From: a virus
Length of the DNA: 43,968 nucleotides
IMG/VR virus record: IMGVR_UViG_3300030045_000011
Location: 1-43,968 of that record
Reading direction: 5' to 3' (one strand)
Shown here: piece by piece, positions 1 through 43,968 of the stretch
Position numbering within the stretch: the stretch's first letter is position 1
How the letters are laid out: each line of letters opens with the position of its first letter
Made by a program: the position numbers and the translations under genes
Notes under the pieces: model-generated
Databases searched by the model: none
Told to the model about the DNA's origin: nothing
Seen by the model: only the letters and a program-made list of their open reading frames with translations

Positions 1-1
1 C

Positions 2-106
2 TATACGCAGCCGAATAGCCAAGCACAGATTCCTGGAACTGAGACACGCGAAGGCGGTAATCCTTCGATCGTAATTGCACGGCCGAAGGCTCGCGGTTGG
101 CGGTAG
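2..106 (+). CDS. 3' end of an upstream head/neck gene (partial)
   Basis: An open frame without stops enters from the left edge and ends at TAG 104-106, one base before the ATG of the next gene. About 34 residues remain, ending in a basic tail (RPKARGWR). In Mu-like phages the gene before the gpG-like tail completion gene encodes a head or neck protein, so that is the likely identity. The fragment is too short for a family call. The tight TAG-T-ATG junction is the main support. Confidence 0.5.
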   Translation, partial: YTQPNSQAQIPGTETREGGNPSIVIARPKARGWR

Positions 107-107
107 T

Positions 108-755
108 ATGTCCGGCGAGTGGTTTATTTTTGGAGAGTTCAGTGGAGCTCTAAAGCAGCTAGATCACCTATCCGACCAACTCGGCGATTTTTCGGATACA
201 AGTAAGTTCCTGACTCAGTTTCTCCGCAAATCCGCCGCCGCTGCCAAAGCCGTGATCCTTAAGAATTTCGAGAAGCAACAGGATCCAAATGGCGACCAAT
301 GGGCGGACTACGTACGCCCGAAGGATCAAGCTAAAGGCCGTTCAGCTCTACTTGGCGGGAAATCAGGGAGTATCTACAAAAGCATCAAAGTTCGAATTCT
401 AAGGGACGGATTTTTGATCCTTTCAGAAGGCGAAGGTGCCGATCACGTAATGTTCCACCAGCACGGTACTCGCTGGATGGCGCAAAGAAGGATCTTTCCT
501 GCTTGGTCCGACGATAGTGACCCCGACCAGGATGCGGACTCCTCTGAACTTGAACTTCTTTTGAATACGGCTTTCGCTAAGGCTTGCCAAGAAATGGGAA
601 TAGAATGGGTCGAGAACGAAACAGCTTTCGAGTTTGGAGCCGGATCTGGCGTAAGTGTCGGTAAGAGTACAGGCGGAAAGAAAGATAGCATGTCTGCTCT
701 TGACCGAGAACTTGCTTCTGAATTTCCAGAACTCTTCAAGAAAGGCCGGAAATAA
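108..755 (+). CDS. Tail completion / virion morphogenesis protein (Mu gpG-like)
   Basis: Protein of 215 residues. Its first half carries the pattern of the phage virion morphogenesis family (Phage_tail_S type): a helical start, then F-x3-QDPNGDQW, a basic loop, a strand-rich core and HQHGTRW followed by an aromatic-Pro segment (RIFPAW). Members act at the neck or tail terminus to join head and tail. The ATG at 108 was chosen over an in-frame TTG at 75 because the preceding frame ends at 106. The last 50 residues are Gly/Ser-rich and then charged. It overlaps the next gene by one base (TAATG), so the two are probably translationally coupled. Confidence 0.7.
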   Translation: MSGEWFIFGEFSGALKQLDHLSDQLGDFSDTSKFLTQFLRKSAAAAKAVILKNFEKQQDPNGDQWADYVRPKDQAKGRSALLGGKSGSIYKSIKVRILRDGFLILSEGEGADHVMFHQHGTRWMAQRRIFPAWSDDSDPDQDADSSELELLLNTAFAKACQEMGIEWVENETAFEFGAGSGVSVGKSTGGKKDSMSALDRELASEFPELFKKGRK

Positions 756-1315
756 TGGCACTCAAAGACACCCTCTGGGCCATTAACAACGAACTTATCC
801 GGCTTGGCGTCCTTCCGGATTCAACTCCGCTCCAACTGGGATCCAGTCCCAAGAGGTTGAAGACGGTCCCAAAGAGTGTGTTTTGGGTTCCAAACCAAAG
901 CAAAGCGAGCGGACCAAATGTGTCTGTCAGTAAGGATCAGCAGGACGCTCTTTCGGCTAACGGCGGTTTTGTTCCTCGCGCTCTTCGTACGCGCTTACTC
1001 TCGTTAGATTGCCATCTTTGGGGCGGCGAATCCGCGTCGGTTGATGAATACAGTTCAACCGAGTTCTTGCTTGACGCTGTGGTTACAGCGATGCAGAACA
1101 TCCTTCCTGGCGGATACATTTATTCTGGGGAGAAGTGGATTAACCCAGGAACAGAGGCAGCGGCACTTGGCCACAGGTGCATCGCCTACTTCGCTGTGAA
1201 CTTGGCGGTAAATGAAGTGCTTCCGCCGAATATCCCTGTTTCGGTCGAAATCGAGACTATCGATCAGACCGCCGAAATCGGACCTCTTGCCGACGGATCT
1301 ATCGTCGTTGTCTAA
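755..1315 (+). CDS. Putative tail terminator / neck protein
   Basis: Protein of 186 residues with no catalytic motif. It has an alpha/beta look: a helical N-terminus, a segment around residues 30-50 (VFWVPNQ), a central helix (FLLDAVVTAMQNIL) and a strand-rich C-terminus ending GSIVVV. Size and position, between the gpG-like protein and the sheath, fit the tail terminator or Mu gp37/gp38-like proteins that cap the tube. Start is ATG in a TAATG overlap, with AAAGGCCGGA upstream. The function is inferred from position. Confidence 0.5.
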   Translation: MALKDTLWAINNELIRLGVLPDSTPLQLGSSPKRLKTVPKSVFWVPNQSKASGPNVSVSKDQQDALSANGGFVPRALRTRLLSLDCHLWGGESASVDEYSSTEFLLDAVVTAMQNILPGGYIYSGEKWINPGTEAAALGHRCIAYFAVNLAVNEVLPPNIPVSVEIETIDQTAEIGPLADGSIVVV

Positions 1316-1324
1316 AGGAATTCC

Positions 1325-1675
1325 ATGCCTGACACCGAAACCGCGCAACCCTCCTCGCCTACCCCAAAGCCTGCCCCTGTTGCGGCCCCAGTTGCCGCGC
1401 CCGTTGCGGAAAAGGCCGTGCAGCGGACCCCTACCGACTGGTATGCGCGCCTTTGCCCCAAAGTCGCGAAGATCGCCGCCCACTCGGAACGCTTGAAGCA
1501 GCAGAAGTTTCAGATGCTCTTTGCGGGCGCGAAGGCTTCCGGCAAGTGGGAAGATGAGTGGCCAATGATGACCGAAGAGGCGTTTACGGACTCTCTTACG
1601 GAAGTCGACAACATTTCAATCGGCGGTCATCTTCCGGATGGCACGCATCCCAGCTCTTTGACGAGCAAGGAGTAA
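1325..1675 (+). CDS. Small structural protein of unknown function, Pro/Ala-rich N-terminus
   Basis: Protein of 116 residues. Residues 5-30 are a Pro/Ala/Val low-complexity stretch with the tandem unit APVAAPVA, likely a flexible linker. Residues 35-80 are a basic helical segment (W-Y-x3-CPKVAKIAAH...KQQKFQMLF), followed by an acidic tail. The AAAGGAATTCC ribosome site precedes ATG 1325. It lies between the putative tail terminator and the sheath, where many Mu-like phages carry a small ORF of unknown role. No function is assigned. Confidence 0.6.
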   Translation: MPDTETAQPSSPTPKPAPVAAPVAAPVAEKAVQRTPTDWYARLCPKVAKIAAHSERLKQQKFQMLFAGAKASGKWEDEWPMMTEEAFTDSLTEVDNISIGGHLPDGTHPSSLTSKE

Positions 1676-1678
1676 CCC

Positions 1679-3406
1679 GTGACCGCACCTGCAATCAACG
1701 TGACAGTTCGAGACCAAGGTCTCGGCATTTCTGGAGTCGGATCTGGAAGCTCGTTCGCCAAGCTCGGTTGCTCGCCTTTGGGCCTGCTGAACACGGTCCT
1801 CTCGGCAGCTGACAATAACTCTCTTGTCAAGCAACTTGGCAACGGCGGAGGAGTCGCCGAGTCGGCTGCCCTTGCGATCACGGCGGGCGGATCAGGACCT
1901 GTCCGCCCGGCAAACCTCCTTCTCGTCCCTGTCAATCCTTCGACGTACGGAACCGCTGGAGCTGTCAGCCACTCCGGAACCGGATCGGTTGCACCGACGG
2001 TCACTGCGAAGCCTGCCACGGCTTTCCAGATTCGATGCGTTCTCGGTGGAGCCGTCGGAACGTCGACTTGGCAGACCTCGGTCGATGGTGGAGTCACCTA
2101 CGGATCTCCTTGGGTATCCGCTGCCACCGTGATCATTCCTGGCGTCTCGTACACGACGCTTGCCTTCGCCGCTGGTACTGCGGTTACCGGGGACATGTTC
2201 TTTATCGCCACCACCGGAACTGTCACGAATACCGGAAGCGACGCCCAGGACGTGACCCATTCGGCAAGCAGCATCGTCGACGCTTATTCTGTGGTTATCA
2301 CCATTACCACGGGCGGCGCACGTGGCGTCGGCATGTTCACCATCTCTCTTGATGGCGGAGTGACGACTTCGCAGCCGTACCTGATCCCGAGCTCTGGCAA
2401 CTTCGTTGTTACGGACGGGGTGGATCAGAACAAGACCGGAGCGTACAATTCCACCGGAATGTACCTCGCGTTCGCTGCCGGAACCTACGTGGTCGGGGAC
2501 ACCTTCACGTTCGTGACAACCGGTGCAAGCTGCACGACGAGTGATCTCACTGCCGGGTTCAACGCGTTGATCGCGGATCAGCGGTTTACTCCCGGCAACG
2601 GGATCCACGTTGTCGGCGCCCCTGCTTCGTCTTCGGCAGGAGCGACGCTTCTTGCTGCACTGGATCTTCTTTTGTCCGGTGCGGCGGGAATGAACAAGTG
2701 GACGCGGCTCATGATGGAGACTCCGCAGGATACGGACTCCGCGATCCTGGCTGCGTATGCGAATGCGGCTTCGACTCGAGTTTCCGTTGCGGCTGGGTAC
2801 GAAACCCAGACTTCTCCGCTGAATGGACGAGTCCAGAGCCGTTCGATCGCTTGGCAGGCAATCGCCCGTGCCGGATGCGTCGTCCCGTCTGAGGCACTCG
2901 GTCGGGTCGATACGGGATCTCTTCCTGGCGTCGTGAAGCTTACTCGCGACGAATTCGCAACCCCTGGCTTGGATACGGGCCGGTTCCTGACTGGAACCTC
3001 CCTCTCCGGGAAGCAGGGCGCGTATATCACCGGACCCGGTCGCATCATGGCTCCGACGGGAAGCGACTATTCGTTCTGGCCCTATGGTCGGGTGATGGAT
3101 ATCGTCTGCTCCCTGGCGTACCAAGGACTCCTGAAGTTCTTGAATGCCTCCGTTCGCGTCAACCCGAACGGGACGATCAGCAGCAAGGACGCTGTTAAGA
3201 TCGAGAGCTGGGTGACGAATACCATCTTGAATGGGGCTGGCAGCAACATCAGCAGTCTCGTTGTTCAGGTTGATCGCACCAACAACCTTCTCGCGACCCA
3301 GACGCTTCTTCCGACTATCCGAGTCGTCCCGGTCGGGTATGTTCTCTTCGTCAACGCCGACATCGGATTCACCAATCAAGGGCTTGCCATTCAGGCGGCA
3401 GCCTAA
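1679..3406 (+). CDS. Contractile tail sheath protein (DUF2586/Mu gpL-like)
   Basis: Protein of 575 residues starting with GTG three bases after the upstream stop. The N-terminus (VTVRDQGLGIS.VGSG) and the C-terminal part (W-L...TTIRVVPVGYVLFVNADIGFTNQG) match the sheath fold of Mu-like phages. The protein polymerises around the tube and contracts on injection. Residues about 115-181 and 203-283 are two copies of a beta module (S-x-DGG-x-T ... FAAGT-x-V-x-GD-x-F-x-F/I-x-TTG), probably surface insertions. A third relative sits in the J-like baseplate protein at 9783-11288. The tube gene follows 9 bases later. Confidence 0.88.
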   Translation: MTAPAINVTVRDQGLGISGVGSGSSFAKLGCSPLGLLNTVLSAADNNSLVKQLGNGGGVAESAALAITAGGSGPVRPANLLLVPVNPSTYGTAGAVSHSGTGSVAPTVTAKPATAFQIRCVLGGAVGTSTWQTSVDGGVTYGSPWVSAATVIIPGVSYTTLAFAAGTAVTGDMFFIATTGTVTNTGSDAQDVTHSASSIVDAYSVVITITTGGARGVGMFTISLDGGVTTSQPYLIPSSGNFVVTDGVDQNKTGAYNSTGMYLAFAAGTYVVGDTFTFVTTGASCTTSDLTAGFNALIADQRFTPGNGIHVVGAPASSSAGATLLAALDLLLSGAAGMNKWTRLMMETPQDTDSAILAAYANAASTRVSVAAGYETQTSPLNGRVQSRSIAWQAIARAGCVVPSEALGRVDTGSLPGVVKLTRDEFATPGLDTGRFLTGTSLSGKQGAYITGPGRIMAPTGSDYSFWPYGRVMDIVCSLAYQGLLKFLNASVRVNPNGTISSKDAVKIESWVTNTILNGAGSNISSLVVQVDRTNNLLATQTLLPTIRVVPVGYVLFVNADIGFTNQGLAIQAAA

Positions 3407-3415
3407 GGAACAACC

Positions 3416-3922
3416 ATGGCAACCAATCCGATCAACTATCCGCTTGGCGCTGGTCCGCGATTCGATGCTTCAAGCATCGAACTTGTTCTCAACGGCGTCC
3501 GATTTATCGGATGCTCTGAGTTCGAGTGGAACCAGAGCCTGAAGCCGGTCGAAGTCCGAGGGTTCACTCCGCAGGCAATCGGCTTCACTCGCGGAGTCTA
3601 CAACGTTTCTGGACGGGTCACTATGTACCGTTCGGAGTTCGACTTCCTGGCCCTGACTATCTCGGCTCTTGGACTTGGCTTCATGGAAGCCATGATTCTT
3701 GGAACCGTGACCTATCAGGAACACCAGCCTTTGCTTCTTCCGGACGCAAAGGACGAACTTTTCGGAATCCGGTTCACCGAAGACGCCCACAAGATCAGCG
3801 CGGGATCCGGTGACGCACTTGCGGTTGACCTTCCGTTCGTAGCATTGTACGCGCTCGTGAACGGTCTTCCCGCATTCGGAGCCCTCTCCCGCATCGCAAC
3901 GTCTGCCGGTGCCGCTCCGTAA
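3416..3922 (+). CDS. Tail tube protein
   Basis: Protein of 168 residues directly after the sheath, with AAGGAACAACC before the ATG. It shows the all-beta pattern of Mu-like tube proteins: an initial strand (ELVLNGVRFIGCSEFEWNQ), a conserved K-P-V-E-V-R-G turn, then GRVTMYRSEFDFL and a final strand-loop-strand with FGIRFTE. Hexameric rings of this protein stack to form the inner tube crossed by DNA. The sheath-tube-chaperone-tape measure order makes the call secure. Confidence 0.85.
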   Translation: MATNPINYPLGAGPRFDASSIELVLNGVRFIGCSEFEWNQSLKPVEVRGFTPQAIGFTRGVYNVSGRVTMYRSEFDFLALTISALGLGFMEAMILGTVTYQEHQPLLLPDAKDELFGIRFTEDAHKISAGSGDALAVDLPFVALYALVNGLPAFGALSRIATSAGAAP

Positions 3923-3941
3923 CCTACAGAAAGGCTCTACC

Positions 3942-4361
3942 ATGTCGGATGAGAAAAAGACCCCGCCTTTGGTCCTGGATTCTTCGATGGCACTTCCGGA
4001 CGAAGTTCCATCGGAGAACCAGAAGAAGGCGGAACGCCGTGCAAAGAAGGCCGAGCTCGAAGCAAAGAACCCGAAGCGGAAGATCGGGCTCGTTGTCGCA
4101 AACGGAGAAGAGTTCTGGATCCGTTCTCCGACTCGCCAGCAATGGCATTCGTTCCGTGAAGCGATTGGAGATCCCAAGCGGAACAAGGCTGCAATGGAGA
4201 ATTTGACCATTGCGAATTGCGTTGATCCGGACGGCGCGGCAATCAGTGATCGCATCATCGAAGGCGGAGAGCCTGCGCTTGCGCAGACGCTTGCCGACAA
4301 AATCGCGATCCTCGGCGGCATGGACCAAGAAGCAGAGATGGTGGATTTCAGCGATCTCTGA
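3942..4361 (+). CDS. Tail assembly chaperone (first ORF)
   Basis: Protein of 139 residues starting at ATG 3942 after a GAAAGG ribosome site. An in-frame upstream start at 3909 would overlap the tube gene and lacks such a site. The first 45 residues are charged and disordered (KKAERRAKKAELEAK). The rest has the short domain typical of tail chaperones, with F-W-I-R-x-PTRQQWHSFREAIGD and a run of acidic helices to the end. Such proteins hold the tape measure during tail assembly. The position between tube and tape measure supports the call. Confidence 0.72.
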   Translation: MSDEKKTPPLVLDSSMALPDEVPSENQKKAERRAKKAELEAKNPKRKIGLVVANGEEFWIRSPTRQQWHSFREAIGDPKRNKAAMENLTIANCVDPDGAAISDRIIEGGEPALAQTLADKIAILGGMDQEAEMVDFSDL

Positions 4362-4381
4362 AAGCGGCAAAAGGAGACCCG

Positions 4382-4498
4382 ATGCTCGCCAGTCGGGCTC
4401 TCCTTGCTTTCAGGCTCGGTAAGCCTCGGCGACTTGCGAAATTAGGAGCTGCGCTCCTAGCTGACGCACTCGTAACTATAACCCTTCGCGGCTTATGA
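4382..4498 (+). CDS. Small ORF in the second tail-chaperone position
   Basis: A 38-residue ORF with a strong ribosome site (AAAAGGAG, 5 bases before the ATG). The protein is basic and helical (MLASRALLAFRLGKPRRL...). Relative to the chaperone it lies in the -1 frame, and that frame is open back across the chaperone stop, as expected where a second chaperone is made by -1 frameshifting. No X-XXY-YYZ slippery heptamer is visible, so independent initiation from its own ribosome site looks more likely. It fills a gap that would otherwise be unexplained. Confidence 0.45.
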   Translation: MLASRALLAFRLGKPRRLAKLGAALLADALVTITLRGL

Positions 4499-4505
4499 GG
4501 AGTTC

Positions 4506-6428
4506 ATGGCTTTTGAATTCCTAGTTAAGCTCGAAAACCAGATGAGCGGACCTGCGGCGGAAGCCCAGAGTTCGATCGACAAGCTTACGGCTGCGATCAG
4601 GAAATTGCAGGCTCAGCAACTCCGTATGAAAGTGAATACGGAGACGTTTGGCGGAGTATTTCCGCCAACCGCCAGCCAGAAGGCGGATCTACTTCGCGCA
4701 GATAGAATGCTGAAGCAGAATGAGCGCGATGCAGCAAAATCTCTAAATAAGAAAGCTTCGCTTGAGCGTCAGATCGAAAACGAGCAGTTGAAGTTCCGAA
4801 TCGACGATGCTACCGCTAAGGAAGATGCGGTTGCGCGTAGGCGCGAGATTCGTCAGCAGCGTTTTTGGAAGTGGCAAGCGGCTGAGGAAAAGCGTCAGAA
4901 TTCCTTCAAAATTGGCGATACTACCGCCGCGGACGAAAAAGCTCTCCGCGCAATGGGCGTTGCACACTCAAGAGCTTTTGATCTTGATAGGCAGTTGACC
5001 CGTAAACGCGGTCTTGATCAGATTGCAGCGCATAAGACCGAAACGGACGCTGCCACGAAGGAAGAAGCCGCCCTTCGGAAAATGACATTAGAGCATATTA
5101 AAGCTCTAGAGCTTAAGAAGAAGCTTGAGCAGGGACCGGTTATTCAGGGGAAGAAGGTCAAGGATGAAGGATCCGGCTACGACATTCTTGACTTTGCGGC
5201 AGGATCTTACGTCGCTGGCAAATCCCTCTCAATCGCAGAAAGTGTAGTCGGCACCTTCTTTAATGCTCTACGAGCAACGTGGGATCGTATGGTCCCGGCT
5301 ATCAGTGTTCGGGAGCAGGGCCGACTTGGGTTCCGCCATGCCTTTGGAGCCGAAGGGGCGGATTGGGCTACGAATCGCTTCGACGAAATGTCCCGTCAAA
5401 TGGGTCGCCCTGCGGATGAACTATTCCAGCAAGGGAAAGAATTCGGGAACATTGGAGCTTCGAAAGAAGAATCCAACGCATTGACGCTTTCGATCAGCGA
5501 CATGAAAGTTATGGGAGGGGAAGCGGGTAAGCTCGAGACAGCTTACGAGCAAATGTTCTCCCAGCCAATCCTGAATATTCGCGCATTCAAAGGCACCCTC
5601 ACCGGCGTCGTTGACGAAAGCAAGTTGTGGTTAAAACTTGCAAAAGACATTGAGTTAACCACAGGGAAGAAGACTTCCGTTGCGCAGGCGAACTGGCTCG
5701 TCTCCCATAAGTACATCAGCGGCCAGATGGGCGCACAAGCGCTGAAAGAGACCATTCAGGATCAAGAGGGCGGAGCTCTCGGTAATTCCTCCCTTGAAAG
5801 AGCCAAGACAACATTTGACGGAATCGCGGGGCGCTTCAATGCGTCCATCGATTCAATGTTGGGCAAACTCGGCCAATCTGAAGGCTGGAAGGAATTCCTG
5901 GGAGCTTTTGATAATCTCGTTATAGCTCTTCAGGATTCTAAAGTCCAGGGAAAACTTGAGCATATCGCCAATCTATTCGGAGATATGTTTAAGAGTTTCG
6001 ATGGGGGTAGTGGACTTGCGCGGGTTGAATCCTTCTTTGACAGACTGGATGCGATTCTTACCCGATCCATTACGGGAATCGAACGCTTTCTAGCGGTGTA
6101 CGATCTACTTCCGTGGGTTCCGCACCCGTTTAACGTCGCAGCGGGCGTCGTGGACATGGTTACGACCCCAGACCCGGAAAAGCCAACTCCTCAGGGGGGT
6201 TTACTGCGGGACTACCCCGCTCTCCCGCCGTTGCCAGGATCGAAAGACTCCCCAAAAGTTGTAAAGCACGAGATTAAGGTCGAATCTCATTTACATATTC
6301 ATGGGAACGGGCACGACCACAAGGCTTTGCAAGAACAGGCTGATAAGGCGCATAAAGAAACGATCGACGTTATCGTCCAGAAGTTCTTTGACCACTTGAA
6401 TGATCAAACCGGAGGGGATCAAAAATGA
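4506..6428 (+). CDS. Tail tape measure protein
   Basis: Protein of 640 residues, the largest of the tail block, with TGAGGAG before the ATG. Residues 1-215 are charged coiled coil (repeated Ala/Lys/Glu heptads such as KAELKK and KEEAALRKM). Around 225-250 is a hydrophobic stretch (FAAGSYVAGKSLSIAESVVGTFF), followed by helical domains. The C-terminus is His/Lys-rich (HLHIHGNGHDH). Tape measures set tail length, and 640 residues predicts a tail of roughly 100 nm by the usual 1.5 angstrom per residue rule. The gene overlaps the next one by ATGA. Confidence 0.82.
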   Translation: MAFEFLVKLENQMSGPAAEAQSSIDKLTAAIRKLQAQQLRMKVNTETFGGVFPPTASQKADLLRADRMLKQNERDAAKSLNKKASLERQIENEQLKFRIDDATAKEDAVARRREIRQQRFWKWQAAEEKRQNSFKIGDTTAADEKALRAMGVAHSRAFDLDRQLTRKRGLDQIAAHKTETDAATKEEAALRKMTLEHIKALELKKKLEQGPVIQGKKVKDEGSGYDILDFAAGSYVAGKSLSIAESVVGTFFNALRATWDRMVPAISVREQGRLGFRHAFGAEGADWATNRFDEMSRQMGRPADELFQQGKEFGNIGASKEESNALTLSISDMKVMGGEAGKLETAYEQMFSQPILNIRAFKGTLTGVVDESKLWLKLAKDIELTTGKKTSVAQANWLVSHKYISGQMGAQALKETIQDQEGGALGNSSLERAKTTFDGIAGRFNASIDSMLGKLGQSEGWKEFLGAFDNLVIALQDSKVQGKLEHIANLFGDMFKSFDGGSGLARVESFFDRLDAILTRSITGIERFLAVYDLLPWVPHPFNVAAGVVDMVTTPDPEKPTPQGGLLRDYPALPPLPGSKDSPKVVKHEIKVESHLHIHGNGHDHKALQEQADKAHKETIDVIVQKFFDHLNDQTGGDQK

Positions 6429-7042
6429 GCCCTTCCTCGAGTGGGATCCCGTTTTGGGATCCTGGAATCGCCAACGTACCTGCTTCGGTGTGGTCCGCTC
6501 TCCCGGACAACGAGAGCGCCCCCTGGCCTTCGTATCTCTCGCCTTGGAATACGATCAAGATGGCGAAGATGCGTGCGCCTGGTTACGTGATCGTAAAAGG
6601 CGGGAGGGCTAAGCGGTTCTCAGCCGACCAGACTCCCGGCGATTCTGGCGCTCTGTTCAATTTCTACGGGTACGATTACGCGCAGTTCTCGGTGAAGATC
6701 CATATCTGGACACCGAAGCAATTCGAGTGGTTGCAGAGATTCCTGCCACTTATCTCTCCGGCTCCGACATCCGCGGTATCACCGAAAGCCGTATCAGTCG
6801 ACCACCCTGCAATGAGGTTGGCGAAGATTACGGACATCTTTGTCACGAGAGTAGGCATCCCTGATATCGTCAATAATCTAATGACGATCGATATCGAGTG
6901 CGTTGAATACCTCGCTACGATGAAGAACGCAGCAGGGGCCGGTGGTCTAAAGAGTCGTGCAGCCAACGTGCAGAATCCAGATGGAACCGTCACGACTTCT
7001 ACTCTTCCTAAGACTCCGACAACTCCGAAAGCTAAGCCTTAA
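6425..7042 (+). CDS. Baseplate/tail protein after the tape measure (Mu gp43 position)
   Basis: Protein of 205 residues in an ATGA overlap with the tape measure gene. It has a proline-rich start (SGIPFWDPGI), then a compact beta domain with GYVIVKGGRAKRF and FYGYDYAQFSVKIHIWTPKQF, and a disordered Thr/Pro/Lys tail from residue 175. In Mu-like phages this slot holds the DNA-circularisation-type or hub-associated protein, but I see no diagnostic motif. A role in the baseplate hub is inferred from position. Confidence 0.5.
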   Translation: MSPSSSGIPFWDPGIANVPASVWSALPDNESAPWPSYLSPWNTIKMAKMRAPGYVIVKGGRAKRFSADQTPGDSGALFNFYGYDYAQFSVKIHIWTPKQFEWLQRFLPLISPAPTSAVSPKAVSVDHPAMRLAKITDIFVTRVGIPDIVNNLMTIDIECVEYLATMKNAAGAGGLKSRAANVQNPDGTVTTSTLPKTPTTPKAKP

Positions 7043-7738
7043 ATGGCTCAGTGTACTCTTAACGGAGTCGGTGTCTACGACGGATCCGTCACCTTCCCTC
7101 GAATCGGGGTTTGGCACGCTGATCTTTCAGTTGCGACTCTTGACGCTCCTTCTGGAACGGCTGAATTCGTTCTCGGAAGTCAGACTTGGCAGGGGGCGTT
7201 TAGTCTTCAGTCTGGCCGAGATTTAGGAGGTCGTCAACGGGTCCGGGTAGTTGGCGGTATGGGAACGCTGGGAACCTTGGTACAAGCCAAGGGATACAAC
7301 CCGGTTATTGCGCGCATCCCCTTGGCCGACGCTTTAACAGACAGTGGCGAAAGCCTTTCTGCAAGTAGTGACCCCGCAATTTTGAACTACACCTTGAATG
7401 GTGGATGGGTGAGATTCGCTTCTCCGGGGAGTTCCGCACTCCTTGCCATCCTGGATTCCATCCCGAATACCCCATCTTGGAGAGTAGTCCCCGACGGATC
7501 GATTTGGGTAGGGTACGAGACTTGGCCTGTGGTTAATCTTGATAACACAGCCTACCTCAAGTCGGACCCATCTCACTCCTCTATCATGATCGGGTCTTAC
7601 GATCCGGATATCGCGCCTGGAGAAATCCTCCAGTTCAGCACCGGAATTCAAGATCAACAGAACCTAAAGGTCTCCGTAGTTACGCACAATATTTCGAGCG
7701 GAAGAATCCAGACCTCTATTCTTTACGAGAACTTCTAA
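7043..7738 (+). CDS. Baseplate hub protein (Mu gpP/gp44-like)
   Basis: Protein of 231 residues, shorter than Mu gp44 (about 380). Strand-rich segments (GVYDGSVTFPRIGVWHADLSV, WQGAFSL) are followed by a middle domain with the W-R-V-V-PDGSIWVGYETW pattern seen in hub proteins, and a C-terminal FSTGIQDQQNLKVSVVTHNI...GRIQTSI. Hub trimers link tube and spike. The ATG directly follows the upstream stop, and the gene ends in a TAATG overlap with the spike gene. Confidence 0.65.
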   Translation: MAQCTLNGVGVYDGSVTFPRIGVWHADLSVATLDAPSGTAEFVLGSQTWQGAFSLQSGRDLGGRQRVRVVGGMGTLGTLVQAKGYNPVIARIPLADALTDSGESLSASSDPAILNYTLNGGWVRFASPGSSALLAILDSIPNTPSWRVVPDGSIWVGYETWPVVNLDNTAYLKSDPSHSSIMIGSYDPDIAPGEILQFSTGIQDQQNLKVSVVTHNISSGRIQTSILYENF

Positions 7739-8247
7739 TGCCTAATGATCTCGACAGAAAACTGTCCGGGCTTACGAAGTTCATCCGTAAGGTGATGGGA
7801 TCTTTTCTTATCACTCAAGTGGACTATCTTGCGGCTTACAAGTGCAAGGTGGTGTTTCAGAACGGCGATGGAACACTTGAGCTTCAACCAGATGATCCTC
7901 GGATCCCACCTCTTTCCAACGTTCCGATTTTTTACGGGATTCCAGGAGTAACTGCAACGATTAAAGCAGGATCCCGCGTTCTGTTGGAGTTCGCAAATGG
8001 TGATCCTTCTAATCGCATTGCGACTGTCTGGGAGAAGTCAAGCGTTTCGGAGTTAGTTTTAACCGCAGATACTGTAACGGTTAATGCGACAACTGTTACG
8101 GTTGGGAGTGGATCAAGCTCCGTAAGCCTTGGAGCGGCTGGTGCGCTAGTTGCGCGCGAAGGCGATCAAGTTATCGGCACTGCAGGCCCGTATCCAATCA
8201 TTGCTCAAATCGGCCCCCCAACTGGCAACACGCAGGTGAAAGCATGA
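7738..8247 (+). CDS. Baseplate spike protein (gpV/Mu gp45-like)
   Basis: Protein of 169 residues. Residues 30-100 look like the OB-fold of the spike (YKCKVVFQNGDGTLELQPDD, then GVTATIKAGSRVLLEFANGDPSNRIATVWE). Residues 105-150 are short beta-helix repeats (ADTVTVNATTVTVGSGSSSVSL). The spike trimer punctures the outer membrane. The HxH iron-binding tip of P2 gpV and Mu gp45 is absent, and the chain ends IGPPTGNTQVKA. A separate tip or a tip without metal is possible. Confidence 0.72.
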   Translation: MPNDLDRKLSGLTKFIRKVMGSFLITQVDYLAAYKCKVVFQNGDGTLELQPDDPRIPPLSNVPIFYGIPGVTATIKAGSRVLLEFANGDPSNRIATVWEKSSVSELVLTADTVTVNATTVTVGSGSSSVSLGAAGALVAREGDQVIGTAGPYPIIAQIGPPTGNTQVKA

Positions 8248-9335
8248 ATCGGATTCTCGCGGCTCTCGTGTTCGGCGCGCTGCTCGTAGGCCTGCTCGTC
8301 GTCGGCGGCAGCACCGCGCAGGCCGAGCCGGTCGGGAACGCGACGTGCGACGGCGGAGTTGGCACGCTCTCGGCTGACATCTATACGGCGTGGACATCAG
8401 ATCCAGATGCAGGGTTTTCCGGTCCGCCGCTGTCGACCAAGCAGCAGAAGACGATCTGCTCGCAGGTCTGGGCGTTCGTGCAGAACGCGCCCGGCTATGC
8501 GGACGGAGGCATTCCGTCAGGGGTCGTGAATCCCATCGCCGACGGCGGAACGAACACGGCGTCGCTGCCTTATACCGCAGGGGCGGCGCTCGCCAGCGAC
8601 GGAGGTGTCGTCTATCCTGCGACAATCCCCGCGCTGTTTGCGCAGAAGCAGTGGGAGATGTGCCGCATCTCCCAGAGCGATCTGGGCAGTTCAAGCGGAT
8701 TTACGTGCGCCGGAAGCTCTAATAACTGGGGGCTGCTCGGGACAATCGGGTCTAGCGGAAACAACGAAACCTTCTCGGTCTATGTCAACACGATGTTTGT
8801 CCAGTCTGGTTCTTCGGCTGGCCAATATACAGGCATCGCTCCTCAAAACAGAGACAACACCTCTTTCTCTTTTGACCCTCGTTATACGCAATACGCTGGT
8901 CTAGGAAACGGAACTACCGCGTTCACGCGCATGTGGGTAGCGATTGGCGCTACAACGGGCTCGGCTTGCACATTTCTGAATGCTACTCCCGGTGTCACTA
9001 CATCCACATCGTCGGCGTGCAAATTCGCTGGTATCAGCTATGACTCCGCCGTCAGTGCGAACTATCAATGCTGCGCCGGAAACGGCACCAACTATAACTG
9101 CGTCAATACCGGTGTGGCGGCCGATACGAACTACCATACATTTTCAGTCTACATCCCCGCAGGACATGCGAGCCCGTCGATCTCGTGCAGCATCGACGGA
9201 ACCCAGTATGCAGGGCCATCCACTGTGCCGCCGAGCAACGTGTGGCTTGCCGCATTCCCCTTCACAACGATTACGCCACTGTCCAACACGTCTGTGTATC
9301 TGAACTACGGCTGGAATACACTAGAGACGTACTGA
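8244..9335 (+). CDS. Secreted Cys-rich protein inserted in the baseplate operon
   Basis: Protein of 363 residues that I do not recognise. Residues 1-27 form a clear signal peptide (basic MNR, long Leu/Val core, A-Q-A cleavage before EP). The mature part has about 13 cysteines, a Gly/Ser/Thr-rich middle and a likely beta-sandwich (HTFSVYIPAGHASPSISCSIDG). The start overlaps the spike gene by ATGA. The first 120 coding bases reach about 70% G+C (8281-8340: 45 of 60), well above flanking genes, and the composition then falls back. Spike and wedge genes are normally adjacent here, so this looks like an acquired moron or a periplasmic/surface factor. Confidence 0.7.
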   Translation: MNRILAALVFGALLVGLLVVGGSTAQAEPVGNATCDGGVGTLSADIYTAWTSDPDAGFSGPPLSTKQQKTICSQVWAFVQNAPGYADGGIPSGVVNPIADGGTNTASLPYTAGAALASDGGVVYPATIPALFAQKQWEMCRISQSDLGSSSGFTCAGSSNNWGLLGTIGSSGNNETFSVYVNTMFVQSGSSAGQYTGIAPQNRDNTSFSFDPRYTQYAGLGNGTTAFTRMWVAIGATTGSACTFLNATPGVTTSTSSACKFAGISYDSAVSANYQCCAGNGTNYNCVNTGVAADTNYHTFSVYIPAGHASPSISCSIDGTQYAGPSTVPPSNVWLAAFPFTTITPLSNTSVYLNYGWNTLETY

Positions 9336-9381
9336 CCGGCGACACTACCATGTCTTCTTACTAAGAGTGAGATTCCCCTTA

Positions 9382-9783
9382 ATGCTTGATCTTGGCGTAG
9401 ACATCGGCGGGTTCCCAGATTTTGATCCACTCGGCACATTAGTGGCCGGGAATGTTGGACTTTGTCAACGCGTATGTCGTCGAATTTCGAACGACAGAGG
9501 CGCCTGGTCTTGGGCTCCTGAAGAATGCACGAATGTACTGAACTACTTGAACGAGACATTAACAGACGAAGTCAAATCGTCCATGCAGTCGGATATTCAG
9601 AGGGAAGTTGATCGCGAAGACACTGTCCAGACCTCGGATGTTAGTGTCGTTGTCTCGGATCCTTTCCCTGATCTTCAAGGGCAGACGGTTACCATTGAGA
9701 TCAATGGTACTACTGGCACCGGGCCGTTCCAGTTCGTTCTTGCTGCAACGAGTGTAACACTCCAAATCCTGAAGGTGACTTAA
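9382..9783 (+). CDS. Baseplate wedge protein (Mu gp46/P2 gpW, T4 gp25-like)
   Basis: Protein of 133 residues from ATG 9382. An in-frame GTG at 9367 is possible but has no better ribosome site. It shows the gp25/gp46 pattern: MLDLGVDIGG, helices with CQRVCRRI and a C-terminal beta sandwich (VVVSDPFPDLQGQTVTIEI...PFQFVL). These small proteins form the conserved centre of the contractile baseplate with the J-like protein, which starts in a TAATG overlap. The family call rests on size, pattern and order. Confidence 0.68.
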   Translation: MLDLGVDIGGFPDFDPLGTLVAGNVGLCQRVCRRISNDRGAWSWAPEECTNVLNYLNETLTDEVKSSMQSDIQREVDREDTVQTSDVSVVVSDPFPDLQGQTVTIEINGTTGTGPFQFVLAATSVTLQILKVT

Positions 9784-11288
9784 TGCCGCTTACTCTTGCG
9801 CAACTACTTGCGGCTCCTTCAGTCGATGACTGGCGGAAGATGATTCTGAGCTCCTTGCAAGGGCTTGGAATTGTCGTAGAGAGTGGTTCCGCCGCTGGCG
9901 GAGTCGCTTTGGGATCTGGAAGCATTGCCCTATCCGGAACACCGGCGGGTAGCTATCCTCTGGTTATCGTCAATATAACCACCAGCGGAGAACTTGGAAC
10001 TGCTTTATTCCAGTATTCGCTAGATGGTGGTGCGACGTTTACGACGGGCCAGACTGTTCCGGCAACCACCGGAACCTTCGTACTTGGTGCCACTGGCGCG
10101 ACGGTTACGTTTATCTCGGGGCCGGTGGGAGCCGCTGGAAGCTTCGTAATTGGCGATACGTTTACATTCGCCCTGGCGATTCCCAGCCTGCCGATTACAT
10201 CATGGGGGCCTGCCTCCTCTTATCGTCAACTGGTTGAGACGGAAGCGCAGGCACTCGCCGCTTCGTCGACGCAGCAATCGGCTCTTGCCGCTGGCGGATA
10301 CACGAACTACGCTTCAGGATCCTGGGCGGATCTGATCGGTAACGGGTTCTACGGGCTAGCTCGCTTGGGAGTCGGGAACCTTGTTGGGATCACGATGGGT
10401 CTTGAAACCCTCACGGACGCTCAGGGCGCCGGACCCTTCACGATCGCTCCAGGGTCCATGTGGTTCGCATCCACTGGCGGGCTACTCTATTCAAACCTCA
10501 CTGGTGGGACGCTTCCGAAAAATGGAACTTTGCAGGTTTCGATTGCTGCACAGTCCGCTGGATCTGCCTTCAACGTCGGCAACGGGTCTATTACCTCCAT
10601 CATTGCCGGAACTCTCCCTGGTGTAACCGTATCCAATCCGGATCCGGGTTCTGGATCCTGGATTACGTCCCAGGGCACCGACCCAGAACTTGATGCAGCC
10701 TACATGCTTCGATGCACGCAGCGGTGGCCCGCTCTGGGAAGCGGATCCCCAGCGGCAACGTATCAGCTGTGGGCGACCCTCGCGGAGAAATCGGCATCTC
10801 ACCCAACAACGGTCACGAAGGCACTTGCCCAGCCGGATCCAGCCATTGCGGGCCAGATCGATATCTACCTTGCTGGATCAGCGGGTGCAGTAGCTCCGCA
10901 GGCGGTCACTGATGTCACGGCCTACGTTACTCCCCTAGTTGCAATGCCAGCAACTATCTCGGTCGCTTCAGCAACTAACGCCGTCATGACGGTTGCAGGC
11001 ACCGTGTTCTACTACGCCTCGAAAATTACTCTAACGGCTATCCAGAACGCGGTCGCGGCGTCTCTTGCCGCGTATCTTACGCCAATTCAAATCGGACCTG
11101 ACAATATTGGTTCGGTGAAGGTTTCTTACGAGGAAATCGGAGCGGCAGTTGGATCCTCGGGTGGTGGTCCAGGAGTTTCGATTAAGACCATTACAGGTCT
11201 TACGCTGAATGGCGGAACGGCCGACGTCGCTTTGACATTTGGTCAAGTTGCAACGTTGACCAATTCGTTGATCTTTACGGCGGTCTAA
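9783..11288 (+). CDS. Baseplate J-like protein (Mu gp47)
   Basis: Protein of 501 residues. Residues 1-20 (TLAQLLAAPSVDDWRKMIL) and residues 140 to the end match the J-like family: helices with AQALAASSTQQSALAAGGY, then LTDAQGAGPFTIAPG, YMLRCTQRWPALGSGSPAATYQLWA and a repeated beta C-terminus. Residues about 58-135 are an extra beta module with SLDGGATF and GDTFTF, related to the two insertions in the sheath. J-like proteins form the wedge arms of the baseplate. The gpI-like gene follows after one base. Confidence 0.82.
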   Translation: MPLTLAQLLAAPSVDDWRKMILSSLQGLGIVVESGSAAGGVALGSGSIALSGTPAGSYPLVIVNITTSGELGTALFQYSLDGGATFTTGQTVPATTGTFVLGATGATVTFISGPVGAAGSFVIGDTFTFALAIPSLPITSWGPASSYRQLVETEAQALAASSTQQSALAAGGYTNYASGSWADLIGNGFYGLARLGVGNLVGITMGLETLTDAQGAGPFTIAPGSMWFASTGGLLYSNLTGGTLPKNGTLQVSIAAQSAGSAFNVGNGSITSIIAGTLPGVTVSNPDPGSGSWITSQGTDPELDAAYMLRCTQRWPALGSGSPAATYQLWATLAEKSASHPTTVTKALAQPDPAIAGQIDIYLAGSAGAVAPQAVTDVTAYVTPLVAMPATISVASATNAVMTVAGTVFYYASKITLTAIQNAVAASLAAYLTPIQIGPDNIGSVKVSYEEIGAAVGSSGGGPGVSIKTITGLTLNGGTADVALTFGQVATLTNSLIFTAV

Positions 11289-11289
11289 G

Positions 11290-12219
11290 ATGTCTGGGAT
11301 CCCTTTTCAACAGCTAACTCCTTCGGAATGGCAAACGTACTATCAGTCTATTGCCACTTCGCAAACTCAGCAACCGGTTGGAAATGCGATTTCGATGGCG
11401 TTCGCAGCCGTCAAAGACTATCTTGCGCTTCGTATTCGTCTTTCGATCAAGTCCAAACTTCCGCTTCCAGGTCTAGCTCCTCCAGACGCCTTAACTGCCA
11501 TTGGGCAAGAACGCGGCATCTACGCAAATCCCGGTGAGACTGATCTTGCGTACGCTGTCCGACTTCTGAATGCGTGGGCTGTCTGGCCCTACGCTGGAAC
11601 ACACCAAGGGGTTCTGCGGGCTCTCTACGACGCTGGTTATACGAACGTCGGGATCATCCAGCAACTTGGTGGATGGTACACCCTTGACGCAAACCAGAAT
11701 CTTGTGGTTACTCCAAGCCCACGGTCTTACTTTGGACCGATGTCTCCGCTCAAGAATCCAGTTTCTTGGTCAATCAGTGCGGTTTGGAATCCTGGAGACG
11801 TACTAGTTCCTTCTCCAAGGAACGGGTTCTTCTACGTTACCTCTCTTGGAGGGAATTCCGGAACTACACAACCAACCTGGAAGACATCGGTCGGCTCCAT
11901 TACGGACGAAGGATCTGTCCGATGGCAGTGTAAGGGTCAGGATTTTTGGAGTCAGTTCGCAGTCGTAATCTTTACTCCATACCCCACCGCATGGGGTGGA
12001 ACTCCTCCCGCAAATGGAACGTCTGAGGCTCTGCGGGTTGCGTCGCTTATCCGTCAATGGAAGAGTGCGCATTCCACCTGCGTAAGAATCGTTATCCCCA
12101 CCAGTGGCGAAGGATCTCTTTGGGGATACCCCGGTCCGATGACCAGCAAGACTTGGGCAACTACGAAAACACTTTGGGGCGATAACACGTCGCCTGCTCC
12201 TACCTACTGGACTCCCTAG
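11290..12219 (+). CDS. Baseplate/tail protein (Mu gp48, P2 gpI-like) with carbohydrate-binding-like insert
   Basis: Protein of 309 residues. The N-terminal 120 residues are helical and fit gpI/gp48, the adaptor between the J-like wedge and the fibres. Residues 150-220 contain the pattern W-x-P-GDVLVP ... GFFYVTSLGGNSGTTQPTW ... DEGSVRWQ, a small beta module common in phage tail and fibre proteins. The C-terminus is rich in Trp, Thr and Pro. It stands directly before the fibre gene, as expected. Confidence 0.68.
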   Translation: MSGIPFQQLTPSEWQTYYQSIATSQTQQPVGNAISMAFAAVKDYLALRIRLSIKSKLPLPGLAPPDALTAIGQERGIYANPGETDLAYAVRLLNAWAVWPYAGTHQGVLRALYDAGYTNVGIIQQLGGWYTLDANQNLVVTPSPRSYFGPMSPLKNPVSWSISAVWNPGDVLVPSPRNGFFYVTSLGGNSGTTQPTWKTSVGSITDEGSVRWQCKGQDFWSQFAVVIFTPYPTAWGGTPPANGTSEALRVASLIRQWKSAHSTCVRIVIPTSGEGSLWGYPGPMTSKTWATTKTLWGDNTSPAPTYWTP

Positions 12220-12227
12220 GAAAGATC

Positions 12228-13574
12228 ATGTCCGATCCTATTGTCGACGACCCCACAGCTTTTCCGGCAATCACTTCGCCAGATGATACCGACGTTCTAA
12301 ATGGCGCGTCGATCGCGACTTCACTTCAGCAGTTGGCGGATCGGACAGCTTACCTCAACTCGCTTTTGAATTCAGGAGCGATGCTTGAAAAATTCGAGTC
12401 AGCAACCTTTCCGCCTCCTAGTCCTTCAGGTGCATGGTCTGCTCCATCTCGTCGGTACGGATCAGACCTCGGGTACATTCGTTCTACTTCGACACCGCTT
12501 GAAGGGTCTGCAAGCGCTGATCGACCTTCAGGGCAAGCGGCGTCGCAAGTTGCATCCCTCGGGCTAGATTTTTACATCACTTCTCCAAGTCGGGTTAGTT
12601 TTTTCTTTAACCTTCTTGCGAGTAATACGAACGGAGATATACTCTCTTTCTACATTGACGGGTCAATTGTTGCCCCTCTCCAGCCGCGAGGTGATACGAT
12701 TCCGCTGAGCGGGAAATGGACGTCAGACATTCTTCGTGAAGGACACCATACATTCGACTGGAGATTTACGCAAGAGGGCACGGCTGTTTCCGGAGCGCAG
12801 GCAAAGATAGACCACGTTATGATCACTCCGGAAAGTCTCTGGATTGCGGATGCTCAGAATCGCGGACTCTTTTTTGACGATTTTCCTGGAACTGGATTAG
12901 TGACGAGTGGGCCGTGGGTTACATCGCATGGAACGAATGCGGGATCTGTAACTGTCCAGGACAGTTCTGCATTAGTCACTTGTGCAGCTTCTGCTGCGAG
13001 CGACTGGGAAGCCTTATCGCTTGCTTTCACCACAACTGGGCAAGGATGGGCAGGGTTTGAGCCTTATATCGAATGCCAGTTCCAGTTCCCAAGCTCACTG
13101 ACGAATCTAGTTGTTGAATTTGGACTTTGGGATAATGGATCCTTATCCAGTGGCGGTACTCCAAACAACTACGTTGCAGCCGTTTTTGATTCGACGGTGA
13201 ATGCAACCAAGTTCTCCCTTGGACACGATAAAGCAGGATCCGGAGCTGCCTACAGCACATGGTTCAACGGGCCTACAATCACGAATAGTTGTCATGTCCG
13301 TATCGGAATGCAAGCCGTTGGCCGTTCCAACCTTGTCGATGGGTACGCGTTCACAATCGCGTTGGTGAACGCAAGCGGGGATACTGGAGGAACCCTTTTT
13401 AGTCCGGACAGTACAATGACAATCGGGTATCCGGTATCAACTATTCCAGGTTTCCTGGATGTTGGATACACCCCATATTTTCGAGTGGGATCCAGAACTG
13501 GTGCCGGAACGAAATTCATCGCGATTGACTACTTCAAGATGCTCTCATACCGAACCACAACTCCTTCCAGTTAA
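12228..13574 (+). CDS. Tail fibre / receptor-binding protein
   Basis: Protein of 448 residues with AGGAAAG before the ATG. The acidic N-terminus (MSDPIVDDPTAFPAIT) and helix (LQQLADRTAYLNSLL) are the usual attachment part of a fibre. Residues 60-200 form a beta domain. The C-terminal 240 residues (from FFDDFPGTG) resemble a lectin-like jelly roll, with GYAFTIALVNASGD and strands ending in FIAIDYFKM. It probably decides host binding. Its stop TAA shares the TTAA palindrome with the stop of the antisense gene that follows. Confidence 0.7.
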   Translation: MSDPIVDDPTAFPAITSPDDTDVLNGASIATSLQQLADRTAYLNSLLNSGAMLEKFESATFPPPSPSGAWSAPSRRYGSDLGYIRSTSTPLEGSASADRPSGQAASQVASLGLDFYITSPSRVSFFFNLLASNTNGDILSFYIDGSIVAPLQPRGDTIPLSGKWTSDILREGHHTFDWRFTQEGTAVSGAQAKIDHVMITPESLWIADAQNRGLFFDDFPGTGLVTSGPWVTSHGTNAGSVTVQDSSALVTCAASAASDWEALSLAFTTTGQGWAGFEPYIECQFQFPSSLTNLVVEFGLWDNGSLSSGGTPNNYVAAVFDSTVNATKFSLGHDKAGSGAAYSTWFNGPTITNSCHVRIGMQAVGRSNLVDGYAFTIALVNASGDTGGTLFSPDSTMTIGYPVSTIPGFLDVGYTPYFRVGSRTGAGTKFIAIDYFKMLSYRTTTPSS

Positions 13575-13831
13575 CCGCAGAAGGTCCTCCAAAGAAATTC
13601 GGAATTTTGGATTCCTTGTGGCGTAACCGGAAGTGGGTTATCTAGTTCAACTGGCGGGAGCGAATCACTGCAGTAGCAAATACACTCCGCTGGTTGGAAC
13701 TGAGCATTGAGTTCCATCAACCCAGAAGGGCAGTAGAATTCGGAACATACCGAATCCGGAGGATTGGCCGAACTTTGGAGTTGCGTAGAGACCCCGCAGG
13801 AAACTAGCGTCACAAGAACTAGAAAGCGCAT
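13571..13831 (-). CDS. Antisense lipoprotein-like moron
   Basis: An 86-residue protein on the minus strand inside the plus-strand late block. It begins MRFLVLVTLVSC, a short signal with a lipobox (L-V-S-C) that would lipidate C12. The mature part is Cys-rich (CSEFYCPSG, ECICYCSDSLPP) and Pro-containing. Support is good: a ribosome site (AAGAGGTG) and a sigma70 promoter at 13850-13878 (TTGCAA-17-TATACT) lie directly upstream. An independently transcribed gene in a tail block is the definition of a moron. Superinfection exclusion or a spanin-like role is possible but unproven. Confidence 0.65.
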   Translation of the reverse strand: MRFLVLVTLVSCGVSTQLQSSANPPDSVCSEFYCPSGLMELNAQFQPAECICYCSDSLPPVELDNPLPVTPQGIQNSEFLWRTFCG

Positions 13832-13849
13832 GTGTCACCTCTTGGTAAA

Positions 13850-13878
13850 AGTATAACCAAGGGCTAACCCGTTTGCAA
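13850..13878 (-). promoter_or_regulatory. Sigma70-like promoter of the antisense lipoprotein gene
   Basis: On the minus strand TTGCAA (13878-13873) and TATACT (13855-13850) are separated by exactly 17 bases, close to consensus. Transcription would start near 13843, about 12 bases before the ATG at 13831. A 6-bp inverted repeat (CTTGGT/ACCAAG, 13841-13861) covers the -10 box and start site and could be an operator. Confidence 0.6.
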
Positions 13879-13889
13879 CCTGGTGAATC

Positions 13890-14363
13890 GTGAATACGTT
13901 CACAGACCGTGCAAAGAATCTTTTGAAGCGCCTGGAAGACTGCAAGTTCAAGGCTTATGAAGACGAGAAACTCGTCTGGACAATCGGGTACGGGCACACT
14001 GGACCCGACGTTGTTATGGGGCTTGTTTGGACCCAGGATCAAGCAGACCGTGCGTACGACCGAGACGTTCAGATTTTCTGCATCGGGATCAATTCGCTTA
14101 TGCGCGGCGCGATACTGAATGACAACCAGTACAGCGCTCTTGTGATCCTGGCGTACAACATTGGACTTCGCAGGTTCGCGACGAGCTCCGCGCGAGCTCT
14201 CGCCCTTGCCGGGAGTCTTTCGGAAGTCCCGGACCACATTCGTCTCTGGAACAAAGAGACGGATCCCGCGCCGCCTCACGAGCTTAAGGTCAGCCAAGGT
14301 TTGATCAACCGCCGGGAAGCCGAATGCGCGTTGTGGTCAACTCCTGTTCAGGATCCAGAATAG
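13890..14363 (+). CDS. T4-type lysozyme (glycoside hydrolase 24 endolysin)
   Basis: Protein of 157 residues with a GTG start. The active-site triad of T4 lysozyme is kept with identical spacing: E16, D25 and T31 in E-x8-D-x5-T, followed by IGYGHTG. It cleaves the glycan backbone of peptidoglycan at lysis. No signal or anchor sequence precedes the domain, so it needs a holin to reach the wall. The membrane protein at 14418 is the nearest candidate. Its C-terminus ends in a short polar tail. Confidence 0.9.
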   Translation: MNTFTDRAKNLLKRLEDCKFKAYEDEKLVWTIGYGHTGPDVVMGLVWTQDQADRAYDRDVQIFCIGINSLMRGAILNDNQYSALVILAYNIGLRRFATSSARALALAGSLSEVPDHIRLWNKETDPAPPHELKVSQGLINRREAECALWSTPVQDPE

Positions 14364-14417
14364 GATTGCAAATCTTCCCAAAGTAGTAGACGATCACTTA
14401 CCTTCAAAGGAGATTCT

Positions 14418-15155
14418 ATGTCCGGCTTTCTCGCATTCTTGGTTGCTCATCAGACGATGCTGATTTTGATCGCGTCTGCCTTCGCGCCGACCATCTTCAC
14501 GATGGTGACTGAGCACCCCACGACCTTCACTCCGGCGATCCTTGCCTTGCTGAAGTTGGTGTGCGCGAGGTTCTCTATTGCTGAGCACTACGACACCCAA
14601 TCCGAGAATCCACTGAAGTTCCCCTTACTTGCCGCCGTTCCGAGTGGCCACCCGATGGCTATCGAACTTGGGTCCGGAAGGACTACATTGACTCCTCCAA
14701 ATGGATTCGCCTTGATCCCAGTTCTGGTTGGGATCTTCCTTGCCACACTACTTCTATCGTTTTCGACTCATGCGGATCCTGTCAAGGTTGAACCGGTTCT
14801 GCCCAAGGTCGCATCGTCCGATACTCCACCGGTGACGACGACTTCGTTCGGCGGGACCGTCGGCGTCTTCAGTTTCCAACCAGCCGCGGTGGTCATTGTT
14901 ACGTCGATCAATCTTCATACAAAGAAGGTTGAAGGAGCCTTCCAACCGGGGCTCTGCTACAATGCGACTGCGTGGAAGGGCCAGTGGTACTCGGTTGGTT
15001 TGAACGCGTGCGGAAGGGTGGACTTCGTCGCGCAACAGGTATCCATCGGGGTTGTCGCAAGCGTCCTGAATGGCTATGCGTCTTTCGGGTGGTGGAAGGG
15101 CTTTATCGGGGACGTTGCAGCTCGTCTCGTTTTCGGCCCGTCGCTTAGCTTCTAA
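14418..15155 (+). CDS. Two-helix membrane protein, possible holin or lysis accessory
   Basis: Protein of 245 residues with AAAGGAG before the ATG. One transmembrane segment lies near residues 4-28 (LAFLVAHQTMLILIASAF), a second near 98-115 (ALIPVLVGIFLATLLLSF). About 125 residues after the second helix form an exported-looking beta-rich domain ending in GFIGDVAARLVFGPSLSF, like an outer-membrane or porin-type closing strand. The position after the lysozyme suggests lysis, but it is much longer than usual holins. The C-terminal domain may reach the periplasm. Confidence 0.5.
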   Translation: MSGFLAFLVAHQTMLILIASAFAPTIFTMVTEHPTTFTPAILALLKLVCARFSIAEHYDTQSENPLKFPLLAAVPSGHPMAIELGSGRTTLTPPNGFALIPVLVGIFLATLLLSFSTHADPVKVEPVLPKVASSDTPPVTTTSFGGTVGVFSFQPAAVVIVTSINLHTKKVEGAFQPGLCYNATAWKGQWYSVGLNACGRVDFVAQQVSIGVVASVLNGYASFGWWKGFIGDVAARLVFGPSLSF

Positions 15156-15165
15156 CTGAGGCCAA

Positions 15166-15459
15166 ATGTCGACACCATTCTCAACCGCTGCGAAACTAAC
15201 GGCTTGGGGTCCTTTAACCGCGAACACGCCGGTTAAGGTCCCAGCGATTGGGTTGTCCGGACGGTTAATTGCCCGGATAAGCGTCGACATTGGATCTGGC
15301 CCCGGATCTCCCATCTACTACGGATACGACAACGGCGTAAATGCGTCGACCGGGAAAGTTATCGCATCTGGGGAAGAATCCCGGATCCTCCCGACTTCCC
15401 AAGATATCTGGATCTTTTCTGCTGACGGTGGTCAAACCGGCTTTGTCGAGGAATTCTAA
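15166..15459 (+). CDS. Small beta-rich virion protein of unknown function
   Basis: Protein of 97 residues with TGAGGCCAA before the ATG. It looks like a single beta sandwich (PVKVPAIGLSGRLIARISVDIG ... IYYGYDNGVNASTGKVIASGEESRIL ... DIWIFSADGG), a pattern seen in small decoration or fibre-associated phage proteins. The gene abuts the following fibre-like gene without a gap. No family assigned. Confidence 0.5.
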   Translation: MSTPFSTAAKLTAWGPLTANTPVKVPAIGLSGRLIARISVDIGSGPGSPIYYGYDNGVNASTGKVIASGEESRILPTSQDIWIFSADGGQTGFVEEF

Positions 15460-16815
15460 ATGACGAATGGAAAAGCCGTTTTGGCCGGAGTTGTTGGCGC
15501 ACTCCTTGTGGCCACAGGAGTCGCAGTTGCAACCAACGCTCCAGGTATTCAGCAGATTCAGGGATTCTTGGGCGGTACTCCGGTGGCTACAACGGACACC
15601 ACTCTTACCAACGGGTCGGCGAAGGTTCAACTCTACGATGGATCGAATACGCTGGGATCTTTGACGAATCCGGTTCGTATCGACCCAACAGGGACTACTC
15701 CGCAACCTGTGTCGGGATCTGTATCGCTCACCGGGTCACTCCCCGCATTCGCTTTTACACCTACGTTCAATCTCGGCGGAGGAAATATCGGGAACACCGC
15801 CTTTGGGATCAGCGGCACACTGCCACCGTTCGCATCGACGCCTTCCTTCAATATCGCTGGAGGCAGCATCAGCAACACGAGCTTTGGTATCTCGGGAACG
15901 TTGCCTGCGTTCGCGGTCAACCCGACCGTGATCCTTGGCGGAGGAGCGTCTGCAATCGGCTCGATCAGCAACACTGCGTTCACCGCCAACGCGGGCACGA
16001 ATCTCAATACTTCTTTGCTCGCTCTCGAGTCCGGAGGCAACCTCGCCGCGATCAAGACGGACACGGACAAGATCCCAGCTCAGGGACAAGCCCTAGCTGC
16101 GGGGTCGTGGCCTGTTGTTCTCACGGCGCTCCAGCTCGCGGCCCTCACGCCGCCGACGACGATAAACGCGAATCAAGGATCTGCGAACGCGACTCCGTGG
16201 GTTGGGACCAGTGACGGTACGAACACGGCGAAAGTTCAGCCCGGCTCGACCACTCCTGTAGCCGGGGACAAGGCGACTACAGTTTCTTTGTCACCAAACG
16301 GAGCTGCACAGCCGTTGCCTACGGGGGCTGCGTCGCAGACGACTCTCGCGGCGATTCTGGCTTCTCTTGGCTCAGCGGTTATGCAGGCGACTGGTGGGAC
16401 GATCGGGCTGGTTGCGGGGTCTGCCCTAATTGGATCCTTCAAGTTGTCTGACGGAACCTCGACGGCGATCGTCTGTGATACTCCATTTTCCTTCTCAACG
16501 GCGAGCACCGCAATCATCATTCCGCTTTGCTCAGGGAAACAGATCTATATCTGCTCTTTAACGCTTGTCAATTCTTCGTCGGGATCTGCTCAGCTCGTAT
16601 CGATTATCGAGGGTACAGGATCCTCCTGCGCTGGCGGAACACCTCGCGGCATGTGGGGAAATACGACGGCTTCGATGGGTTTCGCGGCTGGAGGTGGTAT
16701 GGCCCCTTCTGCTGGCCACCCGATTAACGCGACAGCGACCGTTTCGCAGAATGTCTGTGTAGCCGTCGGAGGATCTACGAACGTGAGCGGAGGTGGAATG
16801 TATGCGTGCCGTTAA
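15460..16815 (+). CDS. Membrane-anchored, repeat-containing fibre-like protein
   Basis: Protein of 451 residues. Residues 6-25 (AVLAGVVGALLVATGVAVA) are a transmembrane or uncleaved signal segment. Residues about 87-165 hold three copies of a 26-30 residue repeat, consensus G-T/S-LPxFAxxPxFNxxGGxIxNTxFGIS. The rest is Ser/Thr/Ala-rich beta sequence with a Cys-containing C-terminal domain (IPLCSGKQIYICSLTLVNSSSG). This composition fits a phage adhesin or fibre, but an N-terminal export segment is unusual for a virion part. It overlaps the next gene. Confidence 0.55.
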   Translation: MTNGKAVLAGVVGALLVATGVAVATNAPGIQQIQGFLGGTPVATTDTTLTNGSAKVQLYDGSNTLGSLTNPVRIDPTGTTPQPVSGSVSLTGSLPAFAFTPTFNLGGGNIGNTAFGISGTLPPFASTPSFNIAGGSISNTSFGISGTLPAFAVNPTVILGGGASAIGSISNTAFTANAGTNLNTSLLALESGGNLAAIKTDTDKIPAQGQALAAGSWPVVLTALQLAALTPPTTINANQGSANATPWVGTSDGTNTAKVQPGSTTPVAGDKATTVSLSPNGAAQPLPTGAASQTTLAAILASLGSAVMQATGGTIGLVAGSALIGSFKLSDGTSTAIVCDTPFSFSTASTAIIIPLCSGKQIYICSLTLVNSSSGSAQLVSIIEGTGSSCAGGTPRGMWGNTTASMGFAAGGGMAPSAGHPINATATVSQNVCVAVGGSTNVSGGGMYACR

Positions 16816-18382
16816 GATCCTCCTGGCACTGCTCCTGTGCTCCGGCTCCGCGCGCGCAGCTCTCACGTTCGACACGTCAGCTTGCCCAACCGGGGCGGGA
16901 TCGTGTCCTGTGGCCAGCAATATCCTCGGATCGGGCACCACCACCACCGCTTCCACGTCTTCATTTTCGACCGCGCCACCCGCCGCGATGAACGGGATTG
17001 AGTTGATTGAGATCCACGTGATGGCTATTGCGACGGCTGGAACAATCTCGTTCGCAACGCCAACCTTCACGGGAGGCTCAGGAACTTTCCTCGTCTCGGT
17101 TAGCAACGTAGGAACTGAGTGTTCAACCACTACACCAACGTGCTCTGCTTCGTTCTTCGCCTATACGTCGTCTGCGCTAACGGGAGTCACTTGTAACTTC
17201 TCGGCCACCACTACTAGCGGAGTGGTGCAAGATATAGTTGGCGTCCCGCTGGTATTTGGATCTCCCGCGACAATCGGGAAAGCGCAGGGCGGAACCGACA
17301 CGGGAACTACAGCGACGGCGAACCCTAGCGGACTCACGACTGCAAATAATTATTCATTTGCTGGGTTCGCCGACTCGCATAGCGCAACGTCACGAACGGC
17401 AATTAGCGGGACCGTGACTTATCAGGTGCTCGATGCCGCAAATTCTCATGCGCTGTGGCTAATGACTTCGCCTCTTGGCACCGGAGGCAGCCTGGTTGCC
17501 TCTGCTAGTCCTGCCGTCGTAACCCAAACTTGGTCCGGTTATCCCGTAGAGATCTTCGACGCGTCTGTAAACGTGGGTGTAGATCCCGTCTGGTGCCCAA
17601 CTGCAACTAATAATAGCTCGGGCATTATTCCGAGTTGTCCGGGCCACAGCACTACGACAGCAACCACCAATACGACTTCCCCCAGCCGATCAACGTCGGC
17701 ACCGTCTGAACTTCTATGCGCAATGGTGGAAGTTCAAGGCGTCGGACTTACCAGCTCTAGCGTCGCCATTTCCGATAGCGGAATCTCCAAAACGAGTGCG
17801 GGTTGGCAGCATGTTTTCGGCGCCCCATGCATGAATGGAACGACTGCATTGGTAGACGAGTGGTGCGCAGTAACAACGAGTCAGGCTTCAAGCAAGACGG
17901 TCACTGCCACATTCACTGCGACCTCGCTGATCTCAAGTACAATATTCGTAGTTGCACCTCTTTATTCAGAAAAAACGTTGCCTGCGAATTTCCAGTGTGG
18001 GGCCACCAGCTCGGGTCCGGCGGCGATTACGATCACTCCGGCGGCAAAGGGAAGTCTGCTCTTAGGTGGGGGCGTAGATAGCGCGAATCAAACTAGCCGC
18101 ACTCCAACCACGACACCGCAAGCAACCATTGCAAATAACAATACATCCGGGGCAACTGGTATCCTATGGAATGAGAACGCGTGGAGCACGGGGACATCTG
18201 CCGTGACGATCGGCGCGTCGAACACAGCCACTCCAACGAGTTGGACTGTCGGATTCGCGGAGATCTTGCTGACCAGCCCAAGCTCCACATGCACAATGTC
18301 CCTGATGGGGGTCGGGTGCGACGCCTCGCCTCCAATCGATCTAGTTCATTTCCGTGAACCCTTAACCTTCCTTTCTAGATAA
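16802..18382 (+). CDS. Secreted Ser/Thr-rich protein with two repeated beta domains
   Basis: Protein of 526 residues from ATG 16802, inside the end of the previous gene (an in-frame GTG lies at 16793). Residues 1-19 are a signal peptide (MRAVKILLALLL...SARA before ALTF). The mature protein is more than a third Ser/Thr/Ala and seems to contain two related halves, about 20-255 and 260-500, each with Thr runs, a hydrophobic strand, a G-T/S-x-V-T-A strand set and a closing W-[ST]-x-G/V segment. I do not recognise a family. An adhesin-like or decoy surface protein is an inference only. Confidence 0.55.
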   Translation: MRAVKILLALLLCSGSARAALTFDTSACPTGAGSCPVASNILGSGTTTTASTSSFSTAPPAAMNGIELIEIHVMAIATAGTISFATPTFTGGSGTFLVSVSNVGTECSTTTPTCSASFFAYTSSALTGVTCNFSATTTSGVVQDIVGVPLVFGSPATIGKAQGGTDTGTTATANPSGLTTANNYSFAGFADSHSATSRTAISGTVTYQVLDAANSHALWLMTSPLGTGGSLVASASPAVVTQTWSGYPVEIFDASVNVGVDPVWCPTATNNSSGIIPSCPGHSTTTATTNTTSPSRSTSAPSELLCAMVEVQGVGLTSSSVAISDSGISKTSAGWQHVFGAPCMNGTTALVDEWCAVTTSQASSKTVTATFTATSLISSTIFVVAPLYSEKTLPANFQCGATSSGPAAITITPAAKGSLLLGGGVDSANQTSRTPTTTPQATIANNNTSGATGILWNENAWSTGTSAVTIGASNTATPTSWTVGFAEILLTSPSSTCTMSLMGVGCDASPPIDLVHFREPLTFLSR

Positions 18383-18392
18383 GGAGACTCCA

Positions 18393-18620
18393 ATGCCCAT
18401 TCTTCCTCAGCAAGCAATCGACGATAAGTCAGGAGCTACGTTCACTGTCGACCCTCGACCCGGGATGAATACTCTCACCTTGTCGTGGCTTGACGATAAC
18501 GGGAACCCTGTGACGAGAACCTTTACCCTTGCCAGAACCACCCTTGCGCAAGCCGATACGGACATCGCGGCGTACTTCACTCATGCGTCGGATGGCATTG
18601 GTGGAGGCACTGGCCAATGA
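18393..18620 (+). CDS. Small structural protein of unknown function
   Basis: Protein of 75 residues with AAGGAG before the ATG. It has a short beta hairpin (NTLTLSWLDDNGNPVTRTFTLA) and a glycine-rich end. It is coupled by ATGA overlap to the permuted NlpC/P60-fold gene. It could be a chaperone or partner of that protein. No family assigned. Confidence 0.5.
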   Translation: MPILPQQAIDDKSGATFTVDPRPGMNTLTLSWLDDNGNPVTRTFTLARTTLAQADTDIAAYFTHASDGIGGGTGQ

Positions 18621-19117
18621 GTAAGATCCTTATCGGGTTTTCAACAAGTTCGGATCTCGACTCCCAGGTAATCGAAAAGATTACGAGCGCGAAGGTTTCC
18701 CACGCGTTCTTTCTGATCGAATCAGAATGGGGGCAGCTCGTCTACCAAGCTGATAGCCGAGGTCCGGTTCTGGAGCTCGCCGAGTTCGGCCTTGCACTTG
18801 AGAATCGAAAGGTAGTGGCGACCTTTGATCCCAAAGTGGATCTTACCGCCGCACTGAAAGAATCGATCAAGCGATACACCGGATACTCGTACGATTGGGA
18901 AGCAGACATCTGCGCAGGGCTCAACGACCTCGCGAAAAAGGCTGGCCTGAAGTGGCGGACCGCATTCTCAGGTGCTCACGCATCTATGTGCTCTGCCCTG
19001 GTGGTTCGGACTCTTCGCCTTGAGCCGACCTACCCGGAAGTCTACACGCTTTCGCCTGAGCTCACGGAACCCGGAGAGCTCTTCGACTATTGCCTTCGGC
19101 TCTACCAGTCCAACTGA
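18617..19117 (+). CDS. Permuted NlpC/P60 (YiiX/LRAT-like) papain-fold protein
   Basis: Protein of 166 residues. In the circularly permuted papain fold the catalytic histidine precedes the cysteine, and this order is seen here: H29 in KVSHAFFLIES and C125 in ASMCSALVVRTLR, with Y/D/W residues between (YTGYSYDWEADI). Family members are amidases, peptidases or acyltransferases acting on peptidoglycan or lipids. There is no signal peptide. Its place near the end of the tail block suggests a virion-carried or lysis-related wall enzyme. Confidence 0.65.
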   Translation: MSKILIGFSTSSDLDSQVIEKITSAKVSHAFFLIESEWGQLVYQADSRGPVLELAEFGLALENRKVVATFDPKVDLTAALKESIKRYTGYSYDWEADICAGLNDLAKKAGLKWRTAFSGAHASMCSALVVRTLRLEPTYPEVYTLSPELTEPGELFDYCLRLYQSN

Positions 19118-19125
19118 GGTAAAGG

Positions 19126-19707
19126 ATGAACTTCCTTTGGAATAAGCAGGACGAAGACGATCTCTTCCTGCTTCTTCTTTTAAGGGAGGAAGAGCCTCCT
19201 GTAACCACAACGCTCCCGCCGTTCCAGGAGCCGCTCAACGATATTCTTGGTCTACAAGATATCGTATCGGTTGAGTCCTTTCTTCCCCACTACGAGATTC
19301 TCGGTCTACGAGATATCGCGATGATCTATGGAGTCTACCGGATGCCTGGACAAGCCGCAACGCCGATTGTAAGACCGTGCGGTTCTGGGATGCCGATCGG
19401 CTGGACGTACCTTGATTCGGCAGATCGCACCACGCCAATCAATCTAGATAATGTCGAAGACATTATCTTGACGGTTCGAATGGGACCGCTCCCATCCAGC
19501 ATTCTGATTTTCCAGAAGAGTTTACTGAATGGCGATATTAGTATCATTTCGGCCACGCTCGGGGAAGCTCAGATTGCTATGAACGAAAGCGACACCGCTT
19601 CAACTGTGCCTGGACGGTACTACTACAGTATCAAGGTGATCTTTACATCCGGCGCATCTCCGGATTACCCGACCTCCGGGCCGTTCACCCTGACGCCGCA
19701 CTGTTAG
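19126..19707 (+). CDS. Tail-associated protein with Ig-like domain
   Basis: Protein of 193 residues, GAGGTAAAGG before the ATG, last gene of the late block. Residues 5-60 are acidic and contain a tandem near-repeat (DILGLQDIV and EILGLRDIA), mirrored in DNA by 25-bp imperfect repeats around 19240 and 19295. Residues 100-190 resemble the beta-sandwich at the N-terminus of some baseplate and upper-fibre proteins (NVEDIILTVRMGP ... ISATLGEAQIAMNESDTASTVPGRYYYSIKVIF ... GPFTLTP). Confidence 0.5.
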   Translation: MNFLWNKQDEDDLFLLLLLREEEPPVTTTLPPFQEPLNDILGLQDIVSVESFLPHYEILGLRDIAMIYGVYRMPGQAATPIVRPCGSGMPIGWTYLDSADRTTPINLDNVEDIILTVRMGPLPSSILIFQKSLLNGDISIISATLGEAQIAMNESDTASTVPGRYYYSIKVIFTSGASPDYPTSGPFTLTPHC

Positions 19708-19726
19708 ACTTCTTGTGGACATAACC

Positions 19727-19762
19727 AAATAGGGCCGGTTCCTTCGGGAGTCGGCCCTATTT
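19727..19762. terminator. Bidirectional terminator with UUCG tetraloop
   Basis: A perfect 11-bp stem (AAATAGGGCCG at 19727-19737, CGGCCCTATTT at 19752-19762) is extended inward by five more pairs, two of them G-U, and closed by C-UUCG-G. The A and T ends give a U-run in both directions. It sits between convergent operons ending at 19707 (plus) and 19770 (minus), so it can stop both. Confidence 0.85.
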
Positions 19763-19769
19763 GCGTTGC

Positions 19770-20030
19770 CTACGCTCCAGGAGGCTTGACGCCATTTGGA
19801 ATCGCTCCGACAACCTGGATTCCAGAAGAGTTCCTGCGAATGAGCTCCTGGATGAACTTTTGGAACCCGGTTGCCTGAACGATAAAGAACGCTTGGATCT
19901 GCTCCTGACCAATAGATCCCATGTGTTGGGCAGAAGCGATACAGTGCTTCATGCAGGAATCCGCCTCGAAGTAAGCAACGAGGTCCGTAGTGGTCTTGAA
20001 GTTTACTTCTGGCGTCTTTGAATCTTCCAT
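19770..20030 (-). CDS. Small protein of unknown function at the end of the minus block
   Basis: Protein of 86 residues with a strong AAGGAGA ribosome site before ATG 20030. It is acidic at the N-terminus, then helical with two cysteines (C31, C35 in DSCMKHCIASAQHMG) and a Gln/Ile-rich helix (IGQEQIQAFFIVQATGFQKFIQELI). I do not recognise it. It is the last minus-strand gene before the convergent terminator. Confidence 0.65.
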   Translation of the reverse strand: MEDSKTPEVNFKTTTDLVAYFEADSCMKHCIASAQHMGSIGQEQIQAFFIVQATGFQKFIQELIRRNSSGIQVVGAIPNGVKPPGA

Positions 20031-20052
20031 TGGTTCTCCTTGGTAACAAGGT

Positions 20053-20114
20053 AGTATAGTTGCAGGGGTACGGTTACATGGTTGTTTAATTGGCTAGGGC
20101 CATGCGCCGCCCTA
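20053..20114 (-). other. Intergenic stretch with hairpin between polymerase and last gene
   Basis: After the polymerase stop the minus strand forms a 6-bp stem (TAGGGC 20095-20100, GCCCTA 20109-20114) without a clear U-run. Further down is a TATACT box (20058-20053) lacking a good -35 partner. This may be a weak terminator and a weak promoter for the gene at 19770-20030. Confidence 0.35.
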
Positions 20115-20124
20115 TAACCAGCGA

Positions 20125-22170
20125 TTAGCACGCGCCCCAATGGGCCGCAATTTTCTTTTCGCAAAGGATTGGGACGGTGAGTTTAACCGCGGTCTCCATG
20201 GCGCGTTTAGTCTCCTCAAGTTCGCGTTCAAATCCGCCAGCATGGGAGAAGTCGAGTTCATCGTGAACCTGTAGAACTGGGACGCCGAGTTGATCCCATA
20301 CTCCGCCGGTGTAGAGCTGCCACATGGCTTTCTTCATGCAATCGGCTTCGAGCATCTGGAGATACCGATTTAGTGCCTTATGAAGATACGCTCTACGGAT
20401 GTCGGTGTACTTACGGAGTGCAAGGTCTAGCGGAAGAGCAGGAGTTTCTTCCCCATCGTCCTCACCCCGTTTGCGATTAGGCTCCCACAGATCAAAACGA
20501 GCACGGCGACCAAGAGGACTAACGATGAACCCGTTTTGTTCGGCATAAGCCGAAATCTCTTTGATAGTCGGTTTAACAAAGGGGACTCCGGCATGGTACG
20601 CCTCCATGAATGCTTTAGCTTCTTTGAGTGCTCCACCGAGACGCGCGAGTAACTTTGCTTTGCCCATCCCAAAGAGCGTTCCGAAATTCAGCTCTTTAAC
20701 GGCGTCGCGCTCAACCTTCTTCGCGAAGACAGCCTGCACGACTTCAACGGCCCACTTATGGAAGTCGGTCAGAGGATCGTTGCGATACCGGTTGCGAGCG
20801 GCTTCTGCACCCGGTCCAGTCGCGCAATGAACCATTCCGCGATATTGGATCTGGGAAAGGTCGAACTTGACCCATTCCTTGTGGCCATCGTGCGGCTTAA
20901 AGATTGATCGGATTTCTTTACCGAGCTTCTCGACAGACCCGTCCGGAAGGATCTCTTTATCCCGGATAGGAAGATTCTGTAGATTTGGATGCGAGCTCGA
21001 AAACCGGCCAATGATTGTACCATTCCGGTCTGTCCGAAGAGGGTGAAAGGATCCGTGAAGGATCCCATTCGTATTCCCGTTAATGATATACCCTTCAACG
21101 AAGGTCCCTCGGAGTTTGGAAAGTCTCCGTACCCCCATGACCATTTGAGCCATCGGGTGCGGATGACTCTTGAGCCACTCTTTTCGGAAGCTGGGATTTC
21201 CGGTTGGCTTATTCTTAGTTGGTTCTGTCCGCGGATACTTTAGATTAAACTTGTCGAAAAGCTTCGCGATAGAATCAGAAGCGTTGACGTTAACTTTGAA
21301 CCCGGCAAGCTCATTGAGCTTTAACTGGTTCTCTGTAATTCGCTGCGTAAGCGAATCCCTTAGCCGGACCGCATGTTCTACGTCAACTGCCACGCCCTTA
21401 AAGCGCATGTCCACAACAAGCCGAATTAGATCGCACTCCATTAGAAATAGGTCAGTGAGACCTTCGGATGCCAGCTTCTCCCACATGATTGGAAGAAGCT
21501 CGAAAGGCATGAGTGCATCTTCTTCTGCGTACGGGCCGACTAGTCGAGGAGGGCTCCTCCAGATGTTTTCGGCCTGCTTCTCGTGAGTCGGTGCACCACC
21601 GTAGGAGTCAGACGACCATCTGAAAAGCGTAGTTTGAAGCTTCCCCCTTCCAAGGTACTTCTCGCCAAGCTTATCGAGACGGACGAGCGACCGCTCGTCG
21701 AGAAGAGCTTCTGCCATTTGGACGTCGAGAAGTCGACCACGGACATGGATCCCTTCTTCCCGAAGACCACCGATATCATAGATAAGGTTCGCGCCGACTT
21801 TTGTCTGGTCGTCGTGGCGGAGGGTGTCCTTTGCCCAAGCGATGACCTGCTCTGGATTGAGGTTATACTCCTTCTCGACTGTATGTCGAATCGGGAAATA
21901 CCACTTGTATCCGTCTTGGGTAGAAATGGACATCCCGGACATATGGAACTTGTCTGGCCTACCACGACCCCATCCTGGTCCACGATCCTCAATTTCGGGA
22001 TCGTATGATTCAATGTCGATACCTAGGATCTTTGCAGACCTAAGATTAGGGAAGGATCTGGGAGGGGTCCAGCCAGTGTCCGGAATAGGTGCAAGAGGTC
22101 GCAGGCGATTCAGCACGCCCTTTTTGCGCTGAACGTCGGTCCAGAACATCCCAATCGAATCGGAGCGCAC
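20125..22170 (-). CDS. polA-like: Family A DNA polymerase with 3'-5' exonuclease
   Basis: Protein of 681 residues, GTG start right after the clamp gene. The DEDD exonuclease is complete: D52 and E54 in GIDIES, N-x-IYD in GANLIYDIGGL, and Y-x3-D in YAEEDAL. Polymerase motif A reads D437-LSQIQYR, motif B R-x3-K492-x3-F-x3-F500-G, motif C H636-D637-E638. The glutamate that acts as the ribose steric gate in E. coli Pol I (E710) is a glutamine here (Q442), and the motif B tyrosine (Y766) is F500. There is no 5' nuclease domain. It likely replicates the phage with the neighbouring clamp, primase and helicase. Confidence 0.92.
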   Translation of the reverse strand: MRSDSIGMFWTDVQRKKGVLNRLRPLAPIPDTGWTPPRSFPNLRSAKILGIDIESYDPEIEDRGPGWGRGRPDKFHMSGMSISTQDGYKWYFPIRHTVEKEYNLNPEQVIAWAKDTLRHDDQTKVGANLIYDIGGLREEGIHVRGRLLDVQMAEALLDERSLVRLDKLGEKYLGRGKLQTTLFRWSSDSYGGAPTHEKQAENIWRSPPRLVGPYAEEDALMPFELLPIMWEKLASEGLTDLFLMECDLIRLVVDMRFKGVAVDVEHAVRLRDSLTQRITENQLKLNELAGFKVNVNASDSIAKLFDKFNLKYPRTEPTKNKPTGNPSFRKEWLKSHPHPMAQMVMGVRRLSKLRGTFVEGYIINGNTNGILHGSFHPLRTDRNGTIIGRFSSSHPNLQNLPIRDKEILPDGSVEKLGKEIRSIFKPHDGHKEWVKFDLSQIQYRGMVHCATGPGAEAARNRYRNDPLTDFHKWAVEVVQAVFAKKVERDAVKELNFGTLFGMGKAKLLARLGGALKEAKAFMEAYHAGVPFVKPTIKEISAYAEQNGFIVSPLGRRARFDLWEPNRKRGEDDGEETPALPLDLALRKYTDIRRAYLHKALNRYLQMLEADCMKKAMWQLYTGGVWDQLGVPVLQVHDELDFSHAGGFERELEETKRAMETAVKLTVPILCEKKIAAHWGAC

Positions 22171-22171
22171 C

Positions 22172-23131
22172 CTACCTCATTCCAGTAATCACACCGCGTA
22201 GGTTGTCGCCAAAGAATGGCATCGGGCGAGGGTACGTCGTAAAGTCAGCTTGCTTCGCAACGCGATGGATCTTACGAAGTTGAAGTAGGTTGTAGCACCC
22301 GCAATCCGATCCAATGTCCCATTGAACCGATGCGCCCAGCTCCGTATCCTCATGGGTTAGGATTGCAGCCGCCTTCAGGAAGACTCTTTCTTCTTCCCCA
22401 ATAAACGGCGTCAGGTCCTCAAGTGCTTGAAAGAACATTTCAGGAATCTGGATTGGGGCAGATTCCGCACCGAGTAATCCTTCTACGTTCGGCCACTCGT
22501 TCGTAAGCATCTGGGAGCGCAGCCATCGCCCGGATGCGTAATGGAACGTAATTGAGGTCCTTCCAATTTGGATCTTTTCCGGAGTCTCCCCAATCCGTGA
22601 GAGCTCTTTAATTGCCTCTCTTGGAATATTAAGATCCGGAAAAGAGATCCCAATCCACTTTTGTATCAGGATCACATTGTTAGTCACGTACGCACTACGG
22701 TCGCGCAAAAGGATCCCCTGCGACCAGGGCCGGGAAGCGTCTTCGCTGATGAAGGGCTCGAGCTCGCTTAGGACATCGACGAATGCAGACCCCTCGATCG
22801 GAACGGTTTCGCCCTCGGGGTAGATATCCGGGAAGGAGCCGTCTGGACCTTCTGGTAGGCAAGCGACGTGTGCAGTGAAACTACCAGACTTAACCACAAG
22901 TCTGTTCCCAGGAGTCAGGTGCATCTGAACGACGTCACGGCTTGTCTGGATCGCCTTGATAAAAGGTACGGCCTGTGGTGAACAGGTTAGGTCCAGGTCA
23001 ATAGGGCTACTGATCGCAATTCGCCCATTGTAGCCGAGAATCCTTCCATTCTGAATACGGAAGTGCGTCAGACTCGGGACGTAGTCCTTCTTAGCGACGC
23101 TTGATCCGACAAACTTGAGAGTCTCAAGCAT
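22172..23131 (-). CDS. DNA sliding clamp (Pol III beta-like)
   Basis: Protein of 319 residues. It has the signature of beta-clamp proteins: an N-terminal VGSSVAKKDYVPSLTHFRI segment, ILGYNGRIAISSPIDL, a middle PDGSFPDIYP and IGISFPDLNIPREAI, and a final domain. It is shorter than bacterial beta (about 366), which is common for phage versions. A clamp beside a family A polymerase would raise processivity. It starts in a TAAATG junction with dpdA and is read before the polymerase. Confidence 0.75.
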   Translation of the reverse strand: MLETLKFVGSSVAKKDYVPSLTHFRIQNGRILGYNGRIAISSPIDLDLTCSPQAVPFIKAIQTSRDVVQMHLTPGNRLVVKSGSFTAHVACLPEGPDGSFPDIYPEGETVPIEGSAFVDVLSELEPFISEDASRPWSQGILLRDRSAYVTNNVILIQKWIGISFPDLNIPREAIKELSRIGETPEKIQIGRTSITFHYASGRWLRSQMLTNEWPNVEGLLGAESAPIQIPEMFFQALEDLTPFIGEEERVFLKAAAILTHEDTELGASVQWDIGSDCGCYNLLQLRKIHRVAKQADFTTYPRPMPFFGDNLRGVITGMR

Positions 23132-24049
23132 TTAGAAAAGTCCGATCTGATCAAATTTGAAGACGTCGTTTTGCTTCTTCTGGTCGCGTCCAATCATTTC
23201 AAACGCCCAAATGTTATACGCCCAGCGTGCAAGGTAAGTTGTTCGCATACGTACGAGGTCTGTCCCCGCTTCCACAAGCTGTTTCTCCAGTGCTGCGCGG
23301 TGCTCCTTGGACATTGTATCGATGTGGCGGTCGAACTGTTTGCGAGAAGGAGCTTCTTCCGAAACGCTAACCATGCCTCCGTCCAGGAGTTGCATACCAC
23401 CGACGCGCGCCACTTGCACCCATGACGAAGAATCCACGGAGAACCACGGGTAACGCCGCATCATATCGATTCGCGTTAGTCCGAATCCATGAACACGAAC
23501 CTTTGGCCTGCCAGCTCCATCGCAAAGGTGCTTCTCCCAGATTCGATCCAGCCATGTGAAGAGTTGAGGCTTCTGGATTGGCACCATACCACCGATGGTG
23601 ATATACTCGTAGTTCGCGGCGTAGTAATCAAGATACCGTGGGTCTTCCCCAAAGTGAAAACAAGGCAGGGGCTTGACTCCGAGACGCTCCATTCTTTGCT
23701 GGTTCTCCCAGGTCTTTTGGGGATCACCGATGCCGTCAAGAACAGAAGCAAGCAGACAGCCATCAACATTTTCGATGATGTCGAGATTGGCTTTGATGAA
23801 CTCGCAGTAGGCCGGGAGGTCAATGTCAACCCCTTTGGTGTATGCAGAGAATGCCCCGGAGTCCAGAAACATCTTGCGACCTTCCCGCCGCATGGGATCT
23901 ATCTTGGTAGGGCTCTTGAAGTAGTGGTACGATTCGAGAAGGTGGGATGCACTATTCCGCTGCGCGCGTTCCTGATCCGTACACCGTGACCATGCACTTC
24001 CGAACGGGTGAAACCCGGCAGTGAAGATTCCAGCTAGATACAATCGCAT
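23132..24049 (-). CDS. dpdA: DpdA: 7-deazaguanine DNA transglycosylase (TGT superfamily)
   Basis: Protein of 305 residues. It has the phage TGT-like pattern: L-D63-SGAFSAYTKG, VLD105-GIGD, C-FHFGE (132-135), YEYITIGGMV, HGFGLT (187-192) and YPWFSVD206-SSSW. D63 and D206 match the two catalytic aspartates of TGT (general acid/base and nucleophile). DpdA exchanges guanine in DNA for preQ0 or a derivative. The genes making preQ0 from GTP lie just upstream in the same transcription unit, which makes DNA rather than tRNA the likely substrate. Which base is inserted, and at which motif, cannot be read from the sequence. Confidence 0.85.
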   Translation of the reverse strand: MRLYLAGIFTAGFHPFGSAWSRCTDQERAQRNSASHLLESYHYFKSPTKIDPMRREGRKMFLDSGAFSAYTKGVDIDLPAYCEFIKANLDIIENVDGCLLASVLDGIGDPQKTWENQQRMERLGVKPLPCFHFGEDPRYLDYYAANYEYITIGGMVPIQKPQLFTWLDRIWEKHLCDGAGRPKVRVHGFGLTRIDMMRRYPWFSVDSSSWVQVARVGGMQLLDGGMVSVSEEAPSRKQFDRHIDTMSKEHRAALEKQLVEAGTDLVRMRTTYLARWAYNIWAFEMIGRDQKKQNDVFKFDQIGLF

Positions 24050-24082
24050 TCGGCGGACTCCTATGCTAGATCGGTGTAGCGT

Positions 24083-25060
24083 CTACTCCTTGATTCCAAT
24101 CTTGGAGAGGAATTTCGCCCGTTCGGACTTCTTCTCATCTCCGTAGTAAGGATGGCCTTGGACCCGGAGAGGATCAGTAAAGCTGATCCCGCCATCCGTA
24201 CTCTTGAGAAGTTTCACGAGCACGTTGTACTGCGTACGTGAGAACGTGACCGACCCGAGTTTATGCTCCTCGAAAGCTTCGTAAGTTCGAGGGAATAACT
24301 CTTTCACGATTGAAGCGATCGCTTGTCCGAAGTCGCGCGCCTCTTTCTGCGCGTGCTGGTCTAGCCGAAGACTCAGGAAGTGGAAGAGGTTGTGCAGATC
24401 CATCTTCCAGAAGACTTCGGTGTAGTTCGAGAGCGGAAGATCCTTGCGAGCCTGCTCCTTTGCGACACCGAGCTCTAGCCGGTGCTTATAGACATCTCGA
24501 GCCCTTGCGTGAAACTCGGCTTCTACCACTGAAAGTCCCCTTCCATCCTCCTCTGGAAGGAGTCCCGAACTTCCCTGACGGTTGGAAGTTCCTTGCGTGC
24601 GCCACTCGTCTGGAGCCGTCGTAGCCATCTCGTCAATGGCTTCCGAATACCGAGTCGAATATTCGGAGACATTCGCAGTACGATGCCGAACCACCTGCCT
24701 CCAGATGTCCATCGGAATCCGAAGGTCGAAGATGATCTCTCCGAATTCGATTGGAGACGTATGCCGGTTCTCCATCATATACATCAAGATACCGAGATCC
24801 CCTCGAGGAAAAGATTCCCCTCTCTCATGAATGTGCGTAAGTCCGGTGGACCATGAAGCCGTCGAATAGTCGCGCCACCCAGGTTCAACGAAAAACTTCC
24901 AGGCGGAGCACAGTTTGTGCTTGCACCGGAAGTAGGGTTCCCACGACACAAAGCCTCTTGTCGTCGACTTGCGTGCGGTTCGTACAAGAGATTCGTCCGA
25001 CCCTATATGGTCGACGTACTTAACGAATCCACCAGAACCGACCTTGAATTCCATGTCCAT
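24083..25060 (-). CDS. thyX: Flavin-dependent thymidylate synthase ThyX
   Basis: Protein of 325 residues, longer than the usual 210-250. The ThyX signature RHR-x7-S is present (R125-H126-R127, S135, then T-R-Y-S), as are ENRHTSPIEF and the C-terminal D-L-H-N-L-F-H-F-L-S-L-R-x-D. It makes dTMP from dUMP with FAD and methylenetetrahydrofolate. Residues about 37-86, before the first conserved block, are an insertion with two cysteines and many aromatics (WEPYFRCKHKLCSAWKFF). It sits between folE and dpdA, so dTMP supply and base modification are expressed together. Confidence 0.92.
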   Translation of the reverse strand: MDMEFKVGSGGFVKYVDHIGSDESLVRTARKSTTRGFVSWEPYFRCKHKLCSAWKFFVEPGWRDYSTASWSTGLTHIHERGESFPRGDLGILMYMMENRHTSPIEFGEIIFDLRIPMDIWRQVVRHRTANVSEYSTRYSEAIDEMATTAPDEWRTQGTSNRQGSSGLLPEEDGRGLSVVEAEFHARARDVYKHRLELGVAKEQARKDLPLSNYTEVFWKMDLHNLFHFLSLRLDQHAQKEARDFGQAIASIVKELFPRTYEAFEEHKLGSVTFSRTQYNVLVKLLKSTDGGISFTDPLRVQGHPYYGDEKKSERAKFLSKIGIKE

Positions 25061-25063
25061 GGT

Positions 25064-25651
25064 CTACTTTCCGTTGATATCAGCGAGTTGGAAGAATTCC
25101 ATGCGAGCAGCCGGGTCCTTCTTGATCACGCCTCGGAGCGCCGACGTAACCGTTTCCTCACCCTGCTTGTGGACACCGCGCGACTCCATGCAAAAGTGTC
25201 GAGCCTTGATCACCACGGCAACGCCTTTCGGAGCAAGATGCTCTTCGATGGCGTTTGCGATCTGCTTGGTAAGCCGCTCCTGAACTTGGAGCCGCTTTGC
25301 GTAGATGTCCACAAGGCGTGCAAGCTTGGAGAGCCCAACGATCTTCTCGTTTGGAATGTACGAGACAGTCGCGGTCCCGAAGAACGGAGCCATGTGGTGT
25401 TCGCAGTGGGAGTAGAATGGGATGTTGCGGACCATGACGAATTCGTCATACTCTTCCGCTCCGTCCTCAAAGACCTTGAGGACATCCTCGGGCTTCTGGT
25501 TGTATCCCGAGAGCCATTCTCCCCACGCCTTCGCAACCCGGAGTGGCGTCTCCTTTAGACCTTCCCGGGTCGGATTCGGGACAAGAAGTTCGATTATCGC
25601 CTCTACGGAATCCGAGACCATAAGAAGCCTTGCAGCGATCTTTTTACTCAC
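25064..25651 (-). CDS. folE: GTP cyclohydrolase I
   Basis: Protein of 195 residues, GTG start overlapping the end of queD by 8 bases. Zinc ligands C83 and H86 lie in [10 protein letters not shown] and C154 in HFCMESRGV; the E-R-L-T-K-Q-I helix is also kept. It converts GTP to dihydroneopterin triphosphate, the first step of both folate and 7-deazaguanine synthesis. In this operon the pterin would feed QueD. All residues needed for activity appear present. Confidence 0.95.
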
Positions 25652-26099
25652 CTGAGTTCACCGTTTGGAGAGAGTAGGTTGCTGCGCACTTCGCGGTCTC
25701 TTCAACCTTGACAGCGACCAGGACGCACCCGGTCCCAAGGAGTTGCTCAGGTCCGACGATCTGGACCAGGAACTTCGCCATGTTTTCAGCCGTCGGGTTG
25801 AACGAGCTCCAGATGACGGTCGAATCCGCTTTCTTTAGAATGGTAGCGAGAGGATCTCTTTCCCAGATCAAGAACTTATGATCCCAGTGGTTTTCAAGCC
25901 ACATGCACAACTTCGACTTGATCACGGAGAAGTCCAGAACCCGCCCGACAGCGTCTACCGATTCGGGATTCTCTTGCTGGACTACAAAATGGATTCTGTA
26001 GTTGTGCCCGTGCAAATTCGCACACTTCGATTCGTGTCTGCAAACACGATGGCCGACCGAGATATCGTGGTAGCGAACCGCCTCGATAACTCCGGCCAT
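25644..26099 (-). CDS. queD: 6-carboxy-tetrahydropterin synthase QueD
   Basis: Protein of 151 residues from ATG 26099 (TAATG overlap with queC, AAGGTG ribosome site). Zinc histidines H17, H30 and H32 and catalytic C26 are visible in SVGHRV and [18 protein letters not shown] and NPTAENMA are also typical. It converts dihydroneopterin triphosphate to 6-carboxy-tetrahydropterin, the second step to preQ0. Confidence 0.94.
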
Positions 26100-26881
26100 T
26101 ACGACACCTTCCCAAGAAGAGCCGCATACTTCTTGACGATGTCCTGCCCGTAGTTCACGGTACTCGGGAGATCCATTGCGTCGGTCATCCATGCACGAAG
26201 CACAAGGGGATCAGGAATTCCGGCTTCTTCGAAACCCTTCGCACGGAGCAGACTTGCATGATCCCTCCCGGTCGGAGGGTAGATACCATCGTAAGCGGTA
26301 TGGGAGTACGCAAGAGCTTCGTAGCACCCTGGAAGCTCCATCGCCAACTCTACCGACTGTGCCTTAGTCAGATTCATCAACGGTGTTTCAATCTGGAGCG
26401 GTTGCGGAGCACCCGGCTCGCCAGTAAAGGTTCCGAGATTGCAGGCAACCTGCAAAGCCAGAATGAAGTTTCTCCTGCAATCCGGATATCCTCCGTAATC
26501 TTCTTCGCACACGCCGGTGACAAGGCGCGTTGCCCCGATAACAGCTGCGCGGTTGGCAGCTACAGTCAAGAAAAGCTGGTTCCGCATGGGGACGAAGGTC
26601 TTTTCCAGCCCTCCCGGAAGGCTCGAATGATCCTTGTACTGCTCAAGAAGGTTCCCAGAAATGAGTGGTGAGGACCCGACCAGAATCGCTCCCAGCCGAA
26701 CGACTTCCATAGACTTTACGGACGCGAGCTCTGCGATCCGCAAAGCAGACTGGATCTCGAGTCGATGCCGCTGGCCATAGTCGAAGGTAACCGCGTGGAC
26801 CTCCCACCCCTGTTGTTTCGCCCAGAAGAGGCAGGTGGTGGAATCTTGACCGCCAGAAAGAACAACGAGAGCTTTTTCCAT
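26099..26881 (-). CDS. queC: QueC-like preQ0 synthase lacking the zinc cysteines
   Basis: Protein of 260 residues. The ATP-binding PP-loop S9-GGQDS, FDYGQRHR and VTGVCEEDYGGYPDCR are well kept. The zinc site of cellular QueC, C-x8-9-C-x2-C-x2-C before the conserved LRA-x-GF, reads A196 ... T204-G-R-D207-H-A-S210 here: all four cysteines replaced although the surrounding residues still align. QueC turns carboxy-deazaguanine (CDG) into the amide (ADG) and then preQ0 using two ATP. The variant may fold without metal or stop at the amide. Its stop overlaps the queD start and its own start overlaps the queE stop. Confidence 0.9.
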   Translation of the reverse strand: MEKALVVLSGGQDSTTCLFWAKQQGWEVHAVTFDYGQRHRLEIQSALRIAELASVKSMEVVRLGAILVGSSPLISGNLLEQYKDHSSLPGGLEKTFVPMRNQLFLTVAANRAAVIGATRLVTGVCEEDYGGYPDCRRNFILALQVACNLGTFTGEPGAPQPLQIETPLMNLTKAQSVELAMELPGCYEALAYSHTAYDGIYPPTGRDHASLLRAKGFEEAGIPDPLVLRAWMTDAMDLPSTVNYGQDIVKKYAALLGKVS

Positions 26882-27609
26882 TATGGAACTCCGTAGATTT
26901 TGTGCATCTGGACGCCGAGAGTGTAGCCGAATGCAACAGCCGAATCAAAAGCGGCTTTCATGTGCCGCTTGTTTTCTTCCTGGTCGCCAGAATCGACCGG
27001 GTGGATGTAGATCTTTCCGTAGAATTCCCATCCCTTCGGCGGTCGGAAGACCCTCGGAAAAGCCGAATGGTTCAGAGCTGTTAAGGGTAGGCCGTCTTCC
27101 GAATCAACGTAGTCCGCATGGAGCACGTACTTCAGTGCGTCGACATGCGGGAGGAGCTCGCGATTGACTTGCCCCGTCTTGGGACTGCAAACAACCGTGA
27201 GGTCGAAAAGGAGGTGGTTTTCAAGACCGCTCCAAAGGTCGACAAAGAGTGTCCCATTGGTTTCGATCTGGACCCGGTGCCCAGCCCGGAGAAGGCTGTG
27301 GACAAGGGGGCGGATGTTCTGGCGAAAGGGCTCTCCACCAGTCAGAACAACTAACTCTGAATCGGCTTCATCCTTGATGGATTCCAGAATGTACTCAACT
27401 TCGATCAGATTCTCTGCGATGCCAGTTACAGTGTAGTCCGTATCGCAAAGCGGACACTGGAGGTTGCACCCGCCGAGCCGGACAAAAACGGATCGCTCCC
27501 CTGCAAACGGCCCTTCCCCTTGGATTGTTCCAAATACGGAGTGGACTACGAGTTTCCCGTCCGGGTTAAGTTCTTGCTTCGAAATGGGCTGCGCATTCGG
27601 AAGTTTCAT
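26881..27609 (-). CDS. queE: 7-carboxy-7-deazaguanine synthase QueE
   Basis: Protein of 242 residues, first gene of the modification operon. The radical SAM cluster motif C48-x3-C52-x2-C55 (GGCNLQCPLCDTDY), FGTIQGEGPFAG and LTGGEPF are visible. It contracts 6-carboxy-tetrahydropterin to CDG, the substrate of QueC. AGGTCTC precedes the ATG at moderate quality. The C-terminal GVQMHKIYGVP matches QueE. No residue loss is seen. Confidence 0.94.
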   Translation of the reverse strand: MKLPNAQPISKQELNPDGKLVVHSVFGTIQGEGPFAGERSVFVRLGGCNLQCPLCDTDYTVTGIAENLIEVEYILESIKDEADSELVVLTGGEPFRQNIRPLVHSLLRAGHRVQIETNGTLFVDLWSGLENHLLFDLTVVCSPKTGQVNRELLPHVDALKYVLHADYVDSEDGLPLTALNHSAFPRVFRPPKGWEFYGKIYIHPVDSGDQEENKRHMKAAFDSAVAFGYTLGVQMHKIYGVP

Positions 27610-27616
27610 GAGACCT

Positions 27617-27645
27617 ATTATGGGGCAAAAGGCTTTTGGAGTAAA
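27617..27645 (-). promoter_or_regulatory. Weak promoter candidate before queE
   Basis: On the minus strand TTTACT (27645-27640) and CATAAT (27622-27617) are 17 bases apart. Transcription would start within one or two bases of the queE ATG, giving an almost leaderless message, which lowers confidence. Confidence 0.3.
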
Positions 27646-27669
27646 GGGCTTTGTAGACCCTTAAAAGAA

Positions 27670-27701
27670 GATGGGCCGGAACCTTTCGATTCCAGCCCAT
27701 C
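27670..27701 (-). terminator. Terminator between the KA-rich protein gene and queE
   Basis: Stem GATGGGC/GCCCATC (27670-27676, 27695-27701), one mismatch, then GGAA/TTCC (27678-27681, 27690-27693) around an 8-base loop. On the minus strand it is followed by TTCTTTTAA. It separates the gene at 27765-28172 from the queE operon. Confidence 0.65.
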
Positions 27702-27764
27702 CAAACTAGCTTCCGGTTTAGCCTCTCAGGCTAGCCAAGCTAGACTTCATCTTTAGCGCGGGAT

Positions 27765-28172
27765 CTACGCCGGAGCGGGCGTGACGTCCGGCGCGGCTGC
27801 GGGAGGAGTTGCGAGCTGCCCCTTCAGGCCGTGGTACTTCCGCCAACGACCGTACTGAGTCGCGCAGGTCGCCTCGTTGATGCTCTCCTTGGCGGCGGCC
27901 TCCATCACGAGCTTGCGCTCGACCGGACGCTTCAGCGCCGCCGACAGCTCATCGCTGATCTCCCAGACGCGGCCCGTCTTCGTCCCCGACTTGGGGCGGA
28001 CGACGCCGTTGGCCTCGATCTTCTGCGCCTTCGAGGCTTCCTTCGCGGCCTCCTTCGCCGCCTTCGCGGCCTCCTTCTCGGCCTTCTTCGCCGCCTTCTT
28101 CGCCTCGGCCTCCGACGGGCCGGTCTGGACGGGAGCAGCAGCGACGGGAGTTCCTTCATGGGTCTTCGACAT
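27765..28172 (-). CDS. KA-rich protein with C-terminal WEIxD-TQYxRW domain (copy A)
   Basis: Protein of 135 residues from ATG 28172 (AAAGGATC site). Residues 20-50 are a histone H1-like Lys/Ala helix (repeats of KKAEKEAAKAAKEA). Residues 55-115 hold a compact domain: TGRVWEISDEL ... RPVERKLVMEAA ... INEATCATQYGRWRKYHGL. The same domain ends three other proteins here (29781, 30926, 41450). The Lys/Ala tail and Arg/Trp-rich domain suggest nucleic-acid binding, but no function is known to me. It has its own promoter and terminator. Confidence 0.7.
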   Translation of the reverse strand: MSKTHEGTPVAAAPVQTGPSEAEAKKAAKKAEKEAAKAAKEAAKEASKAQKIEANGVVRPKSGTKTGRVWEISDELSAALKRPVERKLVMEAAAKESINEATCATQYGRWRKYHGLKGQLATPPAAAPDVTPAPA

Positions 28173-28230
28173 GGTAGATCCTTTCGTGTTTCGTTGGGCT
28201 CGCGGCCCGGTTGGTAATTCAGTAGGTTGC

Positions 28231-28258
28231 AATATAACCGTTGTTGGCTTTTCTGCAA
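28231..28258 (-). promoter_or_regulatory. Sigma70-like promoter for the KA-rich protein
   Basis: TTGCAG (28258-28253) and TATATT (28236-28231) on the minus strand with a 16-base spacer. The start would fall near 28224, leaving a leader of about 50 bases before ATG 28172. The TTGCA -35 core recurs in other promoters of this phage. Confidence 0.55.
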
Positions 28259-28281
28259 CCCCAAATTGCGACATTTGGATC

Positions 28282-29262
28282 CTAAATTTCGTTCAGATCT
28301 TGAATGCAATCCTTGGGATCTTTATCCGTTCTGAAATCCCCGAACTGCGGATGCCGAAACCGCCCGGTCGGTTCTTTACCGTAGTGCTTGATCCGGAGCA
28401 CCTTCCCGACGTAGAATTTAGGAAGTCTAGACATAGCTTCACGTAGATCCTTGGGAAATCCGGACACGCTGGCGCATTCGGTTAGAACCCCGTTAACGTA
28501 TTGTCCACAGCGAATGGCCCCGATCCAGCCGTTTAAGAAGAACTCAGTTCGCGAGATAGTTCCGTCGGACTTGGTACTCCACTCTTCTGGAGGATCAAAT
28601 CCCATGACAACGGTGTCGGCTGTCCATTCGAACTTGATCTTGCACCAGTGCTTCTTCTCGCCGTAGGGAGCGTCAAGCCACTTAACGATCACTCCCTCCT
28701 TCTTACTCAACCGCATTTCTTCAATGAGTTGACTAATGGACGAGTAGTAAGGAACTACCTGCGCGCTAGGTTTGTTCCAGATCGAAAGGATAAGAGGGAT
28801 GTACGCCTTTCGGACTTCCAAAGGGTGTTCCCGAAGGTCCACCGATCCGTATTGGAGGCAATCAAAAACTCGATAAGTGAGCCACCCATGGGCCTTCTGC
28901 TTTGCTTCCGCTCGGCCTGGAATCGTACACCCCATAACGGATGTCACAATCTTAGATTGAGGCTGACCCTCTTTTATCGGGTAGCTGTGGCCAACGGGAA
29001 GGCACATCTCCCCATCAAGAATAGTCCCATCAAGACCACTACTGGCGATGAACGTATTCAGGTGAGGTACGTTTTCAGTCTTCTCAACAAAGTTCCCGTC
29101 CACTCCAGGACGCTTGCCAGTGAAGCGAACGCGGCCCTCCACAAACTGCGCAATTCTTCGCTCCCCGTCGTACTTCTCTTCTCCAATGTAGCGAGGATCG
29201 TGTAGCATCGATTCGCGAAAGACTCCGCGAGCATCTTGAGCTTTGATCTGCTGGAAGGCCAT
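28282..29262 (-). CDS. ATP-dependent DNA ligase
   Basis: Protein of 326 residues with GAGGATCCA before the ATG. Nucleotidyltransferase motifs: K30-YDG (adenylated lysine in EEKYDGERR), LDGEMC, KKEGVIVKW, and K-x-K in WCKIKFEW. A C-terminal OB-fold follows (VGKVLRIKHYG...RHPQFGDFR). It is the small phage type with no extra domains. It seals nicks during replication or repair. Confidence 0.92.
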   Translation of the reverse strand: MAFQQIKAQDARGVFRESMLHDPRYIGEEKYDGERRIAQFVEGRVRFTGKRPGVDGNFVEKTENVPHLNTFIASSGLDGTILDGEMCLPVGHSYPIKEGQPQSKIVTSVMGCTIPGRAEAKQKAHGWLTYRVFDCLQYGSVDLREHPLEVRKAYIPLILSIWNKPSAQVVPYYSSISQLIEEMRLSKKEGVIVKWLDAPYGEKKHWCKIKFEWTADTVVMGFDPPEEWSTKSDGTISRTEFFLNGWIGAIRCGQYVNGVLTECASVSGFPKDLREAMSRLPKFYVGKVLRIKHYGKEPTGRFRHPQFGDFRTDKDPKDCIQDLNEI

Positions 29263-29438
29263 TGGATCCTCAAAGGGGATGGGTATAACTCAACGTGATT
29301 CGGAACCTGCATGTCGTGTCGGCGGCGCTTATCGTAGATCCCGCGTGCAACCCAGACAACGACCGCTTCGCTGACCACCCAGAAGATCCAAATGGCGTAC
29401 TGCTGGTTCTCCTGGTTAACCTTCACTTCTTGTACCAA
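29058..29438 (-). CDS. Doubtful membrane ORF overlapping the ligase start
   Basis: An open frame of 126 codons, first possible starts TTG 29438 or GTG 29423. Residues 15-36 form a credible transmembrane helix (AIWIFWVVSEAVVVWVARGIY) followed by DKRRR, but the frame then runs more than 200 bases into the ligase gene out of frame. A 17-codon ORF with a strong GGAGG site (29416-29469) lies just before it in another frame, so a small membrane gene with a frameshift, natural or from assembly, is possible. Its reality is uncertain. Confidence 0.3.
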   Translation of the reverse strand: MVQEVKVNQENQQYAIWIFWVVSEAVVVWVARGIYDKRRRHDMQVPNHVELYPSPLRIQWPSSRSKLKMLAESFANRCYTILATLEKRSTTGSEELRSLWRAAFASLASVLEWTGTLLRRLKTYLT

Positions 29439-29562
29439 TCGTCGGCTTGATCATGTATTCCTGCTCCATTGCAGCCTCCGTAACAGCGTAATACAGTTAA
29501 CGGCCTACGTACCTAAGCCTGTTTTAACGGCCTTGCGCGCCCTTGGCAGGCCCACGGGCTGG

Positions 29563-29784
29563 TTAGGGTACGCTTTGCAATGCCGGTGCAGGCAGGGCTT
29601 TAATAATGCGACGATTGGTGGATGCGCAGAAGGCTTGACCGCAGATACAGACAGTCTCGAAATCGCACCGACCGTCATGTCCGGAATTCTTGGAGCACCC
29701 CATGCCAGACCGCTTACTATGCGATCTGCATCGGAAATGCAGGAAGATCCTGCCCATCGGGAGATTCAATGAAAGTAGGTTCAT
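29563..29784 (-). CDS. Small Cys-rich ORF
   Basis: Protein of 73 residues whose ATG overlaps the stop of the upstream gene (ATGA) with AGAAGG before it. Cysteines are grouped in the second half (MGCSKNSG ... CDFETVCICGQAFC), compatible with a small metal-binding fold. The overlap and cysteine pattern argue for a real gene. No family recognised. Confidence 0.42.
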   Translation of the reverse strand: MNLLSLNLPMGRIFLHFRCRSHSKRSGMGCSKNSGHDGRCDFETVCICGQAFCASTNRRIIKALPAPALQSVP

Positions 29785-30416
29785 ACAGCCTTCTCGCGCT
29801 TCCACCTTGCGTACTGGACAGCGCAGGTTCCAGGGTGAACTCCGATTGCTTCTCCAGCCGCAATGTAGAGCGGTCTCGGAGCGAGCTTGCCAGCTACGTC
29901 GACTTTGGCGAACTCGAGACGAAGCCGGTCAATGATCCCAGGTTCCTTCTTTGGCATCACCGGATTATCACTTCCAGCCGCCTTCCGGAGTTCGCGCGCT
30001 CTTTGGAGCTGCTGGTACGCTCCGTCCTGGTTCCCTTCTCGCGCAAGATATCGCGAAAGAGATTCTGCCTTGGAAGCCTGGTTCATCAACCTGCGACTTG
30101 ATGCAGGCCCGGTCGCCTTATCCATCGCCCACAGGTAGAGGGCGATGAGTTGAATAAGCCTCTTGGCTTTCTCGGTCAAAGCAAGTCGCTCTTCTGGCGT
30201 AGTGGCGGCGCGCACAGCTGCGATCTTCTTGTCGAGACTTTCCTGGATCGTTACTCCGATCCCCTTCCATGCGAGGACGCCGATTTCCTTCCTCTTGCCC
30301 TTGTGGTTAACCCATTCGGACTTCCAGTACCAAGTCTGGAGTTCTTCTTTGAAACAGGCAACCGGGACACCGTAGTGATCCCAGGTTTGCTGCATATGGA
30401 GCTCAAGTTCGTCCAT
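29781..30416 (-). CDS. Protein with divergent C-terminal TQY/RW domain (copy B)
   Basis: Protein of 211 residues, GGAGATC before the ATG. The N-terminal 70 residues are aromatic and charged (TWYWKSEWVNHKGKRKEIG), followed by helices rich in Arg/Ala and a C-terminal segment (RPLYIAAGEAIGVHPGTCAVQYARWKREKAV) ending like the domain of the proteins at 27765, 30926 and 41450. The WEIAD half is degenerate. I assign no function. It is probably cotranscribed with the small gene at 30468. Confidence 0.6.
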   Translation of the reverse strand: MDELELHMQQTWDHYGVPVACFKEELQTWYWKSEWVNHKGKRKEIGVLAWKGIGVTIQESLDKKIAAVRAATTPEERLALTEKAKRLIQLIALYLWAMDKATGPASSRRLMNQASKAESLSRYLAREGNQDGAYQQLQRARELRKAAGSDNPVMPKKEPGIIDRLRLEFAKVDVAGKLAPRPLYIAAGEAIGVHPGTCAVQYARWKREKAV

Positions 30417-30467
30417 GACGGGATCTCCGGTAAAGAACTAGGAGAAGAATTGCTAGAATTGCGGACA

Positions 30468-30677
30468 CTAGTATTTCCGAACGCGGAGAACTTCCACTTC
30501 TCCGATATGGATGACGATGAAATGCGGCTTCTTGTCGTCATGTGCTGGTTGCGTGAGAGTGACCTTTTTCTTCTTCGCGAGAGCCTGCTCGATTTCGTTG
30601 ATCTTCGCAGGCGTGACTTCCGGGAATCGCTGGATGTCTCCGATATCCCCGGAACCAAGATTCTTGACATGCGGCAT
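30468..30677 (-). CDS. Small early protein of unknown function
   Basis: Protein of 69 residues with AAAGGATAACC before the ATG and a promoter with a perfect TATAAT box 30 bases upstream. N-terminal residues are polar, followed by a helix ending in four lysines (EQALAKKKK) and a strand (HFIVIHIGEVEVLRVRKY). No family recognised. Confidence 0.65.
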   Translation of the reverse strand: MPHVKNLGSGDIGDIQRFPEVTPAKINEIEQALAKKKKVTLTQPAHDDKKPHFIVIHIGEVEVLRVRKY

Positions 30678-30707
30678 TGGTTATCCTTTCAATGAACTCT
30701 AACGGGC

Positions 30708-30737
30708 ATTATAAGCCCAACCGGGCCAAGCCGTAAA
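30708..30737 (-). promoter_or_regulatory. Promoter with TATAAT inside a palindrome
   Basis: TTTACG (30737-30732), spacer 18, TATAAT (30713-30708) on the minus strand. The -10 box lies in a near-perfect palindrome (GGGC-TTATAA-GCCC), so a repressor bound there would block the promoter. It drives the genes at 30468 and 29781. Confidence 0.6.
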
Positions 30738-30741
30738 ATGG

Positions 30742-30939
30742 TTATTGGAGGGCGGTTCCATTCGCGTCTACGCATTTAGATCCCGAACCAGGACACCGCT
30801 CATCCGGTCGTCGTTCATGGTATTCGAGATAATGCTGTGAAGGTCCCGCTCCATCTTCTACAACACACTGAACAACCAGTATGTCGTACATGACGAAGCA
30901 GAACCTGCACATAGCGCGAGAAGGATTATTTCTTGGCAT
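30742..30939 (-). CDS. Possible small Cys-containing ORF
   Basis: A 65-codon frame overlapping the end of the gene at 30926. Later starts (for example 30891) are also possible. It encodes a hydrophobic start (CRFCFVMYDILVVQCVVEDG) and a polar Cys-containing end. No clear ribosome site, so it is listed only because the interval would otherwise be empty. Confidence 0.3.
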   Translation of the reverse strand: MPRNNPSRAMCRFCFVMYDILVVQCVVEDGAGPSQHYLEYHERRPDERCPGSGSKCVDANGTALQ

Positions 30940-31978
30940 TCGCCAGCGCTGCGTTCGCGGTGGATTCCCGATTTGCCTTCAGCCACTGCTGGTATTGGGT
31001 ACGAGCGGTGAAATGCGCGATCCCTTTGGATTCAAGGTGCTTGATGATGTCCTTGCGCTGCCAAGTCGGATTGGAAATCTTCAGCTGATCTGCAATCTCC
31101 CAGACGAGCTTGGAAGGACTCGGAACTAGCGACTTCTTCAGGTGGTTGGTCAGCGGGCGGACTTGCTCGCCTCGCTCGTTGGAAGCGGCAACCCGAGCGG
31201 CTTCCGCACCATTCTCGACAGCCGCGTTCTGGATTTGCGCGAGCTCATGGGGCTTGAAGCCGTTGGTCGGAATGGGCTTGACAGGCGGAATGCTTTCTTC
31301 CGACTGCTCGCAGTCGGAGCCGATCCCATCCTCCGTCTTGGATTCGTGCTCGATAAAGAAGCGAGCACCTTCGATCCCGAAGGTTTCGATCATCTGCTTG
31401 CACTGCGGGCATTCCACCCTGTGGGGAATCGCAGGGTGTTCTTCGATCACGGTGGCTTCGATTGCAACCTTTTCAGAGACGATTGCGATCGGATCGGTTT
31501 TGGAGATATTGGAGTAATGCGGAAGGGAAGAGTCCAACCTTCCTGTCACCGTTCCGGTATGAGACGGCGCGTGCGCCTTCATGATGGCATCTGCCTTTTC
31601 GTCCGTCATCGTACCGGGATCGGCGGACAGGATCTCGTTCAGCGCTTCAACTTGCGCACGTACTCCGGCAGAACTATCGCTCCGAATATCGTCGGATTCC
31701 TCTTTGGGAGGAATGGAAGCCACGGGTAGAAGTTCCTCCGGGGCTTTGTCCGTCTCCGGTTGCTCTTCCTTTTCTTCCGGCTCGTCATGCGGCCCATGCA
31801 ACTTCGCATCCGGGACCGCGACGTACTGCTTGACTTCTCGGATCGAATGGCCCTTCGGCCCGTAGACGATCTCGAATTCGCCTTCCTTGTACTTCTTGAG
31901 CGCCGCAGCTTTTGCGTCGCGCTCACGAGCGTAGAATCCTTTTGAAGCTGATTTCTTGACGGCTTTCTTCTCGGGCAT
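30926..31978 (-). CDS. Large charged protein with C-terminal WEIAD-TQYxRW domain (copy C)
   Basis: Protein of 350 residues. It starts with a basic tail (MPEKKAVKKSASKGFYARERD), then an acidic disordered middle (EEPEEKEEQPETD type). Near 190-215 is a single C-P-Q-C pair with later H and C residues that may bind zinc. Residues 285-345 carry the shared domain: LVWEIADQL ... WQRKDIIKHLESKGIAHFTARTQYQQWLK. Copy D at 41450 is its closest relative. Probably a nucleic-acid or virion-chromatin protein, but this is inference. Confidence 0.65.
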   Translation of the reverse strand: MPEKKAVKKSASKGFYARERDAKAAALKKYKEGEFEIVYGPKGHSIREVKQYVAVPDAKLHGPHDEPEEKEEQPETDKAPEELLPVASIPPKEESDDIRSDSSAGVRAQVEALNEILSADPGTMTDEKADAIMKAHAPSHTGTVTGRLDSSLPHYSNISKTDPIAIVSEKVAIEATVIEEHPAIPHRVECPQCKQMIETFGIEGARFFIEHESKTEDGIGSDCEQSEESIPPVKPIPTNGFKPHELAQIQNAAVENGAEAARVAASNERGEQVRPLTNHLKKSLVPSPSKLVWEIADQLKISNPTWQRKDIIKHLESKGIAHFTARTQYQQWLKANRESTANAALANAKK

Positions 31979-32038
31979 TGGGAAGATCCTATCCTAGATC
32001 CTTCTGCGACCCCATGTCGCAGATCCTACGGGCTGGAC

Positions 32039-32065
32039 TTTATAGGGAACCCTTAAAAGGTGCAA
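32039..32065 (-). promoter_or_regulatory. Promoter candidate before copy C
   Basis: TTGCAC (32065-32060), spacer 15, TATAAA (32044-32039) on the minus strand. The spacer is short but contains a dyad (AGGG-TT-CCCT). Downstream a hairpin (CTGCGA/TCGCAG) lies in the leader between it and ATG 31978. Confidence 0.4.
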
Positions 32066-32102
32066 CTACGCAAAACAGATTTCTGGAAGTATCTAGATCC
32101 CG

Positions 32103-32333
32103 TCAGAATGGGATTCCGTCTTCCCAGCTCTCGCACCCGACAACAATCACATTCAGAGGAGGCTTCGCCTTGTACTTCATGCACTGAAGTTCTTCTAAGA
32201 GACCCAGATTGGCCAGCTTACGCTTGGCGTCTGAATCTCCGAAGTGGCCACAGTTCAGGCAAGAGTGCCATGTCGCACTCTTTAGTGCCTCTTCTTGAAG
32301 GTTTACCTGCAACCGCAACATGTTAATACTCAT
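32103..32333 (-). CDS. Small Cys-pair protein after the helicase
   Basis: Protein of 76 residues from ATG 32333, inside the last codons of the helicase gene, with a perfect GGAGGT site. It contains C-L-N-C-G-H-F (one CxxC) and two later cysteines (C51 and C65), compatible with a small zinc fold. Translational coupling links it to the helicase. No family recognised. Confidence 0.65.
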   Translation of the reverse strand: MSINMLRLQVNLQEEALKSATWHSCLNCGHFGDSDAKRKLANLGLLEELQCMKYKAKPPLNVIVVGCESWEDGIPF

Positions 32334-34008
32334 AGCCGACGACCTCCGAATGTTCACCCGGACCATGACGAATAAAGACTTTGATACGCTTTGGGGCTCT
32401 CAGCTCTTTAATTCGGTCGATCGCCTCTTCCACCGTATCTGGAACCGGCTTCTCAGGTTCCATGGTCCGTTCACGCCAGACTTTTCGAGCCTTTACAGAA
32501 GCGAATCCAAGGTGTTCGAAACAGAGCCATTCGTTGAAGGTATTATAGACACTAGCGTAGTAACTCACCTTTAGCGACGGCGGTGTCCCCTTCCGGGACT
32601 GATGGATCTTGTACGAGATCCTACTTACGTCGAACTCTTCAAACCTCGGAGGAGCCTTATCCTCCGTTTTCCGGATAAGCTCAGCCGTCGAAGCCTTCTC
32701 CTGGATCGCAACATGCCGGATAAACTCAGACCCGCAATTGATGCAGAATCTAGCTGCTGCATGATTATACGTCATACAGATTTCGCAGATCCTGACCGGA
32801 GCTGGACGTGACCCCCCGGACCCCTTCTTTTTCGGGATCACAGGGTCGTTAATTGGGCCGAGTCGCTTAGTGTTCCCGGCAAAGTCGAGAACGAGGCAAT
32901 TCTGCTTCTGGCTCGCTTGGATGGCAGCGAGACGAGCCCACTTCTGTGTTAGATCAAACCCGGAAGCGTAATTCGGCCTTGTTCCGCGACCTAGCATCTG
33001 GACCCAGAGTGAGGTCGACATTGTCGACCGCATCATAGAAATAAGGTCCAGCGCCCGGAAATCGAACCCTGTGGTCAAAATGCCGTTGTTGACCATTACT
33101 TGGTATTCCCCGTTGAGGAATCCAAGAATATTCGCGTCACGCTCTTTGTCTCCCATCTTGGAGTGAACGCACGTTGCATTGACTCCAAGATTCACAAACA
33201 TATCCCGTGTATGGAGAGTATGATTCACTCCAGCCGCGAACACAAGCCAGTGCTTCCGGTGCTCCCCAAGCCGGATCGTTTCTGCGCAGACCTTATAGGT
33301 CAGCTCTTGCTTATCGACCGCTTCTTGGAGCTGCTTCTGGTTGTAGTCGCCAGTTCCAAGAACCTGGATCTCGGAGGTGTCGTACTCCTGCTCAGTCTTA
33401 TGTGGGATGAGCGGAAGAAGATACCCTTCGTCTATGAACCAGTTGAAGGATTCTAGTGTCGTCGCGTTAAAGCAGACGTCGGTAAAGATCCCGTTATCGT
33501 CCGTGAGAAGACCCTGCCCCTTCCGGAAGATTGTGGCAGTTAGACCAACTACCTTGATGTACGGGTTAACCTTTCGAAGAGCTAGAACGAACTTCTGGTA
33601 GCGCGTATCATCTTTAGGCGAAACTAGGTGGGCTTCGTCCACAATGAGGATATCGATATGCCCGAAAAGGTGGGCCTGATCGGCTATGGAATCGATTCCT
33701 GCGAATGTGATTGGGTAGAAGGTTTCGTGCTTCTTAAGCCCGGAAGAGTAGACGCCTACAGGAGCGCTCGGCCAGACTCGTTGGAGCGCTTTTAGATCCT
33801 GGACAATCAACTCTTTCGTATGTGTCGCGACAATGATACGGGTGCGCGGGTACTCGCTCAGCATGTACTTTATTAACAGGCCGATTACAGGGCTCTTTCC
33901 CGTGCCTGTAGGGAGGGCAATGAGAGGGTTACCCCTGTTGCCCTCCTGGAAATACTCAACTACGGAGCGCCAAGCAGCTTCTTGGTAGTCGCGATGATCA
34001 AAGCGCAT
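32323..34008 (-). CDS. SF2 DNA helicase (DEAH, ResIII type)
   Basis: Protein of 561 residues. Motif I PTGTGKS (33-39), Ia ATHTKEL, II DEAH (124-127), III LTAT and, in the C-terminal RecA domain, TTGFDFRALD and QMLGRGTRP are visible. After residue 400 lies a zinc-ribbon-like CEIC ... C-INC insert. This architecture fits phage replicative or recombination helicases of the UvsW/RecG-like range. Cas4-like nuclease and DUF669 protein genes directly upstream suggest a joint role in recombination-dependent replication. Confidence 0.9.
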   Translation of the reverse strand: MRFDHRDYQEAAWRSVVEYFQEGNRGNPLIALPTGTGKSPVIGLLIKYMLSEYPRTRIIVATHTKELIVQDLKALQRVWPSAPVGVYSSGLKKHETFYPITFAGIDSIADQAHLFGHIDILIVDEAHLVSPKDDTRYQKFVLALRKVNPYIKVVGLTATIFRKGQGLLTDDNGIFTDVCFNATTLESFNWFIDEGYLLPLIPHKTEQEYDTSEIQVLGTGDYNQKQLQEAVDKQELTYKVCAETIRLGEHRKHWLVFAAGVNHTLHTRDMFVNLGVNATCVHSKMGDKERDANILGFLNGEYQVMVNNGILTTGFDFRALDLISMMRSTMSTSLWVQMLGRGTRPNYASGFDLTQKWARLAAIQASQKQNCLVLDFAGNTKRLGPINDPVIPKKKGSGGSRPAPVRICEICMTYNHAAARFCINCGSEFIRHVAIQEKASTAELIRKTEDKAPPRFEEFDVSRISYKIHQSRKGTPPSLKVSYYASVYNTFNEWLCFEHLGFASVKARKVWRERTMEPEKPVPDTVEEAIDRIKELRAPKRIKVFIRHGPGEHSEVVGYEY

Positions 34009-34014
34009 GGCCTA

Positions 34015-35034
34015 TCACATACCGCCGATTCGAGTGTACTTCCCACAACCAGCGATTTGCTGGTCTTTGTTCAGGGTTGTGTCCGTCTGGCCGCAAAGCC
34101 AGAGTGAATCCGCAACCGGCTTGGAAAAGATGCACGTTCTGCAGTTACGAACCGGCTCAGGAACCTTGCCCGTTGCATCGAGAGTCTTGTGGCAAAGGTG
34201 TTTCGCTTCGCAGAATGCGCATTTGTGCCAAGATGGATTGTTACTGATCTTGGAAGGAGGCATGTTCAAGTAGACGATTGTTTTTGCCTTCGCTTGGATC
34301 GCGGCGTACACTTCCTGATCAAAGTAAACGAGCTCTGCCCAGATTTCGTCGTCGTTCTTATTGACGGCGATGTAGATGGCGACCGTAAGATTAAGTCCGC
34401 CCATGTACGTCTGCATCTGGTAGAAATGCTCTGGTTTGACAACTTTGACACCGCTTTTTGCAAGCTTATCGAAGTTTTTGTCGTTCGACGTCTTGATTTC
34501 GACGAGAGAAGGAGTCCCGACCGGAAGATCGGGAATCCCGACCTGGACTCCATCGCAGGATCCACCGAAATGGCCATCGAAAATGGAGACTTTGAACTGC
34601 TTCCCCTTTTCGTCAAACTGGTAGATCGTGCAACCGATCATCAAAAGAAGGGCCACGACCCTTGGCTCTTCGAGATGTCCTCGGTTGAGCAATCGGACCA
34701 TGTCCGCCGCTCGTTTCTGACATGCAAAGCAGATAGGAACCTGGTGTGGCCCATCATGCCATTCCCGACGAGACTTTGGGTCTACTGCCCACCGGAAGCC
34801 GTACCAGAGTTCTCGACTGCACTCTTTACCGATCTGACTCGCGCCAAGATGAGTACGGAGTACAGAATCGTCCTGTCGATAAGCGTCCGCCGCAGTTGGC
34901 AGTTGGAGCTGAAGAAACTTTCGGTAGAGATTACCACCATCCTTCAGAAGGCCAGCGGTGATTGCTTCCAGCGTTTTGGTCGCTGGAATAATCTGGTCTT
35001 TCGACGGCTTAAAAACGGCCGGAAGTAAGCTCAC
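34015..35034 (-). CDS. Cas4/RecB-like PD-(D/E)xK exonuclease with putative Fe-S cluster
   Basis: Protein of 339 residues, GTG start overlapping the upstream stop (GTGA). Active-site residues: D161 in GSCDGVQVG, E179 and K181 in LVEIKTS. C72 (ECSRELWYGF) plus clustered cysteines near the C-terminus (KCAFCEAKHLC) match the Fe-S ligands of Cas4/AddB-like nucleases. A second cysteine group follows (NCRTCIF ... CG). It probably processes DNA ends beside the Sak4, ssDNA-binding protein and helicase. No CRISPR array or cas1 is nearby, so it is not a CRISPR component. Confidence 0.8.
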   Translation of the reverse strand: MSLLPAVFKPSKDQIIPATKTLEAITAGLLKDGGNLYRKFLQLQLPTAADAYRQDDSVLRTHLGASQIGKECSRELWYGFRWAVDPKSRREWHDGPHQVPICFACQKRAADMVRLLNRGHLEEPRVVALLLMIGCTIYQFDEKGKQFKVSIFDGHFGGSCDGVQVGIPDLPVGTPSLVEIKTSNDKNFDKLAKSGVKVVKPEHFYQMQTYMGGLNLTVAIYIAVNKNDDEIWAELVYFDQEVYAAIQAKAKTIVYLNMPPSKISNNPSWHKCAFCEAKHLCHKTLDATGKVPEPVRNCRTCIFSKPVADSLWLCGQTDTTLNKDQQIAGCGKYTRIGGM

Positions 35035-35438
35035 TTGCCATCCCGCTCAAAAATTGCTTTCCGCAGGTAAACTGCAAGGTCCAGTGCCTCCTGGTAAGCA
35101 TCCGTCAATGGATCCCGTCCATCGTGCGCTTTCAGCGGTTGCCCGTACTTCTTCCGGCCAAATTGATCCCGGTCAGTCATGTCCTTCATGACAAGAGACC
35201 AGACGGGAACCTCGAGACCTTCTTTGGGCGGCGGAAGCGGAATGCTCATGTTACGCTGTTTCATCGCCGCACTGTAGATCAGCGCCGCCGTGTCGACGGT
35301 TCGCTTCTGCGTCGGATTGTCGTTTACTCCGTAAAAGTATCCTGCTTGACCACAAGAAGGGCAGACCTTCTCTTTCGAGAAAGAACCAGTAAGACCACAA
35401 TCGGTGCATGGCTTTCGGTCGACAATATCGTCGGGCAT
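35031..35438 (-). CDS. Zinc ribbon fused to MazG-like domain
   Basis: Protein of 135 residues. Residues 11-29 are a zinc ribbon (C11-x2-C14 ... C26-x2-C29). Residues 80-132 carry the pattern RDQFGRKKYGQPL ... GRDPLTDAYQEALDLAVYLR seen in phage MazG-like all-alpha pyrophosphohydrolases, with acidic residues able to hold magnesium (E, D of YQEALDL). A role in clearing nucleotides is inferred. Its ribosome site AGGAG lies in a hairpin (35443-35457). Confidence 0.6.
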   Translation of the reverse strand: MPDDIVDRKPCTDCGLTGSFSKEKVCPSCGQAGYFYGVNDNPTQKRTVDTAALIYSAAMKQRNMSIPLPPPKEGLEVPVWSLVMKDMTDRDQFGRKKYGQPLKAHDGRDPLTDAYQEALDLAVYLRKAIFERDGK

Positions 35439-35442
35439 TGAA

Positions 35443-35457
35443 TCTCCTTTTAGGAGA
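35443..35457 (-). promoter_or_regulatory. Hairpin sequestering the ribosome binding site
   Basis: On the minus strand TCTCCT-AAA-AGGAGA forms a perfect 6-bp stem whose right arm is the Shine-Dalgarno sequence of the gene at 35031-35438, 5 bases before its ATG. Such a stem can lower or tune translation. Confidence 0.6.
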
Positions 35458-35458
35458 C

Positions 35459-35555
35459 AACGGTAGCGATTCGCCTTCCAGTACCGTTGCCTCTTAGAAA
35501 GAGGATTCCTAGGTTGCCCCTAACGATTCCCGAGGGAAGTTAGACCTAGGAATCC
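35459..35555 (-). terminator. Cluster of three hairpins after the ssDNA-binding protein gene
   Basis: Reading with transcription: (1) an 11-bp perfect stem GGATTCCTAGG/CCTAGGAATCC (35503-35513, 35545-35555) enclosing an inner stem CTAAC...TTCC-CGAG-GGAA...GTTAG; (2) CCTCTT/AAGAGG with 3-base loop (35490-35504), overlapping the foot of the first; (3) AACGGTA/TACCGTT (35459-35465, 35482-35488). Few uridines follow, so attenuation, RNA processing or 3'-end protection is as likely as simple termination. Confidence 0.55.
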
Positions 35556-35564
35556 AAAAGTTCT

Positions 35565-36356
35565 TTACTTCGCCCAGGGCGGCTTGTTCTCAGCCGGAGC
35601 CGAGGTGGGAGGCGACCATGCCGGAGGCGCTGCCGATTCGGGCTTCTTCGGACGGCTTGCGATGATCTTCTTGGCCTCCTCGTTGGAAGCGTTTGCGTCG
35701 GCCCACTTGTGAGCATCCGGAGGGTAGGAAGATCCCTCGTAGGACCCATCAGCCTTCAGGCCAAAGGGAGCCTCGGGCTGCTTTGCAGCGGGCGGCGTCC
35801 ATCCGGTAGATGCACCGGCAGCGGGAGCGGCTGCTCCTCCCCACGGCGGAGAACCCGTCGCCGGAGCCGCCGAGGCGGGAGGCGGCTTGACTTGCTCACC
35901 CGGCGGAATGAACCCGCCAGCGGCGGGAGCTCCAGCGCCACCTTCGATCGGCATGTAGCGCTTGATCTTGTTCTTGTCCTCGTACGTCTTTCCGTCCTTG
36001 CCGGTGCCCCCCTTCTCCAAGCCGACCTTGGCCTGCATCGGGATGTTGTGGAGTGCCGCCGAATCGTCCAGGCGGATCACGCCGGTGGCGTGGCAGATTG
36101 CCGAGAGGGCACCCTGCGCGATCTGCACGGCGGTCGCGTTGTCGTTGACAAGGTTGAGGTTGTCAAAGAGCTTTCGCTCCGCGAATTCGCCGTCCAGGAT
36201 CTCCAGGGTGAGGGAGAGATACTGCCCCTTCGCGTCAGAAGTCGGCTTCATCTCCGACTCGACGATCTTCACGTTGTAGACGCCAGACGGAACGGGATCA
36301 AGCATCCCTCCCGGCTTGATGGTGCTGGCGTCAAATGCTCCAGGTAGTTTGCTCAT
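35565..36356 (-). CDS. DUF669-type single-strand DNA-binding protein
   Basis: Protein of 263 residues. Residues 1-130 match the DUF669 pattern found in phage ssDNA-binding proteins: PVPSGVYNVKIVESEMKPT, GQYLSLTLEILDGEFAERKLFDNLNL, and the C-terminal IPMQAKVGLEKGGTGKDGKTYEDKN. The remainder is a Pro/Ala/Gly disordered tail ending NKPPWAK instead of the acidic tip of bacterial SSB. It follows the Sak4 and cold-shock genes and likely coats ssDNA in replication. Confidence 0.82.
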   Translation of the reverse strand: MSKLPGAFDASTIKPGGMLDPVPSGVYNVKIVESEMKPTSDAKGQYLSLTLEILDGEFAERKLFDNLNLVNDNATAVQIAQGALSAICHATGVIRLDDSAALHNIPMQAKVGLEKGGTGKDGKTYEDKNKIKRYMPIEGGAGAPAAGGFIPPGEQVKPPPASAAPATGSPPWGGAAAPAAGASTGWTPPAAKQPEAPFGLKADGSYEGSSYPPDAHKWADANASNEEAKKIIASRPKKPESAAPPAWSPPTSAPAENKPPWAK

Positions 36357-36380
36357 GTTCGCTCTCTTGGTTGAAGGAAA

Positions 36381-36626
36381 TTACTTCTTCTTCGGGTTGG
36401 ACTTCGGAGCCGAGCTGCCCTTGGAGGTCTGCCGGACGTTGGCAGCTTGCACGCCCTTGTCGCCGTTCACGGTTTCGTACGTGACCTTCGAGCCTTCTTC
36501 AAGGCTTCGAAATCCCTCCGACTGGATGGACGTATGGTGGACGAATACGTCCTTTCCGCCCTCGTCAGGAGTGATGAAACCAAAGCCCTTCGCATCGTTG
36601 AACCACTTCACCGTTCCGGTTGCCAT
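36381..36626 (-). CDS. Cold-shock protein (CspA family)
   Basis: Protein of 81 residues with GAGGTAGA upstream. RNP1 K13-GFGFI18 and RNP2 VFVHH (27-31) are intact after [11 protein letters not shown]. Residues 68-81 are a Lys/Ser-rich tail ([11 protein letters not shown]) added to the standard 67-residue fold. It binds single-stranded RNA or DNA. It sits between sak4 and the ssDNA-binding protein gene. Confidence 0.95.
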
Positions 36627-36655
36627 TGCAGTTCTACCTCGGGTTGCGATGCGTG

Positions 36656-37357
36656 CTAGGCGCGCATCTTGTTAAATAGGTGAGTCAAATCAGCCGGCTC
36701 TTGGAACGCAAGAGATCCGCTGCGATCCTTTGCAAGGTATTGGAGATCCTCTTGCGTCTGGACGTATCGGTAAGGGATGCCGGTAACCGGATCCTTTGCA
36801 GAGGAAGTCCGGAGTGCCCAAACTTCGTCGAACAAGAATGGAAGAAGTTGCGCCAGCTTGTTTCCTGGCATCATCGGCCCCCACTTCATCGCACCGGAAA
36901 GCTCATCCTTCTCATATCCGGACTTTGCGGTGATGTAGACATTCTTGTCTGGGATATCCCGGAAGTACCGTGTCATCTCCAGAATTCGAAGTTGGGTTTC
37001 GAAGTATGCTTGCCTCGGGTCCTTTACGATCTTCCGAAGCTCCTCAAGAAAGACTTCGGCGATATCGGACCAAGAATCGATACAGACGGTTTGGATGAAC
37101 CGGGATTCGCTAGATTCCATCAACCAGAGGTAGACATTTCCGAGATCCGCCATCGACCGAATTTCAGTCGCAGGAATTCGAAATTTCTTAAGAGAGAGAA
37201 GTCCGTGCTCTGCAGAAATGATAAAGGGATCTGGTGCGGTCGCGCACATGCGCGTTTTCCCGACTCCAGTTCCAGCATGAACTAGAACTTTGACGCCGCG
37301 AGACTGCGTAATCTCGTCGGTCGTCCGGATAATGATGTTCGGTGTGTTCGGAGCCAT
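36656..37357 (-). CDS. RecA-like Sak4 (AAA_24) recombinase ATPase
   Basis: Protein of 233 residues. Walker A is G29-TGVGKT and Walker B is VCIDSW, in a single RecA core without the C-terminal DNA-binding domain of RecA. Typical family features follow ([20 protein letters not shown]). Sak4 proteins promote single-strand annealing or replication with their SSB, and here the ssDNA-binding protein gene is two genes downstream. AAGG precedes the ATG. Confidence 0.88.
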
Positions 37358-37366
37358 TGCGCGACC

Positions 37367-37795
37367 TTACCCCTCTTTAGGGGGCAAAAGCTCCAACTCA
37401 GGGGATGCTGGTTTCTCCACGAAAATCTCTTGGAGAATCTTCTGCTTCTCCGCAGGGAGCGCGCGGTAGGCTTTCAGATCCAGCGAATGCTCCGTCTTGA
37501 AGAACGTTTGCGGATTCCCTAATTCCTTCCAGATACGCTCATGGTTGTTCTGGTAGGCCGCTTCATCGACCTTTCGGTCGATCTTCACGTTGCCTTTCAG
37601 GCGCTGGCCGGTTGCAAGCTCCTCGTATCGAGTGCCTTCATTGGCGTTCGCAGGCCAGAGGCTGTGGACAATTAAACGTCGTAACGCCTGTTCCTCCGCC
37701 GCAAGTGGCACGATCTTGGCTTTCAGCGGAGCCATCTCCTTGACTTTCGCATTCCACTGATCAATCAGAATCTGGATGGCTGGCGTAACCGGCAT
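37367..37795 (-). CDS. Unknown protein upstream of sak4
   Basis: Protein of 142 residues with AGGAGA before the ATG, first gene behind the promoter at 37820-37849. The N-terminal half is a coiled coil (QWNAKVKEMAPLKAKIVPLAAEEQALRRL), followed by GTRYEELATGQRLKGNVKIDRKVDEAAY and a Pro/Glu-rich end. Proteins of this kind are common beside phage Sak4 genes. Function unknown. Confidence 0.7.
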   Translation of the reverse strand: MPVTPAIQILIDQWNAKVKEMAPLKAKIVPLAAEEQALRRLIVHSLWPANANEGTRYEELATGQRLKGNVKIDRKVDEAAYQNNHERIWKELGNPQTFFKTEHSLDLKAYRALPAEKQKILQEIFVEKPASPELELLPPKEG

Positions 37796-37819
37796 TTCGT
37801 ATCTCCTGGGTTGCCTTAA

Positions 37820-37849
37820 ATTGTAGGCGACCTAGCCTAGCTACTGCAA
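37820..37849 (-). promoter_or_regulatory. Sigma70-like promoter of the recombination operon
   Basis: TTGCAG (37849-37844), spacer 18, TACAAT (37825-37820) on the minus strand. The spacer carries repeated CTAG units. It should drive the gene at 37367 and then sak4, csp and the ssDNA-binding protein gene. Confidence 0.6.
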
Positions 37850-37904
37850 TGGATTTCTGGATTGCTTTCCTTAAGAACCAATTTCTTGGATCCTAAAGAA
37901 AACA

Positions 37905-37938
37905 AAAGATTGGTCCGTCTCCCGACAGTCCAATCTTT
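37905..37938 (-). terminator. Intrinsic terminator after the exported small protein
   Basis: Perfect 9-bp stem AAAGATTGG/CCAATCTTT (37905-37913, 37930-37938), followed on the minus strand by a U-rich run (TGTTTTCTTT). It ends the transcript of the gene at 38087-38431 before the next promoter. A second small hairpin (CACGGT/ACCGTG, 38058-38073) follows the stop codon. The 291-base interval 37796-38086 holds no convincing gene. Confidence 0.75.
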
Positions 37939-38086
37939 GGTTTCCGATTCAGGCTGGGTGTTGCCTGGACTTTCGGGACGCCTGTTCGGCAGTCTTAGTC
38001 AATCAGCTGGTTGTGTTGGAGCTGTCCATTGGCCTCGACAATGCGCTCCATATACGACACGGTAAAGACCGTGAAGCGAAGACCAG

Positions 38087-38431
38087 CTACAGTGAGGTCA
38101 ACGAGGGATCAGGAATCGGATACGTAAGCCGATTCTGGTCGCACTCCTGGCCGGTGTAGTTGCTCGAGCCGGCGGCGATGCCGACCTCGGGCTGGTGAGT
38201 GTCGCCGACGTCGCCGAGCAGAATGCTGGACGAATTGGCGAACGGGGTTCGGGTATCTTCCGTGCTGGTGCTGCGCAGGATCGTGTCCTGTACCCGCTTT
38301 GCAGTGTCGTTGCGAGCAGATTCCTTGCTTGCGACACAGCTCAGCGTCACCCTGCCCGGTTCACTTCTGCAACACGCGGTTCCCAGAAGCCCGATGAACA
38401 GGGCAATGAGAACCGGAAGAAACTCCTTCAT
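38087..38431 (-). CDS. Small exported or lipoprotein-like protein
   Basis: Protein of 114 residues from ATG 38431, preceded by a perfect AGGAGG. Residues 1-20 are a signal sequence (MKEFLPVLIALFIGLLGTAC) with C20 at a possible lipobox. The mature part is polar, Ser/Thr-rich, with three further cysteines. It has its own promoter (38496-38524) and terminator (37905-37938). A surface-acting early protein such as an exclusion factor is plausible but unproven. Confidence 0.65.
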   Translation of the reverse strand: MKEFLPVLIALFIGLLGTACCRSEPGRVTLSCVASKESARNDTAKRVQDTILRSTSTEDTRTPFANSSSILLGDVGDTHQPEVGIAAGSSNYTGQECDQNRLTYPIPDPSLTSL

Positions 38432-38495
38432 GGTAGACCTCCTCTTTGCAACGTGGAACAGCTTGGACTTCGACTTCACGAACTTTCAAGCCCTA

Positions 38496-38524
38496 ATAAT
38501 GGCCCACCGGCCCTTTTAAGGCAA
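38496..38524 (-). promoter_or_regulatory. Promoter for the small exported protein
   Basis: TTGCCT (38524-38519), spacer 17, CATTAT (38501-38496) on the minus strand. The region also holds the palindrome AACCGGTT and GGCC-rich repeats. It lies back to back with the plus-strand regulator gene. Confidence 0.5.
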
Positions 38525-38539
38525 CCGGTTATTTAGATC

Positions 38540-38597
38540 GTACTGTAACGACTCCATATCTACTTTGCCTGTTGAAAATAAGGTACGAGTTACGGTA
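38540..38597. promoter_or_regulatory. Possible operator pair before the HTH regulator
   Basis: TAC(C/T)GTAAC occurs twice in inverted orientation: plus strand 38541-38549 and minus strand 38597-38589, centres 48 bases apart. The second copy touches the ribosome site of the regulator gene. Autoregulation by the HTH protein is an inference. Confidence 0.35.
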
Positions 38598-38608
38598 GGA
38601 TGGCGGGC

Positions 38609-38812
38609 ATGGGATCTTTACTCGCGGCCACCTTGGATATTTTGTGCAACCACAGACCAAAGACTCTTCCAGAAATTGCGATCGATACCGGGCTCCCGTA
38701 TTACTGGATCCGGAAGATGGCCAGCAATGAGATCAAGGATCCCGGAGTTAATCGGGTTCAGAAACTCTACGAGTATCTGACTCGAACTTCCCTCCCTATC
38801 GAAAAGCCTTAA
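38609..38812 (+). CDS. Small helix-turn-helix regulator (Cro/XRE-like)
   Basis: Protein of 67 residues from ATG 38609 (site GGTAGGA). An ATG at 38600 in the same frame is less well placed. A helix-turn-helix is visible in RPKTLPEIAIDTGLPYYWIRKMA, followed by the conserved V-N-R-V-Q-K-L-Y-E-Y-L helix. Such proteins bind operators as dimers. It leads a two-gene plus-strand island with the primase 9 bases downstream and may control the divergent early promoter. Confidence 0.75.
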   Translation: MGSLLAATLDILCNHRPKTLPEIAIDTGLPYYWIRKMASNEIKDPGVNRVQKLYEYLTRTSLPIEKP

Positions 38813-38821
38813 GGAGTATTC

Positions 38822-41098
38822 GTGCAATGGCACAATATTCCGGCAGAGCTCCGTGCTTTGCCGCAGTGGGTTGTTTGTGCGAGCTACGAGGACAAAGCTC
38901 CTCGCAATCCAAGAACCGGCAACCTTGCTTCTTCTACAGATCCGACCACTTGGGGGACTTTTGAAGAAGCTTGCCATGCCGGATACAAGTTCATCGGATT
39001 TGCATTTTCGGAGTCGGATCCGTTCGCCGTAATCGATCTCGACGATAAGCTCACCAATCCAGCCACGCAAGAGGATCTGGAACGGCATAAAAAGATCCTA
39101 GACGCATTCGCCAGCTACACAGAGCGATCCGTCTCTGGACGTGGTTACCACATTGTCGTCAAGGGATCAATCCCGTCTGGCGTAAACAAGGACCACGTCG
39201 AAGTCTACAGCTCCGGTCGCTATATGATCTGCACGGGCGACGTGGTTCGTCAGGCTCCGGTCGCAGACTACAGCGAACTCCTTCTGACATTAGTCACGGA
39301 GATGCGCCCTCCCACTCCGCCATTGCAGGAGGAGGACGAGCTTCTTGAGGATCGGGAAGTGTTCGAGATGGCAGACAGTGCCGTCAACGCGGAAAAGTTC
39401 CGCGACCTATGCAACGGCCTATGGCAAGAGATGGGGTACGGCTCCCAATCAGAAGCGGATTTCGCTCTTCTCTCCATGTACTGCTTTTACTCAAGGAGTA
39501 ACGAGCAGGTTCGGCGTCTGTTCAGATACTCCAAGCTCGGGCAACGCGAAAAGGCTATTCGAAACGACAAGTACCTCGATTACGCGCTCGAGAAGATCCG
39601 GGCAAAGCAGCCTACTCACATTGATTTCAATGCCCTATTGGCCCCGCAACCGTCAACGCCCGTGCCGGTGGCCCCGCAAACGGCCGTAATAGCCTTGCAA
39701 AGCCCCGCGCCCTTAGCGGTTACTACCCTGCTACCGCCTGCCAAAGCGCCTCCAGCCTTGCCGGGAATTGAACTTCCGCCCGGTCTGGTCGGCGAAATCG
39801 CTCTTTACTTCTATCAGTCAGCAGTTCGCCCGGTGCCGGATATTGCTCTTGCTGGAGCGCTGGCCTTGTGCGCTGGAGTCGTTGGTAGATCCTACAACAT
39901 CTCCGGTGTTGGTCTGAATCAGTACCTTATCCTTATCGCTCGAACTGGAGCGGGCAAAGAAGGCGTCGCTACTGGCATTGACGCGATGATAGCGGCAGTT
40001 CGGCCACAGATACCGATGGTGGACCAGTTCGTCGGTCCATCAGCGTTTGCGTCAGGGCAAGCTCTCATCAAGATTCTGGATAAGAAGCCCTGCTTTGTGT
40101 CGGTACTCGGCGAGTTCGGTCTTACACTCCAGCAACTATGTGACCCAAATGCGATTTCGGCACAAGTCATGCTCCGAAAAGTATTACTCGACCTCTGGAG
40201 CAAATCGGGTTGGAACAAAATGCTCCAAAGTTCCGTCTACTCCGACGTCGAGAAAAACACACAGGTCATCCAAAGCCCCAATGTTACCATCTTGGGTGAG
40301 TCGACCCCCGAGACTTTCTTCGAAGGTCTCGACGCCTCGCACATCGCCGACGGACTTATTCCTCGATTCAGTATTATTCAATATGATGGACATCGTCCAC
40401 CACGGAACAAAGACGCGGGGCATCCCCCAGGAGAGGAACTTACCCGCCGGTTTGGGGACATGGTCGCCGTTGCACTCACGACTTCCAATAATCGAAGTTG
40501 CATGGGAGTCGCTACTGATTCCGCGGCTCAGTCTATACTCGACAAATTCGACGAATCTTGTGATAGCGAAATCAACGGAACTCACGGAAACGATGTCGAA
40601 CGACAGGTCTGGAATCGCGCGCACCTTAAAGCGCTCAAACTCGCTGCGCTTCTTGCGGTAGGCGTTAATCCGCACCAGCCTGTGGTTACAGCCGAGCTTG
40701 CGAATTGGGCCATCAAATTCGTCTGCAAAGACGTAATGACGATGGTCGACAGGTTTAAGTCTGGCGACGTTGGAGCAGGCGACTCCAAGCTCGGGTCGGA
40801 CCTCAAGCATGTAATCGAATTCTACTTCAAGAATCCGTTTGAGAAAATCGAGAAGTACGGTGTCGAATTTCCAATGTTCAAAGACAAGGCGATTCCGTAC
40901 TGCTACCTTCTACGGAAAACCGCAGGGCTCGCCGCCTTCCGGAAGGACAAGCGAGGGAGCACTGCGGCTTTGAAGAGCGCTATCCAAGACCTTATGGATG
41001 CGAACATGCTAGCGGAGATCCCCTCGGTACAGATTATGACACGGTTCAACGCCAAGGGGAGAGCATTCGTGCTCGGGAACGCCTGGAAGATTAAGTAG
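38822..41098 (+). CDS. Primase-polymerase fused to DUF3987 helicase-like domain
   Basis: Protein of 758 residues, GTG start after AAGGAG. Residues 1-165 form an archaeo-eukaryotic-type prim-pol domain: R-N-PRTG, catalytic D72-L-D74 in AVIDLDD, and S-x-RGYH110. Residues 190-250 are the helical linker common in such proteins (SEADFALLSMYCFY ... YLDYALEKI). Residues 330-745 match DUF3987, with Walker A ARTGAGKEG (K379). It should prime and unwind phage DNA for the family A polymerase. It is on the opposite strand from most replication genes. Confidence 0.85.
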   Translation: MQWHNIPAELRALPQWVVCASYEDKAPRNPRTGNLASSTDPTTWGTFEEACHAGYKFIGFAFSESDPFAVIDLDDKLTNPATQEDLERHKKILDAFASYTERSVSGRGYHIVVKGSIPSGVNKDHVEVYSSGRYMICTGDVVRQAPVADYSELLLTLVTEMRPPTPPLQEEDELLEDREVFEMADSAVNAEKFRDLCNGLWQEMGYGSQSEADFALLSMYCFYSRSNEQVRRLFRYSKLGQREKAIRNDKYLDYALEKIRAKQPTHIDFNALLAPQPSTPVPVAPQTAVIALQSPAPLAVTTLLPPAKAPPALPGIELPPGLVGEIALYFYQSAVRPVPDIALAGALALCAGVVGRSYNISGVGLNQYLILIARTGAGKEGVATGIDAMIAAVRPQIPMVDQFVGPSAFASGQALIKILDKKPCFVSVLGEFGLTLQQLCDPNAISAQVMLRKVLLDLWSKSGWNKMLQSSVYSDVEKNTQVIQSPNVTILGESTPETFFEGLDASHIADGLIPRFSIIQYDGHRPPRNKDAGHPPGEELTRRFGDMVAVALTTSNNRSCMGVATDSAAQSILDKFDESCDSEINGTHGNDVERQVWNRAHLKALKLAALLAVGVNPHQPVVTAELANWAIKFVCKDVMTMVDRFKSGDVGAGDSKLGSDLKHVIEFYFKNPFEKIEKYGVEFPMFKDKAIPYCYLLRKTAGLAAFRKDKRGSTAALKSAIQDLMDANMLAEIPSVQIMTRFNAKGRAFVLGNAWKIK

Positions 41099-41099
41099 G

Positions 41100-41321
41100 C
41101 TAGGCGTTGTAGATCCTTCCTAATCCCCTGTGCTGCATTTCGATGGCAGTAAACAAGACCGCCATGTCTTGGAGGAGTGGCCGGTTGCAGGAATTCGCGG
41201 ACATAGCCAAGCCGACAAGAGCCTCGTGATCCTCCACGAGTTGCCGATGCGTGTATCTTTCCGCGAACTCAAGAGCTAAGAGCTCTTTATTCTCCGACGC
41301 CTTCTGGTTGAATAGAATCAT
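41100..41321 (-). CDS. Small helical early protein of unknown function
   Basis: Protein of 73 residues with GGAG and TACAA before the ATG. It is helical with E-L-L-A-L-E-F-A-E-R-Y and EALVGLAMSANSCNRPLLQ, ending HRGLGRIYNA. It converges with the primase gene, whose stop is one base away, and I see no terminator between them. Function unknown. Confidence 0.65.
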   Translation of the reverse strand: MILFNQKASENKELLALEFAERYTHRQLVEDHEALVGLAMSANSCNRPLLQDMAVLFTAIEMQHRGLGRIYNA

Positions 41322-41347
41322 TTGTACTCCAGGTTAGACTACCTCCG

Positions 41348-41440
41348 CTAGGATCTAGGCTTCTGATCCGCATCTTGGCCTCAAACTACCAGCCAAGCAT
41401 CTAGGGGACATTTAAGCGTCCATCCGCACCTAGATCCTAG
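41348..41440. repeat. 12-bp inverted repeat flanking an intergenic hairpin
   Basis: CTAGGATCTAGG (41348-41359) and CCTAGATCCTAG (41429-41440) are exact inverted copies. Between them lies a 6-bp stem (CTTGGC/GCCAAG). This fills most of the gap between the genes at 41450 and 41100. A structured 3' end, terminator or binding site is possible. Confidence 0.6.
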
Positions 41441-41449
41441 GGAAAGCGT

Positions 41450-41998
41450 CTAACCGTTGGAAGCGGTGGCCTGCTTCGGAGCGACCGCGACCGCGTCGGC
41501 CTTGTGCGCCGTGAACCACCGCTGGTACTGCGTCATCGCGGTGTAGGTGGCGATTCCCTGCTTGATGCACTCGGCGATGACGTCCTTGCGGCGGACGTTC
41601 GGGTTCGCCTTCTTCATGATGTCCGCGATTTCCCAGACCATCTTCGTCGGGAGGGAGATTGCCGACGAGCGGAGGCGATTCGCCAGCTTACCGCCCGTCG
41701 TCACCGAAGGTGCAGGAGCCGCAGAAGCCGTCGGCTGCGATGCCGTGAGGGCAGGGGCCGACTTCTCCGCCTCCTTGTTCATGTCGGCGAGGATCTTGTC
41801 GCCGTCGGCTTCCTGCTTCGCCTTGGCTTCCGCGCGAGCGGCGATCTCCTTGTCCATGTCCTTGTCGACCTCGTCCATGATGATCGCCGAAGTCTTCTCC
41901 AGGGGAGTTTCCGGAGCCTTGCCGACGTACTTCTCGACGGTCTTGGTGCGCTTCTCGGCCGCCGCTGCGATTGCTGCCTTCCGATTCTTGGAACCCAT
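41450..41998 (-). CDS. Charged protein with C-terminal WEIAD-TQYxRW domain (copy D)
   Basis: Protein of 182 residues from ATG 41998 (GGAG site, promoter 42047-42075). The first 110 residues are a Lys/Ala/Glu helix with a basic start (MGSKNRKAAIAAAAEKRTK) and an acidic middle. Residues 120-175 carry the shared domain: MVWEIADIMKKANPNVRRKD-V-I ... KQGIATYTAMTQYQRWFTAHK, closest to copy C. Length and charge suggest a DNA-associated protein. No function known to me. Confidence 0.7.
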   Translation of the reverse strand: MGSKNRKAAIAAAAEKRTKTVEKYVGKAPETPLEKTSAIIMDEVDKDMDKEIAARAEAKAKQEADGDKILADMNKEAEKSAPALTASQPTASAAPAPSVTTGGKLANRLRSSAISLPTKMVWEIADIMKKANPNVRRKDVIAECIKQGIATYTAMTQYQRWFTAHKADAVAVAPKQATASNG

Positions 41999-42046
41999 TT
42001 GTAACTCCGTTTCTCGACCCAGACGGAATGTCCAGGTTGTAAGGGC

Positions 42047-42075
42047 ATTGTACCCTCTAGTTATGGCCCCGTCAA
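42047..42075 (-). promoter_or_regulatory. Strong sigma70 promoter of copy D
   Basis: TTGACG (42075-42070), spacer 17, TACAAT (42052-42047) on the minus strand. It overlaps the inverted repeat at 42056-42103, so control by a bound protein is likely. Confidence 0.7.
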
Positions 42076-42103
42076 GCTTTACTTGGAGAGGCCATAGACT
42101 AGA
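42056..42103. repeat. 13-bp inverted repeat over the promoter (operator or terminator)
   Basis: TCTAGT-TATGGCC (42056-42068) pairs with GGCCATA-G-ACTAGA (42090-42103) with one bulged base. The left arm lies in the promoter spacer and the -35 box in the loop. It also follows the stop of the gene at 42114-42368, so it may act as its terminator. Confidence 0.6.
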
Positions 42104-42113
42104 ATGTGCAAGG

Positions 42114-42368
42114 CTAGAGACGAATTCGGAAGACAACGTCAATGTGGTTCAAGAACACCGATTCGTGAACTTGGACGTTGGTGTAAGGCCAGCTCTTCCG
42201 CATGTCCACAAGCTTCTCGACGGCGAACTTCTTGCTTTCGGGCGTCACCGGAAGTCGCCAGCTCACGAGCCGATGGTCGGGAAGAATACGCTCGCCATTG
42301 GAGGTGTGGTTTTCCGTGAGCGGAGTACCGAGGAAAGCCTTCACCATGTCCATTGTCGGAAGGTACAT
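42114..42368 (-). CDS. Small early protein of unknown function
   Basis: Protein of 84 residues from ATG 42368, overlapping the upstream stop (TGATG). Sequence features are a helical start (MDMVKAFLGTPL), SWRLPVTPESKKFAVEKLVDMRK and a strand-rich end with HIDVVFRIRL. Coupled with the gene at 42368-42571. Function unknown. Confidence 0.65.
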   Translation of the reverse strand: MYLPTMDMVKAFLGTPLTENHTSNGERILPDHRLVSWRLPVTPESKKFAVEKLVDMRKSWPYTNVQVHESVFLNHIDVVFRIRL

Positions 42369-42571
42369 CACTTCACCTTCTCGATCACGCCGTCCTTCAT
42401 GATAACCTCGGCGTACCACCGATGAGGAGCGGGGAAATGTGGCCCGCAGACGGTCTCCTTCCCGTTGACGACAGGCGTCCCGAGTCCAGGGGCATAGATC
42501 GTCACCTTCTTGCCAGAAGCAACGTCTCGCTTCAACTCAGCCTTCGATTGGTAGTTCTTGTCGGTATACAT
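42368..42571 (-). CDS. Small early protein of unknown function
   Basis: Protein of 67 residues with AAAGAGGG before the ATG. It has a basic helix (KAELKRDVASGKKVTIYAPG) and a beta end (HRWYAEVIMKDGVIEKVK). No family recognised. It heads a pair with the next gene and probably uses read-through transcription, since I see no good promoter in 42572-42651. Confidence 0.65.
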   Translation of the reverse strand: MYTDKNYQSKAELKRDVASGKKVTIYAPGLGTPVVNGKETVCGPHFPAPHRWYAEVIMKDGVIEKVK

Positions 42572-42651
42572 TTGAATCCCTCTTTGGTTGGGTTACTGGA
42601 TACAGTCTAGCGAAGGCGGTATGCCATGTCTAGAGATTTTTAGAACTGAAT

Positions 42652-43293
42652 TCAGGAGTGAGTGTATCCGTCCTTCTCGATTCCGACGTACATCCCACAC
42701 CACGGATTCAGATAGTAGTGCCCGCCGAGCGAATCGTACCCGAGAAGACGAAGAGCTGACTGAAATTTCTGGCAACTCGCCTTCAATTCTTCCGGGTTAT
42801 GGACAAGCTTCCAGACGGCCTCGATCACCGCATCCGGAACGCGTTCGTCGTCCCAATAGACGCGCTCGTTGTGAACCTGCCCGATACGGGCTCCAGCCCT
42901 CCGATAATAATCGAGGTAGACGTCGACCGCGACGTACGTCATGCTCCCGATCTTGCACTCCGACGCGTGTTTGTAGATTGGCGGATAGTGGTGCTCATAT
43001 TCCGCCATGCCGAGCGGCACAAGGGGATACGGAATCGGTCCACAAATCGCAATCTTGGCGGCATCTTCGTAGGAGAGATTCTTCCCGTCGTAAACGAAAG
43101 CTCCCTCCGCAGTTCTGCCACCACGAGAATTCTCGTCGCCAGCAGGGCGATCCTTCACGTATCCTTCGAGCGAACCACCGCTTGAAGACCCGGTTTGACC
43201 ACCGCCTCCCCAGGTGTATGCCGCGTGCCAACCGGCCTGCGAACGGCCGATCAAAACAATCTTCTCAGGAGCTGAATAATCGATTTCGCCCAT
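42652..43293 (-). CDS. Unknown protein with Gly/Ser-rich segment
   Basis: Protein of 213 residues with GAGGGTG before the ATG. Residues 28-45 are Gly/Ser-rich (TWGGGGQTGSSSGGS). The rest has aromatic and charged sections (YEHHYPPIYKHASEC, AVDVYLDYYRRAGARIG, ERVYWDDERVPDAVIEAVW) and ends GHYYLNPWCGMYVGIEKDG. No motif recognised; early position only. Confidence 0.6.
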   Translation of the reverse strand: MGEIDYSAPEKIVLIGRSQAGWHAAYTWGGGGQTGSSSGGSLEGYVKDRPAGDENSRGGRTAEGAFVYDGKNLSYEDAAKIAICGPIPYPLVPLGMAEYEHHYPPIYKHASECKIGSMTYVAVDVYLDYYRRAGARIGQVHNERVYWDDERVPDAVIEAVWKLVHNPEELKASCQKFQSALRLLGYDSLGGHYYLNPWCGMYVGIEKDGYTHS

Positions 43294-43342
43294 TGTAACA
43301 CCCTCTTCTGGAGCACCACCCTATGTAGTGAACTCCCCTCAA

Positions 43343-43361
43343 GATCCTAGCTGGTAGGATC
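43343..43361. repeat. Short intergenic hairpin with GATCCTA/TAGGATC arms
   Basis: A 7-bp perfect stem with loop GCTGG, between the genes at 43376 and 42652. Its arms share the GATCCTAG core with the larger repeat at 41348-41440. Confidence 0.45.
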
Positions 43362-43375
43362 TATCGGGCAGGCCA

Positions 43376-43558
43376 TTACTGATCGGCGAAGGTCTGCGTG
43401 ACGACGGCGATATCGAACTCCTTTCCACAATCAAGGCAATGCACTTTGACCTTGCCATCGATGGCGAGGTCAATGGCGAACTGCTCTCCTTCACAGTTTT
43501 CCTCGTCGCCGCCCATCACGTCATCGCACACAAGTCCGCCGTCAGAATTAAGCTTCAT
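43376..43558 (-). CDS. Small acidic protein with CxxC
   Basis: Protein of 60 residues from ATG 43558, preceded by GGAAAGG and overlapping the end of the upstream gene. It is acidic (DDVMGGDEENCEGEQ) with C-L-D-C-G-K-E-F near residue 45, a half zinc-ribbon. Function unknown. Confidence 0.6.
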   Translation of the reverse strand: MKLNSDGGLVCDDVMGGDEENCEGEQFAIDLAIDGKVKVHCLDCGKEFDIAVVTQTFADQ

Positions 43559-43968
43559 CGTCGACCGCCTTTCCATTCAACAGGTTAGTGATTAACTGCA
43601 CGAGATCGTCCGCCTTGGACGGGGTAATCGCGTACCCGTTCGGTCCTTCCGCACGGGACACATAAAGGATTTCGCGATCGCCATTGCACAGTAGCCAGCT
43701 TCTCGAGATGTCAGTCAAGATCGTGCGCCCGGTCCGCCGCCATTCAACGGAAGTCGGCTTTGGGATCTGGACAAAGACCCAATGAGCTCCCTTATCGATT
43801 GAACCTCCCAGAAGTTGGTCGGACCACTCCAGCATCCGAGCTAACTTCTGAGCGGCAAAGTGTGCATGTTCGTCCTGACTACGACCTTCGCAGTCAGCCG
43901 TTGGCACTGAGATCCTCCTCGCATTGCACTTGGCGATGTAGCGAGGATTCCCATTCGGCGAATAGCCG
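43548..43968 (-). CDS. Early protein cut by the right edge (5' partial)
   Basis: An internal GTG at 43907 could be read as a start, but the frame is open upstream to the edge and looks coding (GYSPNGNPRYIAKC, then VPTADCEGRSQDEHAHFAAQKL), so the gene begins beyond the window. At least 139 residues remain. The C-terminal half has EWRRTGRTILTDISRSWLLC and a helical end. Pairs of cysteines suggest metal binding, but I assign no family. Confidence 0.6.
   Translation of the reverse strand, partial: GYSPNGNPRYIAKCNARRISVPTADCEGRSQDEHAHFAAQKLARMLEWSDQLLGGSIDKGAHWVFVQIPKPTSVEWRRTGRTILTDISRSWLLCNGDREILYVSRAEGPNGYAITPSKADDLVQLITNLLNGKAVDDEA

Follow-up and report, generated by a model that had tools for sequence, protein, structure and literature searches.

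The DNA analysed here (the window) comprises positions 1 to 43,968 of the IMG/VR virus record IMGVR_UViG_3300030045_000011, whose sheath (DUF2586), baseplate J, spike and other tail proteins match those of Myxococcus phage Mx4, with 39% identity for baseplate J. The late block of this phage consists mostly of abutting genes, except for a gap of 315 nt between the tail-fibre and lysozyme genes that is occupied by an ORF on the opposite strand (Table 1). A preliminary description of this DNA had proposed a minus-strand ORF with the lipobox LVSC that shares the nucleotides TTAA with the end of the fibre gene, and both features are indeed present. The predicted protein begins with MRFLVLVTLVSC, followed by GVSTQ, and its sequence pattern is that of a lipoprotein signal peptide, with Arg2, a hydrophobic core and the lipobox at Cys12, one of seven cysteines in total.

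Table 1 Features of the fibre–lysis junction in the window and of related loci (L numbers)
Feature	Sequence	Position	Strand	Remarks
Predicted lipoprotein gene, 86 aa	Window	13571..13831	−	ATG at 13831; lipobox LVSC, Cys12 (predicted acylated) and six further Cys
Shine–Dalgarno AGAGGTG	Window	13836..13842	−	4 nt ahead of the ATG
Candidate promoter, sigma-70-like TTGCAA-17-TATACT	Window	13850..13878	−	9/12 match; hexamers at 13878-13873 and 13855-13850
TTAA common to the convergent stop codons of the antisense and fibre genes	Window	13571..13574		4-nt overlap
Terminator candidate, stem-loop	Window	13584-13563	−	Weak, without T run
Tail-fibre gene, putative receptor-binding	Window	12228..13574	+	Conserved N-terminal anchor, variable C-terminal part
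Phage lysozyme gene (PF00959), start of lysis region	Window	13890..14363	+	Flanks the antisense gene on the other side
preQ0 pathway genes	Window	25064-27609	−	GTP cyclohydrolase I, PTPS/QueD, QueC, radical-SAM (QueE-like)
DUF3987 protein gene	Window	38822-41098	+	Weak NrS-1 polymerase HBD domain match
Slot gene WNM70406.1	Mx4 (L004)	40561-40965 (L004 12522-12926)	−	Annotated only as hypothetical
Slot gene	L066	3780-4514	−	Lipobox LGC, collagen-like repeats
Unimolecular-spanin-like protein gene	L006	15685-16152	+	Lipobox and C-terminal TM
Unimolecular-spanin-like protein gene	L008	12946-13485	+	Lipobox and C-terminal TM
Unimolecular-spanin-like protein gene	L080	15158-15649	+	Lipobox and C-terminal TM
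Truncated lysozyme-like start	L080	13757-14305		Beside minus-strand HNH endonuclease-like ORF (by eye)
Short frame, ~42 aa	L003	4403-4531	−	Stop overlaps fibre stop
GTG-started exported candidate	L105	4453-4896	−	HExxH motif (HELGH)
Antisense lipoprotein gene	L013	7648-8037	−	Lipobox LGAC
Antisense lipoprotein gene	L082	6944-7378	−	Lipobox LVAC

Taken alone, the evidence for this ORF is modest. Its codon score ranks first among the six frames, but compared with gene windows of this phage it lies only at the 5th percentile, and shadow ORFs reach it in 14% of cases. The TTGCAA-17-TATACT and GAGGTG motifs that had been described ahead of it are where they were said to be, and a G-rich Shine–Dalgarno sequence is found at the same start in most relatives that carry an antisense gene. 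Because no co-oriented gene lies upstream, a promoter of its own is logically needed, as the preliminary description held, but the sigma-70 site that it named is within chance expectation. Specifically, sites of this 9/12 type number 3 in 4 kb versus 2.1 ± 1.5 in shuffled sequences, and a score as high is reached by 13% of upstream stretches of 120 nt after shuffling, and thus the site is not significant by itself. No conserved promoter was found ahead of the antisense genes of relatives. As to a terminator, the minus strand offers only a weak stem-loop that lacks a T run.

Homology searches with the 86-aa protein found no relative in Pfam, PHROGs, IMG/VR, phage records, genome contigs or 377 Myxococcota genomes, where a single match with E=0.0096 is at chance level. 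The AlphaFold models of this protein (pLDDT 45) and of the fibre (pLDDT 46) are unusable. The absence of homologues, the modest codon score and the chance-level promoter are what would be expected of a frame that is open by chance and whose N terminus happens to resemble a lipobox; however, this explanation is made very unlikely by the position of the ORF, its Shine–Dalgarno sequence, the precise overlap of the stop codons and the presence of similar ORFs at this junction in relatives. It is position that makes the ORF credible, and positional conservation in relatives is the decisive support.

To read this junction elsewhere, baseplate-J relatives were gathered from IMG/VR and genomes, the fibre gene was found via its conserved N-terminus and the region behind it was read. 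The count took in ATG-started ORFs of 80–260 aa on the minus strand that have a hydrophobic N-terminus and whose end falls within −30 to +40 nt of a plus-gene stop; those at fibre stops are here called slot genes. Among the first relatives, such genes are present in Mx4, L006, L008, L011, L012, L014 and L017, and they are likewise present in L080 and L081, which were read after the criteria had been fixed. Lipoboxes are LGAC in Mx4, PGGC in L012, LVTC in L014, LVGC in L017, AVAC in L080, ATAC in L081 and an atypical IVEC in L008, and the slot proteins of L006 (a multi-TM protein) and L011 carry a signal peptide without a lipobox. The exact 4-nt overlap of stop codons seen in the window recurs in L014, L017, L081 and L117.

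Slot genes are concentrated at fibre stops. In the baseplate-J set they occur at 10 of 21 fibre stops versus 1 of 222 other plus-gene stops (Fisher test, 2.3e-11), and the combined strict count is 11 of 36 resolved fibre ends versus 3 of 374 (1.5e-10). These p values are indicative, given that the loci have common ancestry and that the control stops were obtained by calling ORFs mechanically. The baseplate-J result is stable for hydrophobicity cut-offs of 2.0–2.8, with 5/21 versus 0/222 at the strictest. The combined positives lie on the minus strand, encode a signal peptide and mostly a lipobox, and end between 7 nt before and 25 nt after the fibre stop. A third set, found via another tail gene, yielded 1 of 15 fibre stops versus 2 of 152 others (p 0.25), its sole positive being L117. 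Among baseplate-J relatives with at least 37% identity and DNA beyond the fibre gene, 8 of 10 have a slot gene (L004, L006, L008, L011, L012, L014, L017 and L080; the negatives are L009 and L010). The gene is also absent from L013, L015, L016, L023 and others, and because the third set is weak by itself we regard the slot as characteristic of some members of the lineage. These patterns, in which an extra gene within the late block is missing from some relatives and recurs at the same junction in others, including Mx4, support the earlier proposal of an antisense lipoprotein in a moron slot beside the fibre gene. Indeed, we consider it very likely that positions 13571-13831 hold a real gene in a conserved slot.

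Several loci lie at the margins of this survey. The closest relative, L003, has only 153 nt beyond the fibre gene and no ORF of such size there; its short frame, which includes a signal-peptide-like stretch and competes with a 38-aa plus frame, is either a remnant or a product of chance. In Myxococcota genomes, the slot is missing from many distantly related loci of prophage or tail-like type, where the next gene is mostly a second fibre-like gene. Neither of two further loci was counted as a fibre match: L105, where the candidate with a metallopeptidase motif located 5 nt behind the fibre stop starts with GTG and was left out by the strict rule, and L136, where a lipoprotein gene is convergent with the last tail gene and the fibre gene lies upstream of baseplate J. 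Antisense lipoproteins also occur at other tail-block junctions in L013 and L082, and these perhaps represent a second cargo slot.

The slot, rather than any one sequence, is what is conserved. Its contents are mostly non-homologous, and a single lipoprotein family is shared by L014, L081 and L066. The L014 and L081 proteins are 33% identical (tblastn 1e-10), and when the 377 Myxococcota genomes were searched with this pair, 27 proved to contain relatives, which mostly form portions of larger proteins; the collagen-like/DUF7481 lipoproteins of the slot are thus related to host proteins. The same search led to L066, a Myxococcota prophage whose lipoprotein gene lies behind a fibre gene, 4 nt from the fibre stop, and the arrangement was thereby reached a second time, starting from the lipoprotein. 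This family, at least, is under protein-level conservation; further members were sought in IMG/VR and none was found.

Genes just behind fibre genes commonly encode chaperones or alternative fibre segments. The position of the window gene would suit a fibre-assembly chaperone or an invertible fibre segment, but its product has a signal peptide and lipobox and no similarity to fibre sequences, which leaves such a role extremely improbable. An invertible cassette was also sought through repeats, and positions 12000-14500 hold neither inverted nor direct ones.

On its other side the gene adjoins the lysozyme gene, and a small lipoprotein in this position could be the outer-membrane (Rz1-like) spanin subunit of the lysis region, particularly as no other spanin is recognised in the late block of the window. 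However, it lies on the strand opposite to the lysis genes and has no inner-membrane partner (no i-spanin candidate is found at 13–20 kb), and an Rz1-type identity is disfavoured on these two grounds. Furthermore, L006, L008 and L080 encode, besides the antisense protein, a distinct protein on the plus strand with a lipobox and C-terminal TM, as in unimolecular spanins, although PHROGs did not recognise the two of these that were tested as spanins. A spanin role is accordingly most improbable. In L080, the truncated lysozyme-like start is followed by a GH19-like endolysin.

The window phage is probably virulent, as judged from its genes for polymerase A, ThyX, DNA ligase and a preQ0 cluster and from the lack of a recognised integrase. 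The preQ0 genes stand in a row that suggests 7-deazaguanine DNA modification, and the DUF3987 protein is a possible primase-helicase. With no integrase recognised and a phage-encoded polymerase, expression of the antisense gene in lysogeny, or lysogenic conversion, is unlikely for this phage. Mx4, for its part, is virulent (PMC6070905, PMC10720576). Integrase-type genes are present in L080 and, as read by eye, in L006, and such carriers may be temperate.

This bears on whether the slot holds general surface-conversion cargo, that is, exported proteins of any kind that benefit the infected cell or the host of a prophage in social interaction, predation or stress and block no phage receptor. The varied contents, from Cys-rich and collagen-like/DUF7481 lipoproteins to the multi-TM protein of L006 and the HExxH protein of L105, favour this explanation, as do the integrase-type genes, making it possible mainly for their carriers. 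However, phages that look virulent, such as the window phage and Mx4 (PMC6070905), leave little time for host benefit, and the tie to the fibre junction is left unexplained; we consider this account somewhat unlikely. Nevertheless, the proteins without a lipobox (L006 and L011) and with HExxH (L105) mean that one function shared by all slot genes is not certain.

The best explanation is that the position between the fibre and lysis genes of Mx4-like phages is a slot for moron cargo, rapidly exchanged and oriented opposite to the late genes. For the arrangement as a whole, we favour a swappable envelope-protein slot whose product would mask the receptor, with a probability of roughly 0.5. If this model is correct, the antisense gene would be transcribed from its own promoter and hence out of phase with the late operon, and the protein would be a Sec substrate, would be lipidated by signal peptidase II and would end up in the outer membrane; that it acts in the envelope is likely. 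There the lipoprotein would mask or distort the receptor used by the neighbouring fibre, or the receptor's surroundings, such that additional virions do not attach to the infected cell and progeny are not wasted on debris, as proposed by analogy with T5 Llp on FhuA. Blocking of phages or a change of the cell surface, as suggested earlier for this gene, is plausible by analogy with T5 llp, N15 cor and P2 fun. Exclusion of the receptor type specifically is put forward tentatively, at slightly less than even odds. It is preferred because of the T5, P2 and BF23 precedents and because the fibres of window-related phages have a conserved N-terminus and a variable remainder, a sequence pattern that host-recognition proteins would be expected to show. 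Exclusion that is matched to the receptor would also fit the rapid replacement of one lipoprotein by another, unrelated one at a single position.

A stricter form of this model, in which every fibre allele of Mx4-like phages is paired with a particular exported blocker on the opposite strand, the blockers being non-homologous and some of them drawn from host surface-protein families, is decidedly unlikely. The window and L006 have fibres that are homologous over their full length (34%) but antisense proteins that are not related, and this speaks against a close match between fibre and blocker. If the pairing were true, the slot would identify natural receptor-masking lipoproteins for a whole Myxococcota phage lineage. 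In those myxobacteria that trade outer-membrane lipoproteins, a blocker could then even pass to uninfected kin.

We found no report of superinfection-exclusion genes of myxobacterial phages in the literature searched. Candidates for such genes can be read directly from the slot. Mx4, which serves in the laboratory as a transducing phage of Myxococcus xanthus, carries one of them, and the exclusion idea is thus directly testable. Homology searches do not reveal the slot and the strand has been miscalled once in Mx4, and such genes have therefore probably been missed elsewhere. Specifically, the two independent Mx4 annotations disagree at this place: OR576728 has the minus-strand WNM70406.1, whereas OK085710 has plus-strand ORFs and lacks the minus-strand lipoprotein, and one of the two calls the wrong strand. 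Like the window gene, WNM70406.1 encodes a minus-strand lipoprotein convergent with the fibre gene of a related tail module, but it is 134 aa long, unrelated in sequence and separated from the fibre stop by 24 nt.

Two features of Llp- and Cor-type exclusion genes are found in the window gene: the predicted lipoprotein signal peptide and adjacency to the fibre gene, here with a 4-nt overlap. Its product has no PHROG, Pfam or phage-genome match to Llp or Cor, but such similarity is not strictly defining, as the BF23 and T5 Llp proteins are themselves mutually unrelated (PMC4728585). N15 Cor, of the phi80/T1 type, is also a small exclusion protein encoded among fibre genes (PMC9586334), although cor lies on the same strand as the tail genes. 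The P2 gene fun(Z), annotated as blocking T5 growth, is antisense and convergent behind the fibre genes H-G in the tail region of a contractile-tail phage, as is the window gene behind its own fibre gene, but it encodes a large protein (a 1587-nt gene) in a temperate phage. In T5, an Escherichia coli siphophage whose Llp has no sequence similarity to the window protein, llp has its own annotated promoter and lies on the strand opposite to the adjacent oad, to which it is divergent (head to head) rather than convergent. The periplasmic T5 Llp constrains loops of FhuA in a conformation to which T5 pb5 is unable to bind (PMC9586334), an activity shown for that protein and proposed for the one in the window. 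BF23 Llp, which is not homologous to T5 Llp, plays the equivalent role for BtuB (PMC4728585). Like the window gene, these encode small lipoproteins on the strand opposite to an adjacent receptor-binding gene, and unrelated sequences serve in the same role, a pattern that resembles the single slot with its unrelated lipoproteins.
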